A stretch of 64,000 nucleotides of DNA from Diplonema papillatum (Eukaryota; Euglenozoa; Diplonemea; Diplonemida; Diplonemidae), in contig JAPJBO010000256.1 of NCBI GenBank assembly GCA_030068145.1, positions 81,001 to 145,000 of the forward strand. The letters run 5' to 3'. Below the pieces are notes generated by a model, which ran no database searches, was not told the DNA's origin, and worked only from the letters and a program-made list of their open reading frames with translations. The position numbers were made by a program, and so were the translations under genes. This document shows, in pieces, positions 1-64,000 of the stretch; position 1 is the stretch's first letter; each line of letters starts with the position of its first letter.

Positions 1-86
1 GGGCCTGCTTTCACCAGAACCCGATGCCTTGGGGCTTGAAGCAATCTGCTTGCGCCTGTACCTTTCGTTCACGCTGACTTTGTTGC

Positions 87-126
87 ATCTGGCTAGCTCA
101 GTGGGGTAGGCGCGTCTTGTACCTGC
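87..126 (+). repeat. tRNA-like D-arm / pol III A-box fragment
   Basis: The segment TGGCTAGCTCAGTGGGGTAG matches the internal A-box and D-arm of a tRNA. No B-box (GGTTCGAA-type) follows at the expected distance and no acceptor stem can be folded. It is therefore more likely the head of a tRNA-derived SINE or a tRNA relic than a functional tRNA gene. Confidence 0.35.
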
Positions 127-1024
127 AAAATGGCACGTGACTCTCGTCCAACTTCGTGATACGCAGTTGCGTCATCTTCCAAACAGGCGGGTCGTTTGAA
201 GAAAGACAAAAACCGTCCAACGTGATCTTCGTATCCGTTTCTCACCCGTAAATTGACAAGGCTGCTTCTCGGCAACACATTCCACTTCGTCGCGTACCAC
301 TGTTGCCGGAATCCACTTTTTAGAACCCACTTTGTAGTTTCCCAAAAGGAGCAGAAGAATCAAGGCGGCATACTCGCTTTAAGCTTCGGACCGCCGACTT
401 GAAGACCTCCTCGGACGGCTTGTACCCTTCTCCGTGGTTGCGCGACTTTTTCGGGTCCTTTTTGGGGCGATTCGTCTTCGGTTCAGTCTTTGGATCAAAA
501 CGAGGCTCCTGCGGTTTCAGGAGTGGAAATTCGTTTAGGTGGTGTGGTCCATATGGCCGGTATTGCAGACCCCGTATACCTGTAACAGACAGGATCCACT
601 TTTTTCCGAAGTCCTCCTAGGGTGATCTATAAGCGTCAAAACACTGACACGGCCAACCAGAGAACAAACTCTTCTGTGCTTTGCCGCAACGACACAGGAA
701 CCTGGACAAGCACCGGTTGCCGCAAACTACGGGAACAAGCAGATTAACCCTCTGTCCTCGAACTTTTCAGATGAAGCATCATTTCCAGAGTCACTTTCTC
801 GTACGTGGTGTTGGACACCCTGCGGGGTCACGGGGGCAAGGTGGGAGGGATCTCGGCCCCGGCTCTCACGAAGTACTCGCGGACGAGGGAAAACAAAATG
901 TTTCCCATAGAACAGACACCCTGTATGTAAATTCGTCAAGCCTCGCAGATTCCCTCGGAAAATCCGTGAGAATCTCTATCGGCTATCCTCAGTGTTGGGC
1001 ATTGCAGTAGGACATTGCAGTCAG

Positions 1025-1340
1025 GCATTGCTGCTGTTCATTGCTGCTGTGCATTGCTGCTGTGCATTGCTGCTGTGCACTGCTGCTGTGCATTGCTGCT
1101 GTGCATTGCTGCTGTGCATTGCTGCTGTGCATTGCTGCTGTGCATTGCTGCTGTGCATTGCTGCTGTGCATTGCTGCTGTGCATTGCTGCTGTGCATTGC
1201 TGCTGTGCATTGCTGCTGTGCATTGCTGCTGTGCATTGCTGCTGTGCATTGCTGCTGTGCATTGCTGCTGTGCATTGCTGCTGTGCATTGCTGCTGTGCA
1301 TTGCTGCTGTGCATTGCTGCTGTGCATTGCTGCTGTGCAT
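1025..1340. repeat. 13-bp minisatellite (TTGCTGCTGTGCA)n
   Basis: About two dozen head-to-tail copies of a 13-bp unit, TTGCTGCTGTGCA, are nearly perfect except at the left edge, where copies are variant or truncated. Because 13 is not a multiple of three, each reading frame cycles through the same 13-residue period, so long open frames exist on both strands without being genes. Confidence 0.95.
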
Positions 1341-1443
1341 GGTTTTCGTTCAATGAGAGGAAAGGAATGAAGAACTCCGAATAACAACTTACGATGGGGT
1401 GATACCCCAAGGGTACTTTGGACACCCAGCGGGGTCACTCCAC

Positions 1444-1653
1444 CTATCCCATGTCGCCAGTTAAAAACCTCCTAACAGCAAGTGACATGCTAGTGAGGTT
1501 CTCGCCCGTCAAAGACGAAACTGGAACCCGTGACGGTAGATCCGCCGGGTTTCCAGCGCTCCGGACCCATTTCACTGAGACTGAAACGTCATGCGATTTC
1601 AAAACAAAAGGGCGGACACCACCGCATCTTTCAACACTCGCGAGCGCACACAC
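1444..1653 (-). pseudogene. Possible retroelement RNase H-like remnant
   Basis: A 69-codon minus-strand open frame contains WVRSAGNPADLPSR. This resembles the NPAD..SR motif that follows RNase H in several LTR and DIRS-type retroelements. Nothing else of a polymerase, integrase or recombinase is visible nearby, and the match rests on one short motif, so this may be chance. Confidence 0.2.
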
Positions 1654-2447
1654 GCTCCTTTACGAGCCACTCCCTGGACTGTACCCACTCTCACGGCGCG
1701 CCAACGTACGAAGTCGGCAGTAGCCTTCTTCTGGCAAAGCTAGAGGAGCAAGGCGGAAGCGGCCTGGTCAAGCAACCGCCGGAGTCGTGGTCAACAACAA
1801 ATTGATCGGCAGTCGACATCACGGCCAGCCAACTGGCCAGTCTGAGCGAACTGACCAGATTGACCACCCACCCAGCTGACCAATCAGATTCTTGCTGAGG
1901 TTATGCCATACACGGCACCCGATTTCAGCCAGTACATGGCTGCTTTATGGCCTGTTACCAGTTCTGCCAACTTCCTGGTGAACTTCACCGGGAAGTAACT
2001 CGTCGCCTTCCTCACGCGGTCGGAGCTGCCGGTCGTCCCCTCGCGCGGGGATGTCACCGGTTGGTAAAGTGACAGTAAAGAAATGTGAAAACGGGTTTTT
2101 GCCTAGTGGCTTTTCGTGTTATTCTGCAAATGCTGCGAAAGATTGGACCTGCCGAAGCTTTACAAGTAATGACTATCTAAAACACACGTCCCGCTAGACC
2201 AAAGCGCCACAAGTCAAGCTCTTCCAAAGTCTCTCTGTACCATCGCGATCGGTTGTATACAGAACCAAGCGCTCAGGTTATTCTTACTGGACTCAAGCCA
2301 GGGCAACGAGGGCTGACCGCAACGAGTCGAGAGTACTGCGATAACAGCCTTGCCGGACTTACACTTAGAGTGAACGTTCGCTTTTTAAAAGCGTTTTTGC
2401 ATCAGGCTAGTGGTGTTCAGATAACAAGATAGATAACAAAGTCGTAC

Positions 2448-2564
2448 CTCCTCATCAGTAACGTCCTCAACGATGATGATCTCGTCATCTTCATCCGGCA
2501 AGGAACGTGCTCTCACCGCGCTGAGTAACCCGAGAAGGAGCACTATCCGCAGGACTCGAGGCAT
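2448..2564 (-). CDS. First exon of a secreted or ER-targeted protein (partial)
   Basis: The exon encodes 39 residues. It begins MPRVLRIVLLLGLLSAVRA, a textbook signal peptide (basic n-region, leucine-rich core, small residues before the cut), followed by an acidic stretch (DEDDEIIIVEDVTDEE). It ends exactly at a phase-0 donor, GAG followed by GTACGA, which fits the GTNYG donor pattern of the other introns in this window. In-frame upstream codons without a stop exist, but this ATG gives the only sensible signal peptide. The rest of the gene lies further along the minus strand, under repeats or outside the window, so the function cannot be named. The acidic N-terminus is compatible with an ER-lumenal or secretory-pathway protein. 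Confidence 0.55.
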
Positions 2565-2678
2565 CGCGCTGATAGCCAGCTGACAGTCGTTTCTGTTCGT
2601 ATTTCCGGCACAAGAGATTGCCTTCGTTCTTTCGCCATGCCCTGTTGTTTTCGTCATTCCAAGAAGAGGAAACTCACT

Positions 2679-2725
2679 CCCGCAAACCCGCAAACCCGGG
2701 TTTGCAGGGGTTGCGGGTTTGCGGG
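2679..2725. repeat. Near-perfect palindrome around CCCGGG
   Basis: Two arms built from GCAAACCC units face each other across a central CCCGGG; the right arm carries a short insertion. It could extrude as a cruciform or be a remnant of a terminal inverted repeat. It lies just upstream of the signal-peptide exon on the minus strand. Confidence 0.7.
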
Positions 2726-5069
2726 AAAAAGCTACCTTACTTTGAGTCGGATTATTCGCCCGCTTTGCCCCACGACTGATCTACGGGTCGTGTGCAGTAA
2801 GTATCAAGGTAGCTCGTCTAGCGCTCTCGAGAAATAGGTACCCCCTTGGCCTGGAAACCCATGCAGCATCACCGGCCTCACTAGCTTTCCGCAGAGATGC
2901 TGTGCCACAGAGGTGCTGCAGAAACGGCCGCAACCTCCAGAAGTATCTGGGACAAGACGGTTTGGTATGCACACACAAATGATGAGCACGCTGGGTGCGA
3001 CTACAAGCTTTGATAAGCTGTGCAGCGTTCTGGGCGTTTGAAAACATCCAAAAGGTAAAGCAATGTCGGTGCTTTCCACTCGCGTCGTTGTAGCTGCAAA
3101 CCTTAGCTGCAGATGGACGGAATATGGCGAGTCGAAATAAAATGGAAGAAAAAAGAAGCGAAAAAGAGAAGGTGAGGCGATGTGCAAAAAGAAAGGCAAC
3201 GAATAAGGGAACGGGGATGGAGGAGGTAGGAGGAGGAGGAGTAGAGGGCACGGTAGAGGGCACGGTAGGGCACAGTTTTGAATCGAAGGCCGAGCGAGAA
3301 TCGCCTCCGAGCGTTTCATACCGCAGACGTTTTGAAGTCCTTCGCGACGGATATTACAGAAAGAGGAAAGTGGAGGGGAACTCCGGTGATCCATGCCAGA
3401 CGCCACTGCAAGCCGGAAGTTGCATCGCTAACCGAACAATAAGAAACTTGCACGTACGTGTTTCGCGCTGATCTGCGGTCGTTTTGCCCCGGTGGCAGAG
3501 CGTGAAACGGCTCCCGGCGTGTCGCGGGTAGTAGACTGAGTGTGTCTGCAACGCCCGCAGTGGCCCGCAGTATGTGCGGATCGTCTGGTTAGCGCAAAAA
3601 GATTTGCACTTCTGTGAAAAACTTTTGAACGCCGTGTCAGCCGAAAGAGGGAGGGGAAGTAAAAGTGCTCAGCTCCAAGGGAGAAGCTGCGAGCTGCCAC
3701 AAGAGTCGAGTCATTTTTGTGCGCCGAAATTGGCCGGCGACCATCGAAGAACAAGCAGTCGACCTGTGTCAGCATGGTCTCCGCGTTGTCGCTCAGCAAA
3801 CTCTGAGAATGGCAGCGTTCAATACATCGTTGGCACTACCTCATATTTGTATCTAATAATATAGACTTGCAAAACTTGTCTCGGTAGCTCGCACACAAAG
3901 GGGGAAAAAACACAAGCTCGACAAACGCTTTTACACAACGGTCGCGAAAAGAAGAAGCAACTCAAATGGGACCAGAAGGAAGACGAAACAATTAAGAAGG
4001 CTGGGGCAAGCAAGAAGAACAAAATTTGTTCTTTCTTTTCAAAAGAAAGCATTTTGGCTCGCAAGAACCTGCCGCTGCTTTTTGTCTCTTACCTTTTTCC
4101 CGTTACTTCTCTACTTTCTGAGACCAACGGCAAAAGACGCCAACACCACTCTGAAGTGAGACTTTCAAAAGAGAAACTAGGCAGCATGCGAATGGGGCAA
4201 GAGCTCATAAGATCTGCTCACGAAGATTATCCTGCTTTAGTGAGCGCTCCAACTATCCAACTATGGGAACGTTCGCCCGCAAGGCTCAGTTGTAGCTGAC
4301 AGATTCTTCTCCACGGGAGACAGGACCTGGTTGCTGATATAGACAATAGTGCATCAAAAGACGCACGCGTGTGCACGCTGGGCTCGCAGCTTCCCGGTAT
4401 GCATTGCGCCATGGACGAAAGATGAAACAGCTGACGGGCTGCAAAAAAGAGTAGGTGTACAAAAGCAACAATTATGTTTGCTGCACTCATGTGCGGGATG
4501 GGGAAAGGAAAGAAGTGATCGATACTGCGGGATACACGTCCTTGCGAGACAGCGAGAAAGGGCAGCCATCCATTCCAGGGCTGACTGGGATCTCGAAGGA
4601 TCTATCGATGGCCTCCAGTCGTTGGTGACTTGGATGCGGATAGAGTTCATCTGGTGCCATTATCCCTTGCGGAAGGCGGGTCATTCGTTCTACCACACAA
4701 AATGGCTGACGACAAAGGAGGAAATGTGCTACAACCCCATACAAAACGCTAGGTTTGGTGCGGGGTCAAAGCGTTGTCAAAGCGTTCAACAAAAAAAAAG
4801 CTGACAACAGTTCTGTCCTTTCTCCTTCAAATAGAATGAAAGCGTTGTTGACAAAACTTTTCCCCACTGCAAAAGGAGTGTGCGACGATTCCCGGACATG
4901 CTGATAACCTCTTCTTTGTGCGCCTGGAAACATGTTTACACACTGCCTCTAACACTTCCGCCGGTCTTGCTGACGTGACATCAGGGATGTTCTCGTAAGA
5001 AAATAAAAATGCAGTTGCCGCAACAACGACAGAATGAGCATTCTGTTAACAACTCGGTGTAGGGGGGAA
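2726..5069. other. Intergenic, no supported gene
   Basis: About 2.3 kb between the AceE gene and the signal-peptide exon. It contains a purine-rich tract (3124-3260, with GGA repeats) and A/T homopolymers. Open frames of up to 200 codons are present on either strand, but none shows a recognisable domain or splice context. Confidence 0.5.
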
Positions 5070-5143
5070 AGCACGCCGCAAGTTCTCTTTAGATAGCGGT
5101 GATGTCAGCACGCCGCAAGTTCTCTTTAGATAGCGGTGATGTC
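5070..5143. repeat. 37-bp tandem duplication across the AceE stop codon
   Basis: Positions 5070-5106 and 5107-5143 are identical 37-bp direct copies. The second copy contains the last codons and the TAA stop (5126-5128) of the AceE gene. The first copy therefore repeats the C-terminal coding end inside the 3' untranslated region. Confidence 0.95.
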
Positions 5144-8100
5144 TGTTCTCTTGCCCTGGATCAGACCCATCTCCTTGATGGCGTTCACGGCAACGGAAGC
5201 TTCGATGTCGCCGTTGCGAGATAACGCGGAAAGAACGCACGCGACGACTGATTCATGGTCGATTTCGAAGAAGCGCCTCAGGTTTTCCCTGGTGTCAGAC
5301 CGCCCGAAGCCATCAGTGCCGAGGATGTCGAAATAGCCAGGAACGTCAGCGCGGATAGTCTCCGGCAGCGCTTTCTGGTAGTCGGAGCACGCGATGGTGA
5401 TGTCCGGGCCACCTGCGAACGACTCAGCCACAAACGACTTCGTCTCTTCTTGGTCGGGGTTCAGACGTGACATACGGTGAGCGTTGTGCATGTCGTTGTG
5501 AAGTTCGCCGTAGCTGCAGGGGGTTTGCGATGATTCTTAATACTTTGCTTTGCACGTGCAGCAAGACTTGCTATTTTTTAGAGTTAAAGTTCGCTTGAGC
5601 GGAAAGGCCTTGCCAAGTAGGTTGGCACACAGATGGGGGGAGCCGTGTGTCAACAGGATATCTCTGTTTCTGCCGCCGTTCTTCCCCACACATTGCATGC
5701 GGCTAAAAATGAAAACAAAATGCTGCAAACCTGACGACACTCCAGACCTCAGACGACACCCCGTACTTCTCGTCCAGGATCTTTGCGGCGTCCAGAACCT
5801 GCTGCATGATCACACCAGACCCAAGCAGACGCACTTTCTTGTCGTGACTGCCAAACGTCTTGAAATGGTACATTCCCTTCTTGATCCCTGCCTCGACACG
5901 TTCTTTGTCCTGCAAGTTAAACTTAAAATGGAAACAAGGAACAGACATGAAAAGGCTACTTTGCACGTGGACAGGTTCAATGATGTAGTCACTCGCAAAA
6001 AGGTATCAGACTCTCGCCAGAGAAGATGATAGCCAAACATACCTCGGCAAGGAGAGACGGCTGCTCGATGTCCTCGTTGTAGAGCATCATGTAGTAGAAG
6101 ACGTCCTTATCTTCGCCCCACATTTCCCTGATCCCGTCACGGATAATGATGGCGACTTCGTAGCCGAAGGCCGGGTCCCAAGCCCGGCACCCAGGGTTCG
6201 TCAGCGCAATGAGCAGGGAGTGACCGTCCTGGTGCTGCAGACCCTCTCCATTGAGGGTGGTGCGCCCGGCAGTGCCACCAAGCAAGAAGCCTCTCACTCG
6301 CATGTCTGCTGCCTGCCAGATGAAATCTCCGACACGCTGGAAACCGAACATAGAGTAGTAGATGAAAAACGGAAGCGTCGGTGTACCCTGCGAGGCATAC
6401 GAAGTCCCAGCCGCAATCCACGTGCACAAAGCACCAGCCTCACTGATGCCCTCTTGCAGAAGCTGACCTTCGGGTGCTTCGGCGTAGTTAAGCATCGAGC
6501 CCGCGTCAACTGGAGTGTAGCTCTGGCCGAACGGTGCGTGGATCTTGAACTCAGGGAAGAACGACTCGAGACCGAAGGTACGCGACTCGTCGGTCAGAAT
6601 GGGCACGACACGCTTACCGAAACCGTCAACCTTCATCAGAGCTCGAAGCATACCACCCCATGCGATAGTAGTGCTCACCTTCTTCCCAGGCTTTGTGCCG
6701 GTGTAAAACTTCTCGTACAGTTCGTCTCCCGGGATTCTAATCATCTCGGAGATCTTGACCGGTGATCGCGATGGCAGGTAGCCACCAAGCTTTTCGCGGC
6801 GGCCCTTCAGGTATGTAATCTCCTCTGAGTCTTCAGAAGGGAGGCAGAACACGTTCTCGTCCTTGGCCAGGACTTGTTCGTCCGACAAATTGATGCCGAG
6901 CTCGGTTCTCAGATTCAGCATCTCTTCGTCGTTCAGCTTCTTCTTCTGATGCACAGGGTTTCTTCCAACGAACGTTGAAAGCTTGAAACCCTTCAACGTC
7001 TTCGCGAGAATCACGGTCGGCCGAGCACCTTCTTCGCCGTTCTTCTCAGCCCGTGCGAATGCGGAGTAAATCTTTTCTCTGCAGTGTCCTCCGGGGAGCA
7101 TGTAAGCATCGCGCAACTGGTCGTCGTTGAGGTGCTTGACTCTGTCCGCCAGCTCTCCGGGGAAGAGCTCCTCTCGGATCTTAGCTCCGTCGTTAAGAGC
7201 GGCCAGTCGCTGACAGTCGCCGTCGGGGTGGTTCTCCAGGTGGTCCACCAGCTTTCCATCGAAATCGTTTTCGATCAAATCGTTCCACTCTTTGCCCCAG
7301 GCCAGCTTGATGCAGTCCCAGCCAGCTCCGCGGAACAAGCCCTCGAATTCTTGGATGACCTGTGTGTGACGATGATGATGAGTAGTCGGCTACCTAAGTC
7401 TTCTTGTGCGACACGTACACACGTTTAACTACTACGGGCCCGACTTACAGCCCACCGGCTTCATTAATCTATTGGCATAGTAGTATATGCTCAACACAAT
7501 GCAATCGAAGAAAGCTGCAGGTGAAAACAAAGCTAGCGCGAAGCCAAAGGTTCTCCCTATTCCAGGACCATGAGGAAAAGCCTGAATGGTGCGTTGTTAA
7601 TCCGCAGTAGGCCGTTTGACATTGGTAGCTGCATGTAGCTGCATTCTTCCGGTCTCGCCTCAAAACAAAACTGGCGCACCTTCGAGTTCCCTCTGACAGG
7701 ACCGTCAAGACGTTGGTAGTTGCAGTTGATGATGAAGACGAGGTTGTTGAGGCGCTCACGACCCGCCACAGCAATAGCTGAGATCGTCTCGGATTCATCC
7801 ATCTCACCGTCACCGATGAACGCCCACACGCGCGACTTCGACGTGTCTGCCAAACCACGCATGTGCAGGTAGCGGTAGTAACGCGCTTGGTGCACAGCCT
7901 GCAGAGGCCCAATACCCATGGAAACAGTTGGGTTCTCCCAGAACGTGGGCATCAGCCTCGGGTGGGGGTACGACGAAAGTCCCTTACCGCCGGTTTCCTT
8001 ACGGAAGTTCATGAGCTGGTCACGGGTGAGGCGCCCTTCGAGGAATGCCCGCGAGTACGCGCCCGGCGAAGCATGGCCTTGGATGTAAATTGAATCGCCT

Positions 8101-8906
8101 TCACCACCGCCGTAGTTCTTTCCGCGGAAGAAGTGGTTCTGAAGAACCTCCCACATATCTGCCATCGACGCAAACGTACCGATATGGCCACCAAGACTTC
8201 CGTCACGATGGTTGGCATCCGACACCATCGCAACAGCATTCCAACGAATCAGGTTCGTAATGCGTTCCTCGAGCTCGCTGTTACCCGGGTAAGCCTCTTC
8301 GTTCGCACGGGCAATCGTGTTGGCAAACGGCGTGATGACAGGCTCTCGGATCGGGATGTCGAGCTGCTGTGCGTGCCTGAGAAGGTCGTGGAGAAGGTAT
8401 CTGGCCCTCGCAGGGCCATGCACCTGGACCACCGCGTCAAGTGACTCCATCCACTCACTTGTTTCAGCGATATCGAACTGCGGCAGCGAAGACTGCAGCG
8501 ATCGCATGGCTGAGGGCATCACGTTACGAATGCTTCCTCCAAGGTCAATCGAGCTCGAGTATACGGGCAGCTCCCCCTTCAGTGCGTTCATGAAAACGTC
8601 GTAGTTGACAACACCCATGCGCTCTCTGTCGAAGAAGTTGAAGATCTCCTCCATCTCCTCGTTGCTCACTTCGAAGTCCAATTCCGTCATCAGCTGCTGC
8701 ATCTGGTCGAACTCCAGCTCTCTGGTGCCGTCCGTGTCAATCTTGTCGAACCACTCCTGCGCGAATTTCAACTTCTTCCCCCTCCCGCCTCTGACCTCAT
8801 CTTGCAGACGCGACAGCGGCGCCGGAGCCCTCCGGCTCAGGAACGAGCGCTGCGCAACGAGCGCCGACTTCGCCGCCCCGGCCTTCGCTAATCGGCGGAA
8901 CATCAC
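5126..8906 (-). CDS. aceE: Mitochondrial homodimeric pyruvate dehydrogenase E1 with N-terminal EF-hands
   Basis: Four exons: 7680-8906, 6043-7359, 5731-5909 and 5126-5513. They join in frame into 1036 residues with GT-AG introns (donors GTGCGC, GTATGT, GTTTGC). The product is the thiamine-diphosphate E1 of the pyruvate dehydrogenase complex, decarboxylating pyruvate and acetylating lipoyl-E2. Residues 1-30 are Arg/Ala/Ser-rich (MMFRRLAKAG...), like a mitochondrial presequence. Residues 57-68 (DTDGTRELEFDQ) and 93-104 (DRERMGVVNYDV) form an EF-hand pair, with Gln and Val in place of the usual Glu at loop position 12. AceE homology starts near residue 150; the ThDP motif GDGEMDE with NCNYQRLDGPVRGN, the YYSMFGFQRVGD block and the C-terminal GTDGFGRSD are intact. 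Bacterial AceE is about 890 residues, so the extra length is N-terminal. Intron 3 holds a copy of the AGAGTTAAAGTTCGCTT repeat (about 5578). Identity is secure; calcium binding is inference. Confidence 0.95.
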
Positions 8907-9424
8907 TTTCCTTTCTTTTGATGGGCTGCTTCCTTCTGCGCCGTCCGCCTAAGCCTGAGTGTGCACTTCTACAATAAATATGCGCTGAAGAGTTCACGAT
9001 TTCTTGCCGGTGAAACCGTAAGGGTAGCGATGCTTGCGCAGCAGCAAAGGATAAATCAGGGGAACAGGTTTAAGCAAGGATCATCAACAGGGGTACAATG
9101 AGAAGAGCGCTATTTACGATTTGAAAAGGTTGGAAAGACGGAGGAAAGAAGGAGCTCAAGCCAACCGTAAATTCGTGGCAGTGGCAGCCTGCCCGCAGGT
9201 TTGGATTTCACGACGCACTAGCAGCGAAGCAACACGCGTTCGTCGCGTTTGGAATACCAAAGCGCAATACCAAACCCCACGACTGGGGGATGGATGCCAC
9301 TTCGTCAGGTCTGGACTCGGAATCCACTTGATCCGCTCAGATCTGCCGAATGTTGGGTTCTCGAAAGTGGTCACAGCATGTGTTGACGAATTTGCGCTGG
9401 TCCCTTCGAGCGCCGAAGCGCTGT
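8907..9424. other. Intergenic region upstream of AceE
   Basis: About 520 bp between the AceE start and the end of the next minus-strand gene. It should contain the AceE promoter and the 3' region of its neighbour. I see no TATA-like element or repeat that I can support. Confidence 0.5.
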
Positions 9425-10495
9425 TTAGTTGAGGAGGTACGCGTCGCATCTTGTTCCATCAAGAGATCTGTTTCGTATCGGGGACTTTGGAAGAATTGCG
9501 CTGTGCAACGCGGCGAGGTACTTTGCCGCCTTCGCGGTTCGTGGTGACATTGACCGTTGTCGTTGTCGGGTGCTGCCCGGCCGCGGGGACATGTCGCCTG
9601 CAGCAAAAACAGACGGCTCGACTCGCGGAGAAGATGTGTCTAATGGAGCAATGCCGGGTGACTCGTAACCCAGCGGGGCCGAACGAGGAGATCCGTACCC
9701 CAATGGAGCAACGGGTGAGGGTTGGTAGTCCCATGGGGCCACATAAGAAGGATCGCCACCCAAAGAGATACGAGGAGAGCCTTCACGAAGCGACGCGAAG
9801 GACACGTCAACCCGATTACTTCTTTTCGACTGCCACAACGGGACCTCTGCAGGCAGCGTTCCCCGATGGGGGTCGGCAGACACAATGTACCCTGCACCCG
9901 TATGAAAGTCGGCCGCATCGCTGGTGACCCTCCAGTATCCATTCGGTGTTGTGTACAGCCACCTTCGGCACTGTGACGAGTACCACGTCGGGAACCCGTT
10001 CACAATTTGCTGTGAGCCGTGGTAGATGCCTGTACAGTGTGCACACTTTCCGATGACTTGGATGTAGTACGAGGGAAGACTGTAGTCGCGGTCGTAGTTG
10101 AGATAGGCCAGCGGATACGGCACCGCGCATACACTGCTGTGTCCCCTCGGTGATGGTGTAGGCATTGTACCGGTGGGCGATGCTGTGGGATGACGAGGAA
10201 CTGGGAGGCTAGTCGGGGGCGTAGCGACTACATTGCAAGGCAGGCTGTCGTCTAGAGAGCGGACGGGCTCAGGTGGCGTTGCGTGGGCGAACTCAGGCGT
10301 TGTTGGAGTGGGGCGCATGAACGCTTCGCTAGCTCCGGCACGACTCACGCGATCCCAGGGTGCTTGTGCTACAGTGCCGCTCATAATCTCTGGACTCATC
10401 CTCAAGGGGGGAGGTGGCACCGCTGCTGAAGGTCTCGGCGATCTCATCCCGAGTTCCTTTTCGGAGCATGCCGTCGACGGCGGACGGCTCGGCAT
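9425..10495 (-). CDS. Pro/Ser-rich protein with one small NG..Y / NG.P.W domain
   Basis: A single-exon frame of 356 residues from the ATG at 10493-10495 (MPSRPPSTACSEKELGMRSP). The same frame stays open upstream but only from a GTG, so the ATG was chosen. The N-terminal part is Pro/Thr/Ser-rich and probably disordered. In the middle is a compact Trp/Tyr/Gly-rich domain of about 85 residues, including YYIQVIGKCAHCTGIYHGSQ, NGFPTWYSSQCRRWLY and NGYWRV; its alternation suggests a small beta fold. After it come four or five ten-residue repeats of the type VAPLGYGSPR, then a basic Ser/Arg tail. I do not recognise a named family with certainty. No transmembrane segment or signal peptide is visible. 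That it is a real gene rests on length, composition and the internal domain. Confidence 0.6.
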   Translation of the reverse strand: MPSRPPSTACSEKELGMRSPRPSAAVPPPPLRMSPEIMSGTVAQAPWDRVSRAGASEAFMRPTPTTPEFAHATPPEPVRSLDDSLPCNVVATPPTSLPVPRHPTASPTGTMPTPSPRGHSSVCAVPYPLAYLNYDRDYSLPSYYIQVIGKCAHCTGIYHGSQQIVNGFPTWYSSQCRRWLYTTPNGYWRVTSDAADFHTGAGYIVSADPHRGTLPAEVPLWQSKRSNRVDVSFASLREGSPRISLGGDPSYVAPWDYQPSPVAPLGYGSPRSAPLGYESPGIAPLDTSSPRVEPSVFAAGDMSPRPGSTRQRQRSMSPRTAKAAKYLAALHSAILPKSPIRNRSLDGTRCDAYLLN

Positions 10496-12266
10496 CGTTG
10501 CCGCCTGCGCGCGGATCTTCTCGTTACACCTTGCTTGTCCCTTTCCCCTAAACCTTTTGCAAGTTCCCGTGCTGCAAGGTTGCTGTCGTTTTCGTAGCAA
10601 TATTTCGCACGACTGGTTGGATAACAAGGCACCTTCGTGAGGCACTTGGCAAGAACCGGCGTGCAGCTACCTCTATCAACACAGCAGAGTTTTTCTGAAG
10701 CGCGAGGCTACCCATTCTAATGTCTATCCTTGAGCGGATGAGGCAAGTGAACAGCCTTGAGCTTCACTCGAGAAGCTTCAGGAACTGAGTTTTCTGTGTC
10801 TTCTGTTTCCTTTACGGGATGAGAAGCATCCTCCAGCTGTTCACCAACGGGCCACCACCACCACCACCACCACCTAGGCAGGCACGACCATTCGCACACT
10901 CTTGGTGCAAGTAGTTCTTCGTTGAAAAGGCTGGGGGTCGATTCGGAGAACATGACGAACAAGCCCAAGAGCAAGTATTCCGGGTCGAAGAGAAGGGAAG
11001 CGGTGAAAAAAAACTCCCCCCGAAGAGCAAGCTTCCACAAAGATAGATGGTTTATGGCAAGATGGGTCGGATGTCAATCTTCTCGTTCATATTTTCTCTC
11101 CGGTTCGGCAGCTGCTTCTGAGTGGCAGGTGGCCCAACTCACCACTAATTACTTCCGTTTGATACAGTGCGGCGGCGACGTCCGGGTAACAGATAATCAA
11201 ATCATCGTTCTTTATCACCGGCGCGTCGAAGGAGACTGCAGTAGAGACAGGGGGAAGATAGCTTAATGTTTAGGCAGAACAGCAGGGCACTGCCTATCAT
11301 GGGTGGGTGGGCTAAGGTCTCTGTTTTTCACCGCCGGAGGAGAGAGAGAAAAGGAAAAGAAGATTGAGTACAATGCTTTGGGCAAGAAAGCTATTTGAAA
11401 CGTCACGCGAGGCAAGTGCATGGGTGCTTGCTCAACTGGCTTTATGAGTAATCAGCAGCAGTGTTGGGAAGCGGATTTCACCATTTTTACTTTTGCATTT
11501 TTTGCTTCTATTCTGGAGAAGGATGGGAAATAGACCACGAGAGTGAAAAAGCTGTTTTGACTGCATCGGGTACAGTCTACCAAATGTCGAAGGGACCGAC
11601 GACGAACCCTTTTACAGATGGCGTGCACCCGGAGTTAAAACAAGAGAAGAAATACGTAGTTTTGTTTTACATGTTATATGTTTGTTAAGCATTGAGTTCT
11701 TTTAAGTACATGAACTACATGGATTAACATGCACTTAAGCAGCGGCTGCCAAAACTTGCCGTGACACCTATGATGTGAAAACGGAGCGAGTAGGCACGGG
11801 AAGTGCGCCTCGGTTCATAGAGCTTTAAGCGGAAGCGGTTCACACGACGCGACGCAATCCGGAACCCGGGTCTGCCCTCTTGTTTTGGCCCCAATTTTCC
11901 GAGTAGGTTCGAGAAAACTATTTCAACCCTCAAGTAGCTTTCTAGCCCCTGACGGCTGTCGTGACGTATAGTACTTCTGGACTCTTTCAAAATCTCGGAC
12001 CTTCGATTTCACCATCCAAAATGTCAACGGGGAGGCAGCGTGTTGGGCGGCGTTCCCGAGCAAAAAAAAAACGAGAGAGGGGCAGTAGGTGCTAGAAGAT
12101 TCGAGGTGGAGCAAAAACAAAGGTCGAACACCTTCAGGAGAAGAAGGAGTAGTGACAAACACGAGGAGGGCGGAGCTAGGTTGCGCTCCCGGGGCAGTGC
12201 TAGGACACAACTGGATTTGTATCGGAAGAAAAGCAGGGTATTAAACATGAATGAACAGCATGTGAT
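10496..12266. other. Intergenic, repeats only
   Basis: About 1.8 kb with no supported gene. It contains a (CCA)n run near 10849-10873, a block at 11268-11350 that resembles 58050-58130, and a 40-bp sequence at 11735-11774 that recurs exactly at 57651-57690. Open frames here show no recognisable domain. Confidence 0.5.
11735..11774. repeat. 40-bp exact dispersed repeat (copy at 57651-57690)
   Basis: A 40-bp stretch beginning TTAAGCAGCGGCTGCCAAAA is identical at 11735-11774 and 57651-57690, in the same orientation, with unrelated flanks. Perfect identity over 46 kb suggests a recent dispersed element or one under constraint. Confidence 0.9.
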
Positions 12267-13758
12267 CTAGTTGCCGCCGTAAGTACTTTCACCGCTGTAC
12301 CTGTTTTGTGAGGAAGTGGGTTGAAACTGAGTGTTGCAATATATTTAGAGTTAAAGTTCGCTTGAAATACCGGGGGTTTAGGGTCTCTGTGTGACCGTTG
12401 TTAAACGGGTTCAGAGCAAGAAAAGGCTATACATGGTTATGGGTTGTGTATTTGGTGCACGTTTTCGTTATTTAGAGTTAAAGTTCGCTTGAGATTCCGG
12501 GGGTTCAGGGTCTCCGTGTGACCGTTCATGAATGGGTTCTCGTAGAGCAAGAAAGGGCTTATGGTTACGGGTTGTTTATTTAGTCAGATAAGTCCACTTT
12601 TGGACTGCAAACTGGTCAGCGGAGTGTGAGATCCCCACGGTTGTTGTTGCGCAGAACAACGCGCCTGGGGAAAAACACCGGACGGCCCGGTGATAGGGAA
12701 ACTGCAAGAACGTGCTTGGAATGGGTATGCGCTCAACACCGCACTGGTCCCGTCTGCGCCGTGCTTCGGTCCTTTAAGCCACGGACACAGTGATAGGGGG
12801 AAGGGCATTGTGGCCGTCAGTGGTAAGGGAACAAGGATTCGGCGAAGCCTGATATCGTATGTGGCCAAACGCAGACACTGTTTCTTTGTAAATAGTGTGC
12901 GACAATGTTCAGTTCATTTCATGGCCATCGGCCATCGCCGCCTTTTTCCGGCTCTATGGCACGAACAAGCTACTCCCTGTCCGTAGCCCATCAACTGCCT
13001 TTCACAGGTTTATTTCCTCACATTTTAGCGTTTGCAAAGGAAGAACACCAAGAGAAAGAATTGGGCTGTCCATCAGAGGAAAAAAGCCGTTCAGAGGGTT
13101 TGGGATTTGGGGAGACACGCTTTTTTAGAGTTAAAATTTTTTGTGCGAGAAAATACAATGAGAGAGCAGGCCGGTTGTTTGGACAATAAACCCATCTCAC
13201 ACAAAGCTCGCTACGCTCGATTTTTGCCATCTCAGAATATAATATGGCAACCTCTCAGGGTAGACATTTTGCTTCAGAAGATTTTTGCTTCAGAATCAAA
13301 AACAGACTTGATGTAAAGGAAGCCGTCGTCGTCCCGCGAATCGTTGTAGAGCGTTTGGATTTGCGCGGCTGTATGAAGGTTGGGTTGTCTGAATTGTGTC
13401 GCTTCGAAACAATGGGGCAAGAGGAGTGCAAAATGATCGGTGTATGCTGAGACAGTTTAGAGTTGTAGTGAGCGAGAAAGACCATACCCGTGGGGGGGAG
13501 CATCCCGTTCACGAAGACGAACAAGGCCTTCTCGGGTTCCAACTTGATCCTCTTTCTGACGACGTAAATGAACTGTCCGACGTTGAGGTCCAGAGGGACG
13601 AGGTACTTCGTCTTGTCGATGTCTGGCACATTCGATTGCTGGTGCTTCTCGCAGATGACCGGAATTCGGTCGGGGTACTTCTGCGTGATGCGCTCAGACT
13701 CCTTCTTCCGCTCGTCGAAAGGTCGCCTCTTGAATTGGAAGTCGTTGGTCGGAGCCAT
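12267..13758 (-). CDS. ATG8: ATG8 ubiquitin-like autophagy protein, copy 1
   Basis: Three exons (13488-13758, 13308-13368, 12267-12300) join in phase into 121 residues, the usual ATG8 size. ATG8 is conjugated to phosphatidylethanolamine on autophagosomal membranes and, in plastid-bearing apicomplexans, on the apicoplast. Visible hallmarks are [48 protein letters not shown] and [16 protein letters not shown]. Donors are GTATGG and GTCTGT. The last exon supplies only 11 residues and the stop. The conserved glycine is followed by Asn (GGN end), so an ATG4-type protease would have to trim it. Intron 2 is about 1 kb, four times that of copy 2, because it holds a 127-bp tandem repeat and another dispersed element. 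Exon 3 was recognised because its sequence is shared with the second gene 2.4 kb away. Confidence 0.93.
12342..12585. repeat. 127-bp tandem repeat inside ATG8-1 intron 2
   Basis: Two diverged copies start at 12342 and 12469 with TATTTAGAGTTAAAGTTCGCTTGA, followed by a CCGGGGGTT.AGGGTCTC.GTGTGACCG block. Related pieces occur near 5575, 13127, 15608, 33952, 38450 and 57284, so this is a dispersed family. A further dispersed unit (12699-12795) lies in the same intron. Confidence 0.85.
12699..12795. repeat. Dispersed repeat shared with 60508-60605
   Basis: The segment starting GCAAGAACGTGCTTGGAATG is shared, with small indels, by 12705-12792 and 60510-60603, same orientation. The first copy sits in ATG8-1 intron 2, the second between the RING-2 and oxygenase genes. 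No coding potential is conserved. Confidence 0.85.
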
Positions 13759-14655
13759 TGTGTTTTCGGTGGTAGGAAAGTAGGCGCTTCCTATGTAGGG
13801 GGGGCTTGTCCTCGAACGGAATAATTGGTGCAGAGCAACAACACATTAAAGCTGCGCGGACAACGCGGCAAGGTCTGCCTGCTAGCACGAGTCCCAGGAG
13901 TTTTCCACTCTGAAACACTCTTTGATGCAACGGAATCTCGCTTGAAGAGAAAAGCATCGCAGACGAGACGACGCTCGGCCCAGTGAGTGGACGACGCCCA
14001 TCACCCATTCGTGTGCCAGTAACCTACTTGCCTAGCTATTCTGGCGCAAGAGCACGTTTTGCCTCCTGCATCGTTGACACGCAACTACGTTGGTCGGATC
14101 TGTTCGCCAGCACGCAGGTGGCCCAAAGATATCTCAAGAAAAACCTCATTCAGGGGTTCCCCGCCCGTTCCAAGCAAAACAACATGGCACACCGGCGTGA
14201 ATTTGTTGGAGGAACGTTTCACACTGCAGGCGAAACAGCCAATGATTTCGTTCGCAGACATAATGACAAGAATAGAAGACCGGCAAAACCACATACGGTG
14301 ATAGCCTGTGCAGGTTTCTTGGACTCGATCCTTGCGTCCGACGTTCCAATTCTAGCCTCACGTCACAAACAATTAGGATCCAACAAACGTAAAGAAAACC
14401 ACAAATCGGGAAAAGGCGGAGCGAACTGAGAGGAAAATATCGGTGCTAGAGAAGCGGGGGTAAAATAAAGACAACCAGGGAAAAAAGGTCGGACATCGTT
14501 AGGAAATAGGGATGCCAAAAGAGGGACGAAGCATGGAGAACAGGTCACTCAAGGAAATTACTGAAAGAGCAAGGATAGATTGCGCTCATCAAGGTAAACG
14601 TGAGAATGGTGCAAAAAAAGATATGCTATGTAACACAAAGAGGGTCGAAGCCGTT
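13759..14655. other. Spacer between the two ATG8 genes
   Basis: About 900 bp between the tandem ATG8 copies. A 148-codon plus-strand open frame crosses it (13983-14429), but it begins with GTG and shows no recognisable domain. The promoter of ATG8-1 must lie at its left end. Confidence 0.5.
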
Positions 14656-15376
14656 CTAGTTTCCATAAGTACTTTCACCGCTGTACCTGTTGGGTGTGTG
14701 ATGTTGATTGACAACTGCCAACTGCAACACGAGACAAAAGTCGGACGACCTCCGCGGCATAGCACCTCCGACTCCATCCCGTATCGTGGTAGCCTGGGCC
14801 ACGCGAAGTCGCGAAGAAAAGTGAGACGGAGGCATCACTTCACCCTGTCTTTGAATGCATGATCTCGAATGCTTCGTGACACCGACTGTGCAAATGAATG
14901 CGCGCCACAAGTTAAAATAAAGACAGACTTGATGTAGAGGAAGCCGTCGTCATCCCGCGAATCGTTGTAGAGCGTTTGGATCTGCGCGGCTGTATGAGGA
15001 AGTGAGCGATCGTCGTGCAAGTCAATCAAACGAAAGGCTGAGGCTCCGGCGGCAATGACAACGAGTGTCTTTCGCGAAAGTAACAAAACTGAAGACCCGG
15101 CATACCTGTGGGGGGAAGCATCCCGTTCACGAAGACGAACAGAGCCTTCTCAGGCTCCAACTTGATTCTCTTTCTGACGACGTAAATGAACTGTCCGACG
15201 TTGAGGTCCATCGGAACAAGGTACTTCGTCTTGTCGATGTCTGGCACATTCGACTGCTGGTGCTTCTCGCAGATGACCGGAATTCGGTCGGGGTACTTCT
15301 GCGTGATGCGCTCAGACTCTTTTTTCCTCTCCTCGAACGGTTTCTTCTTGAACTGGAAGTCGTTGGTCGGACCCAT
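14656..15376 (-). CDS. ATG8: ATG8 ubiquitin-like autophagy protein, copy 2
   Basis: Three exons (15106-15376, 14929-14989, 14656-14686) give 120 residues. Exons 1 and 2 have exactly the same lengths and phases as in copy 1. The start was placed at [19 protein letters not shown] because the ATG8 fold begins there; the frame is open further upstream but with unrelated sequence. The two proteins differ at only a few sites near the N-terminus (A/G at 2, RR/KK, D/E), at PLD/PMD, and at the end: this copy finishes STYGN and copy 1 STYGGN. Introns are 116 and 242 bp with donors GTATGC and GTCTGT. The tandem head-to-tail arrangement on one strand shows a local whole-gene duplication. Both copies look intact. 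Confidence 0.93.
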
Positions 15377-17677
15377 CTTTGGTTTGTCTTGGGACTGAGC
15401 TTTTCTTCTTGTGTCTCGCTGTTCCTCCCTTTTCTTTGCGTGTTTGCTTAGCTGCACGTTCTTGTTGTGAAAATTGAAACTGCCGAGGTTTAAATGTCTC
15501 TCAACAACGCTCGAGAACGGCTGATGTAGTGAAGATAGCGGGTTTCGCGCTTGTTCCACAACTCACCGCCAGTAACAGGACATTGCCAGTCTTCCGTCGC
15601 TTGTGTGGGTAGTAAAAGTTCGCTCAAAACTCCGGATACTTGTTTCGAGCGGTAGCTGCGGGGTTTATCTTCGAGCGACTCTCGCGCAGAACGCAGATGT
15701 TGAGAACCAGCTGTTTCACAAAGAAAGATCGAAACTCGAGTTGGCATTTCGTGCTTCCGGTTGCGGAAGTCGCATTCTTGCTTGATTGATGCAACGACAG
15801 CGCAAAGGGAGGTGCGAAGGAGAAAACAGGAGAACTGGTTGATGACTTTCTTTTCTCGTGTGCGAATTTCGTTGGCATTTCTCACTTCATTCCATTTCCG
15901 TCTTTGCCGGGAGCGCAGGGAGGGCGTTCGCTCTCCAGGCTGTTTTGCCGCGAGCGGGTTCACGAACCCGTTCGTGTGTGTCGTGTCGGGAACGCCACTC
16001 GAGAACCCGGGAGCGCCTCAGCAAAAACTTAATGTGGTCCGTTCCGGACGGAAGAAAATGGAGCTGTCGGAGGGAAGGAAGGCTTCTCGTGAGGTCACGG
16101 GTCCCACCTAAAAGCCGTATTAAGGTCCATCCCTATCTCCTGGAACTGCACCGAATTGCCTGCCGCTGTTCATTGTAGCGAATCGAGGTCGTCATAGAAT
16201 TGCCTGGAGCTGCATTCTTCTGTCTATCACAGTCTATCAGGAGGAGATGGACCGGCTTACGTATGCCCCTGAAATGGAAACCCCGGGAACCGGGCAAACA
16301 CGAATCCGCTTGTTTAGTCTGAAGGTGGAGTGGAGGCGCAAAGTGCAGGGACACAGGCTTGGTTCTGACCTGTTCGACACACGTGTTTGCCCCCCCATCA
16401 GTAAATGGTAAGAAAGGTTTGCACGAACTCTTCCCTGAGCAAACGCCAGAGCATGCGACCCTGGTTGCTTTGGCCGCGGGCCGATCTCTTCTACCTGCAT
16501 TGCGCGGGGCAAACCCAAGAATTAGACAACAAGTCCATGTCATACAATGCAAGTGTGCAAAGCCTGCAAGAATACACCAGAAGATGTGGCCTCAACGTCG
16601 TCAGCAGCCGGTGTAATAGCATCGGCATCGTATTCGTGACTGGAGCATCAACTGTGTTGCTTGAATTTTCGATCAGCTTCTCGTACTCTAGCTGCTCGAA
16701 TCTACGTACATACATAGACAAGGTCTCCGGTGTCATTTCTTGTCTTCTTTGCCCAGCGAGCTTTTGTTTACGACCTTGTTCCGGTACAAGAAAAGTGGAA
16801 ATGAAAGGTGGGAGGGTGATTCCTTTGAAAAAGAAACACCAGGAAACGTTTGGAAACGGTATTGATTGCCGTCGCTACTTTCGGACGTGGTGTAGGAGTG
16901 ATACCAAGAGTGCCCTTCCGTACTTGAATTGCGTCCGGTGCCCCCATCCGTATGAACTGGGAGAACACCGTGATTCTTTCAAAAACTTCCTTATGTTTTC
17001 TTTACAGTAACATTCGCCTCGACAGGTGCCGGTGACGGCAGTTCTTTTGTGTTTCCGACGACCCCGTATGGGCGTACAGATTGGTGTCTTTCGACTTTTT
17101 CGTTTTTGAATGTCTCTTTTTTTCGCCACAATGAGAGATGCTTTCGCATGTGAGGGAGTGCCTTTTCGAGTGTGAGTTCGAAGTTTAAACTCCGGGTATT
17201 TGTAGTGGCAGGGTGACTATCGTGCGGCAAGCAGAGTGTCAGCAAGTGCCTTTGTAGCTGACCGTTTCTGGGTTCGACAAAAATCCACGGACCTCTGTAC
17301 ATTTGGTGTCGTTGTAGTTGTCAATCAGGGTTCTTGGCTGGATATACCCGACACTTCTCCGCTCCTTCAGCTATGTTTGGAAGGCATCCACAAGACGCCC
17401 TATACGAAGAAAGTGCAGCTTTCCAGGAAAGTTAACCCTGCGTTTCCAGGGTCAACCCTTCCTTCAAAAAGAGACGACTGCATCATCCGGGGTCTGTGGA
17501 CATGGTCAACAGGATCGTCAATGTGTCGCCACTTCATCTCAGCATCCGGGTCGCGGAATGTTCGCGCATTCCCTTTCGGCATCCTGCACGTCCGAAGACA
17601 CGCTGGCGAAGAGCGTGGATGTGTTAGCAACTTCGAAAGCTAGACCGTGTTCATGTTTTTGGGCACGCTATTGATGG
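15377..17677. other. Intergenic, no supported gene
   Basis: About 2.3 kb upstream of ATG8-2. It carries a variant of the GTTAAAGTTCGCT repeat near 15608 and a segment at 17044-17115 (GTTTCCGACGACCCCGTATG) that recurs at 60226-60290. A short minus-strand frame at 16491-16736 (MTPETLSMYVRRFEQLEYEK) is regular enough to be noted, but it lacks any recognisable domain or splice support. Confidence 0.45.
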
Positions 17678-20600
17678 CTACGTTTGTGTTCCTGTCCTCC
17701 CGGGAGGATCACGGCTCGCCATGTGTTTGCGGCGTCGGTAAAGCACCATGGGATCCTCGTCATCATCGCTGATAACATGGCCGCCGATGTAATCCGAAGG
17801 GAAAGCTGCAGCGGCAAAGACGCCGGGCCCAGGGCCGGAACCAGCGCCAGGGGTCAAAGGAGGCGACGCGCCAGGCGATAGCTGCTGTTTGCGGACCACG
17901 CGCCCGCCGTTTCTCCCGGCCCGCCCCGCGGCCGGCTGCACCGGCACAGTGCGCGCCAGCGCCTCCGCTTCGCCTTCGTCGATCCCGTCGCCCGCAACCC
18001 ACGCAGCCGCAGGGCGCCGCGCGCTCTTCCCGGCGTTGGGCGTCAGCTTCGGGCCCGGCTTCATCCCCTGCGCAACCACCGTCTCCGGTCGCTTTTCGTC
18101 CGCGAATACGAGTGGGGCGTTCGTGGCTGCTGTCATGGATGCACTGCCCTTCTTTTGAGGTTGTTCTGTCCGGGAGCGGCCCGTGGAAACTAGCCTTCGG
18201 TTGAAGACCTTTGCGACGACCGGCACCGCGGCGTTGGCTCCGGTGGATATCCCCCACGCCGGCTTCGCGGCGGGAGGCGAACGGCCGCGTGGAGGATGGT
18301 CAGGCACGTCTTGCTGCCGCCCCGCCGGACTACCCCGCGGATTGTCGAAGGCTGACGGGGGAGCAGACCGCGCCTGCACCCGCATGCGGCCGTCTTTCCC
18401 GCTGTCTAGCCGCTGCGGGTGTCGGTGCCACCGGGCGTCTGCCACCTCGGGTGACCTGCGAAGGATGCGAGGCCGGCCGTGCGTGAGCTTGGCGGAAGCC
18501 GGCGGATCCGCTTGGCGGTGCTCTTTCTTGCGAGCGGCGTGCAGGAGGGCCGCCACCTTTTCGGTGAGTTCTCTGTTGTCGCGGAGGAGCGCTTCGTTCG
18601 CGGCGCGAAGGTCGCCTGCCTCCTTCGCGAGGCGGGCGTTGGCGGCCGAAGCTTCGCTGCGCCCGGCCTCCGCTCGCGCGCACTGCTTCGCACAGAGTTG
18701 GAGGTTGCGGTAGATGCCGTCGGCCAGCTTTTTTTGGAGGGTCGCGTGCCTCGCAACGCCTCGGGTCTCCTGCAAGCTTTCAAACAACCCCATGCTCTTC
18801 TTATTCGCATTCGCTAGCAGGCGCTCCAGTTGCCGGATTCTGCGTTGCCGGATCTGCTGACGATCCTGCTCGACCCCATCATTGACTGTGTGAAGAAAGT
18901 CGACATTAAGGACTAGTTGCGTGCACAGCGAAGTTGAGATCCAGAAGAAGAAGAAGAAGAAGAAGAAGAAGAAGAAGAAGAAAGAAAAAGAAAAAGGCTC
19001 CAGAACGTGACGGTCAACCACAGCTTGCAAAGCTTGAGTCGGAGGCAGCACAGTGCCACAACCCCGTCCGTTCTGCCCTGTGGCTGACCGTCTCGACGAG
19101 CTTGCGTTCACCGCAAGCGCCAAGCCCCAAGGTGCGTCAAGCCTTGATGCTTTCGTTTGGGAAATCGGTAGCCACTTGACCCGTAGGCCCGTGGCTCTGC
19201 AGTACCGCCGAACACGTGAAGCTTGGCTCCCGTGTAGCAGGCTTTCCCTGGTACCTCCATGGAGATCCAGAAGGACAAAATGAAAAGTAAAAACGGGTGT
19301 GACAATGGAAGATTGACAATTGAAGGAGGCCTGCACACCTTCGCTGTCGACGGACTGAAGGCACTTCACGAAGGCTGCGGTGGACGATGCGATGTCGCGG
19401 AACTCGGCGTGCATGTCGTTAATGTCTTTCTCGTACATCTCGCACACCTGTTCGACGGTTGGTCCCTCTGCCGGCTTTTGCGGAGAAGGCGACTCTCGGC
19501 GACGCACGACGCAGCGTCTTTCGTCCGCAGAAAGCCCAACCACCCCTCCACCCGTCTCGGCAACATTGGAGCGGGGAAGGGGAGATGCCACGGGAGGAGA
19601 CGTAGCGGCCGGAGGTGTCGATCTTCCAGCGGCCTCGTTGCTCCTGCTGGAACGCGGGACGACAATCACGTTCTTCAGGACAATGACCTTCTTCCTGCGG
19701 TATTGCTTGCCGTCCGTCGGCTCCGATGAGAGTGCGGAAGGGACATCCGCCGGGCTGGTGACCAAGTGCGTCTCGATGGCCACGCCGCCTAGCGTCATTG
19801 TTCCGTCGCTGGAGGGCTCTCTGCGGCGCACGCGCAGCTTTCTTCCGCGCACCTTCACAGTTTCCCCTTCAGTGTCACGCCCTTCGCTGACGGGGCGCCG
19901 CGTCGGCGTGTTTTCGAAGCTTGCGCTGGGGTATTCTGCCCCGGTGCTAGGTGATGCATGTGCGTGCTCCAGAGTTGCGGCTTGCCTCGTTCTTGAACTC
20001 GATCTCGTGGTGCGCGTGGCCGGCGTAGCGGTATCAGAGTGTGTGTAGGTGGTCTCTTCTCCGCACCAGGGTGAAGACGCGCCGCTGTTTACTTGCGGCT
20101 GCGGCGTTTCGGAGTGGCTCTCTTCGATGTCTCTGCGCAAGGAACGCCTCGGGTTTCTTTGCGGGTGAGGATCCGAGCCATCACCGGGTGTGCAGATGGA
20201 GTCCTTTGTGCCATCGCCGGACGGCAGGAAGCCACCGCCAGTACTCGGGTTTTCGCTGAGATACGTGCTGCTGCCTGTGACGCGGGGAGATTGAGTGTGC
20301 GGGTGGCCTCGGGATGGTGTGTATTCACTTGGATGGTCCCGGCCAACGCTTTGCTCGACGCTGCCATCCGCGTCGTCGGTACGAGTGAGTGCTGCTGGGG
20401 ACCGCCGCGTGGCGCTGTGCGTGTGTCGCGGTTTGTGTACGGATTCCGGCGATGCCGAGGGGAGTGCGTCGATTTCACGTTCGAGCCACCGCCTGGGTGT
20501 TCGGTGCGGGGGGACGTCGCCGTGCGAGTCGCTTGGGTTCGGATCCGAAAACGCGTCATCTTCCGCGTTGCGGAAGCCGGTATTGTGCTGAGCGCGGGCC

Positions 20601-21703
20601 TGGCTCACAGCAGAACTGCGCGAGAGCCGAGGGAGCACGTTGAAGCACCCGGCATTGCGGCCGTTGCGCTGTGTTTCCTCTTCCTCGCGGCGCAGGTGGG
20701 ATAAGACCTTCCCAGGCGTCAAGAGCGACGGCGACTGCTCGATGGTGCACTCCATCGTGTGTTCTGATTGCGCTCGAGATGCTGTCACCGTGCGAGTCTC
20801 TTCTATCGATGCGTCTTCTTCGGTTCTCTGGGTGTCGGTCCTCGACCTTGATGGCGATTCTTCCTCAGCGATCCTCCGAGGCTCGGGTCTTGGCGGTAAC
20901 TCGGCGAATCCCAACTGCGTGTGTGGCTCGCGTATATATGCTCTCTTCCCGGTTGGCTGATAGCCGTCTCGATGACGCCTCTGACCGGGGCTCGGCTCTG
21001 TTGGAGTGCCTGAGACATTGGATGATGTGTCACGCTCAGGCGTGGATTCATCGTGTGCACCATCCTTATCACCATCAACGTATTCCTCAGGGGATCTCGA
21101 ATAAGACTCTTCCGAATACTGGTGGAGTGCCCTTCGTGGTGTAGGGTGGAAAGACGTGTCTGTTGTCTCGCCTGCAGGGCTCGGCTGACTTGGAGAGCTG
21201 CGCTTCTGGTATCGGTCCCAACTGGTACCTTTTCGATCGACATTGGGCGTGTGTTCGCTCGGTGGATCGTCGCGGGCCCGGGCTTCAGGTTGCGTGGGAG
21301 GGCATGAATAATCGCCTTCGCTGCCGTATGTCGTTGAACGACTGCCCGCTAAACGGTTGCCTCGTCCATTTGCGGCGTGGTGGCTGCTCCGTTCCGTCGA
21401 ATCCGTCGAAGCGTCGTCGTCGTGCGCCTCTCTTTTACTGGTGCGGCGCACGGGACGTTCCAACTCGCTGGAACTATCATCCTTCACATCGGCACGCATG
21501 CCCACACATACATCCACGTCGCCTCGCCCCCCTTCGACCACCACCTGTAATGAACAGCATCAACCGAAGGCCAACTGACGGCCAACCAGACATGGGTCGA
21601 TCTACTCTGAGGTCTGTACCTTACGCGTGACATCCTTTCTTGCGGGGACGCGCCAGTACTGCTGCTGGGTTGAGCCCCGTCTACAACCGTACTGGTTCTG
21701 CAT
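17678..21703 (-). CDS. Large disordered Ser/Arg/Pro-rich coiled-coil protein
   Basis: The main exons are 19339-21544 and 17678-18885, joined in phase 1 (donor GTGTGC, acceptor CACACAG). A likely first exon at 21620-21703 (MQNQYGCRRGSTQQQYWRVP) joins in phase 0 over a 75-bp intron. If that exon is wrong, translation would start at the ATG at 21497-21499. The product is about 1165 residues. The N-terminal two thirds is disordered, with degenerate repeats around PRR[AWS]L..[ED]I[ED]E (TPRRALHQYSEES, TPRRWLEREIDALP, NPRRSLRRDIEESH). Then comes a helical region with heptad character (YEKDINDMHAEFRDIAS, RIRQLERLLANANKKS, ALLRDNRELTEKVAALLHA) and a basic Pro-rich tail ending in an acidic patch. No catalytic domain is visible. 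This design suits a cytoskeletal or centrosomal scaffold, which is only a guess. The 453-bp intron is a multiple of three without stops. Confidence 0.75.
18943..19257 (-). repeat. CTT-tailed dispersed repeat inside an intron
   Basis: Read on the minus strand, this unit runs from GGTACCAGGGAAAGCCTGCT to a (CTT)n tract. A close copy in plus orientation occupies 27301-27592 and also ends in a pyrimidine tail; a fragment lies at 55898-55935. Here it fills most of the 453-bp intron of the coiled-coil gene and happens to be open in the reading frame of the flanking exons. Confidence 0.9.
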
Positions 21704-22499
21704 TGTGGCAAACAGTCACGAGAATGTGCGTGCCTGCTACCGCAAACTTGGATTAGACGGATGCAAACGTGCCACGCGTCGAGAATAAGCCCATTGCAGG
21801 TTCTGGAGCGTGAAAAAAAAGACCGGAAGGTTGTACGATGCCGCTGTTGGTAACAGCCGCTACATCAGTCACGTACTACCGATGATCAGTGTTGGGCAAC
21901 AGCTTTGCGCCCTGTCTGCACTTGTCAACCTGCTTCGTGTCACTGTTTTTCATCAACCTCCTTCGGTCTCTGCACTCCCGGTGTCTTCTTCCCAGAGGCT
22001 GTTCTTGTTTCCAGAGCCTGTATCAGAAGCCCCGGGGACGAGCTGACGATGAGCGTTGATGGTCAGTTTGACAAGACTGTCACTGGATTACTGTCGCGGG
22101 AGTCGAACAACAAGCAAGAATGAGAGTATGATTTCAATTTTTTTTGGTCTTTTCTTCGCACGTCTTTCTCGAGCGGATCGCGAATCACTGGAAGCAGCAC
22201 ACGGAAGGCTAAGCGGGAGGAGAGCTAGTCGGGGCTGTTTTGACGTATTTCACGTGTCTGAAAACCCGTAGATAGCTTCTGTAGGTACTCTGTGAACAGT
22301 CCCTAGTGGTTGTGTTGGCGGCAGGCGCTGGTTGGCATTGACAGTGCTACGAGTATCAACAAAGACAACCAAATAAACCCCAGATGATAAGTCTTGAACT
22401 AGAGCGAAGCCTTGGAATAGAGAGAATCGAACTGGACGGTTGGTCTCCCCCAGATCGCGTCCGACTTGCACGTCATGTCGCTCGCTGACTGGGATGGTA
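21704..22499. other. Intergenic, nothing recognisable
   Basis: About 800 bp between the coiled-coil gene and the DENN gene. No repeat family, RNA gene or coding exon could be supported. Confidence 0.5.
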
Positions 22500-24992
22500 C
22501 TAGTGGACGGCAGGACCGAGGCGGATCATGGGGAAGGGCACAGGGTCCTTGTCTTCTCGCGTGACGTGCGCTGTTGGCGCGGTTAGCGGCTGCGCTAAGG
22601 AAGTGACCAGCGTTTTGGACGTCTGCTCGACTGCGGATTCGCTGAGGAGACGCACGGCATGCCGTATTATCTCCGCATCACCTTCGGACACCCCCAGTTT
22701 GCTGAGCTGCTGCGTCTGCGTTGCAGCGGCAACGGCGGCCGGCGAGGGGCTTGTTTGTGTTGGTTTCAAATTCCGCGTCGACGATCGAAGCAAAGTAGCG
22801 TCGTTTCCGCCTTGCGGACTTGGCGAGTCACCGTGCGGGCTGTCTCCCACGGCTTTACTCGAAAACTCCGCGAGCACGCATTGCTCTGACAGCATCGCGC
22901 CCGACAACGGCGAACTCGTCTGATGATCGAACGTGCACGAGCCTTCTTTGGCTAACCCGTACGACGACCCTGCTGTCCCAGCAGTGCCTTCCCACTCTTT
23001 TTCCAAACTCCTGCCGCCCAGGCGGCCATCATTTGCCGAAGAAGCCGTGTCGGCTTTGATCAAACCTCCGGAAACACTCGACAGGTGGTGCGAATCAATA
23101 TCCGGAAGCGGGATATTCAACAGCGTGGAGTGGTACACCACGGTCGCGATCAAGCCGATCTGCAGCAGCCACGCCTGGACGAACGACGCGAACGTGGCTT
23201 CACATGCCCAACCGGAAGAAGAACGAGGGTGTTTTTTACTACCGAAAAGTTCTTCCAAGTACCGGCCAGGGTAAATCGGACCATGGTATTCACCAGCCCC
23301 GGCTAGTTTGAATACGCTGCAGTACTTCAGGACGGGGTTGCGCAGTTGGCTCACGCTCCGGATGCCGCACAAGCGGAGGCCCGCCAAATGCGTGAGCGTG
23401 ACGTCGCCGCGGTGCCACTTCACCACGCCGCTGCTCCGCTCGCCGGTGCTCATGACGAACGTTTCGAGGATGTCGGTCACCTTTCCGACGGAGATCGTGT
23501 CCGTTTGTTGCTCGGACCCCACGACGAAGACGGGGCGCCCCGACATCAAAGAATACACAACATGCTTCAATATGTGGGGGTACCGGTCGAACAGCTGGAG
23601 CAACCCTGACTCCGGTGGATGGCTGAATGGCGATAGAATTGAAGATGCCGGCGATGTGTACGGCGACGAAAACGGCGCGGGGAAAGAACAATCCGCTTGC
23701 AGATTGGTCCCAAGTGCCAGCTTGCCACCGAAGCATAGAGCCGAATTGTGCTGGTATGACTGGTGGACGGAGCGCCAGTCTTGCTCGTATAGAGTGAGCT
23801 CCATCTCGCTTCTGTCCATGACGCAGAGGACCAGCGAAACCAGCCTCTTTTTCCCCAGCGTCCAGAGCTGGTCGCCGACTATTTGGACGAGGGGAGGCAG
23901 TGCTCTTGTCGCTGGGTTCTTTTGGATGAACCGCGTTAAAAACTCGGCCCAGCCCTCGGGAGGGTCAACTGCTGCAGTGGGGTCTTCGACGGTGCAGTCG
24001 GGGATGAGCTCTTTCAAGCATTGGATCATGTGCTTTAGGCTTTCGACTTCTCGCTCGATCCCGGCAACGGGCAGGCTAGAGTCCGACATACCATTGTCGG
24101 CGTCGGGTGAGCGCCAGAAGTTTAGGCGGGACAGCCACGAGCTAGGCTGGGGTTGCTGGGGAGTGGGGTCCTTCAATGAGACGCCCGCATTATTGGATGA
24201 AGCAGAGTGGTTCGAGGTCGGTGCAAGGTTCGGGTTGTTGGGCGTCGTCGATCCGCTGGGGCCTCCTCGGGCGCCGCGGTCGACGGCGCCGCGGCCATTT
24301 CCTTCGCTGCCGTTGCTGCTGACCCCGCCGCACTGTTGGAGCTCGTTCAAATCGTCGAAGTGGTCCGTGGCCACCTTCTCGACCTTCTCCCGCTCGCCAA
24401 CGTCGCGCGGCTGCTGCACTCTGCTCTTGCTTTTCATAAACTTCAACAGCGTCACCGCACCTCTGATAATGCTGAGCGCCCTCGACACGCAATATCGGTA
24501 CGTCCCCAGCTTCCACGGAGCAATAGCGTGGCTGATCCATTCTTTGAGTTTCCCGTAGTAAGGAATGAGCTTCGAAGGCTGGTGGGTCAAGTACACGATG
24601 CAATGCGGACGCACGTGGCCCCGAGCGTGAATGTCTGGCAGCGTGAAGTGGTAAACAAAAGCAGCCATGTCCATCTCTCGCCTTTCGACGTTGCGCAGAC
24701 GGACGTTGTGTAACAACGCGTGACAGTCAGGAGGGATCACCCACGGTTTTTCCTCTTGAGTTGTCTTCTGGTAGTGGTGGTCTGCTGCGAGGATGCTGAC
24801 CACGAACCGCGACAATTCCTGCCGGATGGCGTCCTCCTTCTCCCCCTGTGCCGCGTACAACTGCTCTGCGTCCATAGTCCCGACGCGATCAGCATAGGCG
24901 ACTAGCTTCGGCCCCTCAATCTCACACACCTCGCACACGAATAACAAGTCATTGTTAGAACGCCCGTCTGCGCTCTCGCTCATGCCCCCCAC
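22500..24992 (-). CDS. SMCR8/folliculin-family longin-DENN protein
   Basis: An intronless frame of 830 residues; start at MGGMSESADGRS or three codons later. Near the N-terminus DLLFVCEVCEIEGPKLVAYA begins a longin-type domain. FVYHFTLPDIHARGHVRPHC matches the diagnostic HF.L.D.HARG.VRP.C signature of SMCR8 and folliculin. A long low-complexity Ser/Asn/Gly linker follows. A central DENN core contains LFDRYPHILKHVVYSLMSGR and PVFVVGSE, then a helical segment and a Ser/Thr-rich tail. In animals this family acts in lysosome and autophagy signalling (SMCR8 with C9orf72; folliculin with FNIP as GAP for Rag GTPases). The parasite-like lineage suggested here would use it in some membrane-traffic role, which is inference. 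Choosing SMCR8 over folliculin rests on the HARG.VRP motif. The DENN half is more divergent. Confidence 0.75.
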   Translation of the reverse strand: MGGMSESADGRSNNDLLFVCEVCEIEGPKLVAYADRVGTMDAEQLYAAQGEKEDAIRQELSRFVVSILAADHHYQKTTQEEKPWVIPPDCHALLHNVRLRNVERREMDMAAFVYHFTLPDIHARGHVRPHCIVYLTHQPSKLIPYYGKLKEWISHAIAPWKLGTYRYCVSRALSIIRGAVTLLKFMKSKSRVQQPRDVGEREKVEKVATDHFDDLNELQQCGGVSSNGSEGNGRGAVDRGARGGPSGSTTPNNPNLAPTSNHSASSNNAGVSLKDPTPQQPQPSSWLSRLNFWRSPDADNGMSDSSLPVAGIEREVESLKHMIQCLKELIPDCTVEDPTAAVDPPEGWAEFLTRFIQKNPATRALPPLVQIVGDQLWTLGKKRLVSLVLCVMDRSEMELTLYEQDWRSVHQSYQHNSALCFGGKLALGTNLQADCSFPAPFSSPYTSPASSILSPFSHPPESGLLQLFDRYPHILKHVVYSLMSGRPVFVVGSEQQTDTISVGKVTDILETFVMSTGERSSGVVKWHRGDVTLTHLAGLRLCGIRSVSQLRNPVLKYCSVFKLAGAGEYHGPIYPGRYLEELFGSKKHPRSSSGWACEATFASFVQAWLLQIGLIATVVYHSTLLNIPLPDIDSHHLSSVSGGLIKADTASSANDGRLGGRSLEKEWEGTAGTAGSSYGLAKEGSCTFDHQTSSPLSGAMLSEQCVLAEFSSKAVGDSPHGDSPSPQGGNDATLLRSSTRNLKPTQTSPSPAAVAAATQTQQLSKLGVSEGDAEIIRHAVRLLSESAVEQTSKTLVTSLAQPLTAPTAHVTREDKDPVPFPMIRLGPAVH

Positions 24993-26606
24993 CCAAGAAC
25001 CCCCGCTTCCAAGCCGCTGCCTCCGCCAGAGCAGCCTCTGCTATTCGCCCCCGTGCTGCTGATTGTTGGCCCTACGTGTAAGATGGTGCGACTGGGGACA
25101 CCTTACGCCAGTCCGGATAACTCTACTGTGGCCCGGCTTTTCCAGCTGCGTAAAGTGTCACACTGGTGAAATTTAGTATTTTCTTGCAGTCTCAGAAGGC
25201 CTTCCCTCTCTGAGGTTCGCCAGATGCATGCTTTCGCAGAAGTTCGTCTTCCTACGATCTAAGATTTTCACCTCTGACGTAGGAGTACGTACAACCCCGG
25301 CAGTCCCTATTGATCCCGCGCAACGAGGCCTTAGACGAAGCTCAAAAGACAACCGCTAAGAACTTCGTTTTGATTATTCCTTCTCGGGTTAAGAGACCAA
25401 CAAAAAGAGTCAAGAGAATCGATCCTTGTTATCCCGTGCTTTAACATTCGCGGCGAACGCCTGCTTTGGGCAGCAGGTACTTTTATGTAGACGACAAAAG
25501 CTGGTGTCATGCTCGGCTGGCTTCCGGCCCGCCCATATCTCTCCGAAACGCATCTAACTACGATGTCCTCCAGGTTTTAGACGGCGTGCCTGAAGGCTTT
25601 TAGCGTTCATCCCCCTCCCAAAGACGTCGGGTGGGCTCATTTCCAGATGGTTTCGTGTTGCACTGCAACTGCGCTTGAAACTCCGATTTTAAGTCTCCAG
25701 TTCCATTCGACCCAACATGGTTGACGGGTGTTGTGACGCCTGCGGCCAGCGGTGGAAGCCAGTCCACCATTGTGATGGATCCTGATGTACGCCATCTGGG
25801 TAGATGCGGTGTGCATCGGCTACTGACCCGGTCGTTCTTGTGTCTCGCCTGGACGTCAGACGTTGAAAAGGAACGCGAAACCTCCAAAGCACTTTGGTTT
25901 GTTTTTTTGACCACAAACATGCGGGAAAATGCTTTATTATTTTGACTGGTGTTTTACTAAAGACCGGTCCTGAGTCTCCGGGCGACGTGTTAGGCGAGTG
26001 TCCTCAGCGTTCGTCGTGCGAAGGTGTAAGAGTTTTCTTTCTTGTTTGAAGCAAACGCGAATCCATATTGCCACTTCCCTTCAGCAGTGTGAGGGAGCAA
26101 GGCAAGAGGGACATGTGCACGGATAATCGTTGCAAATCTGCAAGCGACTTTTGTATGTGACACAGAAATAAAAAGGGCGGTGTCGTCCAAAACTCGGAAA
26201 GGCGTTTTCGTTGAAGCTGGGCAGATCTATGGCCATTGCCACAGCAACCGAGTCGTATGGAAAACAGAAACAGTGGCTTATATATGGGTCTGGTGCTCGG
26301 ACCAAGTCCGAGCAACAAAAAAAAAAAAAGCACAGAATGCCCTGGCTGAGGGGCCCAGTAGTAATGCTACAGTACAGCAGTCACACTAGCAGTACACAAC
26401 CGGTTACTGCACCTTTGGATCATCGTTGAAGCAACGTACAGCCTCAATTTTGGAACCTGCGACTGGCCCAATAGCTTGAAAAAAATTTCCGCGCCTGCGG
26501 CGCTGGTATTTCTGGCTTGTGTATTGTTTCATGACGTGTGGCCAAGAAAGCGAAGACCGCGGCTGTCCGCCCTGCTGTTGCAGATTACTGCCAAGTGTTC
26601 TTGAAT

Positions 26607-26850
26607 GATCCCGGCACACTGCTAAAGTACCCCAACACTCGCCTTCTTCGCATGGCTCTTTTGCTTCCGAAGGACAGTCTCTGTGATGGACAGTAGTGAC
26701 AACCACAAAGAGGTGCACCCTGTCGGATACATAAACGTGCAGTTGTGCCGCAACTGGGATTTTTAGTAACTCCGAGCAACTTTTGGACAGTTACGTGGGA
26801 GGAATTTTTGTATATAAGGCCCTGAACAGAAAGCAAAAAAAAAAAAAAAA
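26607..26850 (+). repeat. Poly(A)-tailed SINE-like element, plus copy
   Basis: The unit begins GATCCCGGCACACTGCTAAA, contains TATATAAGG near its end and finishes in about 16 A residues. A nearly identical copy in opposite orientation lies at 28675-28908. The poly(A) end suggests retrotransposition; no pol III A/B boxes are apparent, so the class is unsure. Confidence 0.85.
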
Positions 26851-27300
26851 TGTTGCCGTCCAAATGGCACTTTTATCGAAGCCAGATAGAGTTTTAGTAA
26901 CACCAGACTTGGACTAGCAACAAAGGTTTCAAGAGGCGATTTGGACTCTTTACCTGATTGGAAAGCTCGAACCCATGTGGACTCCCAAAAAGGTTGGTGA
27001 GCCAAGGACACTTTTAACGAGCCTCCTCTCATTACTCCATTCTTTCCCAAGATGTTGAGCAATTCGAGGGAGTGCATTATCGGCTTTGGTCTTGCACTGA
27101 TAAACGCGGGAGTTCTGGATTCCCCCCTCGGCTGGACCCTCGTGCAGTAATGCTTTCCGTTAGTGGAGGGGGCGAGAGAATATAATTCCCCAGGTCCAAG
27201 CTGGACAACACCTTTTTGCCGTACCGTTATTCCCCAGGCTCCCCAGAGAGTAACGTACCACTACAGTACATGTCTTCTTAGAGTTATCCATTGCAACACA

Positions 27301-27592
27301 AGGTACCAGGGAAAGCCTGCTACACGGGAGCCAAGCTTCACGTGTTCGGCGGTACTGCAGAGCCACGAGCCTACGGGTCAAGTGGCTACCGATTTCCCAA
27401 ACCAAAGCTTCAAGGCGTGGCACATTTTGGGGTTTGACGCTTGCGCTGAGCACAAGCTTGCCAAGACGGTCAGACACAGGGCAGAGAGGACGGGGTTGTA
27501 GCACTGTGCTGCCTCCGACTCAAACCTTGCAAGCTAAAGTTGACCGTCACGTTCCTGGACCAGGAGCGGCCTTTTCTTTTTCTTCTTCTTGT
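27301..27592 (+). repeat. Second copy of the CTT-tailed dispersed repeat
   Basis: Closely matches the reverse complement of 18943-19257, starting AGGTACCAGGGAAAGCCTGC and ending in CCTTTTCTTTTTCTTCTTCTT. It lies between the two inverted SINE-like copies. No open frame is conserved between the copies. Confidence 0.85.
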
Positions 27593-27716
27593 TTAAACAT
27601 GACCGTGAAACGCGCGTTCCTCTTGCCTGCCCGCCCTCCCCCTCATCTCACAAGCGCGCGTGACGCGTGGCCAAGAGAGGCTGCCTTGGGGACCGTATGA
27701 TACGCCTTCCTTGCAG

Positions 27717-27886
27717 AACAACTACGGGGAGCTCACAACCACCATGTTGGCGGCCAACAACCGCACTTTGACTACTGGGCTTGCGTCGCATGTGGTTTTA
27801 CCAACCCTTCGGGCACACATTTCTGCGAGCCTTGCCACCACCCGAGAAAGGTTCTTCGGGTAATAAACTGCAGTTCCGCCGTCTAA
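27717..27886 (+). pseudogene. Orphan RanBP2-type zinc-finger exon
   Basis: In frame from 27776 the sequence reads WACVACGFTNPSGTHFCEPC, a perfect W-x-C-x2-C-x3-N-x6-C-x2-C RanBP2-type zinc finger, a fold that binds RNA or ubiquitin. A good acceptor (TTCCTTGCAG) precedes it at 27716. The frame runs to a stop at 27884-27886; no donor of the type used elsewhere in the window and no companion exon was found. It is the only plus-strand coding signal I can support and lies amid repeats. It is probably an exon of an unrecognised gene or a pseudogene relic. Confidence 0.4.
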
Positions 27887-28674
27887 GTTGCTTCACGGGC
27901 CAAAAGTTGCCGCCCCGCTTCATAATCCCGCAAATCCAGAAATGGGTGAAAACTGGAGCTCCCGTCATTGGGAGGAAACTTCTTTGGCTCGTTCGTCAGG
28001 GGCCACATTGACAGACGGTTCACGTGTCGAATTGTGGGTCAGCAAAATACTCTTTCGACCATGTGCGCCAAAAGACCTGAAGTTCGTTTTGCGCGTTTCA
28101 GAAACGTGATGACACAGTTGTCCAAGCGCTTCCAATTTGTCAACATGGTGTATGGTTTGTGCGTGCCGGGTGATCGTTTTCGTTGGAATACTCAGGATAG
28201 GAGTCATTCTCAGGTTAGGAATTCTGATCAACCATCAAAAACACGCTGCCTACGTCTGTTTAGTCTACTAAAACCCAGATAAGCTCTTCGAAGTCTTTAA
28301 ACTGTAGATCGAATCTCCAACAAGGTTCCCGTCTTGAAGTTTTGTTGCGTCTGTAACAACAAATACGATCTTCGTCCCACTTCCACCAGTACTGAGTCTC
28401 TCCCAGGCCCAGGTTCCCGAAGAAACCTGGGCCTCCCAGCGGAGAGCGGTTCTGTCTGAAGCGCTCCGCAGAAGGAAACAGACTGAGCACCTTTTGCACC
28501 TTTGGCAAAATCACCAGAAGCAGCCCTGTGTTCGTTGCGACTTGCAACTTGAAGGGTAGAATAAACCACCACCGCGAGAAATGTGCATACAATCACAATA
28601 GATGCAAGCGGGTGGCAACCTCCGAAGTCAGAAACAGCAGGCGCAGGGACAGGTCTTGCTTTGCTTTTTTTTTT

Positions 28675-28908
28675 TTTTCTGCTCTCAGGGCAGGGCCGTA
28701 TATATAAAAATTCCTCCCACGTAACTGTCCAAAAGTTGCTCGGAGTTACTAAAAATCCCAGTTGCGGCACAACTGCACGTTTATGTATCCGACAGGGTGC
28801 ACCTCTTTGTGGTTGTCACTACTGTCCATCACAGAGACTGTCCTTCGGAAGCAAAAGAGCCATGCGAAGAAGGCGAGTGTTGGGGTACTTTAGCAGTGTG
28901 CCGGGATC
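28675..28908 (-). repeat. Poly(A)-tailed SINE-like element, minus copy
   Basis: Reverse-complement partner of 26607-26850: a T-run at 28675-28688, then the same body, ending GTGTGCCGGGATC. The two copies are so similar that either insertion or duplication was recent. Together they flank about 1.8 kb and could pair as a long stem. Confidence 0.85.
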
Positions 28909-29429
28909 AGACTCAGGCCCACTTTAGCTCTTTGTCTGACCGAGCAAAAAAGCCGGTTCAGCCAAAACCCCGGTTTTGGGGCTCTGCGGTGCCTGTGGGC
29001 GTCTGAGTGCCTGGAACCGTCGCCCCGCGCACGCAAACAAGGGGACGGAGGGGGGTGGTGAGATATAAGCTTGCGGTGGTGGTGTGCACGTCTATCAAAC
29101 TACGGAGATGGTAAGTGAAAAGCTTCGAATTGCAGTGACACACCGTGACGCGCCATGTAACTGCAGTCACTGTACAGTACAGGGGCCACTTGAAATCATG
29201 ATTTACAAATTATTTTTACTTTTTTGAAAACCGAAACCGGAAAACCCGGTTCCTGAAACCGGGGAACCGGGTTTCCAAAGTCCCCTGTCTCAGGCGATTG
29301 TCCGATCTCCGTCGCGAAAGGACGGTGCTCTGTAGTGATGAGGTGGCCAGGCCCCCAAAACAGCCACGCGAGCAGTGCCGGTTAAGCACAGTTAGCCCAA
29401 TTAGTCGGGGGAAACCCTCCTACCGAGCT

Positions 29430-29535
29430 TTTGTTTGTGCGTGCCGGGTGATCGTTTTCCCACTGTATCTACCCTCTGTATTCAGGTAGGGAATTCTGAT
29501 CAACCCCCAAAACACGCTGCCTACGTCTTTTTAGC
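29430..29535 (+). repeat. Dispersed repeat family (copies at 28153, 38545, 57790)
   Basis: Copies share TTTGTGCGTGCCGGGTGATC, a variable stretch, then GGAATTCTGATCAACC and a CAAAACACGCTGCCTACG block. Copies are seen near 28153-28265, 29430-29535, 38545-38640 (inside the last intron of the TrmJ-like gene) and 57790-57895, all in the same orientation. At 57.8 kb the family is fused to a piece of the repeat found at 44.2 and 53.5 kb. Confidence 0.85.
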
Positions 29536-29686
29536 CTGCACAATACGTTGAAGCGCCTGCAAGATTAGTTGGTTACAAAAATGAACCGGGCAGAACACGG
29601 ACAATGGCCGGATACCGAGACAGACCTGGGTTTGGGTAATTTGGCTGTTTGTTGTACACCCACAGTCGGGTGATGTTGGTTTTGGC

Positions 29687-30032
29687 TTACTTTTCTTTTT
29701 CGTAGCCTTGAGTGGATGCGCTGTTGCCGAGTTTGTTTTTTTTTGCATTTTGAAAGTGGTGACGCAGACTTTTGAAGCGTGGTTGGGGCACTTGCGTTTT
29801 CTGAGCTGCCTTTGAGGCTTTGATGCCAGCGCTAGTTTTCTGCGGTGTGGCATGTATCCGGAAGCCATGGGTTGAGCTTTCTGTCTGTCTCCGCGCGGTT
29901 GCGTTGCAGGCCAGACACGTTAAAGTGAGTATTGCTTCGTGTCTTGCACTGTTCCCACCCGATGAAGTTGCGTCGTTTCGAGCTGCTTCTTCGGAGTAGT
30001 CACGGCAACAAGTGCACCTCAGCTTCGTCACA
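29687..30032 (-). CDS. Zinc-ribbon-like exon, possibly RNase P subunit (Rpr2/Rpp21-like)
   Basis: A terminal exon of about 115 codons follows an acceptor (TGCCCGTCAG) and ends in a stop at 29687. It carries CTCC and, about 35 residues later, LTCLACNATARRQT, i.e. two CxxC knuckles. A Lys-rich tail follows (HHFQNAKKNKLGNSAS). Two CxxC pairs spaced like this with a basic tail resemble the Rpr2/Rpp21/SNM1 zinc ribbon of RNase P/MRP, but the intervening consensus is not clearly present. No upstream exon was found. It could be an unrelated zinc-ribbon protein or a relic. Confidence 0.35.
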
Positions 30033-30559
30033 CTGACGGGCAGCAAAGCTGCCTATTTTTCTTGATTAAGCCGGTCACCCCTGTCCCCCGAAACATGGAA
30101 ATGCCAGCCATTCAATGGCCGGAAAACGTGGTTCCGAGTGTCGATTAGCGGCGCAGGCCTTGGAAATACCGAGATGCCCCATCATATAGTTGGTGGCCAA
30201 TTCCCCACCTCCTGTCTGGTGCTAGTGCAGCCGCTGTCGAGTGTTATCACCCAGTTTGTAGTCTTCCTCGGGTCTCCCTGTGTCAGAAATGCCAGACCTG
30301 TTGCCACCCCAGCCCGAAGTTCGAGAACTGCCACAGGGCAGATTTATTTCGGACAGGCTAGCGTGCTGGCGTTCCTTTCATAAAGACTACCACAGACTTC
30401 AGGTCGCTACCTGGTGGGCCGAGGGCTCACCAGACCGTGAAACCCCCCTGCGCAGGCGGCACCTTCAGTCTGCCACCGCCGGCTGCTAGGCGAGCGGGCA
30501 CCTGTTCCGATACTGTCGCAGGCTCCGCGCAGCTGCTCGAAGCCATCCGGTGTCGTACA

Positions 30560-33175
30560 TCAATGCGCACCTTGGGGGAGCCATCGATGCGGCTTGACGA
30601 GCGACTCCCGCAGCCACTCGGGCGCAGGCTTTTCCGGAGGAACGAGCCCGCCCCGGAAAGGGCGCGGGAGCTCGCACTCGCCGCGCATCAGCTGCAGGAC
30701 CTTCGCCAGCGTCGGGTCGTCCTCCGCGTATTCCTCCACAACGGCAAGCTCGCCCCGGTAAAACGCATCTTTATACCGTGCCGACCAGTTCTTTGCGATG
30801 GACCCGTCAAAGATGGCCCACACACCCTGCACCTGGGTGTAGGTCCGCAGGTTGAGCTCGAATATGACAGCAAAATTGTCGCGGGACACCTCCCATTTGT
30901 CTACAGGCCGCGTGTGCACCGACATGGAAAGATCGGAAGCGGCACTGGACGTCCCAGTGAGAAGGCAGTACGTGGACAATATAGAGGCACCGTATGACAG
31001 AGAACGACTCTGTTCAATAGGCACCCCCATGGCAGTGACAAAGCGGAGTTTGGCGTTCCCAATAGGACCATGAAGGACTCGGCCTGTTGCGATGCCGGTG
31101 GTGATGTACTCACTCCATACGGTTGCTTTCGTGCACTCGTACATGTGCGAGACAAATTTCGCGCTCTGTGCCACGTGCATGAGACAGACTTTGCCCGCAT
31201 TCCAACAAACGTGCATCGAGTTGCTGCAGACAGCAAGCATTAAGCCTTCTGTCCGCTCCAGTCCATCGAGGGTGAAATTGATGAGCTCCGACACTGCATC
31301 GACGGCGTAGGGAACAGACGCCAGACGGTCGAAATTGACATGAACGTGCACAAACGAAGCAGTTGCTAGTGACATCTTGTTACGGATCAACCTGCCGACA
31401 ACTTTTGGAATCTTCTCAAGCGCGGTGAATTCCTGCGTTGGCCATCCTTGCAAACAATTTGAGCGTGAGTCTTTCTGCTGCAGAAGCATTCCGCTTCCAG
31501 TTCTTCGGTCTCGTTCTAGTTTTCGGGCCAACAGCACGTGCTCCACATCACCAACTCGTCCGCTCAATGACGATGGCACACAGCACTGCAATCTGACTGC
31601 GCCGACGCCTTTAAGTTCAATAGCCCCCATATCGATGACGATCGGACTCCGTAGCACGTTGGCCATGTGCAACTCGACCGCGCTAAAAACTTCCTTGGTG
31701 AACGCGATTGCGCCCCCCACGGATGCGCTCTCCACGCGCGCCGCCTTGTTGACGGTGGGTCCCATGTAGTCGGCTCGGCTCGTCGTCGGGTTAAATTCTA
31801 AACGAGCAGGCCCTGTATGCAGTCCGATCCGCACGCGCAATCCCCTCCAGTAAACACGCGAGTCTGCATCCTGCGTAGCCTGACACAACGGGTGCAAGAG
31901 CAAGTCTTCCGGCCAAGGAGCGGAGACGAAGCGTTCCTGGACGCAAAGCGAGAAGTCGAACCCTTCGAGCGCAGTGTCGAACGATACCATGAATGCGTCT
32001 CCGATCGTTTTAACCTCATATCCATTGTTTCGGACGACACAGTCTCGGATGGTTGAATTGTGAAGCGCCATCGCATCACGCATGGCCGCGGTATGCTCCT
32101 CCCAAATGCTGGTCGAAGACTGCACGTCTGTGAACACAATCGTCACGTCACTATCAGCAACGCTACCAGCCCCTGGCGGGGTCTGCCTCGGGGCGCACTG
32201 CAGATCATAGCTGTTGCTGCTCATGTCGGTCTGGAACGAGTCATCGTAGTGGAAGGAGCTGTTGTCGGTGGGGAAATCCGCTGACTTGCCGTTGAAGAGG
32301 GCGTCGGGCAGGTACGGGCGATACAGCCGGAGATTGTTCAGGAGCCCCCGGAGCGCCTCGTGCAGAGAGTCGGCTTCGTTGCCGACCAGCTTCTGCGCGG
32401 TGTCCAGGTCGAAGCGCACAAGCGCAGCGGCGACTTCCTGAGCAAGAGCCGCCCTGGCGTTCGCCTTCTGCTGCTGCGTGAGCATGCCGAGGGCGAACCG
32501 GCGAGTCAGCGCGAAATCCAACAAAAACACAGCCAGACGGATAGACAACACGGCGCCGGTCCATCCCGGTCCGCGGTCGAAGCTGTCGATTTCAACTTCT
32601 GTCCAGCTGTCCGGGAGCAGGCCGTAGGCCCCAATAGAAACGCCTTCTTCCAATGTTTTCACGGTCAGGAAAAGAATCGTCAACGCCACCATGCACTTGA
32701 CAGCGGCATCACTGCACTCTGTCAGCAGCAGACCGTCCATTACGATGATAACGCACGTCCACATTTCGCGGGTACCGTTCGTCGCGATGTCATTTAAAAA
32801 ACACAGGGAGACGGCGAATGTAATGATCAGGACTTCGAGGACCCGCTGAGGAAGCTTTTTGGTCCAGATCATGTACGCGATAAACACCGCCAGCTGCAGG
32901 GTACGGAGCTGTGTGATGACCATCGAAAAGAATAGCGGCGAGCTCAGCATAAAAATGCTCCAACCAAACTGGTTGATGAAGACGAACACCGCCGTCGGAA
33001 ACATCAGCTTCTTTCGGTTCCGGTCTGTCGCCGTGTCTGAGGGGGAGAGCACCAGTCCCATGAACGATTGGAATGCGCGCTGAAGACGGGTTTCCCGCTT
33101 CGGCTGTGGCGCTTCATGCTCAAACGCTTCGGCAGGTGATTCGGACTCGTCGGGCCTACGCAATGCGGGCAACAT
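30560..33175 (-). CDS. Membrane adenylyl cyclase, class III, with second degenerate cyclase domain
   Basis: A frame of 871 residues from the ATG at 33173-33175. Residues about 60-230 hold some six hydrophobic segments. The first class III domain (about 343-535) has FTDVQSSTSIWEEH with metal Asp350, IGDAFM with metal Asp393, purine-binding Lys389 and Asp469 (the adenylate-type pair) and transition-state Asn476/Arg480 in VNKAAR. It should therefore make cAMP from ATP. A second cyclase-like domain (about 605-740; ITTGIATGRVLHGPIGNAKL) has lost the metal Asp residues and the Asn, so it probably serves as a regulatory partner, giving a pseudo-heterodimer within one chain. At 30571 there is an AAG/GTGCGC site like true donors in this window, just before the stop TGA; a short extra 3' exon is possible (acceptor GCGACAG near 30517). 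Confidence 0.88.
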   Translation of the reverse strand: MLPALRRPDESESPAEAFEHEAPQPKRETRLQRAFQSFMGLVLSPSDTATDRNRKKLMFPTAVFVFINQFGWSIFMLSSPLFFSMVITQLRTLQLAVFIAYMIWTKKLPQRVLEVLIITFAVSLCFLNDIATNGTREMWTCVIIVMDGLLLTECSDAAVKCMVALTILFLTVKTLEEGVSIGAYGLLPDSWTEVEIDSFDRGPGWTGAVLSIRLAVFLLDFALTRRFALGMLTQQQKANARAALAQEVAAALVRFDLDTAQKLVGNEADSLHEALRGLLNNLRLYRPYLPDALFNGKSADFPTDNSSFHYDDSFQTDMSSNSYDLQCAPRQTPPGAGSVADSDVTIVFTDVQSSTSIWEEHTAAMRDAMALHNSTIRDCVVRNNGYEVKTIGDAFMVSFDTALEGFDFSLCVQERFVSAPWPEDLLLHPLCQATQDADSRVYWRGLRVRIGLHTGPARLEFNPTTSRADYMGPTVNKAARVESASVGGAIAFTKEVFSAVELHMANVLRSPIVIDMGAIELKGVGAVRLQCCVPSSLSGRVGDVEHVLLARKLERDRRTGSGMLLQQKDSRSNCLQGWPTQEFTALEKIPKVVGRLIRNKMSLATASFVHVHVNFDRLASVPYAVDAVSELINFTLDGLERTEGLMLAVCSNSMHVCWNAGKVCLMHVAQSAKFVSHMYECTKATVWSEYITTGIATGRVLHGPIGNAKLRFVTAMGVPIEQSRSLSYGASILSTYCLLTGTSSAASDLSMSVHTRPVDKWEVSRDNFAVIFELNLRTYTQVQGVWAIFDGSIAKNWSARYKDAFYRGELAVVEEYAEDDPTLAKVLQLMRGECELPRPFRGGLVPPEKPAPEWLRESLVKPHRWLPQGAH

Positions 33176-34166
33176 CTAAACAGTTGATGGTGTCAATCCA
33201 CGAGCTTCACGAAGGCCTTCCTCCAAAGTATCCTGGGAACCCGCTTTTTGCCGCGCACAGCGGTAAAGCTTCAGAGGCAAGCCAAGGCCGCGGACAGGGC
33301 CTTCTGACGTTTTTTTTTTTTTTTTGCCGAACGTCAAATTTTCTCGATTTTCGCACCCGGACGGAGTGCGGCACGATCCGTTGCGATGCCCCCAGACGGA
33401 ACGCTCACACGGGCGTTGTTCGAGTCAAAGCTGTCGTAACCGAAGACAGCAGAAGAGAAGTAGGGTGGCGCTGCGCAACGCGATCCACGCTGTCGAGTGC
33501 CTTGTAACCGAAGACAGCAGAAGGCTGAGCAAGATGGGTAGAGAGGTAGCCCGATATCTCGCGCTTGCCTGCAACAAGTGCTCCAGATATTCTGCGGTTC
33601 TCAACAAGACGTATCTGCCGGTTATCCGCCAGAAGTTTTTCAAACTGTGAAAAGCGCCGCTTTCCTTGGCGGTATGCGGCGGCCGTCCGTGCAACAAAAA
33701 AGAGAGGCAGATCGTCGAGGGCGGACAGCGTCGGTGGAAAGGCAGCTTTTGCCTTTCCTTGTCTGCTCAAACCTTCCACTGAGCGGAGAGGCTTTGCGTA
33801 CGAGTGACACGTATCGAATGCGGCTGCCTGAGGCCCCCTCACGCTCACTCTGTCGGGAAACCCCTGGCTATTCCTGCCGAAAGTGCCAGCTCCCCCTCCC
33901 CTCCCCCAGCATCCACTTCCCGTCTACCTCCCTCTCCTGCTCAGGCTATTTTTAGAGTGCAAGTTCGCTTAGGGATCCGGGGTTTTACAGTCTCCGGGTG
34001 ACCATTGTCGTAAAGGTTCCTTTCAGGTATAGTATGTTGTTAGTGTGCGTATCGTATCTGCTGTAGTGGCAGTACGTGTACTTGTGTGCGTGTACCTTTG
34101 GTTCGACTTATTTTAGCGCCCTTATTTCCTATGTTCCATTTTTGTGTTCTCTGAAGATGCGGATCT

Positions 34167-34420
34167 CGTCATCGAAGCTGATCGCGAGCAAAGATTCATC
34201 GCAAAAGGTCTGCTCCGTGGACCAGCGAAGAAATGTCATCAGCCAGGGGATCGATACCCGTCCTTTCCAATGCAAGCCTGATGGTTGCCACACCCGGTTC
34301 CCTCCAACTTGTAAGGCCCCGCAAACCACGCACATTCTCTTAGCACCCCGAGTCAATTTTTCACGGATCTCTTCATCATAGCTTATCGTGGGCAAAAAAT
34401 CGTCAAAAAAGGTCTGCTAT
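34167..34420. repeat. Direct repeat, about 205-bp spacing
   Basis: TCATCGAAGCTGATCGCGAG...AAAAGGTCTGCT at 34167 reappears in diverged form (TCATCATAGCTTATCGTGGG...AAAAGGTCTGCT) at 34371. This indicates an old tandem duplication next to the 200-bp satellite. Confidence 0.7.
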
Positions 34421-34701
34421 GCAGATCGGCAAAAAAATCCCAGCCAGTCTGAGCTACCAATGGCTGGTGGCTGCCACTGACCGCCCGTGGCTGTCACCTA
34501 CACAGACCAGGGGGGGGGTCGAAAAAGCCAGAAAAAGGCATTTCGTCACGTTTCTTTGCATTCTTTTCGCATTTTTTGGCCCTAACTACAGGTATAGTTC
34601 CAGTTTCGGACACAATCCATTTTTTCACTTTTCGAGCTACCACGAGCTACCCGGTAGCTCTAGTAGCTCAGCTGCCGGTAGCTGGTAGCCAGCCCCCACA
34701 C

Positions 34702-35505
34702 TGCCTGTGGTTGGTCGGTACCTACCTTGGCTGCTACGTTCTTAGCCTGGACCTTCTCATTACGGCAGCATTTATACTGTGCGACCACATAGGTACTTTC
34801 TTTTGGCATTGCTAAGGCCGATGCGCTGCGGACTGGCAGTTGCCGCAGCGGCGAGCGGGACGCTATTTTGTTTGGTTCGCGGCTGGCTTGAATCTAGCTA
34901 CCACTGCGACTTCTTTGGTGCCTGTGGTTGGTCGGTACCTCTCAGCCTGGACCTTCTCATATCGACGGCATTTATGCTGTGCGACCACGTAGGTACTTTC
35001 TTTTGGTATTGCTAAGGCCGATGCGCTGCGGACTGGCAGTTGCTGCAGCGGCGAGCGGGACGCTATTTTGTTTGGTTCGCGGCTGGCTTGAATCTAGCTA
35101 CCACTGCGACTTCTTTGGTGCCTGTGGTTGGTCGGTACCTCTCAGCCTGGACCTTCTCATATCGACGGCATTTATGCTGTGCGACCACGTAGGTACTTTC
35201 TTTTGGTATTGCTAAGGCCGATGCGCTGCGGACTGGCAGTTGCTGCAGCGGCGAGCGGGACGCTATTTTGTTTGGTTCGCGGCTGGCTTGAATCTAGCTA
35301 CCACTGCGACTTCTTTGGTGCCTGTGGTTGGTCGGTACCTCTCAGCCTCGACCTTCTCATTACGACGGCATTTATGCTGTGCGACCACGTAGGTACTTTC
35401 TTTTGGTATTGCTAAGGCCGATGCGCTGTGGACTGGCAGTTGCTGCAGCGGCGAGCGGGACGCTATTTTGTTTGGTTCGCGGCTGGCTTGAATCATCAGC
35501 GACGC
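34702..35505. repeat. 200-bp tandem satellite, about four copies
   Basis: Units starting GCCTGTGGTTGGTCGGTACC repeat with a 200-bp period (phase points 34928, 35128, 35328; a more diverged first copy from about 34702). The inner copies are almost identical, indicating recent expansion or homogenisation. Since 200 is not divisible by three, the open frames across it shift in each unit and are not genes. Confidence 0.95.
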
Positions 35506-36128
35506 ATAGTGTCCCCTGCTTAATTACAGATGCAAGTGGAGTGACACCACGGCGCCGTCCGAATGCTGTCCAATAGCTCTCTCGCCCTTCTTGTTTACAC
35601 TCGGCACCAACCTACTCTCCGCACTGGTCATCGGAACGAGAAGAGTGAGACAAGGCTTATTTTCCTTTTTTGTGACAATATCGCAGCAAGTGGCTGACAC
35701 GCTGGCACACATACCTGGTGCGGTGATGAACGGAGGGCTAGGTTGGGGTGGTAAGAAGCTATGTTGCGTTTTTGTGTTCCGGTTCAATTGTTCAGTTGTT
35801 TGAGATTGCACACGTGGTAGCTGCAGTGTGCGGGAAGCGCCTCCGCAGACATGGCCTTCGTGTGGCGGGCAGAAGTAAAAAAGTGTCTCTTCACCCGCTG
35901 TCTACAGCGGCTACAGTGGCACCGTCCTCATGGTGCTACGGCTGGTTGCCAGCACAACGACAAGGTTGGCTGCCTGCTTTTCGCGTATCTGACCTCACGC
36001 TTCACCAACTGGTTGTCTGCGTCATCTCCACCCGCGCTTGTCTGCGGCTTTTGTTGCGAGACCGTGCATTTAAGTCGAACTTTGAGTGCGTGAGCCCCTC
36101 CGAAGAAAGGTAGTTACATACAGGCTAC

Positions 36129-36838
36129 TTAGCCCGGGTCTCTGGGTCGCGTCCCCCTCCTTCTCTTGGTTGCCTGGTCTTGCGTCTTGCTGGTCCGTCC
36201 GGGCTGGTCGCTTCGCTTGTTGTGAGGGTGAGACCGTGCGGAGGCACGCCAGGCGGCCTCGGGTGTGGTGAGACTCGATCCGCCCGTGATTTTTGGCAGG
36301 TTGGCACACAGGGCAGCAAACTTCAGCTGTGGGGGAGGTGGGGTTCAACCACCGGCGAAGACAACCTCAACTTCACCGGGAACTCGCGACAGCAGACACC
36401 TTTGCCACACAAGGGGGCAGTAGCAAGAGGTGGAATTCACCCCTGCAGCCGACTCGCAAAGACTACCTCTGCACGCTGTCTGACTTCGCTGAAGGACAGC
36501 ATTCCGACCCGCAAGTCAGTACTGTCGTTCGCTTCAGGCTTAGTGTGGACGATGTTCCTTCTAATAATCGGCCGCGACTGCGTCTCGACAGACTGCATGA
36601 GCGGCGCAGACTGCGTAGGCTGCGCAGACTGCGTGCGCTGCGCAGACTGAGTGCGCTGCATCCGGTCAGCTCGAAGTTTGGTCGCCTTCTTCAAGACGGT
36701 CTGCAGGTTGTCTACGAGGCTGCTTTTCGTCACCATCTTGCGCACATCTCTGACAGCCATCTCCCTCTTCTGGTAGCGGCGCTGTGGCGGCGGATCCCTC
36801 TTGTTCTTGTCGCGTTTGTTTCTTGACCAGGGAGCCAT
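36129..36838 (-). CDS. Small basic protein of unknown function, two exons
   Basis: Exons 36467-36838 (124 codons) and 36129-36326 (65 codons plus stop) join in phase 0 into 189 residues. The first 20 residues are very basic (MAPWSRNKRDKNKRDPPPQR), then MAVRDVRKMVTKSSLVDNLQ starts a helical part. Five short TQSA-type repeats follow (RTQSAQRTQSAQPTQSAP), encoded by a GCGCAGACT-like tandem array at about 36600-36660. Exon 2 continues with LKFAALCANLPKITGGSSLT and a basic tail. The composition suggests a nucleic-acid or ribosome-associated protein. The donor GTAGTC departs from the GTNYG rule of the other introns, so the junction is less certain than the acceptor (CCCCCACAG). Confidence 0.6.
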
Positions 36839-38073
36839 CCCCTTTGAGTGAAAGACCCGGGACGCGAAACGGCCGAAAGGAAAAAAGATGCTGGGGAGGT
36901 GTATGATCTGTGCGGTGTGTTGTGTTGAACAAGTGTGCCCAAAGGTAGGTAGCAACGCAGTCGGTGGCTGTTTCGCCGCTAGTTGCCAAAATTCCACACA
37001 CACTCATCCGCAGCGTAAAGTTGCCTTCACAATCTCTGGCTTGCCTGGCTCTCACAGACCGGCTAGCCTGGCTCGGTTGGTGTTCTGGCTCTGGATGGCT
37101 GGCTTGCTGCTTCTGCGACCAGTACTGAAAGACGCCTGCGCGGTTTGAACTGTGTGTGCGCACTACAAATGAAGCTCAACACCCCCTGCTTCGGATTGAC
37201 GCGCCCAAGACGACGACACTTTTGCCATCGGACCGAAACGGCGTGTGAGCTATTTGACACTTGTTTTTTTTTTTCCTTTTTTTGACGCTCGTTTGTGCCG
37301 CAGGCGCTCTGGGCGCAGCAGCGGGTGCGGTGATGAACGGCTGGAGGGGCTAGAGGGGTCTGAGAAGCAAGCGGCCGCGGAGATTCCGTTGGCCGGTCTG
37401 CGCAAAATACCCAGAGAAGCGTTGTCGCAAGCGGTTCCACTATACGGGGGCAGCAGGACACCTTGTCCAGGGGGTAGCGTCACCTCCACGATGCGAGCTG
37501 ATTGCCGGATGGATGCGGGCAACTGCACCTTCGTTCTACCGATACCCTCTGGGTGCTTCCAGGTTACGCGCAATCGGGGGATTGAAACATGGTGATTACT
37601 ATCAAAAGCCCGCCCACGCGGCGTTGACTGCGGCTGGTCTTTGTAAGGGCTGCCTTGATGTTACTTTGATCAAACTCACACTAACCTGAAACCACCATCA
37701 CAGAACACAGTAAGACGCCAACATTGGCCTCCTGCAACTCATGTTCGATCGGACGTCCACCTCTTTGATCGAGTCAGGCATCACATCACCCGTTCACGGG
37801 CGCTGGGGGGTGTACCCGCAGCATGCCGACAGCCGCACAAGACTGTAACGATGGAATGCACAGCCAGTACTGGATACTGGCGCCAATTGGTTGGGGACAC
37901 ACGACTGGCACCGAATAAGGTCTCCCGAAGGAGACGCGGGTCGAGTTGGGAAATGTGAACGATCAACAGACTTTCCTCTACCGAGGCGAACCGCGCAGCA
38001 TTCACGTGTCCGGAGGATGAAACCGCAAAATGCAACATGCTTCCGATATCGACGACGAATTTGGCGTGGGACG
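36839..38073. other. Intergenic, no supported gene
   Basis: About 1.2 kb between the small basic protein gene and the last exon of the TrmJ-like gene, with a T-run near 37263. A minus-strand frame at 37250-37573 shows a plausible beta-rich stretch (WKHPEGIGRTKVQLP) but has no ATG or splice support and was not called. Confidence 0.45.
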
Positions 38074-40819
38074 TTATGCAGGAGCGGGTGAGGTGTCGTC
38101 GTCGTCAGCGTCCATTGGTTCATTGTCATCGTCGTGCAACTGGCCGCCCTTTGCTTGCAGCATCGAGACAACCTGGCGGATGCTATGTATCTCCTCCTCC
38201 GTGCTGCCCGCTCTCTGTTGTGTTGAGTGCAAGGAATGCTTGTTTTTTTTTTTTTTTTTTTCCCGACGACAACTCGTGTCAGACTAGCCTACCCGAAGGC
38301 AGTTGATTTCTTTAGGCAAGGTTTCTCTGCCGGCGGAAGTTGTTTGGGTTAGCGTTTTTTTTTTTTTTGTTTCTGCGCTTTTGTAGCTAATTTCCTTAGC
38401 CCAGGCTGCATCGGGCTGAAGAACGCGGCCACGTGGGGAAAGCCTGAGTTTCTAGAGTGCAAGTTCACGCAAGTTTCTGTTGGTGCACTCTGGCCTATAC
38501 GGTCTCGCTGTGAGAGTCAGGCTCTTCCAAAGCACTTCGCTTGTTTGTCTGTGCCGGTTGCAATTTGCCACTTGTGTTAGAACCCCTGTTTCTTATTTGT
38601 CAGGAATTCTGAACCCCCAAACACGTCTTTGTCGTGTTCACAACCCGTTGTAGGGCAACCCGCGCGAGGTTGTTTGTGCTGAAAAGACTCGGTTGGTCTA
38701 AAGAAAAAAAGCGCACCTGCGCGACGTGAAGGAGTGCTGTGACGTGTTTGTGGCACCGGTACGCGAACTTGTTCCGCCGGCGATTCGCGCCCTGCCAGTC
38801 GGTTTTGCTGCAGGGGTACCCGCTTGTTTCCAGCGCTTCGCGGCAATGCTCCCGGAGGCTGCTAAGAGTCGAATCCGGGGCCACGGCGGCGGGAGCACCT
38901 TCGTTCGCAGGGGGCTGCATGTTGTGCGGAAGGGCTGTCCCATTGCTGGACTCCCACAACCTCGACAGAACAACGGAAACAGCGTGGGACAGATTCAGAG
39001 ACGTGCACAAGGGGCTGGTGGACAACGTGCAAACCCCGGAGCAGAGGAGCGTGTCATTTGAGGAGAGCCCCTTCGCTTCGTTTCCGAACACCAACGCGGC
39101 GCGGTCGTTTTTCGGGAAAAATGCGGGCAGGCTGGTGACGTCGACGTTCTGCTGCCGAAAGCTGGCCCCGACCTTGCCCGTGAAGGCGACCGCCTTTCCG
39201 ACGCCCTCCAGCGCCTCGCTTAGCTCGGATACGACATTGAACGAGTGCAGTAGCGGAAGACCGTCCGGCGTCGCAAGCATCTCCGCGTACCTCCAGAAGG
39301 CAGGGTTCAACAACCGATACTCGTCGTCCTACGAGAGGGTGGTCGTATTTGTGAAAAGGCGGGAACGCGGGGGCACAAAAGGAGAATATGTGCCTACACA
39401 CGAAGATGCCGAAGGGCTCACGTCGTCGTCTGTGTACAAAAAGTGCCAGCCGGTTATTTCGACACCCCCTGTGAAGCCAGGGTGAGGCTGGTGGTGACGC
39501 CAAGCCACTGGGTTGTTGAGGCTGTGACTTCGAAACGGGGTGTGTGCATACGGATAACGCTTCTTTAGCTTTGGTCGAAGCCGAATCTTGGCATCGTTTG
39601 CGCCTTTTGCATTCCCAGTCAACTTGCTTCTGGGAGACGACCCACGTGTCGCTGATGCCAAAGTTGGCGCAGAGCCGCGCAACGGCTCCGATGTTTCGCG
39701 AGTCCTGCGGATCGACTAGGATAACGCGGTAGTTTGCAAGGTTCTGCAGGCACACGATGCCTGCGGCGGCCCGCTTCGCCGCCTCCGCCGCCAACACCGC
39801 CAGCACTTCATCGCGGTGCCCATCCTTCACATGGGCAAAGCTGCACTGCTCCACGGGGTACTTGCAGCGAGCACTGCTCTGCTCTCGCTCTTCCTCCTTC
39901 TCCCCCCGAATAACACTCGGCAAGTCATGCGGGCAAAGGGCAACTCTCCGGCTTCGCGCGGCGCGTGCGCTTGTGCGGGCTCCAAGCGACAGCAGCTGCA
40001 GGGCGAAGGTTTGTTTGGTTCGTGTGTCAACAGTTATCAAAAAGAGCAGTATGTCTTGGCCAACAATGTGGTCAATGTGTTTGTACCGAAAGCAATATGA
40101 GTACGTCTCAAAAATACCTTAGAAATTGTGCCCGTTTCAATTTGCGACAAAGGCGTTGCCACGCGGGTGTCCCTGACCCGTACCGTTCCTATACGAAGTT
40201 TCTGAGCTCGGATTGGCCACTAGATGACTCCCGCGAGGCTTCTATGCCTCCCAAAATTCGATTTTGTGGGGTTTTGTGTCCCCCCAAGCAGGAATTGCGG
40301 CACGTCGGAGAAAGTCTATACTGATGGCAACGCCTGGTCGCAAATTTAAAAGGGCACTAGTTATGAGGTATTTTTGAGTGAGTTTTTGATCTTACTCATA
40401 TGTCCGGCAGGTCAATGTACCTTTCCTACGTGTGCTGGTGTTTGCTCAATTCGAAGCCTTTGGTCTTCACGGAGCGAAAGGTTCGGAGAGCCATGCGGCT
40501 GAAACCCGAGACACAGGCACGGAAGTCAGAAACGACGTGGTGGCTTAGATTGATAGAGCTAGAAAGTGATCAGTGCGGTGCGGCTAAAAGTTCAAGGCGC
40601 GCCAACAACGTGTCCTCGTTGTAGGTCAGGGAGCTAACAACTCGACCAAGCCACAAATCTGCGTAGAGTTTCGTTCCGATTTGCAAAACCAACACCGCCA
40701 ACATTGCCTGCGAAGGGTAAAACATGAAGGGATACCTTGCTCGCTACAGGCACGACCTCGTCGCCGAAGTAGACACGGATAGGTTCATCTGTGACCTCAG
40801 CCGCCTGGTCGCCGGACAT
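38074..40819 (-). CDS. TrmJ-like SPOUT RNA 2'-O-methyltransferase
   Basis: Four exons (40736-40819, 39552-39995, 38717-39328, 38074-38214), all joined in phase 0, give 426 residues. SPOUT (TrmH/TrmJ) enzymes methylate ribose 2'-OH of tRNA or rRNA with S-adenosylmethionine through a trefoil knot. Motif 1 is VDPQDSRNIGAVARLCANFG, motif 2 LVFGNEAKGLS and motif 3 LNLSHAVSVVLSRLW, all intact. The middle LNPAFWRYAEML block is typical of this clade. The last exon, RAGSTEEEIHSIRQVVSMLQ, matches the C-terminal helix of TrmJ (R-A-x3-E-x-E-x3-LR.ILS) and is followed by an acidic tail (DADDDD). The final intron (502 bp, donor GTGCGC) contains a copy of a dispersed repeat and two T-runs, which hid this exon. 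The first exon is short and its link to exon 2 is inferred from phase. Confidence 0.85.
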
Positions 40820-43224
40820 TTCAATACGCTAGCCTTCCTTGCTCGGTGGTATTAGGGCTTGGAACAACGCTTGACATAGGTCGGAAGGTAGCAGGAGCCT
40901 GGAAGATTTCGGCTCAAAACTCGTACACATGGGCATAAACTGTCGATGCAGGGACATGTACTCTTCGTGCCTTTTGTCAGACAATTCTTGTTCGAGTGAA
41001 ATGTAAGGTGAACATCGCCGTGCTCGGCGTTTAATAAGAAACGGGCTGAGAAGAAGTCGTTCGAATTGTACTTTGAACGTTTTTTTCTTCTTGTTTACAA
41101 TGCTTTGTAGGAAAAACTCGAGGAGCCGCCAGTTGCAAATCGCGAATGAGTGTATCGTAGCGAAAGGTCGGCACAGTGTGCCAGCATGCCGATGACTTCT
41201 CACTAACGCAACACGAGTCCAAATCACAAAGAAGGAAACATGCTGTAGCCCGCACAGGTAAAAATGGGTTAGTGCCAGTGGGTTCAAGCGTTGCCTCCGT
41301 CGAAATGGCCCGGTGCCCCTCCGAGTATGTTCGCTGCCTCATTTGCTACTATTCCGGAAAGATGGGTCACATCCCTACTCGGTAAACGAGATCGATGGTT
41401 GCTGTCTGTTCGGTGACAGGCATACACACAGAACTGGTTATTTTGCAGCTTTTGAAGACCAGAGGAACCCTCGCCCCCCTGCAACCCGAGTGCTCGTGTT
41501 GAGGCCGACAGGCCGGCCGTGTTTTGAAACACCGCTGCCTGAGGATCCTTATCCGGGGGGTTCGGTTCTTCTTCTTTTTCCGTAAGAATAACGAACTGTG
41601 ACTCGAAGGCGAACGCTGGCAGCGCTTGAGGAGGTTAGCCCAACAGTCGTATGCACTCACTGACAAGCTAGTACCCCCGGCACATACAAACAATCACTCC
41701 GTCCCTATTTTTTGAGCACTGGTTGAGTTATGGTTTTGTCGCTTTTTTCGCTGTTTCGTTGTGGACGATTGGATTGTAAAAAAGAAGGGACGAGCGCGGG
41801 CCTCGCAAAGCGAGAACAAAAACAAAGCAGGGGCTCGGAAACCCGACAATACAAAACACACGGTGTTTGGGGCGGGTGGGATGGGAGGGGGAGCAAAATA
41901 ATAAATCGGCCCTGGCGTTTGGGGTCGGCCTATGTTTGTGGGATGGTAAGGTACACTTTGTTGCGCAGTACTGCCAGTAGGTATAATAATAATATCGATG
42001 TCAATTATTCGGTTAGAGTATTTTGGCAACTTGTCTCACTGCAAATGGCTACTTTGCCAGCGGAGGAAGCATATTCGAGCGCAGACTAAATGTGGCGAGA
42101 CCGAAGATTCAGTTCCGTCAGGGTTTGGAAAAACGAGCAGCGCCGGCACTGTAACCGGTATACCATACGTGTACTATTATGAACTAAGATCATAATCATG
42201 TCAAAAGAAAAGTTCACAATTGAAGAAACTTCCTACGTTTCCTGTCGGAAACCGGAGGTACCAACCGATCAAGCGAATACAAACCTGTGCAACCAGGCAC
42301 CAATTCAGCATGGGTTTGGCTCACAGGGCTTGAGTAAAGCCTCGGGTTGGCATCAAAGACCAGATTTTGAGGTCGTCCGCATATTTTGAGCATCGGGGGG
42401 GAGGGCAGGGACACACACTATAGGTACAGAAAGTAGTTGACAGTCAACATCGCTTTGTTTTTCTAGACTGTTTCTTTTTCTCTTTCATTTTTTTGGGAGC
42501 TGGACACTCTCCATCCTTGGTGGTGCTGTTAAAAAGCTGGTATTTGAATCCATAGTGCAGGCTGTAAGGCGAGCGTACATGCGTCTGTGGACGGTGATGG
42601 ATGATGCTCCTGGCACCACCATTGAAGTCAGCAACTTTTATGCTAGCCGTCCATCGCAGAATGATTTCTATAGTTGACAACTAGCAAAGCCCCTTTTCTT
42701 CGTGCTTGTCATGACGCTTGCCTCGGGTCTGTTGGGATAAAAAGTGAACGAGGATGTTGCCATTTGACAGTTTTCCTTTTTCTCGCATCTGTCCACACTG
42801 TCCAGCCCGGCTTGTTCTCACTCCAAAGTCTGGCTAGCTTTTTCGTTCTCCTGTTTGGTTTCCTTTCCCGGATGTCTCGATAATTGAAAAAGACACGTAC
42901 AGGATGGACGGGCTTGGGAAGCGACAGGGCGTGTAGCCACTGGTGTTGGGGGCTGGCACCACCTCACGATGGGCTTCGCTTGAGGGCAGCACTCAACCGA
43001 AGTACCTACGCGAGGCCACAACGAATACTACCCCGCCTCGTCTTCGGCGGTCTGTAATCAATTGGATCGACTCGCGGTCTAGTTTCCGTGGGACGCTTAG
43101 TACACAAAAAGCGTCGTCACGGGTTGTCTGAGGGCAGCACTATATCTTCATCCGCGCAGAGTCGGTAGCGATTGCTCGGCTTCAGCTGGACTCGATCCAT
43201 GATGGGAATTGCGAATGCGTCGAC
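40820..43224. other. Intergenic, no supported gene
   Basis: About 2.4 kb upstream of the TrmJ-like gene. A minus-strand frame at 40829-41287 includes SLEQELSDKRHEEYMSLHRQ, which looks helical, but splice sites and family could not be established. The remainder shows no recognisable repeat. Confidence 0.45.
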
Positions 43225-43360
43225 TTCCTGCGCTGTATCCGTCGAGCCTCAGGGCAAAAGCCCCTGCAGCCTTCTGGAAGTGCGAAACGTCCAGGTCTGC
43301 CCTTCAACAACTCCTTCGCTATTCGAGCAGGGAGGTGGTCGATGTCCTTCGTCACCGTAG
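43225..43360 (-). pseudogene. Degenerate copy of the BRCT coding end
   Basis: Positions 43332-43357 match 43606-43631 of the WWE-BRCT gene at 24 of 26 bases, and the similarity fades to the left. Translated, VTKDIDHL...RF mirrors VTKDIDYL...KF of the intact BRCT domain. Stops and indels elsewhere exclude function. It lies directly 3' of the parent gene in the same orientation. Confidence 0.8.
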
Positions 43361-43443
43361 GCGGCAAACAGCGAGATCGCACCAGAAACTAATAGAACAC
43401 AGATGCGCTTTGGGACAAGTAGCGCCGTTCCTCGCTTCACGGA

Positions 43444-44010
43444 TCATTCAGTGAATTTCATGTTGTTTGGCTTCAGTGCGTCTTTGAGCTCCTGCTCTGG
43501 GTTGTTGGTCGTTGGGAAGTCGGAGTCGATGAATGCAATGGGAATGCGGAACTTCCGAGCCTGGCCCGCCTTGAGCGTGTCAAGGTCGCTGTCAGCGGCG
43601 CAGAGGAGGTAGTCTATGTCCTTCGTCACCGACGACACGCAGATGCCGCCGAGCTTCGAGATGGTGTCCGAAATCTTCTTGTTGCTGGAGAAGGTGCCGC
43701 TGCGCGCGAACGACTTGTCGCGGACGCCCATCGTCTTCTGCCGCTTCGTCTGCGGGCCCTTCAGCTTCGGCTCGTCGCTGTCGTCGCTGTCTTCTTCTTC
43801 GACGCGCTTGACCGTCCGCTGTCGCTCGTGGTCACCCTTTCGGTACTGGTACATGCCCTTCAAATTCACGACGTGGGGCGCCATCTCGATCTCCTTCTTC
43901 TTCTGCCGCAACGCCTTCTCCAGCACATCGCACTGCGCCTGCGCATACGGCGTCCACGCCTCGTCGTCGTCGTCTCCCTTGCGCAGGTCGCTCTTCCAGT
44001 ACCACGACAT
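43444..44010 (-). CDS. WWE-BRCT domain protein
   Basis: An intronless 188-residue protein from the ATG at 44008-44010 (MSWYWKSDLRKG); the open frame further upstream starts only at TTG. Residues about 1-72 form a WWE-like domain (WYWKSD, AWTPYAQAQCDVLEKALRQK, MYQYRKGDHERQRTVKR), a module that reads poly-ADP-ribose or ubiquitin-ligase partners. A charged linker with a nuclear-signal-like cluster (KLKGPQTKRQKTMG) follows. Residues about 105-175 form a BRCT domain (ISDTISKLGGICVSSVTKDI, with the LGG turn and IPIAFIDSDF). WWE or WGR plus BRCT is the regulatory half of PARP proteins, but the catalytic domain is absent. The product is therefore more likely a DNA-damage adaptor, which is inference. 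A decayed copy of its 3' end lies immediately downstream. Confidence 0.8.
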   Translation of the reverse strand: MSWYWKSDLRKGDDDDEAWTPYAQAQCDVLEKALRQKKKEIEMAPHVVNLKGMYQYRKGDHERQRTVKRVEEEDSDDSDEPKLKGPQTKRQKTMGVRDKSFARSGTFSSNKKISDTISKLGGICVSSVTKDIDYLLCAADSDLDTLKAGQARKFRIPIAFIDSDFPTTNNPEQELKDALKPNNMKFTE

Positions 44011-44169
44011 CGTTCTCCTTTCCCCTTTTAACTGGTCACTGCCCGGGGTGGGATAGGGTAGAATCGGTTCTGATTCTAATTGATAGGAAACCCCCCGAAG
44101 GTGACAAAGGTTTGCGGCATCTCCGTCGGTCAAACACTCTCAGAAGCTGAAGAGTCACACCCGAAAAGT

Positions 44170-44345
44170 GGGTGAGCTAAAAACCGTACACCGCGAGAGT
44201 AGGAGAAAGTAGAAAAGGGAACCTAGAGTTTTCGTTGACCGCACGACCCTGAGCCCAAATCCTGGACGTGGTTTCAGGTGGCAAATTTGGCAAATGATCA
44301 TGATCAGAAAGTCCTACTTGGGCGGTTCAGTTTCCTCACACATTG
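44170..44345. repeat. Dispersed repeat, inverted partner at 53485-53668
   Basis: About 175 bp, including AAAAACCGTACACCGCGAGA and TCCTACTTGGGCGGTTCAGT, recurs in reverse orientation at 53485-53668 at high identity. The second copy carries a small internal duplication of the TTCGTTRACCGCAC unit. A fragment (57757-57795) is fused to another repeat family. This copy sits just upstream of the WWE-BRCT gene. Confidence 0.9.
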
Positions 44346-45183
44346 CGTGTGGTGTACACTCGATAAGCGGGTGTGGCGCCGCCTTCTCGAAACTGTCTTC
44401 TGAGCGAGGACGCCAGCTTGGCAAGATGCAGCCTGTGCCTGCCATGAAGAAGACATCAAGCGACATTCTTCACTGCTGCTTGCTGTGCCTAAAAGAATTG
44501 ATGCTCAAGAAAAAGAAACCGCCTGAGTTCCTTCGACAGGTTTCCCCCTTGTTACCGACTTGGAATAGTGCGTCAGTGTAAGCTGCCGAAGACGTGTTTC
44601 CCGCATGAAGCAGATTCGCGTGGTCACACCAGATGCTGGTCAGTAAACTAAAGGCAAAGATGCAAGGAAGGTCGGCCAAGTGCGGCTGGTCAATTGCGCT
44701 CTAACTTTTTGTTGAAGGAACAAATAGAAAATGAAAATGAAAACTGCGACCGGCCGCGGTAGGGGAGGGACGGAAACGATCTAACAGGCATGGCAAAGAA
44801 GCGTCCCATCTGCTCTGTGTGTGTTCCGTCCTTTTGTGCACGGAAGAAATCTTCCCGGGGCGAACAGATCTAGGGAGGGGTTCTCTTTTCCAACGGACGA
44901 AGGCGCTTAATTCACACACGTATCCGCGATGCGGGAGGACATGGCACAACCCGGTATGAAACCGGTATCTCGCCTTCCCTCTTGTGGTGCGAGCCATGAA
45001 TGTGTACTTGGTTTGCCGTCTACTCTTCTGCGAACAAATTCACAGGGAGGGGCTGCAAGAAGGTGGGAAACCTCTGAAGTCGCCGACGTTATGCTGGGCA
45101 AAAAACCCAGAGACCTCGACGACAAGACAGATTGCTCACTCAGCGCGGGCGCTGCGGTGTCGCGCAGTTGCTTCCAAAACCAG
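44346..45183. other. Intergenic, no supported gene
   Basis: About 840 bp between the dispersed repeat and the gamma-tubulin-complex relic. Nothing recognisable. Confidence 0.45.
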
Positions 45184-45232
45184 GCCTCGGAGAAGAGCTT
45201 CACACTCGAGATAGCCTTCTTGCAGTTTTTAC
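45184..45232 (-). pseudogene. Degenerate copy of the gamma-tubulin-complex C-terminal segment
   Basis: GCCTCGGAGAAGAGCTTCAC at 45184 parallels GCCTCGGAAAAGAGCTTCAC at 45672 inside the gamma-tubulin-complex gene. The translated SVKLFSEA core is shared. Flanking similarity (TTGCTTCCAAAACCAGGCC) suggests that the original copy was longer. It lies downstream of the parent gene, same orientation. Confidence 0.65.
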
Positions 45233-45473
45233 GCTTCACTCTGACCCAAAACTCAACTCTCGGGCTGGCTCTCGGTACGACCGCTTGTGACCGACATGGC
45301 CAAATGGTTGAAAGCGCTCGACTCTGCCTTCAGCACTACATCCGACGACATTCGTGCTGCAGACAGAAGCCCATTGCCGTCAGCGTGCAAAAAGCCGCCA
45401 ACGGCTTGAGATCGCTGTGGTTGTGCGGTACTCAACGATGGACGATGAGCTCGGCGCGATAGCGCGTGCTCGA

Positions 45474-47936
45474 CTACGGCTTGTTGGCGGCGAATCGGGG
45501 AATAACGTTGTTGCGGTAGTAGTGGTTGAAGTCCAGCTTGCGGACGAGGTGCGGCAGGCGGCCGTGCGGGTCGTCCGGGCTGCTGCTAATGAACTCGAGG
45601 AGCTGCGCGAGGCGTTCGTCGAACTGCTTCGAAAACCGGGCGACCATTTGGTCCGGCAAAGACTGCCGCGCGGCCTCGGAAAAGAGCTTCACGCTCAGAA
45701 ACACCTTCTCGAGCAGCTTCAGGTAAGCCTCATTCCGCCCCAGCGCAGCAGCGACGCACGACTCGAGGAACTCTTCGTGCGCCGCGGCCACGATCGACAC
45801 GGAGTGCGAACCGACCAGAACCGATTCAAACTTCTCCGCCGCTGGCGCGACGACCTCATATGTGAGGTACGTCTCGAGCGAGCACAAAAAGCTCGACATG
45901 CGGTATAGCAGAACGCACACCGCAGCGTCTGCGGCCGTGCGCCGCCCTCTACGGCAGCGATTGAGATCGAAGCGAAGCGTTTTGATTCGGAAAAGCAGGC
46001 GGAACATGAACTTGTAGCCGGTATGCGGGCCAGCTTGCAAAGCTTGCGCCGTGATCGTGCTCAGCAGCCCGGTGCGGTACTCGTCGTCGGAAGCACTGGT
46101 GAGGGCGGATGGGGCAGCGGGTTCTGCGGACTTGTGTGTGCTGGCGGTGCCGCCGGGGCTGTGCGAGCCGCTGGCGAAAATGAGGACCAAAGGCCAGGGG
46201 ATCGGGACGTGGACTTGCAGCGTGTTGGTCAGTGGCAGCTCCACCGCCAGCCCGAGCCTTCCGCTCAGGGAGCGGAACAAATGTGTCTCCGCCGTTTCGA
46301 GGGAGACCGTCGACTGCTCGAGGGGCGGCGGGCGCTTAGCGTACACGTTTCCGGCGTACGGTACTTTTGTTGCGTCGTTGCCCCTTGCTTGATTCGCACG
46401 GGGTTCGGTTGCATCTTGGTCGACCATCGCTTCATCTTGCTGCGAGTTCGTGGGCAGAGGAGCATCAACGTCCATTGGTGCTTCAGACGCGATGTCGTCG
46501 GCTTTGACTTCGAGCGTGGATGAACTGTGTGCTTGTTCAACGAGTTCCTCCCCGGAAGGAACAGGGGGTGTTCGTTGGTGAGCCGCATCCACTTCGTGTA
46601 CAGCGGATGACTGATCTGTGACGTCTATGTCTGAAGGCGAGTTATGCGGCTCAGGCTCAGGCTCAGGCTCAGACTCTGGCGCAGGCTCAGGCCGTCGACG
46701 AAAGGACTGCTTTCGGAAGTCATGGCGGGCGCTCGGGTACACGGACCAAGTCCGAGTGCCGTTGATGACGTGGTACGCTACTGCGTGGGCCTTGTGTTTC
46801 GACTTGTAGTCGGTGATGGCGTTGTCTAAAAGAGTCTGCAAGACGCCCCACGGGACTTCACGCGCAGTACGGGTCAGCGAGCAAGCGGCGGTTTCGGAGC
46901 AAGCGTGGAGGAAGTCTGATATCCACGTTGAGTCGGAGAACAGGTAAAAAGTGGTGAGCACTTGGAAGAACCCGACGGCATCCGCATCCCACCGAAGATG
47001 GTGCAAAACGCGGTCGTTCGCGGAGTGCAGGATGGGGTCGATGGCTGCGGACAGCGCGGCGGGGTCCGGCGTGCGCGGGATCTGGTCGACGGCGTGCAGC
47101 TTGTGCGACAGCCGAAGCATCAAAGCCAGCTTCCCCGCCTCCAGCAACCGGGAGGCGACCGGTTTCAAGAAGTCGGGCAACGACGGCTCGTCCCAGCCCC
47201 ACTGGGTGAACGGCTGTCGCGCATCCGGAGCTAGGGGCAGCTCTTCGTGCACGACGCCTGCCTCCACCCACCGCTGGACGAGCGCGAGGAAGGGCCCGGT
47301 GGCGTGGTGGGTGAGTGCGGCAACGAAGGGGATGCCGCCGGTGTGGCTGTGCGCGGCGCCCCGCCCGACCGCTTCGAGGCGCCTCAGCACCTTTCCGCCG
47401 GTTTCGCCGCTGCGCGCGGACGTCGCCGCCACAATCCGGGCGAGCGCCAGGATCGGCCGATACGCCGCAACCCTGCTGACCACCACCGACAACGGATTTC
47501 CCAACGGCAGCTGGTCCCATATGTCGCAGATGACCTCATGAATCCCGACGCAGATGTCGAGCAGCGCGTGACCAAGTGCGTGGTTGATCATCCCTTTTCG
47601 CAGGTCGCCAATCAGCTTCTTCCCTTCCCTCCACGCCACCGCACGATCCTCTGCAAGGGCGAGTACCGAAGAGACGTACTGTGCGTCGTCTTCAGCCACC
47701 TCCGGCGCGACTACAAACCTGAGCGTGTCCTGTCCTCCCTCGCCTTCCTCGGCGGGCTCTACCCGAGTGTACACAAAGAAGCTAGTGCTGCCCCGCAGTG
47801 CCAACAGCAGGGCCTGAGCCAAGTGCCGCTGCTGCATGCCGACTGCCCAATTGTTCCAGCTCTTCTCGTCGGCGGTAGCCTTCGGCCGCTGCCCCAGCCA
47901 TAGGTGCTCCCCGGACTCGATGCGTCCGGGGTTCAT
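45474..47936 (-). CDS. Gamma-tubulin complex component, GCP4-like
   Basis: An intronless frame of 820 residues from the ATG at 47934-47936. Gamma-tubulin complex proteins (Spc97/Spc98 fold) bind gamma-tubulin and nucleate microtubules. The N-terminal half has the family's hallmarks: LAQALLLALRGSTSFFV near the start (GCP4 begins with a similar LLLAL.G), GGIPFVAALTHHATGPFLAL and WVEAGVVHEEL. The C-terminal half has HVPIPWPLVLIF, YKFMFRLLFRIKTLRFDL, YRMSSFLCSLETYLTYEVV and AHEEFLESCVAAALG, corresponding to the gamma-tubulin-binding GRIP2 helices. Between them is an acidic, low-complexity insert (PEPAPESEPEPEPEP, from a CTCAGG hexamer array at about 46649-46693). GCP4 is preferred over GCP5 or GCP6 because of length and N-terminus. 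Part of its 3' end is duplicated downstream at 45184. Confidence 0.8.
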   Translation of the reverse strand: MNPGRIESGEHLWLGQRPKATADEKSWNNWAVGMQQRHLAQALLLALRGSTSFFVYTRVEPAEEGEGGQDTLRFVVAPEVAEDDAQYVSSVLALAEDRAVAWREGKKLIGDLRKGMINHALGHALLDICVGIHEVICDIWDQLPLGNPLSVVVSRVAAYRPILALARIVAATSARSGETGGKVLRRLEAVGRGAAHSHTGGIPFVAALTHHATGPFLALVQRWVEAGVVHEELPLAPDARQPFTQWGWDEPSLPDFLKPVASRLLEAGKLALMLRLSHKLHAVDQIPRTPDPAALSAAIDPILHSANDRVLHHLRWDADAVGFFQVLTTFYLFSDSTWISDFLHACSETAACSLTRTAREVPWGVLQTLLDNAITDYKSKHKAHAVAYHVINGTRTWSVYPSARHDFRKQSFRRRPEPAPESEPEPEPEPHNSPSDIDVTDQSSAVHEVDAAHQRTPPVPSGEELVEQAHSSSTLEVKADDIASEAPMDVDAPLPTNSQQDEAMVDQDATEPRANQARGNDATKVPYAGNVYAKRPPPLEQSTVSLETAETHLFRSLSGRLGLAVELPLTNTLQVHVPIPWPLVLIFASGSHSPGGTASTHKSAEPAAPSALTSASDDEYRTGLLSTITAQALQAGPHTGYKFMFRLLFRIKTLRFDLNRCRRGRRTAADAAVCVLLYRMSSFLCSLETYLTYEVVAPAAEKFESVLVGSHSVSIVAAAHEEFLESCVAAALGRNEAYLKLLEKVFLSVKLFSEAARQSLPDQMVARFSKQFDERLAQLLEFISSSPDDPHGRLPHLVRKLDFNHYYRNNVIPRFAANKP

Positions 47937-50900
47937 TCCCCCTCCCCCCTGCCTTCTTCAGCGGACAAACCCGCGCATCAGCTGTCTTGTGTTTTGGGAT
48001 CTATCGGATGACAGGATGACAGAAGACAAGGTTTCGCAGTTTCCCAGGATCGTGCAAAGTGAGTTGAAGTATGACCAAAGCGACCCTGAGGGTGGTAATC
48101 TCCCGCCCACATGATAAAGCCGTGCCTATCCCGTGGCACCTTTTATAAGTAGTTGTCTTCTGTGAATTAACTACTAGGCTGAGCAGAAGCTCTGAGGGCT
48201 GAGGGCTCAGGCTAAGATTGTCCCAGCTTCTCTGTGAGGCTGGACCCGTGAAGTTTGTACGCAGTGTCTCCTTCTTCCTTCCCTTGGCTTCCCAATCGTC
48301 GTATGCTTCATCATACCGAATAGCGTCCTTACTGTGTGATAAGAGGTGCAGGGTAGCTAAGAAATGCCTGAATCGAAGGCTGCGGCCCTGAAGCACTCAG
48401 CAAAAAAAGGAAAGAAAGGTGAAAACGGGTTTTTGCCTGGAGGCTTTTCGTGTTATTCTGCAGATGCTGCAGAAACAAAAAGAAAGGACACCCTCTCTCC
48501 CCCGGTTGCAGTACAGGAGACTACGGGGAGCTGGCTGACCACACCAGTTGTTCCTGCTAATTCTTCTCCTACTCGTGTGCTGAGGGGCTCGCTTACAACC
48601 GGACAGGTGGCCTTTCATACCCCTCCTCTTCCAAGTAATCGGCATCTTGCCATGATTCTCACAGGGAGACAGCGCCAAGGTCACCCAAAGTCACAACATT
48701 CTGAAGCGGCCTCCAGGCGGTGTCCGGCCCTGGGCGCTGGCGACTCTTCTTCACTACAGCTGATTTATTCACTACAAGCTGCGGTTTCGTGATCCAGGCC
48801 TTCGTGGTTTCTGACTGAGCAGGTCTTCGTGATCCAGGTTGACTTGCGCCCTGATATCCTTTTCGCTGTCGGCATGCCACTTCCTTCTCGCGTTTTGCGT
48901 CTTGAATCTACACGTGATGCATAAAGGTCAGTGGATCGATGGCACTTCCAACCAGCCGAGCAATGGCTCACAAGCCGTACCATTCCCACAGTCGTGTAAG
49001 GTAGGCACACGGTGCCTCTTCCGCGCGCTATAAGTCGCCCGCAGTCCCCTTAAGAAGTAGTGCGCGTCTCGGGTAAGCAGCAAGCCGCCGATGCCAAAAG
49101 ACACCCCCTACAACGACACGCCCACCTATTTAAGGGTCGAGATCTCGTTCGCTAACGGAATCAACCTGACAAATCACTCCACCAACCAGGAGCGGCCATG
49201 TTCAGAGCAGATCAATGTTCACTCCTAACCGCTATTTCCTCGGGCAGACAAATGCGACATCTTCGCCCTCGTGGGAATCCGGAAAGGTTTGAGCAAGACA
49301 TAGCTATCGCTTCCAATGAATAAATACGGGCAAATACAAAAATGGGCATCTCGAGTAGCCCCCATTGCTCCGCGTGAACTCTGGGATTTGGAGCTCGATA
49401 AAAGCATCGGAAACGGTGTACATCGTAGACCACTGCAATGGTGCGAGGTACTCGTAGGGCTCGATTTTCTACAGCTGTATCTGTCTCTAGAGAGCTGCCA
49501 GGTTACTACCCGGGCGTTACCGCAGAAGCTAAACCCGCACGAACAAATTTACAGAACACGGACTCCAGACTAGGCACAAAAACGAAGGGGGAGGGGGAGG
49601 GGAGACGGGTACGAAGTAGTCGCTGTGTATTCAGGCAGCGCGAACATATTCCTCTCTCTTTCTTTCCGAAGTGAAAGTTTTGGTATTCTTCTATGTCAGC
49701 GGTGTGAGACCTACTTATGAGAGCTACCCTGAAAGAACCACAGGCGTGGGGCGTGTAGAATAGGGCAGACCGGATCGTTGCAAACACCGACTTCGGGGCT
49801 GCTCGTTCTGCTCTTTTGGCTCTTTTGCGTTTCTCGGTTCCCAGTGCGATGCAATGACTACAGAATCACGCGCGTGTGTGGAAAAGTGCAGAGCGGGCGG
49901 GGTGGAACATCATGACCGACTCAAACGTTTGCGTGTCGCGGTTGACCGTTCCCCTCTTGGCGCGGAACGACCTTGTTTTTCTCGGCTAACAAGCTTGCCT
50001 GAGCTGAGCGCCTTCGGCGCGTCAAGTTGGAATCCTTAGCGAACTCCTCATATCCACTCGCCTAAAGCGAGGTTGGAGGGGTGAAGCAGAAATTGATAAA
50101 CGCAGGCCCCTTCTTGTACTCCCCACTTCGCACACATACATACACACACGCACGCACACACACGGATCCACCTGCCGCCATGGACCACAGGTGTCTTTAT
50201 TTTGGGCACATGTTGAATCCTGATGTGCCACTCGTGGCTCTCGTTGTTGACGAAGCAGAACCCGTTCCTTTTCCTTTGTTGTTTTTTTCTTTTGGATTGA
50301 AATTGCTGTTGAATGAAAGTCGGCAGGCAGAGGAGCGGAGCCGCAGAAAAACTCGGAAAGTCGGAGGAGACGAGCCTACAACAGGCGTTTCTACCCCCCG
50401 AATCCTTTGAGAAATTCCTTTCCCGGAATCTTGAAAATTGCGCGGCTCTCTCTCTCTCTCTCGATGATGATGATGATGAGTCACCACGGCGATCAAGCCA
50501 TAAAAAGGTTTGTGGGGTGCGCATACTGGAGCCAGCCTGCAAGACTGGCAGGGCGCAAGTCGACTTAAAGTCAGTGCTTAGCTGCTGCAGTCTTTTTCTG
50601 GACTTCTGAGTTGCTCATGACGGGCGACGTGGTTCGCGGCTCTCGATCTTTTCGTGTATCACCACGATGCGCAAACCAAAAAACGCTGTGCGGGAAGCAC
50701 CGCTCGATGCTTGCGGTGTCACGAGCAGTGAGAAGTAACGGCCAGCGGCCAGTTGGTCCCTCGGTTCAGTCGGCTATGCTTCGGCCTACTGCAGCCGGGA
50801 ATTAGTTGCATTAGTGTGATTGCCAGGCCTTCGACTACCCTGAGCGACGCACTACTGCAGCCTATTTTTGAGCAAACGTCTATGGACACACCTAGTCAAT

Positions 50901-52113
50901 CTCACATCGACACAGACGACCTATCTATGTAGCCGCGGGCGTTTCTCATGGAGGCACAGTCCGCATGGGTCTGAATGAGGCAGACGACAAGATTACGGCG
51001 TTGCGGAAGATCAAGTACTAGATTGTTTCGAGTTTCAATAGTACTAATAGCGGAGGGCACCGAAGCACGCATGATGAGCAGTTCTTTGAACAGCCGTTTG
51101 GAAAGGAAAGAGGAGAGCAAAAAAGACGAGAAACCCCGGCACGCAATCTGGCACTGGGCATCAACAAAGCTCAGATACGACGCTAGTGTACCCTCGTCGC
51201 CATGAACGAGCCCCTGGTGATACTTTTTACACGTACTAGTTGATCGTCGCATTTTCAGGCATTGCTCTGTCGACGATTCCCGTGTGCGTACAAGGCACGC
51301 CCGCGGGTTTGCTGTTTCGGGAGACAAAGCAGGTTCACCGGCATGCATCGTATACCTGGCATACACTTGGCGAAAATAAAAACGAGACGTCCCTGGAGAT
51401 AATTCTCCTGTCTTATAGCCGGACACCGCTTGAGAAGTCTTTTGGTCAGCACGCAAGCCAGCAACTCCGCTGGGTATTTTCATAACTTTCCTTTTCGCTT
51501 CATTTTTTTTTCTTTTTCTTTTCGATAATTTTTCACAGATGGCTTCCTTCTTTTTTTCCTTCAACCCGGTTCTTGTTTGCTATGTACGCGTTCAGCCACG
51601 CGAGCTGCGGTTGTATGAGCAAGAAACGGTCCTGTCGCCGGTTGTGCCACACGCGCTGCGGCGACAGAATGCGATGCACAACCCATTTCGACTTCGCACG
51701 AACCCTGCTCTGCGAGCGCTTCTTCAGCTGCCTCGGGTTCTAATGCGTCCTGCTCAGTGTTGCCTGCGTTTCCGTCACGCAGGCAATTGTTTCTCGTGGA
51801 TCCAAATGGCAAAGTCAGACCGGTTTGTTTCGTTTGCCTCGAACGAAGTCAGACGGCAGCCAGACGAACAGCTGGTCAGTTGCATCTGCCTGCAAGTAAC
51901 TGCCGCCTCTCAAGAGAGCGTCGGACGGCCCTGAACATGATGCTGCCCAATACGTGCCAAGAAGGTGTGCCTGAACCACCGCTGGGAGAAAGAATCGGTT
52001 GCTTGACTCACAGGCGTTCTTGTTTCCCGCGACCCAGCCAACACGGTGCGCATGCCTCTCGACAAGAGCCCATTTTGAACACCAGAATGCGGAATCTCCG
52101 TCACGCGAGAATG
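47937..52113. other. Intergenic, microsatellites and repeats
   Basis: About 4.2 kb with no supported gene. It contains a dispersed repeat (48417-48475, also at 2083-2145), a CA-rich microsatellite (50140-50165) and (CT)n/(GAT)n tracts at 50447-50480. Open frames such as 50902-51564 (minus) and 51539-51934 (plus) are of ordinary length for this base composition and show no domain. Confidence 0.5.
48417..48475. repeat. Dispersed repeat shared with 2083-2145
   Basis: GTGAAAACGGGTTTTTGCCT followed by GGCTTTTCGTGTTATTCTGC is present at both places in the same orientation with few differences. Flanks are unrelated. Confidence 0.9.
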
Positions 52114-52764
52114 TCACGCGAGGATCTCACGCAGGTTGACAGCGCAGCAAGGGCACGTCGCTTTGTTGTTGAGCAGCCACGGGTCAATGCACTCCGAGTG
52201 GAATTTGTCTTCACACGGCAGCACCCGCCGCTCCTCCCCTGGCTCCAAGTCTGTTTGGCAGATGGTGCACGTCGCCGGCGCGTCGGTTTCTTTGAAGGCA
52301 ACGACAGGCAACGCTGCGAGCTGCTCACTCGTGATGGTGAGCGGAACATGGCCGATCCTTTCTTCTAACGCGAGCAACTCTTCGTAAGACATGTTGTCGA
52401 TGTCAGCAACGCGGTCTCCGTTGCGGTGCCGGGGCCGATACGGCCGCCGTGCTCGTGGTGGGGGTGGCGCGGCGAAGTGCAGGTCCAACATTTCGCGGCT
52501 GATTTGCTGCATGACTTCCTCGACGTGCACCATTTCGGGCGAACGTCGTCGGCGGTGCCCGGACGGTTCTGGAATGCCTAACCTCGCCCTGCTCTCGCGC
52601 CTCAACCTCGCGCGCCTGTCCGCCTCTCTCTCGAAAGTACCCACAACATCCTGCGGCAGCGGATCACTGGACGGCTGCGTGCCGTTCTCCTTCAGGCTCT
52701 CGTCGATGGCCGCTTGCAGGATCGTATCTTCCAGCTGACGCGACGCGGGTGACAAGTCGGTCAT
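52114..52764 (-). CDS. RING-H2 type E3 ubiquitin ligase, paralogue 1
   Basis: An intronless 216-residue protein. A C-terminal RING (residues about 166-207) has C166, C169, C184, H189, C192, C204 and C207 in TCTICQ, VLPCEDKFHSECIDPWLL and TCPCC. In classical RING-H2 domains the residue two after the third Cys is His; here it is Asp186. The same change is present in the paralogue at 59.4 kb, so it is probably a real zinc ligand, as Asp is in RBX1. Ahead of the RING is NMSYEELLALEERIGHVPLT, and in the N-terminal third RLRRESRARLGIPEP; both blocks are shared with the paralogue. The role is presumably ubiquitin transfer from an E2; substrates are unknown. Confidence 0.88.
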   Translation of the reverse strand: MTDLSPASRQLEDTILQAAIDESLKENGTQPSSDPLPQDVVGTFEREADRRARLRRESRARLGIPEPSGHRRRRSPEMVHVEEVMQQISREMLDLHFAAPPPPRARRPYRPRHRNGDRVADIDNMSYEELLALEERIGHVPLTITSEQLAALPVVAFKETDAPATCTICQTDLEPGEERRVLPCEDKFHSECIDPWLLNNKATCPCCAVNLREILA

Positions 52765-53029
52765 CTTCGCGACTCCAGTTCCTCTACTTGGAATGAGGGC
52801 GTGGCGGGTGGATGCCGCTCACTTGTTTTGTGCTTGCAGGAGGAATAGAAAACTTTAGAATCCTTTCCCTGACGTTAGGATATTCTGATATTTTTCGAGA
52901 CTGGAGGTTCTATGAACATGCAATGTGAATAACCTCTATTACAGCCAACCCGGCTTTTTTTGGTGCAAAAAGTGTATTGTTTTTGTTCCGTGTGGAGCTA
53001 GCTTTTTTTCCGCCCTCCAAAAATTATGC

Positions 53030-53096
53030 GGGTGGCAGAGTGACCGGGTGTCGGCCTGCGGTAGGCCCGGGTTCGAACCCTGCCCTTGACACTTTT
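53030..53096 (+). repeat. tRNA-derived SINE head with A and B boxes
   Basis: TGGCAGAGTGACCGGG fits a pol III A box and GGGTTCGAACCC a B box. They are only about 37 bp apart, shorter than in a normal tRNA. An anticodon-like stem GGCC-TGCGGTA-GGCC is visible, but the acceptor ends do not pair. A TTTT run follows at about 53092. This is a degenerate tRNA or SINE head, not a working tRNA. Confidence 0.55.
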
Positions 53097-53254
53097 CCGG
53101 TCGAAGATTGTTGTCGAGGTTTATTGGGTTTCGGTGCGTTTTCTGCGGAGGATCGCGGTAATTGGGTCACCCCGGGTGGAGAATTGCGGTCCGTCTGGGA
53201 AAACGGAGTCGGGGGGGTCTCGCCCCCGGGTACTGGCGCCGAACTTGCCATCAT

Positions 53255-53415
53255 TCGAACTTCGCTTCACTTTTAGCATCGCCCGAACACCAGAACTTCA
53301 GCTTCGCCCGAACTTTGCTTCGCCCGAACTTTGCTTCACCAGAACTTAGCTTCGCCTGAACGTTGCTTCGCCCGAACTCGCTCAGAACGTAGCTTCGCCC
53401 GAATTTTACTGTTTC
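53255..53415. repeat. Minisatellite of about 15-16 bp (GCTTCGCCCGAACTT)n
   Basis: About ten imperfect copies of GCTTCGCCCGAACTTT with length variation. It follows the tRNA-derived head by about 150 bp and may be the variable tail of that element. Confidence 0.85.
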
Positions 53416-55079
53416 CCGAACTTTAACTGCCTTCAGTCTAGCCCCGCGCCGGTCTTTAGCCGAGCGCACGTATTTTTTAGCCACATGCAATGTGTGAGGA
53501 AACTGAACCGCCCAAGTAGGACCTTCTGATCATGATCATTGCCAATTTGCCACCTGAAACCACGTCCGGGATTTGGGTTCAGGGTAGTGCGGTTAACGAA
53601 AGTGCGGTCAACGAAAACTCTAGTTTTCCTTTTCTACTTTCTCCTACTCTCGCGGTGTACGGTTTTTAGATTTCGGAGTTGGAACGTGCAGGTGGCACAA
53701 GCACAGGAGGTGACGTTGCCGTGCCGGCTCTGTACTGCCCACAAAAAGGTCTTGCACTCTAAAAACAACGCTCAACGGAGGCGGTGCCTTGGAGTAAACC
53801 CCAGTTTCTCTACGCCAGCACCTATGCTTCAACCGGCAAAGACGAGTTGCAGGGCACTACCATCCTCTGTTTGGCTAAATGACACAACCCAGGAACACGT
53901 TGCCGAAGTCTTGAGGTGGCCGTTTCTCAACATAAAAGCTATTTCGATATCGTGTTCGTCTAGTTGCACACGAGCACCTCACACGACTCGCTCGATGCGC
54001 CGTCTGAAACATGAGTTATGCTTTGACTTCAAGGTTGCTAGTACCTCAGCGAAAAGAAATGGTTCAAACAAATACAGACGAGTTAAGAAGAGGAGTCCAA
54101 AAACGAGGTCAGACAACGACGGTGTGTGCACAATTGGAAGCAAAGACACGAGAATAAATAGAGAAAACTGCGGCTGAGTAGCTCAGTAGCTTAGTAGCCG
54201 AGCAGCTTCTTCACTTCAACGCCCGACTCGAAAGGATGAATAGTCTGTCCCCGAAACCTCCCCAGTTCCTTGCGGACGGACAGGCTGTGCTACGCAAAGG
54301 GTTGCACTGTGAACCTGAGTCTACGGGGTGACGTCTGGGATGCTGAAAGTCACTTGCAGCAGTTGTAGCAAACTGTGCAACGGTATAGTGCAGGGCCCTT
54401 TACTCTTGGGACACGTGAAGTCCAGCTGTCGGAGCTCATCGAAGTGTCTTCAATTTTTCTACCCGGGGACGCGCCCAGCACTAGATCTGCTGCCCTGATC
54501 AACTCCTCTGCATGCCCCAATTCTGCGTTTGAAGTGTAACCTTTCGATGAGGCCGACAACATGTTTTTTTTTTTTTCTTTTCGGCCAGGCAAGCTCCGAG
54601 CTTGATGGAAGGCCGAGAGATGCAACAAAAGAGGCAAGAAAAATAGTGTGAAACCGAGGCGAGAAAAACAGCGGGTTAGACGGTGTATTCTATTGGCACA
54701 GGCGGTTAGACGGGGATGAGGAAGCTTCGTCGGGGGGTTATCGTCGCGTTATTTTTCAGGCATTTTTTGATACATAGGTTTTCCTACTTTTTTTTTACTC
54801 CTCCCCAGGACAGCAAGTGTCGAGCTAGCCACCCGAAGGCGCTTGATTCCGTTGGCAGGTTTTCTTTACCGACGTAAGTTTTGTTTGAGGTAGCTTTTTT
54901 TCGTTTATACTTTGCCACGTGTGCGCAGTGCTCACCCACATCGGCCTCTGAAACAGATTCATGAGTGACCGCCATTTTTTGTTTGTCTAGCCCCCCGCAG
55001 ATCGTAGAGGATTGATACGAAGATGCACCCCCCAGGCATCTTGTTAAGAACCATCCATCCATCCATCAGCCGGCTGACC

Positions 55080-55322
55080 CCCCCCCCCTCCAGGCTATTT
55101 TCACTGTGGAGGGGGGAGACGCTACCTGTCACACTCTAAGGTGGTCACCACGGTGGGCGGTCAGAAAAAAAAAATTTTTTTTGCCCCAAATACCCCAAAT
55201 ACCACACTTTGGAAAATTTTTGTGGGCCCACTTTTGGCAGGGAATTTTGACCATTTCACCTTAGAGAATTTGACCACCCAGCCTCCAAGGCAACTGCACT
55301 GTAGAGGGGGGGGGGGGGGGGG
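55080..55322. repeat. Homopolymer-rich block with duplicated G-run ends
   Basis: CACTGTGGAGGGGGG at about 55106 and CACTGTAGAGGGGGG at about 55298 bracket a segment with an A10-T8 palindrome and a run of 17 G (55306-55322). The duplicated ends suggest a small inserted or duplicated unit. Confidence 0.6.
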
Positions 55323-58300
55323 TCTGGTTTATCCGGCCATCCGGCCAAAGTGGCTGATCCTTAACAAGAGCGCTGGCACCCCCTCCCTTTACTTGGCATC
55401 GTCCAGCACTCGATAGATACCCCCCCGTCGCTCTCCTAGTTCGCTAAGTATGTGTCATAACTTTGGCGAGTTTTCGCCAAAGCATAGCCGGGATCTTCTT
55501 TGGGACAGTGCTCTTCATTTACCCAGTGAGCACTGCGCAGCAGAAAGATGGCGGGGGGAATGTACGAACGTGTGTTTGGGATGGGATGTGCCCAACGAGC
55601 CCATCTGCTGCGTTGTGTCGGTCGTTGAAATAACCACAGAAGGCGGCGGTTTTCAGCACAGACGTACGGGGTTCCTCCGACATGGCGTAAGCATGGCGCA
55701 AGCCGCGTTCTTGAACAAAACGAGCTTTTCCACGTGCCCGCCCCGACGGTTTCCACCCTGCTCGTGGGCGACTTTGACGTACTTTGTAGAAAAAGAACCC
55801 GACGCCTCTTCATTGCCCGATGGGCGGGTGCCGGCTTATGCGTTGCTCAACTGCTGAAACAGTGGCGAGGGAACGTGCGTGTTCGGCATTAGCGACGAGC
55901 CACGGGCCTGAAGCCCAAGTGGCTACCGATTTACCTAGTGAGGACTAGGCACAATACACATCCATACTGTGACTGATACCAAATACGCAGCCTCGGAGAC
56001 TCTGTTTCTCTCTCGTGCCGCTTTTCGGCTGCAGTCAGCTATGATATGCTGATCAGTTTCTTTCGTTGTCACGCGCCGGAACATACACCGGGATATATAA
56101 CGTCGAGAGAACCTTAGGGTGCAGTGCATCGTGTCCGATCTGCGCCTAAATTGCAGCCAACCGATCGCTCGCTAGGGCTCGAAGTGCAATTTGAGGATAT
56201 CGGACATTACCCACCAGCAAAGAATTTCATGGCTGTCAGTTTGAAACTACCAGCCCTTGAAAGCCGGCAGGCCGGGCTGCCAATATGCTGCAGAATAAGC
56301 TCTTCCGGGGGTTTTTTTCCTCCTAACACTTACCTGTTTTCTCAGAGCCACATGCGGACGTTGTGGGCCCGAGGGCCGCACTAGCCGAATCATCTCTGCT
56401 GTGTACTTTCCTCTGAAGAAGAAAATGGGAACCAGCAACAAACGATGACAGGTGGGTGCAAAGATAATAATATGGCACACGGTTTGAGTGCTGAGCCCTC
56501 TTGCCCCGGGATACACCCGCTTGTCACGGGGGAAAAGGTGCGACGCCGTCCGGCCCTTGCAAACCCATACACACCGGAGACGTAGTCGCCAGCTGCGCTG
56601 TGCTGAATCCAGACGAATTCCTGGGTAGAGACGGAGCGGCCTCGTTAGCAATGGAAAACAGCCAACTCCAGCCGTCCCCGCAACTGGATGGCAAGATGGC
56701 TTGTCACCTCCCTTCGAGTGAGCGCGTGTGCCGAGGAATAGCGAAGAAACGAACAGGTTATAACACGCACACCGACAGGAAATTCGCGCCGCTTTCCGTG
56801 CGAGCGAGTCTGGGAATAGAACTCAAAACTGTATGCCGACCATGACGGCTGCTTGCGCCGGGAGCTTGGAATAGCCAGTTAGGTCACTTCGGGGATCCAG
56901 AAACAGCCTGTCGGAAATTCGAACCCCGAGAAATGGGCTATATTGAGCCATGGACGTATGCTTGGTGTTGCTTCTACAGCAACGAATATCGAACAGAAGG
57001 TGGGGGGTTTGATTGTGCGCACGTATGTAGTTCCTATTTGATAGGTATAACACGATGCGCTGCCAACCGTCTCTTTAATAACGACAACCGCGTTTGTTAC
57101 CATAAAAAGGCGTGCTTGAAAATGCCCGAAATCAGTACTTCAACCGAAGAAAGGCATGAGGAAGAAATGTTAAAATCGCCGGTTGGCCCTAAACTTCGAT
57201 GCATTCGCCGTGCTTGCTGACAAGATATACAGAGCTGTATGAACACAAGAAACAAAATGCGGCTGATACTTCACTATTTCTTGGAGTAAAAGTTCGCTTT
57301 TTTGCTTGAGCCACTGGCCACGTGCTCTTGTCTCGCACTGCAAACTCCCACTGACTTCTTCGCTGCGAAGAGCTTTCCTGACTACTTTGACAGAGTGCCT
57401 GCAGAGCAGCTGGGGTGAAAACCCCGGTCCGGAACAAGCCGCAGAGTACAGTACGAGGCAGTATAGCACTAGAAAGAACAAGGATGTTGCTAGCTGAAAG
57501 CGTTGATTTCTCACCGATAATGTTTTTGCCACGTGGAGACTCGCTCTTGGGCTCCGGCCCAGGTGCCGAGGGTATTGGTTCGTAGAAGAGCCCACGGAAA
57601 GTCGCCGGGCGAATATTGGAAGTGCCCTGAAGGCAGGCGAGCACTCCTTGTTAAGCAGCGGCTGCCAAAACTTGCCGTGACACCTATGATCAGAGTAAAG
57701 AGGAAAACGAGGTAATGACTCACAATCCTAAACGCGGTTTCAGATGCAATTGATCACGACAAGAGAGTCCTACTTGGGCGTTTCCGTTGTTTCCTCACAC
57801 ATTGCTTGTTTGCGCGTGCCGGTTGATCGATTCTCACTTGGTTGTACCTTGTTTTTCTATCGAGTCCTAGTAGGAATTCTGATCAACCACCACAGGCTAC
57901 AGCTCATTGCCTCATTTTAGATTCGGACTCTTGTCGCAGATTTTGCACACGACAGCTGCTACTGTACGGGTCATGCAAACAAGAACTGTTTCGAGGAAAC
58001 AGCAGGTCCCGGCTGCGTCGTATTTGCCGTCACGGGGAAAAATCTTAGTTTAAGGTTAGGCAGGACACTGCCTCTCATGCATGGTTGATGCTAGCATCAA
58101 TTCTTCTTCGAAGAAGAAGAGGGGGAGGGAGTGGACTGAGGATTAAGAGAACCTAAACTGAGGGGAGAGAGACCGGAACGGAGGCGAGTCGGAGTCAGTA
58201 GTTACGCTTCTTTCACCTCCTTCGTGCTTTTCGAGGAGGGAAATCAGGACTTCTCCTGTCGCGGTAAGTCTGCGCGGTTCTTCAGAAGACACATTTCCTC

Positions 58301-58496
58301 CCTCCGTGATGTTTGAAAACTGGCGAAATCCTTTCAGCTGGCTTCACTTGGAGTTCGTTGCCTTCCTGGGGCGCGAGGTGACACTACCACCATTTGTTGA
58401 TCCAGAACTACTTAAGTATCCGGTAGGAACTGGAGCAAAGCGCATGGCAGGATGAGCACACCACCCGAGCCTACAACAGGAGAATTCGGGTGGGTC

Positions 58497-58533
58497 TTCT
58501 GGCTTCATGCCATTTTCTGGCATGAGGCCAGAA
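58497..58533. terminator. Strong hairpin of unknown role
   Basis: TTCTGGCTTCATGCCA and TGGCATGAGGCCAGAA pair with one mismatch around a five-base TTTTC loop. The stem is the strongest short hairpin I noticed. No gene ends beside it, so calling it a terminator is only a formal choice; it may be a footprint of an element. Confidence 0.3.
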
Positions 58534-59412
58534 GCTAGCTGCCGATTCCCGAGTGTTGTTGCTGATACACCAACGTATTTGGTAACCTCCGGGATGATAC
58601 CGGTACCGTTGATACAACACCTCGTTTATCCTGTGGGATGCGGTGATACTACTCTCGTCAATGCCAATATCTCGCTCAGCTCGACGCTTCGCCCGGAGTC
58701 TCGTGTCTCGCAGGGGATCATGTTGCCAAACTGAAGTCTGGCGTAAGCAAGACCGCAAGCTCTACAGTTGCACCGCATACGAAGCAGTGTGTGAAAACAA
58801 AATATGTAACGGTGCAGTCTAACGTTTCCTGGGAGGGCTAGAAAGGGCGAGGAAAAATTCTCCTGCGAGCCGCACGGCATAGCATACACAAGGCTTTAGT
58901 TTCCCCGTGATTGAAGCAAAATTTCTTCGTAGTAGAGTTCGTCTCGGAACCGCCGAGCAACTCGCCGGTATCTCTGCTGCTGCTCGTTTCTCAGGGCTGT
59001 CCCCTTGGAAGGGGGTGAGGCCGTGTCTGGACCTGGCAGTTCAGCAACGACCTGATGAACGACAAGATAAACCGCTCATAAAATTGCTGCTACAGGACGG
59101 AAGAATGACTGCAACTGGTCCTATTGTGTGTGATGATCTTCATCGTTCTCAGAGCCAAGACATCCACCGATACGCCGTTGCCACCTGCCAGTTCAGTACT
59201 GACATGACAGGTCCAAGCTCGAGAGCATACACATCAAACATTTGATAGAAATTTAAAGTTACGGTAACGAACGTAGAACGCGCAAATTAAAACGTGGTTG
59301 CCGCAAGGACCACACGCGAGTCTAATATGTGTGCAATGGAGACTTCTGCATTCGGATAGAGTGGCATAAACATAAAATGATCAGATGGTGCTCGTTATTT
59401 TCTCTTCGTAGG

Positions 59413-60078
59413 TCACGCCAGTATGTCGCGCAGGTTGATGCTGCAGCAGGGGCATGTCCCTTTGCTGTTAAGAAGCCATTGGTCAATGCAGGCGGAGTGA
59501 AACTTGTCGTCACAAGGCAGCACGCGGCGTTGATCACCGGGGTCCATGTTCATCTGACAGATCGCACACATCGTCTCGGCCGCTTCCGCCGGCTCGAACT
59601 CAACGAGGGGAAGCGAGGATAGTTGGCGTTTTGTAATAGTCAGCGGCACATGCCCGATGCTTTCCTGCAGCTCTAGCAGCTCCTCGTACGTCATGTTGTC
59701 GACGTCGATAAAGACCTCATACCCGTGGCGCGGAAACCGTCTCTGCGGGTTCGCAGTTTGACTCCTCACATTCGAACTGCCGTGCACACGATTCGCACTC
59801 GCAACACGCCGTGGGTACCGTCGCAACGCATCGTCCAACCGCCGCTGTTCCTCTGGCTGCGGGATGCCCAGGCGCGCACGGCTTTCCCGCCTCAAACGCG
59901 CCTGTTTGTCCCCCGGGTTCTCGCTGCCTTCCACACTGCTTACCCGGAGGCGGTGGCGGGTGGGCCGTGAGGACGCCGACGCGGTCTGTTTCCTCTTCGT
60001 CGCTGGCTTCAGGCTCTTTTCTGGTGATTGGCTGGCTTCCTCCTCCAGCTCGCGCAGTGCTGTGGGGTCCGTAGTCAT
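59413..60078 (-). CDS. RING-H2 type E3 ubiquitin ligase, paralogue 2
   Basis: An intronless 221-residue protein from the ATG at 60076-60078 (MTTDPTALRELEEEASQS); the frame upstream starts only at TTG. The RING reads MCAICQ, VLPCDDKFHSACIDQWLL and TCPCC, again with Asp in place of the first His. Shared with paralogue 1 are RLRRESRARLGIPQP, VDNMTYEELLELQESIGHVP and the ending NLRDILA. The N-terminal part and a middle stretch (YPRRVASANRVHGSSNVRS) are unrelated, so the genes are old duplicates. About 6.6 kb of repeats separates them. Function as an E2-binding ubiquitin ligase follows from the family. Confidence 0.87.
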   Translation of the reverse strand: MTTDPTALRELEEEASQSPEKSLKPATKRKQTASASSRPTRHRLRVSSVEGSENPGDKQARLRRESRARLGIPQPEEQRRLDDALRRYPRRVASANRVHGSSNVRSQTANPQRRFPRHGYEVFIDVDNMTYEELLELQESIGHVPLTITKRQLSSLPLVEFEPAEAAETMCAICQMNMDPGDQRRVLPCDDKFHSACIDQWLLNSKGTCPCCSINLRDILA

Positions 60079-60989
60079 CGTTGGTTGAATGGGAGGGGCT
60101 TTCGGCGGTATGCGCGACAATGCGCTGTAAACTGTTTCGGTTGCTGCTTCTTCCCCCCAAACGACAGTGTCAGAGCCCCACCCGGAGGTGGTTGATTATT
60201 TTCCGCAGTTTTTTGGTTCCTTTTTTGTGTTGTGTTTCCGACAATCCCGTATGGGCGTACGGAGTGGTGTTTTTGTTTTCTTTTTTGTTTTATGGAGGTG
60301 TTTTGCTTTTGCCTTGTGGGTTTTGTTTTTCGGGTGTGAGTCGTGCTGTCGCACAGTTTTCGCTGTTGTCGCCCATCCAACACTGAGCGAGTCGAAGTGG
60401 CATTGCAACTGAACGCCCCTAAGAAAATTCGCTGACCCAGCGTGCGGACCACCGGAGAGCGCGAGGTAGGGTCACCCTACCCTACAGAGGAAATACTCAG
60501 GGTGGGGGACTGCAAGAACGTGCTTGGAATGGATGCGCTCAACCCGCACTCGTCGTCTGCGCCGTGTTTCGGCCCTTCAGGCCACGGCACATAAGGCGGA
60601 CCATCATCAGCGTACCGGGGTGGGGGAAGGTCTTCTGGGGGCCGGTACAACCAAAATCCGGAATTGAGTACAGTCTCTGAAGAGGAGGGGTAGGCTAATT
60701 CAGAAATGCCGCGCCGCAGCGGACACATTACGAGCTCGCAGCAGCTGCAGAATGCGCAGAGAGCGTCAATCGAACGGGAGGTGGGAACATGACACCGGCT
60801 GCCAAGGCTAGGAACTGGGAACGAAGGCGCAAAATGGGTGAACAACCCAAGTAAAGCGACCCTGATGATGAGAGGCGATCGCTACAATGCGGACTCCAGG
60901 GCCGGACCCGCACTTGTGGGCGCGGCGTTGTGCGTCGGGTACGGATATCTGCACCATGCTGAGTAGTGTTGCGGTTGGACGGACAGAGT
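60079..60989. other. Intergenic, dispersed repeats
   Basis: Contains the second copies of two dispersed elements: GTTTCCGACAATCCCGTATG (60226-60290, also at 17044-17115) and GCAAGAACGTGCTTGGAATG (60510-60603, also in ATG8-1 intron 2). No gene is visible. Confidence 0.6.
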
Positions 60990-61135
60990 AATATGTGCCG
61001 TGCTTGCGTGCTTGCCGACATTTTCTTTCGACGGGACCAAAAGCCCTGATGCCTGTGCTTCTCTCCCCCGGCAACTGAAACCTCGACGAAGAGAACACTA
61101 CGAGCATGCTTGCCATTGGGACCGGCAGTTCGACA
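60990..61135 (-). pseudogene. Degenerate copy of the oxygenase C-terminal coding segment
   Basis: Parallels 61527-61673 of the oxygenase gene: TGTGCCGTGCTTGCG versus CGTGCCGTGCTTCGC, then CGACGGGACCAAAAG versus CGGCGGGACCGGGAG, and GAGCATGCTTGCCATTGGGA versus GAGCACGCTTGCGATGGGAA. Translated, VPMASML...GE...KHGTYY mirrors VPIASVL...GE...KHGTFH. It lies downstream of the parent gene, same orientation. A weaker further similarity (ADEPPV) follows near 61230. Confidence 0.8.
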
Positions 61136-61345
61136 GTGAGTAGAGTTGCACTGATGATGCAAGGATATTCGGCGGGCGGCCGAACTGGAACTCGGCGAAT
61201 ATAACGTGGGTGGTACGCTTTGTAGCAGAGAACTGGCGGCTCGTCGGCAGGTTGCAGGGGGGATTTCGGATGAATGCCGTGGACGACAAGAAACTTGGAT
61301 TCAGCCACGCAAGTCTCAGAGTAACTGGGTTAACAGCACCCGGCA

Positions 61346-61460
61346 CGGCTCTTTGCACCATGCAATCATGCAAGGCGCCCCTGTTGGTGAAGCGTGCTTC
61401 ACAAGGCCGGGCCGACCTCAAACAGCGGCTCTCTGCACCATGCAATCATGCAAGGCGCCC
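61346..61460. repeat. Direct repeat across the oxygenase stop codon
   Basis: A unit of about 35 bp containing TGCACCATGCAATCATGCAA occurs at 61346-61380 and 61426-61460, 80 bp apart. The second copy includes the stop codon of the oxygenase gene (61446-61448). This repeats the arrangement seen at the AceE stop codon. Confidence 0.9.
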
Positions 61461-63232
61461 CCGGCCAGTCCGCCCACGGCTCGGGGGTTTCCGTATGATT
61501 TTGCAGCCGGCCGGACACGACATGTGGAACGTGCCGTGCTTCGCGGAGGATTTCTTCGGCGGGACCGGGAGCCAGACCTCGTGCTCTTCTTCCCCGGCGC
61601 GGCCGAATTGAAAGCCGGCGATCGGCGAAGAGGAGCCTGGGAGCACGCTTGCGATGGGAACCGGCGGCTCGTCGGTGAAGAGGAGGTCGGATTGCATGGG
61701 GGTTTCGAAGGAAGCGACGAGATGGGGGTCGGCGGGCTGGATCGCCTTAGGGCGGTGGCCGACCCACACGTTGACGAGCAGCGTGACGCGAGTGTACGCG
61801 GGGGCTTTGGACGCCCGCATCATCTCCGGCGGGCACCCGTGCAGCGCGTTGCCCGGGAAGACGATGTGCTTGCCGGCCTCGGGGTGGCAGAGGTACATGT
61901 CGCGGAGCCGGCGGGGCGGCTCGCCTCGCGCCAGCGGCGGCGCCGGCACGACCGCCGTCGGCGCGCCGCACGCGGCGAGGTACGTCACCGTCGAAAACGC
62001 GGGGCAGACGATTTCGTTGTCGGCCTCTACGGCCCGCTCCTCGTCGCGGTCCCAGTGGAACCCGAGCGCCTCGTCCGCGCCGGGGCGGCCGCCCGGCACC
62101 CTGCCGCCGCACCTGTCACCGACCCACCACTCCGCGCCGGGAACCCGTCGTCCGCGCCGGGGCGGCCGCCGCCCCTGCCGCGCACCTGGACCCACCACTC
62201 CGCGCCGGAGTCGGGCGGCGGGCGGAGGTCTGTCTTCCCGCGGAGGGACGAGAAGTGCCGCACGAACACCTCCTGCGCCCACTGCTCGAAGACGCACCGC
62301 GGGCGCGCACCGTAGGGCAGCCAGTAGCTCTTTTTGGTGAAGGCCCGCTGCGTGCAGTCCTTCAGCAAGGCCGGGCCGACCTTCTCCTTCGGCAGCCCCC
62401 GGGCGAAGACCCGCACGCCGTGGTCCACGCCCCCGTCGCCAGCGCTCCACGGAGACGAGAACAGGGACAGGTCCCACTCCGCGGTCGGGGGCTGCTGCCC
62501 GATTTGAGCCGGTTCTGCCGCTCGAGCCACGCCGTCGCGCCGCTTCTTCGGCCGGATCTCCGTCGCCGCAGCAGCCTGCCCCGCGGCGGGCGACGGTTCG
62601 TTCGCGGCGGCTCCGGCTGGCGCCAGTCGCTCTCCGCGAGGAAGGCTTCGAGCTCCGTCCGCTCCACTCGCGGCGTCGGAGCGCGTGGGGTTCCGCGTGG
62701 TCGGCGAGGGGGTGCCTCTGCGCCTCTTCTTCGGGGGGTCGGCCGCTGGGACGGGGCCGGCGGCGCTCTCTTCTCCAGCCGCGGGCGCAGCCTTCCGCTT
62801 CTTCTTCTTCCTCAACTTCTCCGCAGGGGAGGCGGGAGGCGCAGGAGAGGCGGGAGGCTGCGGCGGCTTATCGCGAGGCGTAGAACTCAAAGGCTTAGAG
62901 CACAGTCGCTCAGACTCGCGCCCTGCGAGTCTGTTTGCATGCTGCTCTTTCGAAGTGCCGGCTGCAGGCGCGGGGGCGCGTGCCTTCGGCGCGAATTCCG
63001 GGGCGGTTTGCGCGGGGTGCGGGCCTTGCGCTTGTTCCGCGGATGTGGCCGCGGCAAGCCGCTTCGCCGCGCCGTTTCCGACGGTCTTCTTCTTCGCCTG
63101 CCTGCCCTTCTTTTTCGGCGCGGGAACGCCGGAGGCAGGCTGGTGCTGCTGCACCCCGTTTCTGCCCATGGTTCTGCCCCCTCCTATTCCTTTGGCAACC
63201 GGTGCCCAACACCTGCCTGGGTTGGGTTTCAT
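61446..63232 (-). CDS. 2-oxoglutarate/Fe(II) oxygenase-like protein with a frame switch
   Basis: The coding sequence runs in one frame from the ATG at 63230-63232 to about 62196 and in another from about 62112 to the stop at 61446. The first half is Lys/Pro/Ala-rich with nuclear-signal-like clusters (KKKGRQAKKK, KLRKKKKRK), then a folded part (SYWLPYGARPRCVFEQWAQE). The second half has HWDRDEE (iron ligands His and Asp), GKHIVFPGNALHG (distal His) and RVTLLVNVW (2-oxoglutarate-binding Arg position), the pattern of prolyl-hydroxylase-like dioxygenases. The switch falls in an imperfect tandem duplication (about 62118-62210) that encodes GAEWWV twice. A short intron is possible: GAGTG/GTGGGT to TGACAG gives 567 residues, and CAG/GTGCGC is an alternative donor. 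Otherwise a frameshift has broken the gene. Family call is moderate; the exact join is unsure. Confidence 0.65.
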
Positions 63233-64000
63233 CTCGCGCGTAGCATTCCGACGATGAGTCGAACACGACGCGGCTAATAATTTTGCTGTTGAGGCAAGGA
63301 GCTGTCAAGTTGGGGCTGGTTTCACAGTTGTGGCTGGTTTTCCGTATGCTCTCCCCCCAGCTCGCTGAGACCCATAGAGCAGATACTGCTTTGGCAGTGT
63401 TCCGAGATCGATCTTGCCTCTTGTGGAGCAGCCATACGATTTGCGCAGACGCGAACCACATGGATTAGCGAATCCCTTCGTTCCGTCTCTGACGGCCCTG
63501 TATGTTTTTCCCCATTCATCTGTTCCCCACCTTTTTCCCGTGACTTCGACGGATGCCTCTCCTTTTGCTCTGCTGCAAAAACAGCTCGGAGATAGCGGAA
63601 CAGCCAAGAACGGAGCCACATGCGTTCTATCGACTTCCTAGGAATAGCGAAGAAACAGAAGGGATTCCAACACACACACAGCTCACGGCTACGTGGGTAC
63701 CGACCCACGAACAGAGGGCGGACGAGTACACCCGGGGTACCCAGGCGGAAGAGAACGCGACGCCTGGAGGGTGGTTTCCGAAGGAGGAAGATCTCTCGCC
63801 TTCTCCGGATCTGACTACTTGAAAAGCCACTGCGTGGTCCCTGGGGGTCCTGGATGGTGTAAGCGAAGAACAAATCAGATTGTGTTTGTATTGTATTTGC
63901 CCCTTACCTCTATAGTTCCCCCCTTCCATTCGGAGTCGAAGCAGCTACGTCGAGTACTTTTGGGGGGGAGAGGGGGGTGGCGTTCGGCGTGGCCTTATTT
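63233..64000. other. Right edge, no supported gene
   Basis: About 770 bp upstream of the oxygenase gene, presumably holding its promoter. Open frames of up to 183 codons exist on the minus strand, but none has a recognisable domain. A G-rich stretch closes the window. Confidence 0.5.

Follow-up and report, generated by a model that had tools for sequence, protein, structure and literature searches.

The stretch of Diplonema papillatum DNA analyzed here (the window, 64,000 nucleotides) carries on its minus strand a gene of four exons, running from position 8903 to position 5126, whose 1035-residue product resembles the homodimeric-type (AceE) pyruvate dehydrogenase E1. The first exon lies in an open reading frame (8906→7557) that opens with GTG ATG, and we chose the ATG at 8903 as the start; an in-frame stop is found upstream at 8951, and the single ATG in the 300 nucleotides upstream of the start is out of frame. 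A presequence-like N-terminus, an EF-hand pair, and the start of the AceE core follow one another in this one frame without an intron between them. The introns, all GT-AG, were positioned from the reading frame and from homology.

Table 1 Features of the E1 gene and of its surroundings in the window.
Feature	Residues	Position	Strand	Remarks
Exon 1	1-408	7680..8903	-	In order: ATG, presequence-like segment, EF-hand pair, linker, first part of AceE core; splice donor GGGAACTCGAAG|GTGCGCC
Presequence-like N-terminus	1-40	8784..8903	-	Arg/Lys-rich, mitochondrial type; from composition
EF-hand pair	48-109	8577..8762	-	Pfam EF-hand_6 and EF-hand_7; PDB phmmer
EF loop 1, DTDGTRELEFDQ	56-67	8703..8738	-	Kept D1, D3, T5, E9; R6, Q12
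EF loop 2, DRERMGVVNYDV	92-103	8595..8630	-	Kept D1, E3, G6; M5, V12
Linker from EF pair to AceE core	110-142	8478..8576	-	Begins GELPVYSSSID
Start of AceE homology	142-182	8358..8480	-	Corresponds to E2-binding N-terminal region of bacterial AceE
Exon 2		6043..7359	-	Flanking GT-AG introns of 320 and 133 nt; PDH_E1_M 268 bits
Exon 3		5731..5909	-	GT-AG junctions
Exon 4		5126..5513	-	Intron 3 of 217 nt, GTTTGCAG...CCCCCTGCAG; TAA stop at end
Open frame, 1288 aa		17678-21544	-	No Pfam match at 0.001
18S rRNA fragment		25209-25472	-	74 bits; model positions 772-974
Open frame, 871 aa		30560-33175	-	Guanylate cyclase domain
Gamma-tubulin complex component		45474-47936	-	Single 820-aa open frame
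18S rRNA fragment		49013-49186	-	60 bits; model positions 1297-1452

Besides E1, Pfam domains were detected in 5 of the 9 minus-strand ORFs scanned (one of them, folliculin, below the cut-off) and in none of the 11 plus-strand ORFs, and two fragments of 18S rRNA are scattered in the window (Table 1). The Diplonema genome has been described as 280 Mb in size, with genes clustered in one direction and pieces of rRNA, in that case 28S, scattered (PMC10161547), and the 271-Mb genome, the domain-bearing genes on a single strand, and the rRNA fragments fit this description. No member of the light-harvesting family turned up in a single genome search, which makes chromerids, one of the lineages named in the preliminary description beside dinoflagellates and Perkinsus, an unlikely source; among 14 control genomes, only the cyanobacterium was positive. 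Taken together, these features point to a diplonemid rather than to the lineages named there.

Identity of the E1 and its reading frame

The joined protein scored 1147.1 bits against TIGR00759, the NCBIfam aceE equivalog model (cut-off 859.9), with a match that begins at residue 141 and spans model positions 4-876 of 885. Residues 143-1024 align with residues 8-876 of E. coli E1 (858 bits), residue 8 of the latter falling on residue 143, and the alignment includes the ThDP motif (GDG at 364, NCN at 393) as well as the HQ and LQEG stretches. An exception model for proteins that are "not PDH" gave 1039 bits, under its cut-off of 1408. Because the aceE model and the E. coli enzyme are covered over these lengths, the predicted product is a complete homodimeric-type E1, as the preliminary description had proposed, with approximately 135 extra residues at its N-terminus. 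It has the full-length core, the domains, and the ThDP motif in common with bacterial AceE (TIGR00759; E. coli 1l8a and 2qta), from which it differs by these N-terminal residues, made up of the presequence-like segment and the EF-hand pair, and by its three introns. A search of the D. papillatum genome (271 Mb) revealed no second copy of exon 1 at E 0.001.

The first 35 residues comprise 6 R, 2 K, 1 D, and no E. We infer mitochondrial import of the protein from this composition rather than state it, because the helical moment of the first 18 residues is only modest (0.31).

Codon usage was scored after training on the core of E1. The EF segment reached 0.54 in its coding frame, and all five remaining frames were negative; no best-frame score exceeded -0.01 in 118 overlapping control windows, which were drawn from three regions poor in ORFs, one of them doubling as background for the score. 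The presequence scored lower than the EF segment (0.29), and the linker gave a weak 0.13 that was equaled by one reverse frame. This last value, together with internal Met codons at residues 68, 72, 84, 96, 105, 129, and 133, would fit a transcript that really begins downstream, e.g., at Met129 or Met133, in which case the EF-hand pair would belong to another gene. Such an artefact of the gene model is nevertheless very improbable, given the intron-free open frame leading from the EF pair into the core, the coding-like codon use of the EF segment, and the stop at 8951 with only an out-of-frame ATG in the 300 nucleotides before the start.

The EF-hand pair and its relatives

In the exon ORF, the model EF-hand_6 (PF13405) was matched with an E-value of 4.8e-9 and 35.6 bits (cut-off 25) and the pair model EF-hand_7 (PF13499) with 30.9 bits (cut-off 30). 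Residues 41-116 alone gave 41.9 and 35.5 bits, respectively, and 0 of 9 shuffles of this segment matched any EF-hand model; in the full-length protein, EF-hand_6 stays above its cut-off with 33.2 bits and EF-hand_7 falls below it with 28.4 bits. Among PDB entries, phmmer matched best a Leishmania PDCD6-like protein (whole-sequence E 3.4e-12) and centrin-2 (4.9e-10). By profile, residues 48-109 are an EF-hand pair, which may fold as two paired helix-loop-helix units. These data confirm that two EF-hand-like loops lie between the presequence and the AceE core, as noted in the preliminary description, where they were numbered 57-68 and 93-104, i.e. from the GTG one codon before the ATG used here. 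It was also right that neither loop has kept the Glu at position 12: no acidic residue stands there in E1, which has Q67 and V103. The module has the sequence signature of the EF-hand pairs of centrin and calmodulin, from which it differs in being a single pair, in having lost position 12 in both loops, and in being fused to an enzyme.

None of the bacterial matches listed extends into the EF-hand pair. Exon 1 matched 221 plasmid records, 60 of which, picked at even steps, were listed. Among these 60, 21 were AceE-like and the other 39 mostly transketolase-like, and the earliest match starts at query residue 124, past the EF pair. The first 21 matches listed cover more than half of the query with an identity of at least 47%, and 15 of them begin at residue 143 or 144. 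A scan of bacterial genomes with the whole E1 yielded two loci, matching from residues 144 and 160; at one locus the open frame starts 24 residues before the match, and at the other a long open frame extends upstream, beyond the match. The same query found no match in a viral scan. The earlier statement that bacterial AceE has no such module thus agrees with the plasmid matches listed, which start at residue 124 or later, and with both genome loci.

Relatives of the module were found in the genome of D. papillatum itself. An exon-wise search with exon 1, in which intron-split EF-hand genes may be under-ranked, gave three matches outside the gene: two loci on contig 286 (2.5e-9 and 4.7e-9) and an EF-hand locus on contig 829 (4.0e-4). 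The two contig 286 loci are small open frames of 117 and 116 aa, each preceded by an in-frame stop and resembling coding sequence in its codon use; both proteins, taken alone, score under the Pfam EF-hand cut-offs. They consist of a basic start, an EF-hand pair, and a short tail, in the same order as the N-terminus of E1, to which they are 35 and 33% identical over the alignment; unlike E1, they have no enzyme domain and have lost other loop positions. In their first loop E12 is present, but position 1 is K or A, so that D1 is lost in both. Position 12 of the second loop is Q in one protein and D in the other, and the second small protein, with D1, D3, T5, G6, and D12 but K9 in this loop, might bind calcium or magnesium there. 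A reverse search with the first small protein retrieved the second (2.4e-19), E1 (1.4e-10), and a partial self-repeat alongside (2.1e-5). The locus on contig 829 came next with 0.0038, followed by seven matches with E-values reaching 1, among which was another partial repeat. The region downstream of the first small frame (L004:1900-2260) contains partial repeats of its C-terminal coding end, which are 81% and 60% identical to it in translation.

The EF segments of E1 and of either small protein align approximately 17 standard deviations above shuffled sequences (0 of 2000 as high), a score that is not specific, as any two EF-hand pairs might beat shuffles; for this reason the link between the module and the small proteins rests on their rank in the genome. 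Outside the EF segments, 417 and 31 of 2000 shuffles scored as high as the presequence segment of E1 against the two small proteins, and 139 and 163 of 2000 as high as the linker against their C-terminal tails, so the likeness of presequence and tail is at most suggestive. Since the two contig 286 frames are the closest genome matches found, the first ~110 residues of E1 probably come from this family of small EF-hand proteins by gene fusion, and we infer that the segment passed from the small proteins to the enzyme. E1 and the small proteins differ in the ligands that they have lost, a pattern consistent with better loops in their ancestor and with an E1 copy that stopped binding calcium.

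Calcium and the partners of E1

A built-in calcium switch, as considered in the preliminary description, is unsupported by the loops, which end in Q12 and V12. In calmodulin, a site mutated between Glu and Gln at position 12 is non-functional (PMC9803350, where the residue change is worded in the opposite direction), and in centrins, changes at this position go along with low affinity or inactivity, with the reservation that prediction of calcium binding does not always agree with measurement (PMC8622359). Because the acidic residue at position 12 is lost in both loops, the EF-hand pair of E1 most likely does not switch on calcium, and the hedge that the module may bind weakly or be structural only was the better half of the first reading. 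Its further argument, that calcium works through the phosphatase and not through E1, stands for the classical PDH complex (PMC3396849), but in OGDH, the sister enzyme, the E1 of animals has its own calcium site with a DADLD motif (PMC7969005). Animal OGDH E1 is likewise a thiamine-dependent E1 with added calcium control; its site, a short acidic motif, comes from one exon of an alternative pair (PMC7969005), whereas the Diplonema enzyme carries an EF-hand pair and no match to DADLD across its 1035 residues.

Calcium uptake into the matrix is likely, given that MCU genes are present, with matches above the cut-off on two contigs of the same genome. MCU and three EF-hand proteins, one of which is a MICU1 orthologue, have been reported for Diplonema (PMC12699882).

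We also surveyed the genome for other E1 and E2 genes. For the E1-alpha/OGDH family, 8 stretches matched, spread over five regions. The loci on contigs 49 and 866 are of the branched-chain type, as judged from parts compared with the human chains: one scores 348 bits with human branched-chain E1-alpha vs. 91-92 with PDHA1, the other 166 vs. 48. Contigs 1385 and 1231 hold OGDH E1 frames (916 and 1034 bits, cut-off 764). On contig 379, an open frame of 551 residues (L027:400-2052, minus strand) carries an E1-alpha and an E1-beta part fused together. The sequence of this frame is divergent, its best PDB match being a "2-oxo acid dehydrogenase beta subunit" with 80.6 bits, and it could encode a further pyruvate E1.

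Two E2 genes were found, one of the branched-chain type and one of the oxoglutarate type, and the exon-wise search of the genome found none of the pyruvate type. The branched-chain-type E2 (contig 991, L029:319-2202, plus strand) has two lipoyl domains and an E3-binding domain; in animals, branched-chain E2 has one lipoyl domain. Its catalytic domain scores 290.7 bits with a branched-chain E2 structure, the chain of which we take to be bovine, and 175.1 bits with the next chain, while over the whole length the bacterial pyruvate E2 models of NCBIfam rank first, all of them below their cut-offs (391 vs. 722). This two-lipoyl protein might serve as a shared E2 for AceE. The oxoglutarate-type E2 has no E3-binding domain. 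This inventory agrees with the published account, according to which Diplonema has no conventional PDH and uses AceE, likely with the E2 of the branched-chain or the oxoglutarate complex (PMC12699882). The mitochondrial AceE of D. papillatum in that account, an AceE-type E1 with a borrowed E2 as here, is probably this very protein or a close relative. It is labeled "archaeal type", and the passages cited here make no mention of an EF-hand module.

Possible role of the EF-hand module

The EF-hand pair ends 33 residues upstream of the segment that matches the E2-docking region of bacterial AceE. Homodimeric E1s bind E2 through their N-terminal region (PMC8146983), and a title in the reference list of the same paper gives 1-45 as the E2-binding range of E. 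coli E1. On the basis of this position, and because the only E2s found are of the branched-chain and oxoglutarate types, we slightly favor a reading in which the degenerate EF-hand pair would be a protein-protein docking module placed ahead of the E2-docking N-terminus, both role and partner being proposed by analogy with work on E. coli and human proteins. A bacterial-type E1 would have gained its front segment by fusion with a small EF-hand gene of the same genome; the pair would have kept the signature of the EF-hand family, lost its position-12 acids, and ceased to act as a calcium switch; and the module may now help to position E1 on a borrowed E2 core or close to a partner in the matrix.

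Calcium gating, in which the pair would bind calcium through loop 1, weakly or with magnesium, and couple matrix calcium to pyruvate oxidation, is less likely than docking and, in our estimate, improbable. It would draw on the D1, D3, T5, and E9 retained in loop 1, on the MCU genes found here and the MCU and MICU1 orthologue reported for Diplonema (PMC12699882), on the precedent of the calcium site in animal OGDH E1 (PMC7969005), and on the low-affinity centrin sites described without Glu12 (PMC8622359). However, Q12 of loop 1 corresponds to the substitution by which a calmodulin site is disabled (PMC9803350), M5 and V12 stand in loop 2, and the DADLD motif of the OGDH precedent is missing from E1. 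The ongoing loss of loop ligands would suit a passive carry-over, in which a bacterial E1 gene landed downstream of the opening portion of a small EF-hand gene and so acquired a targeting signal, the EF pair coming along with no function beyond perhaps stability. A basic N-terminal segment precedes the EF pair in the small proteins just as it does in E1, and carry-over would therefore explain why an EF-hand module exists at this place at all. Nevertheless, the EF-hand signature is well preserved, unlike the calcium ligands, a contrast that suggests selection on the fold, and the N-terminal segments of E1 and the small proteins are weakly alike by the shuffle counts given above, so we consider this explanation, taken as a whole, unlikely as well.

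If the pair does act in docking, a bolder and quite tentative picture, with a small chance of being correct, would be that a mitochondrion without its own PDH E1 and E2 rebuilt the complex from a bacterial E1 and a native, degenerate EF adaptor, by which E1 plugs into the branched-chain or oxoglutarate core. The free EF-hand proteins would then be adaptors as well, competing with that of E1 or accompanying it, and calcium control could enter in trans through one of them; the candidate is the small protein with D1, D3, T5, and D12 in its second loop, though it has K9.

The presence of AceE in diplonemid mitochondria is already known (PMC12699882). Neither an EF-hand on AceE nor its likely donor family is mentioned in the passages of PMC12699882 cited here, and EF-hands are absent from the main text, as cited here, of PMC8611851, PMC7052976, and PMC10161547. 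For diplonemids, the question is how an E1 of bacterial type can operate in mitochondria that lack their own E2, and in print the pairing of their AceE with the branched-chain or oxoglutarate E2 is given only as "likely" (PMC12699882). With an extra domain beside the E2-docking end of E1, this pairing becomes directly testable. If true, an EF-fused E1 would be an unusual solution, in assembly or regulation, for the entry of pyruvate into the TCA cycle.
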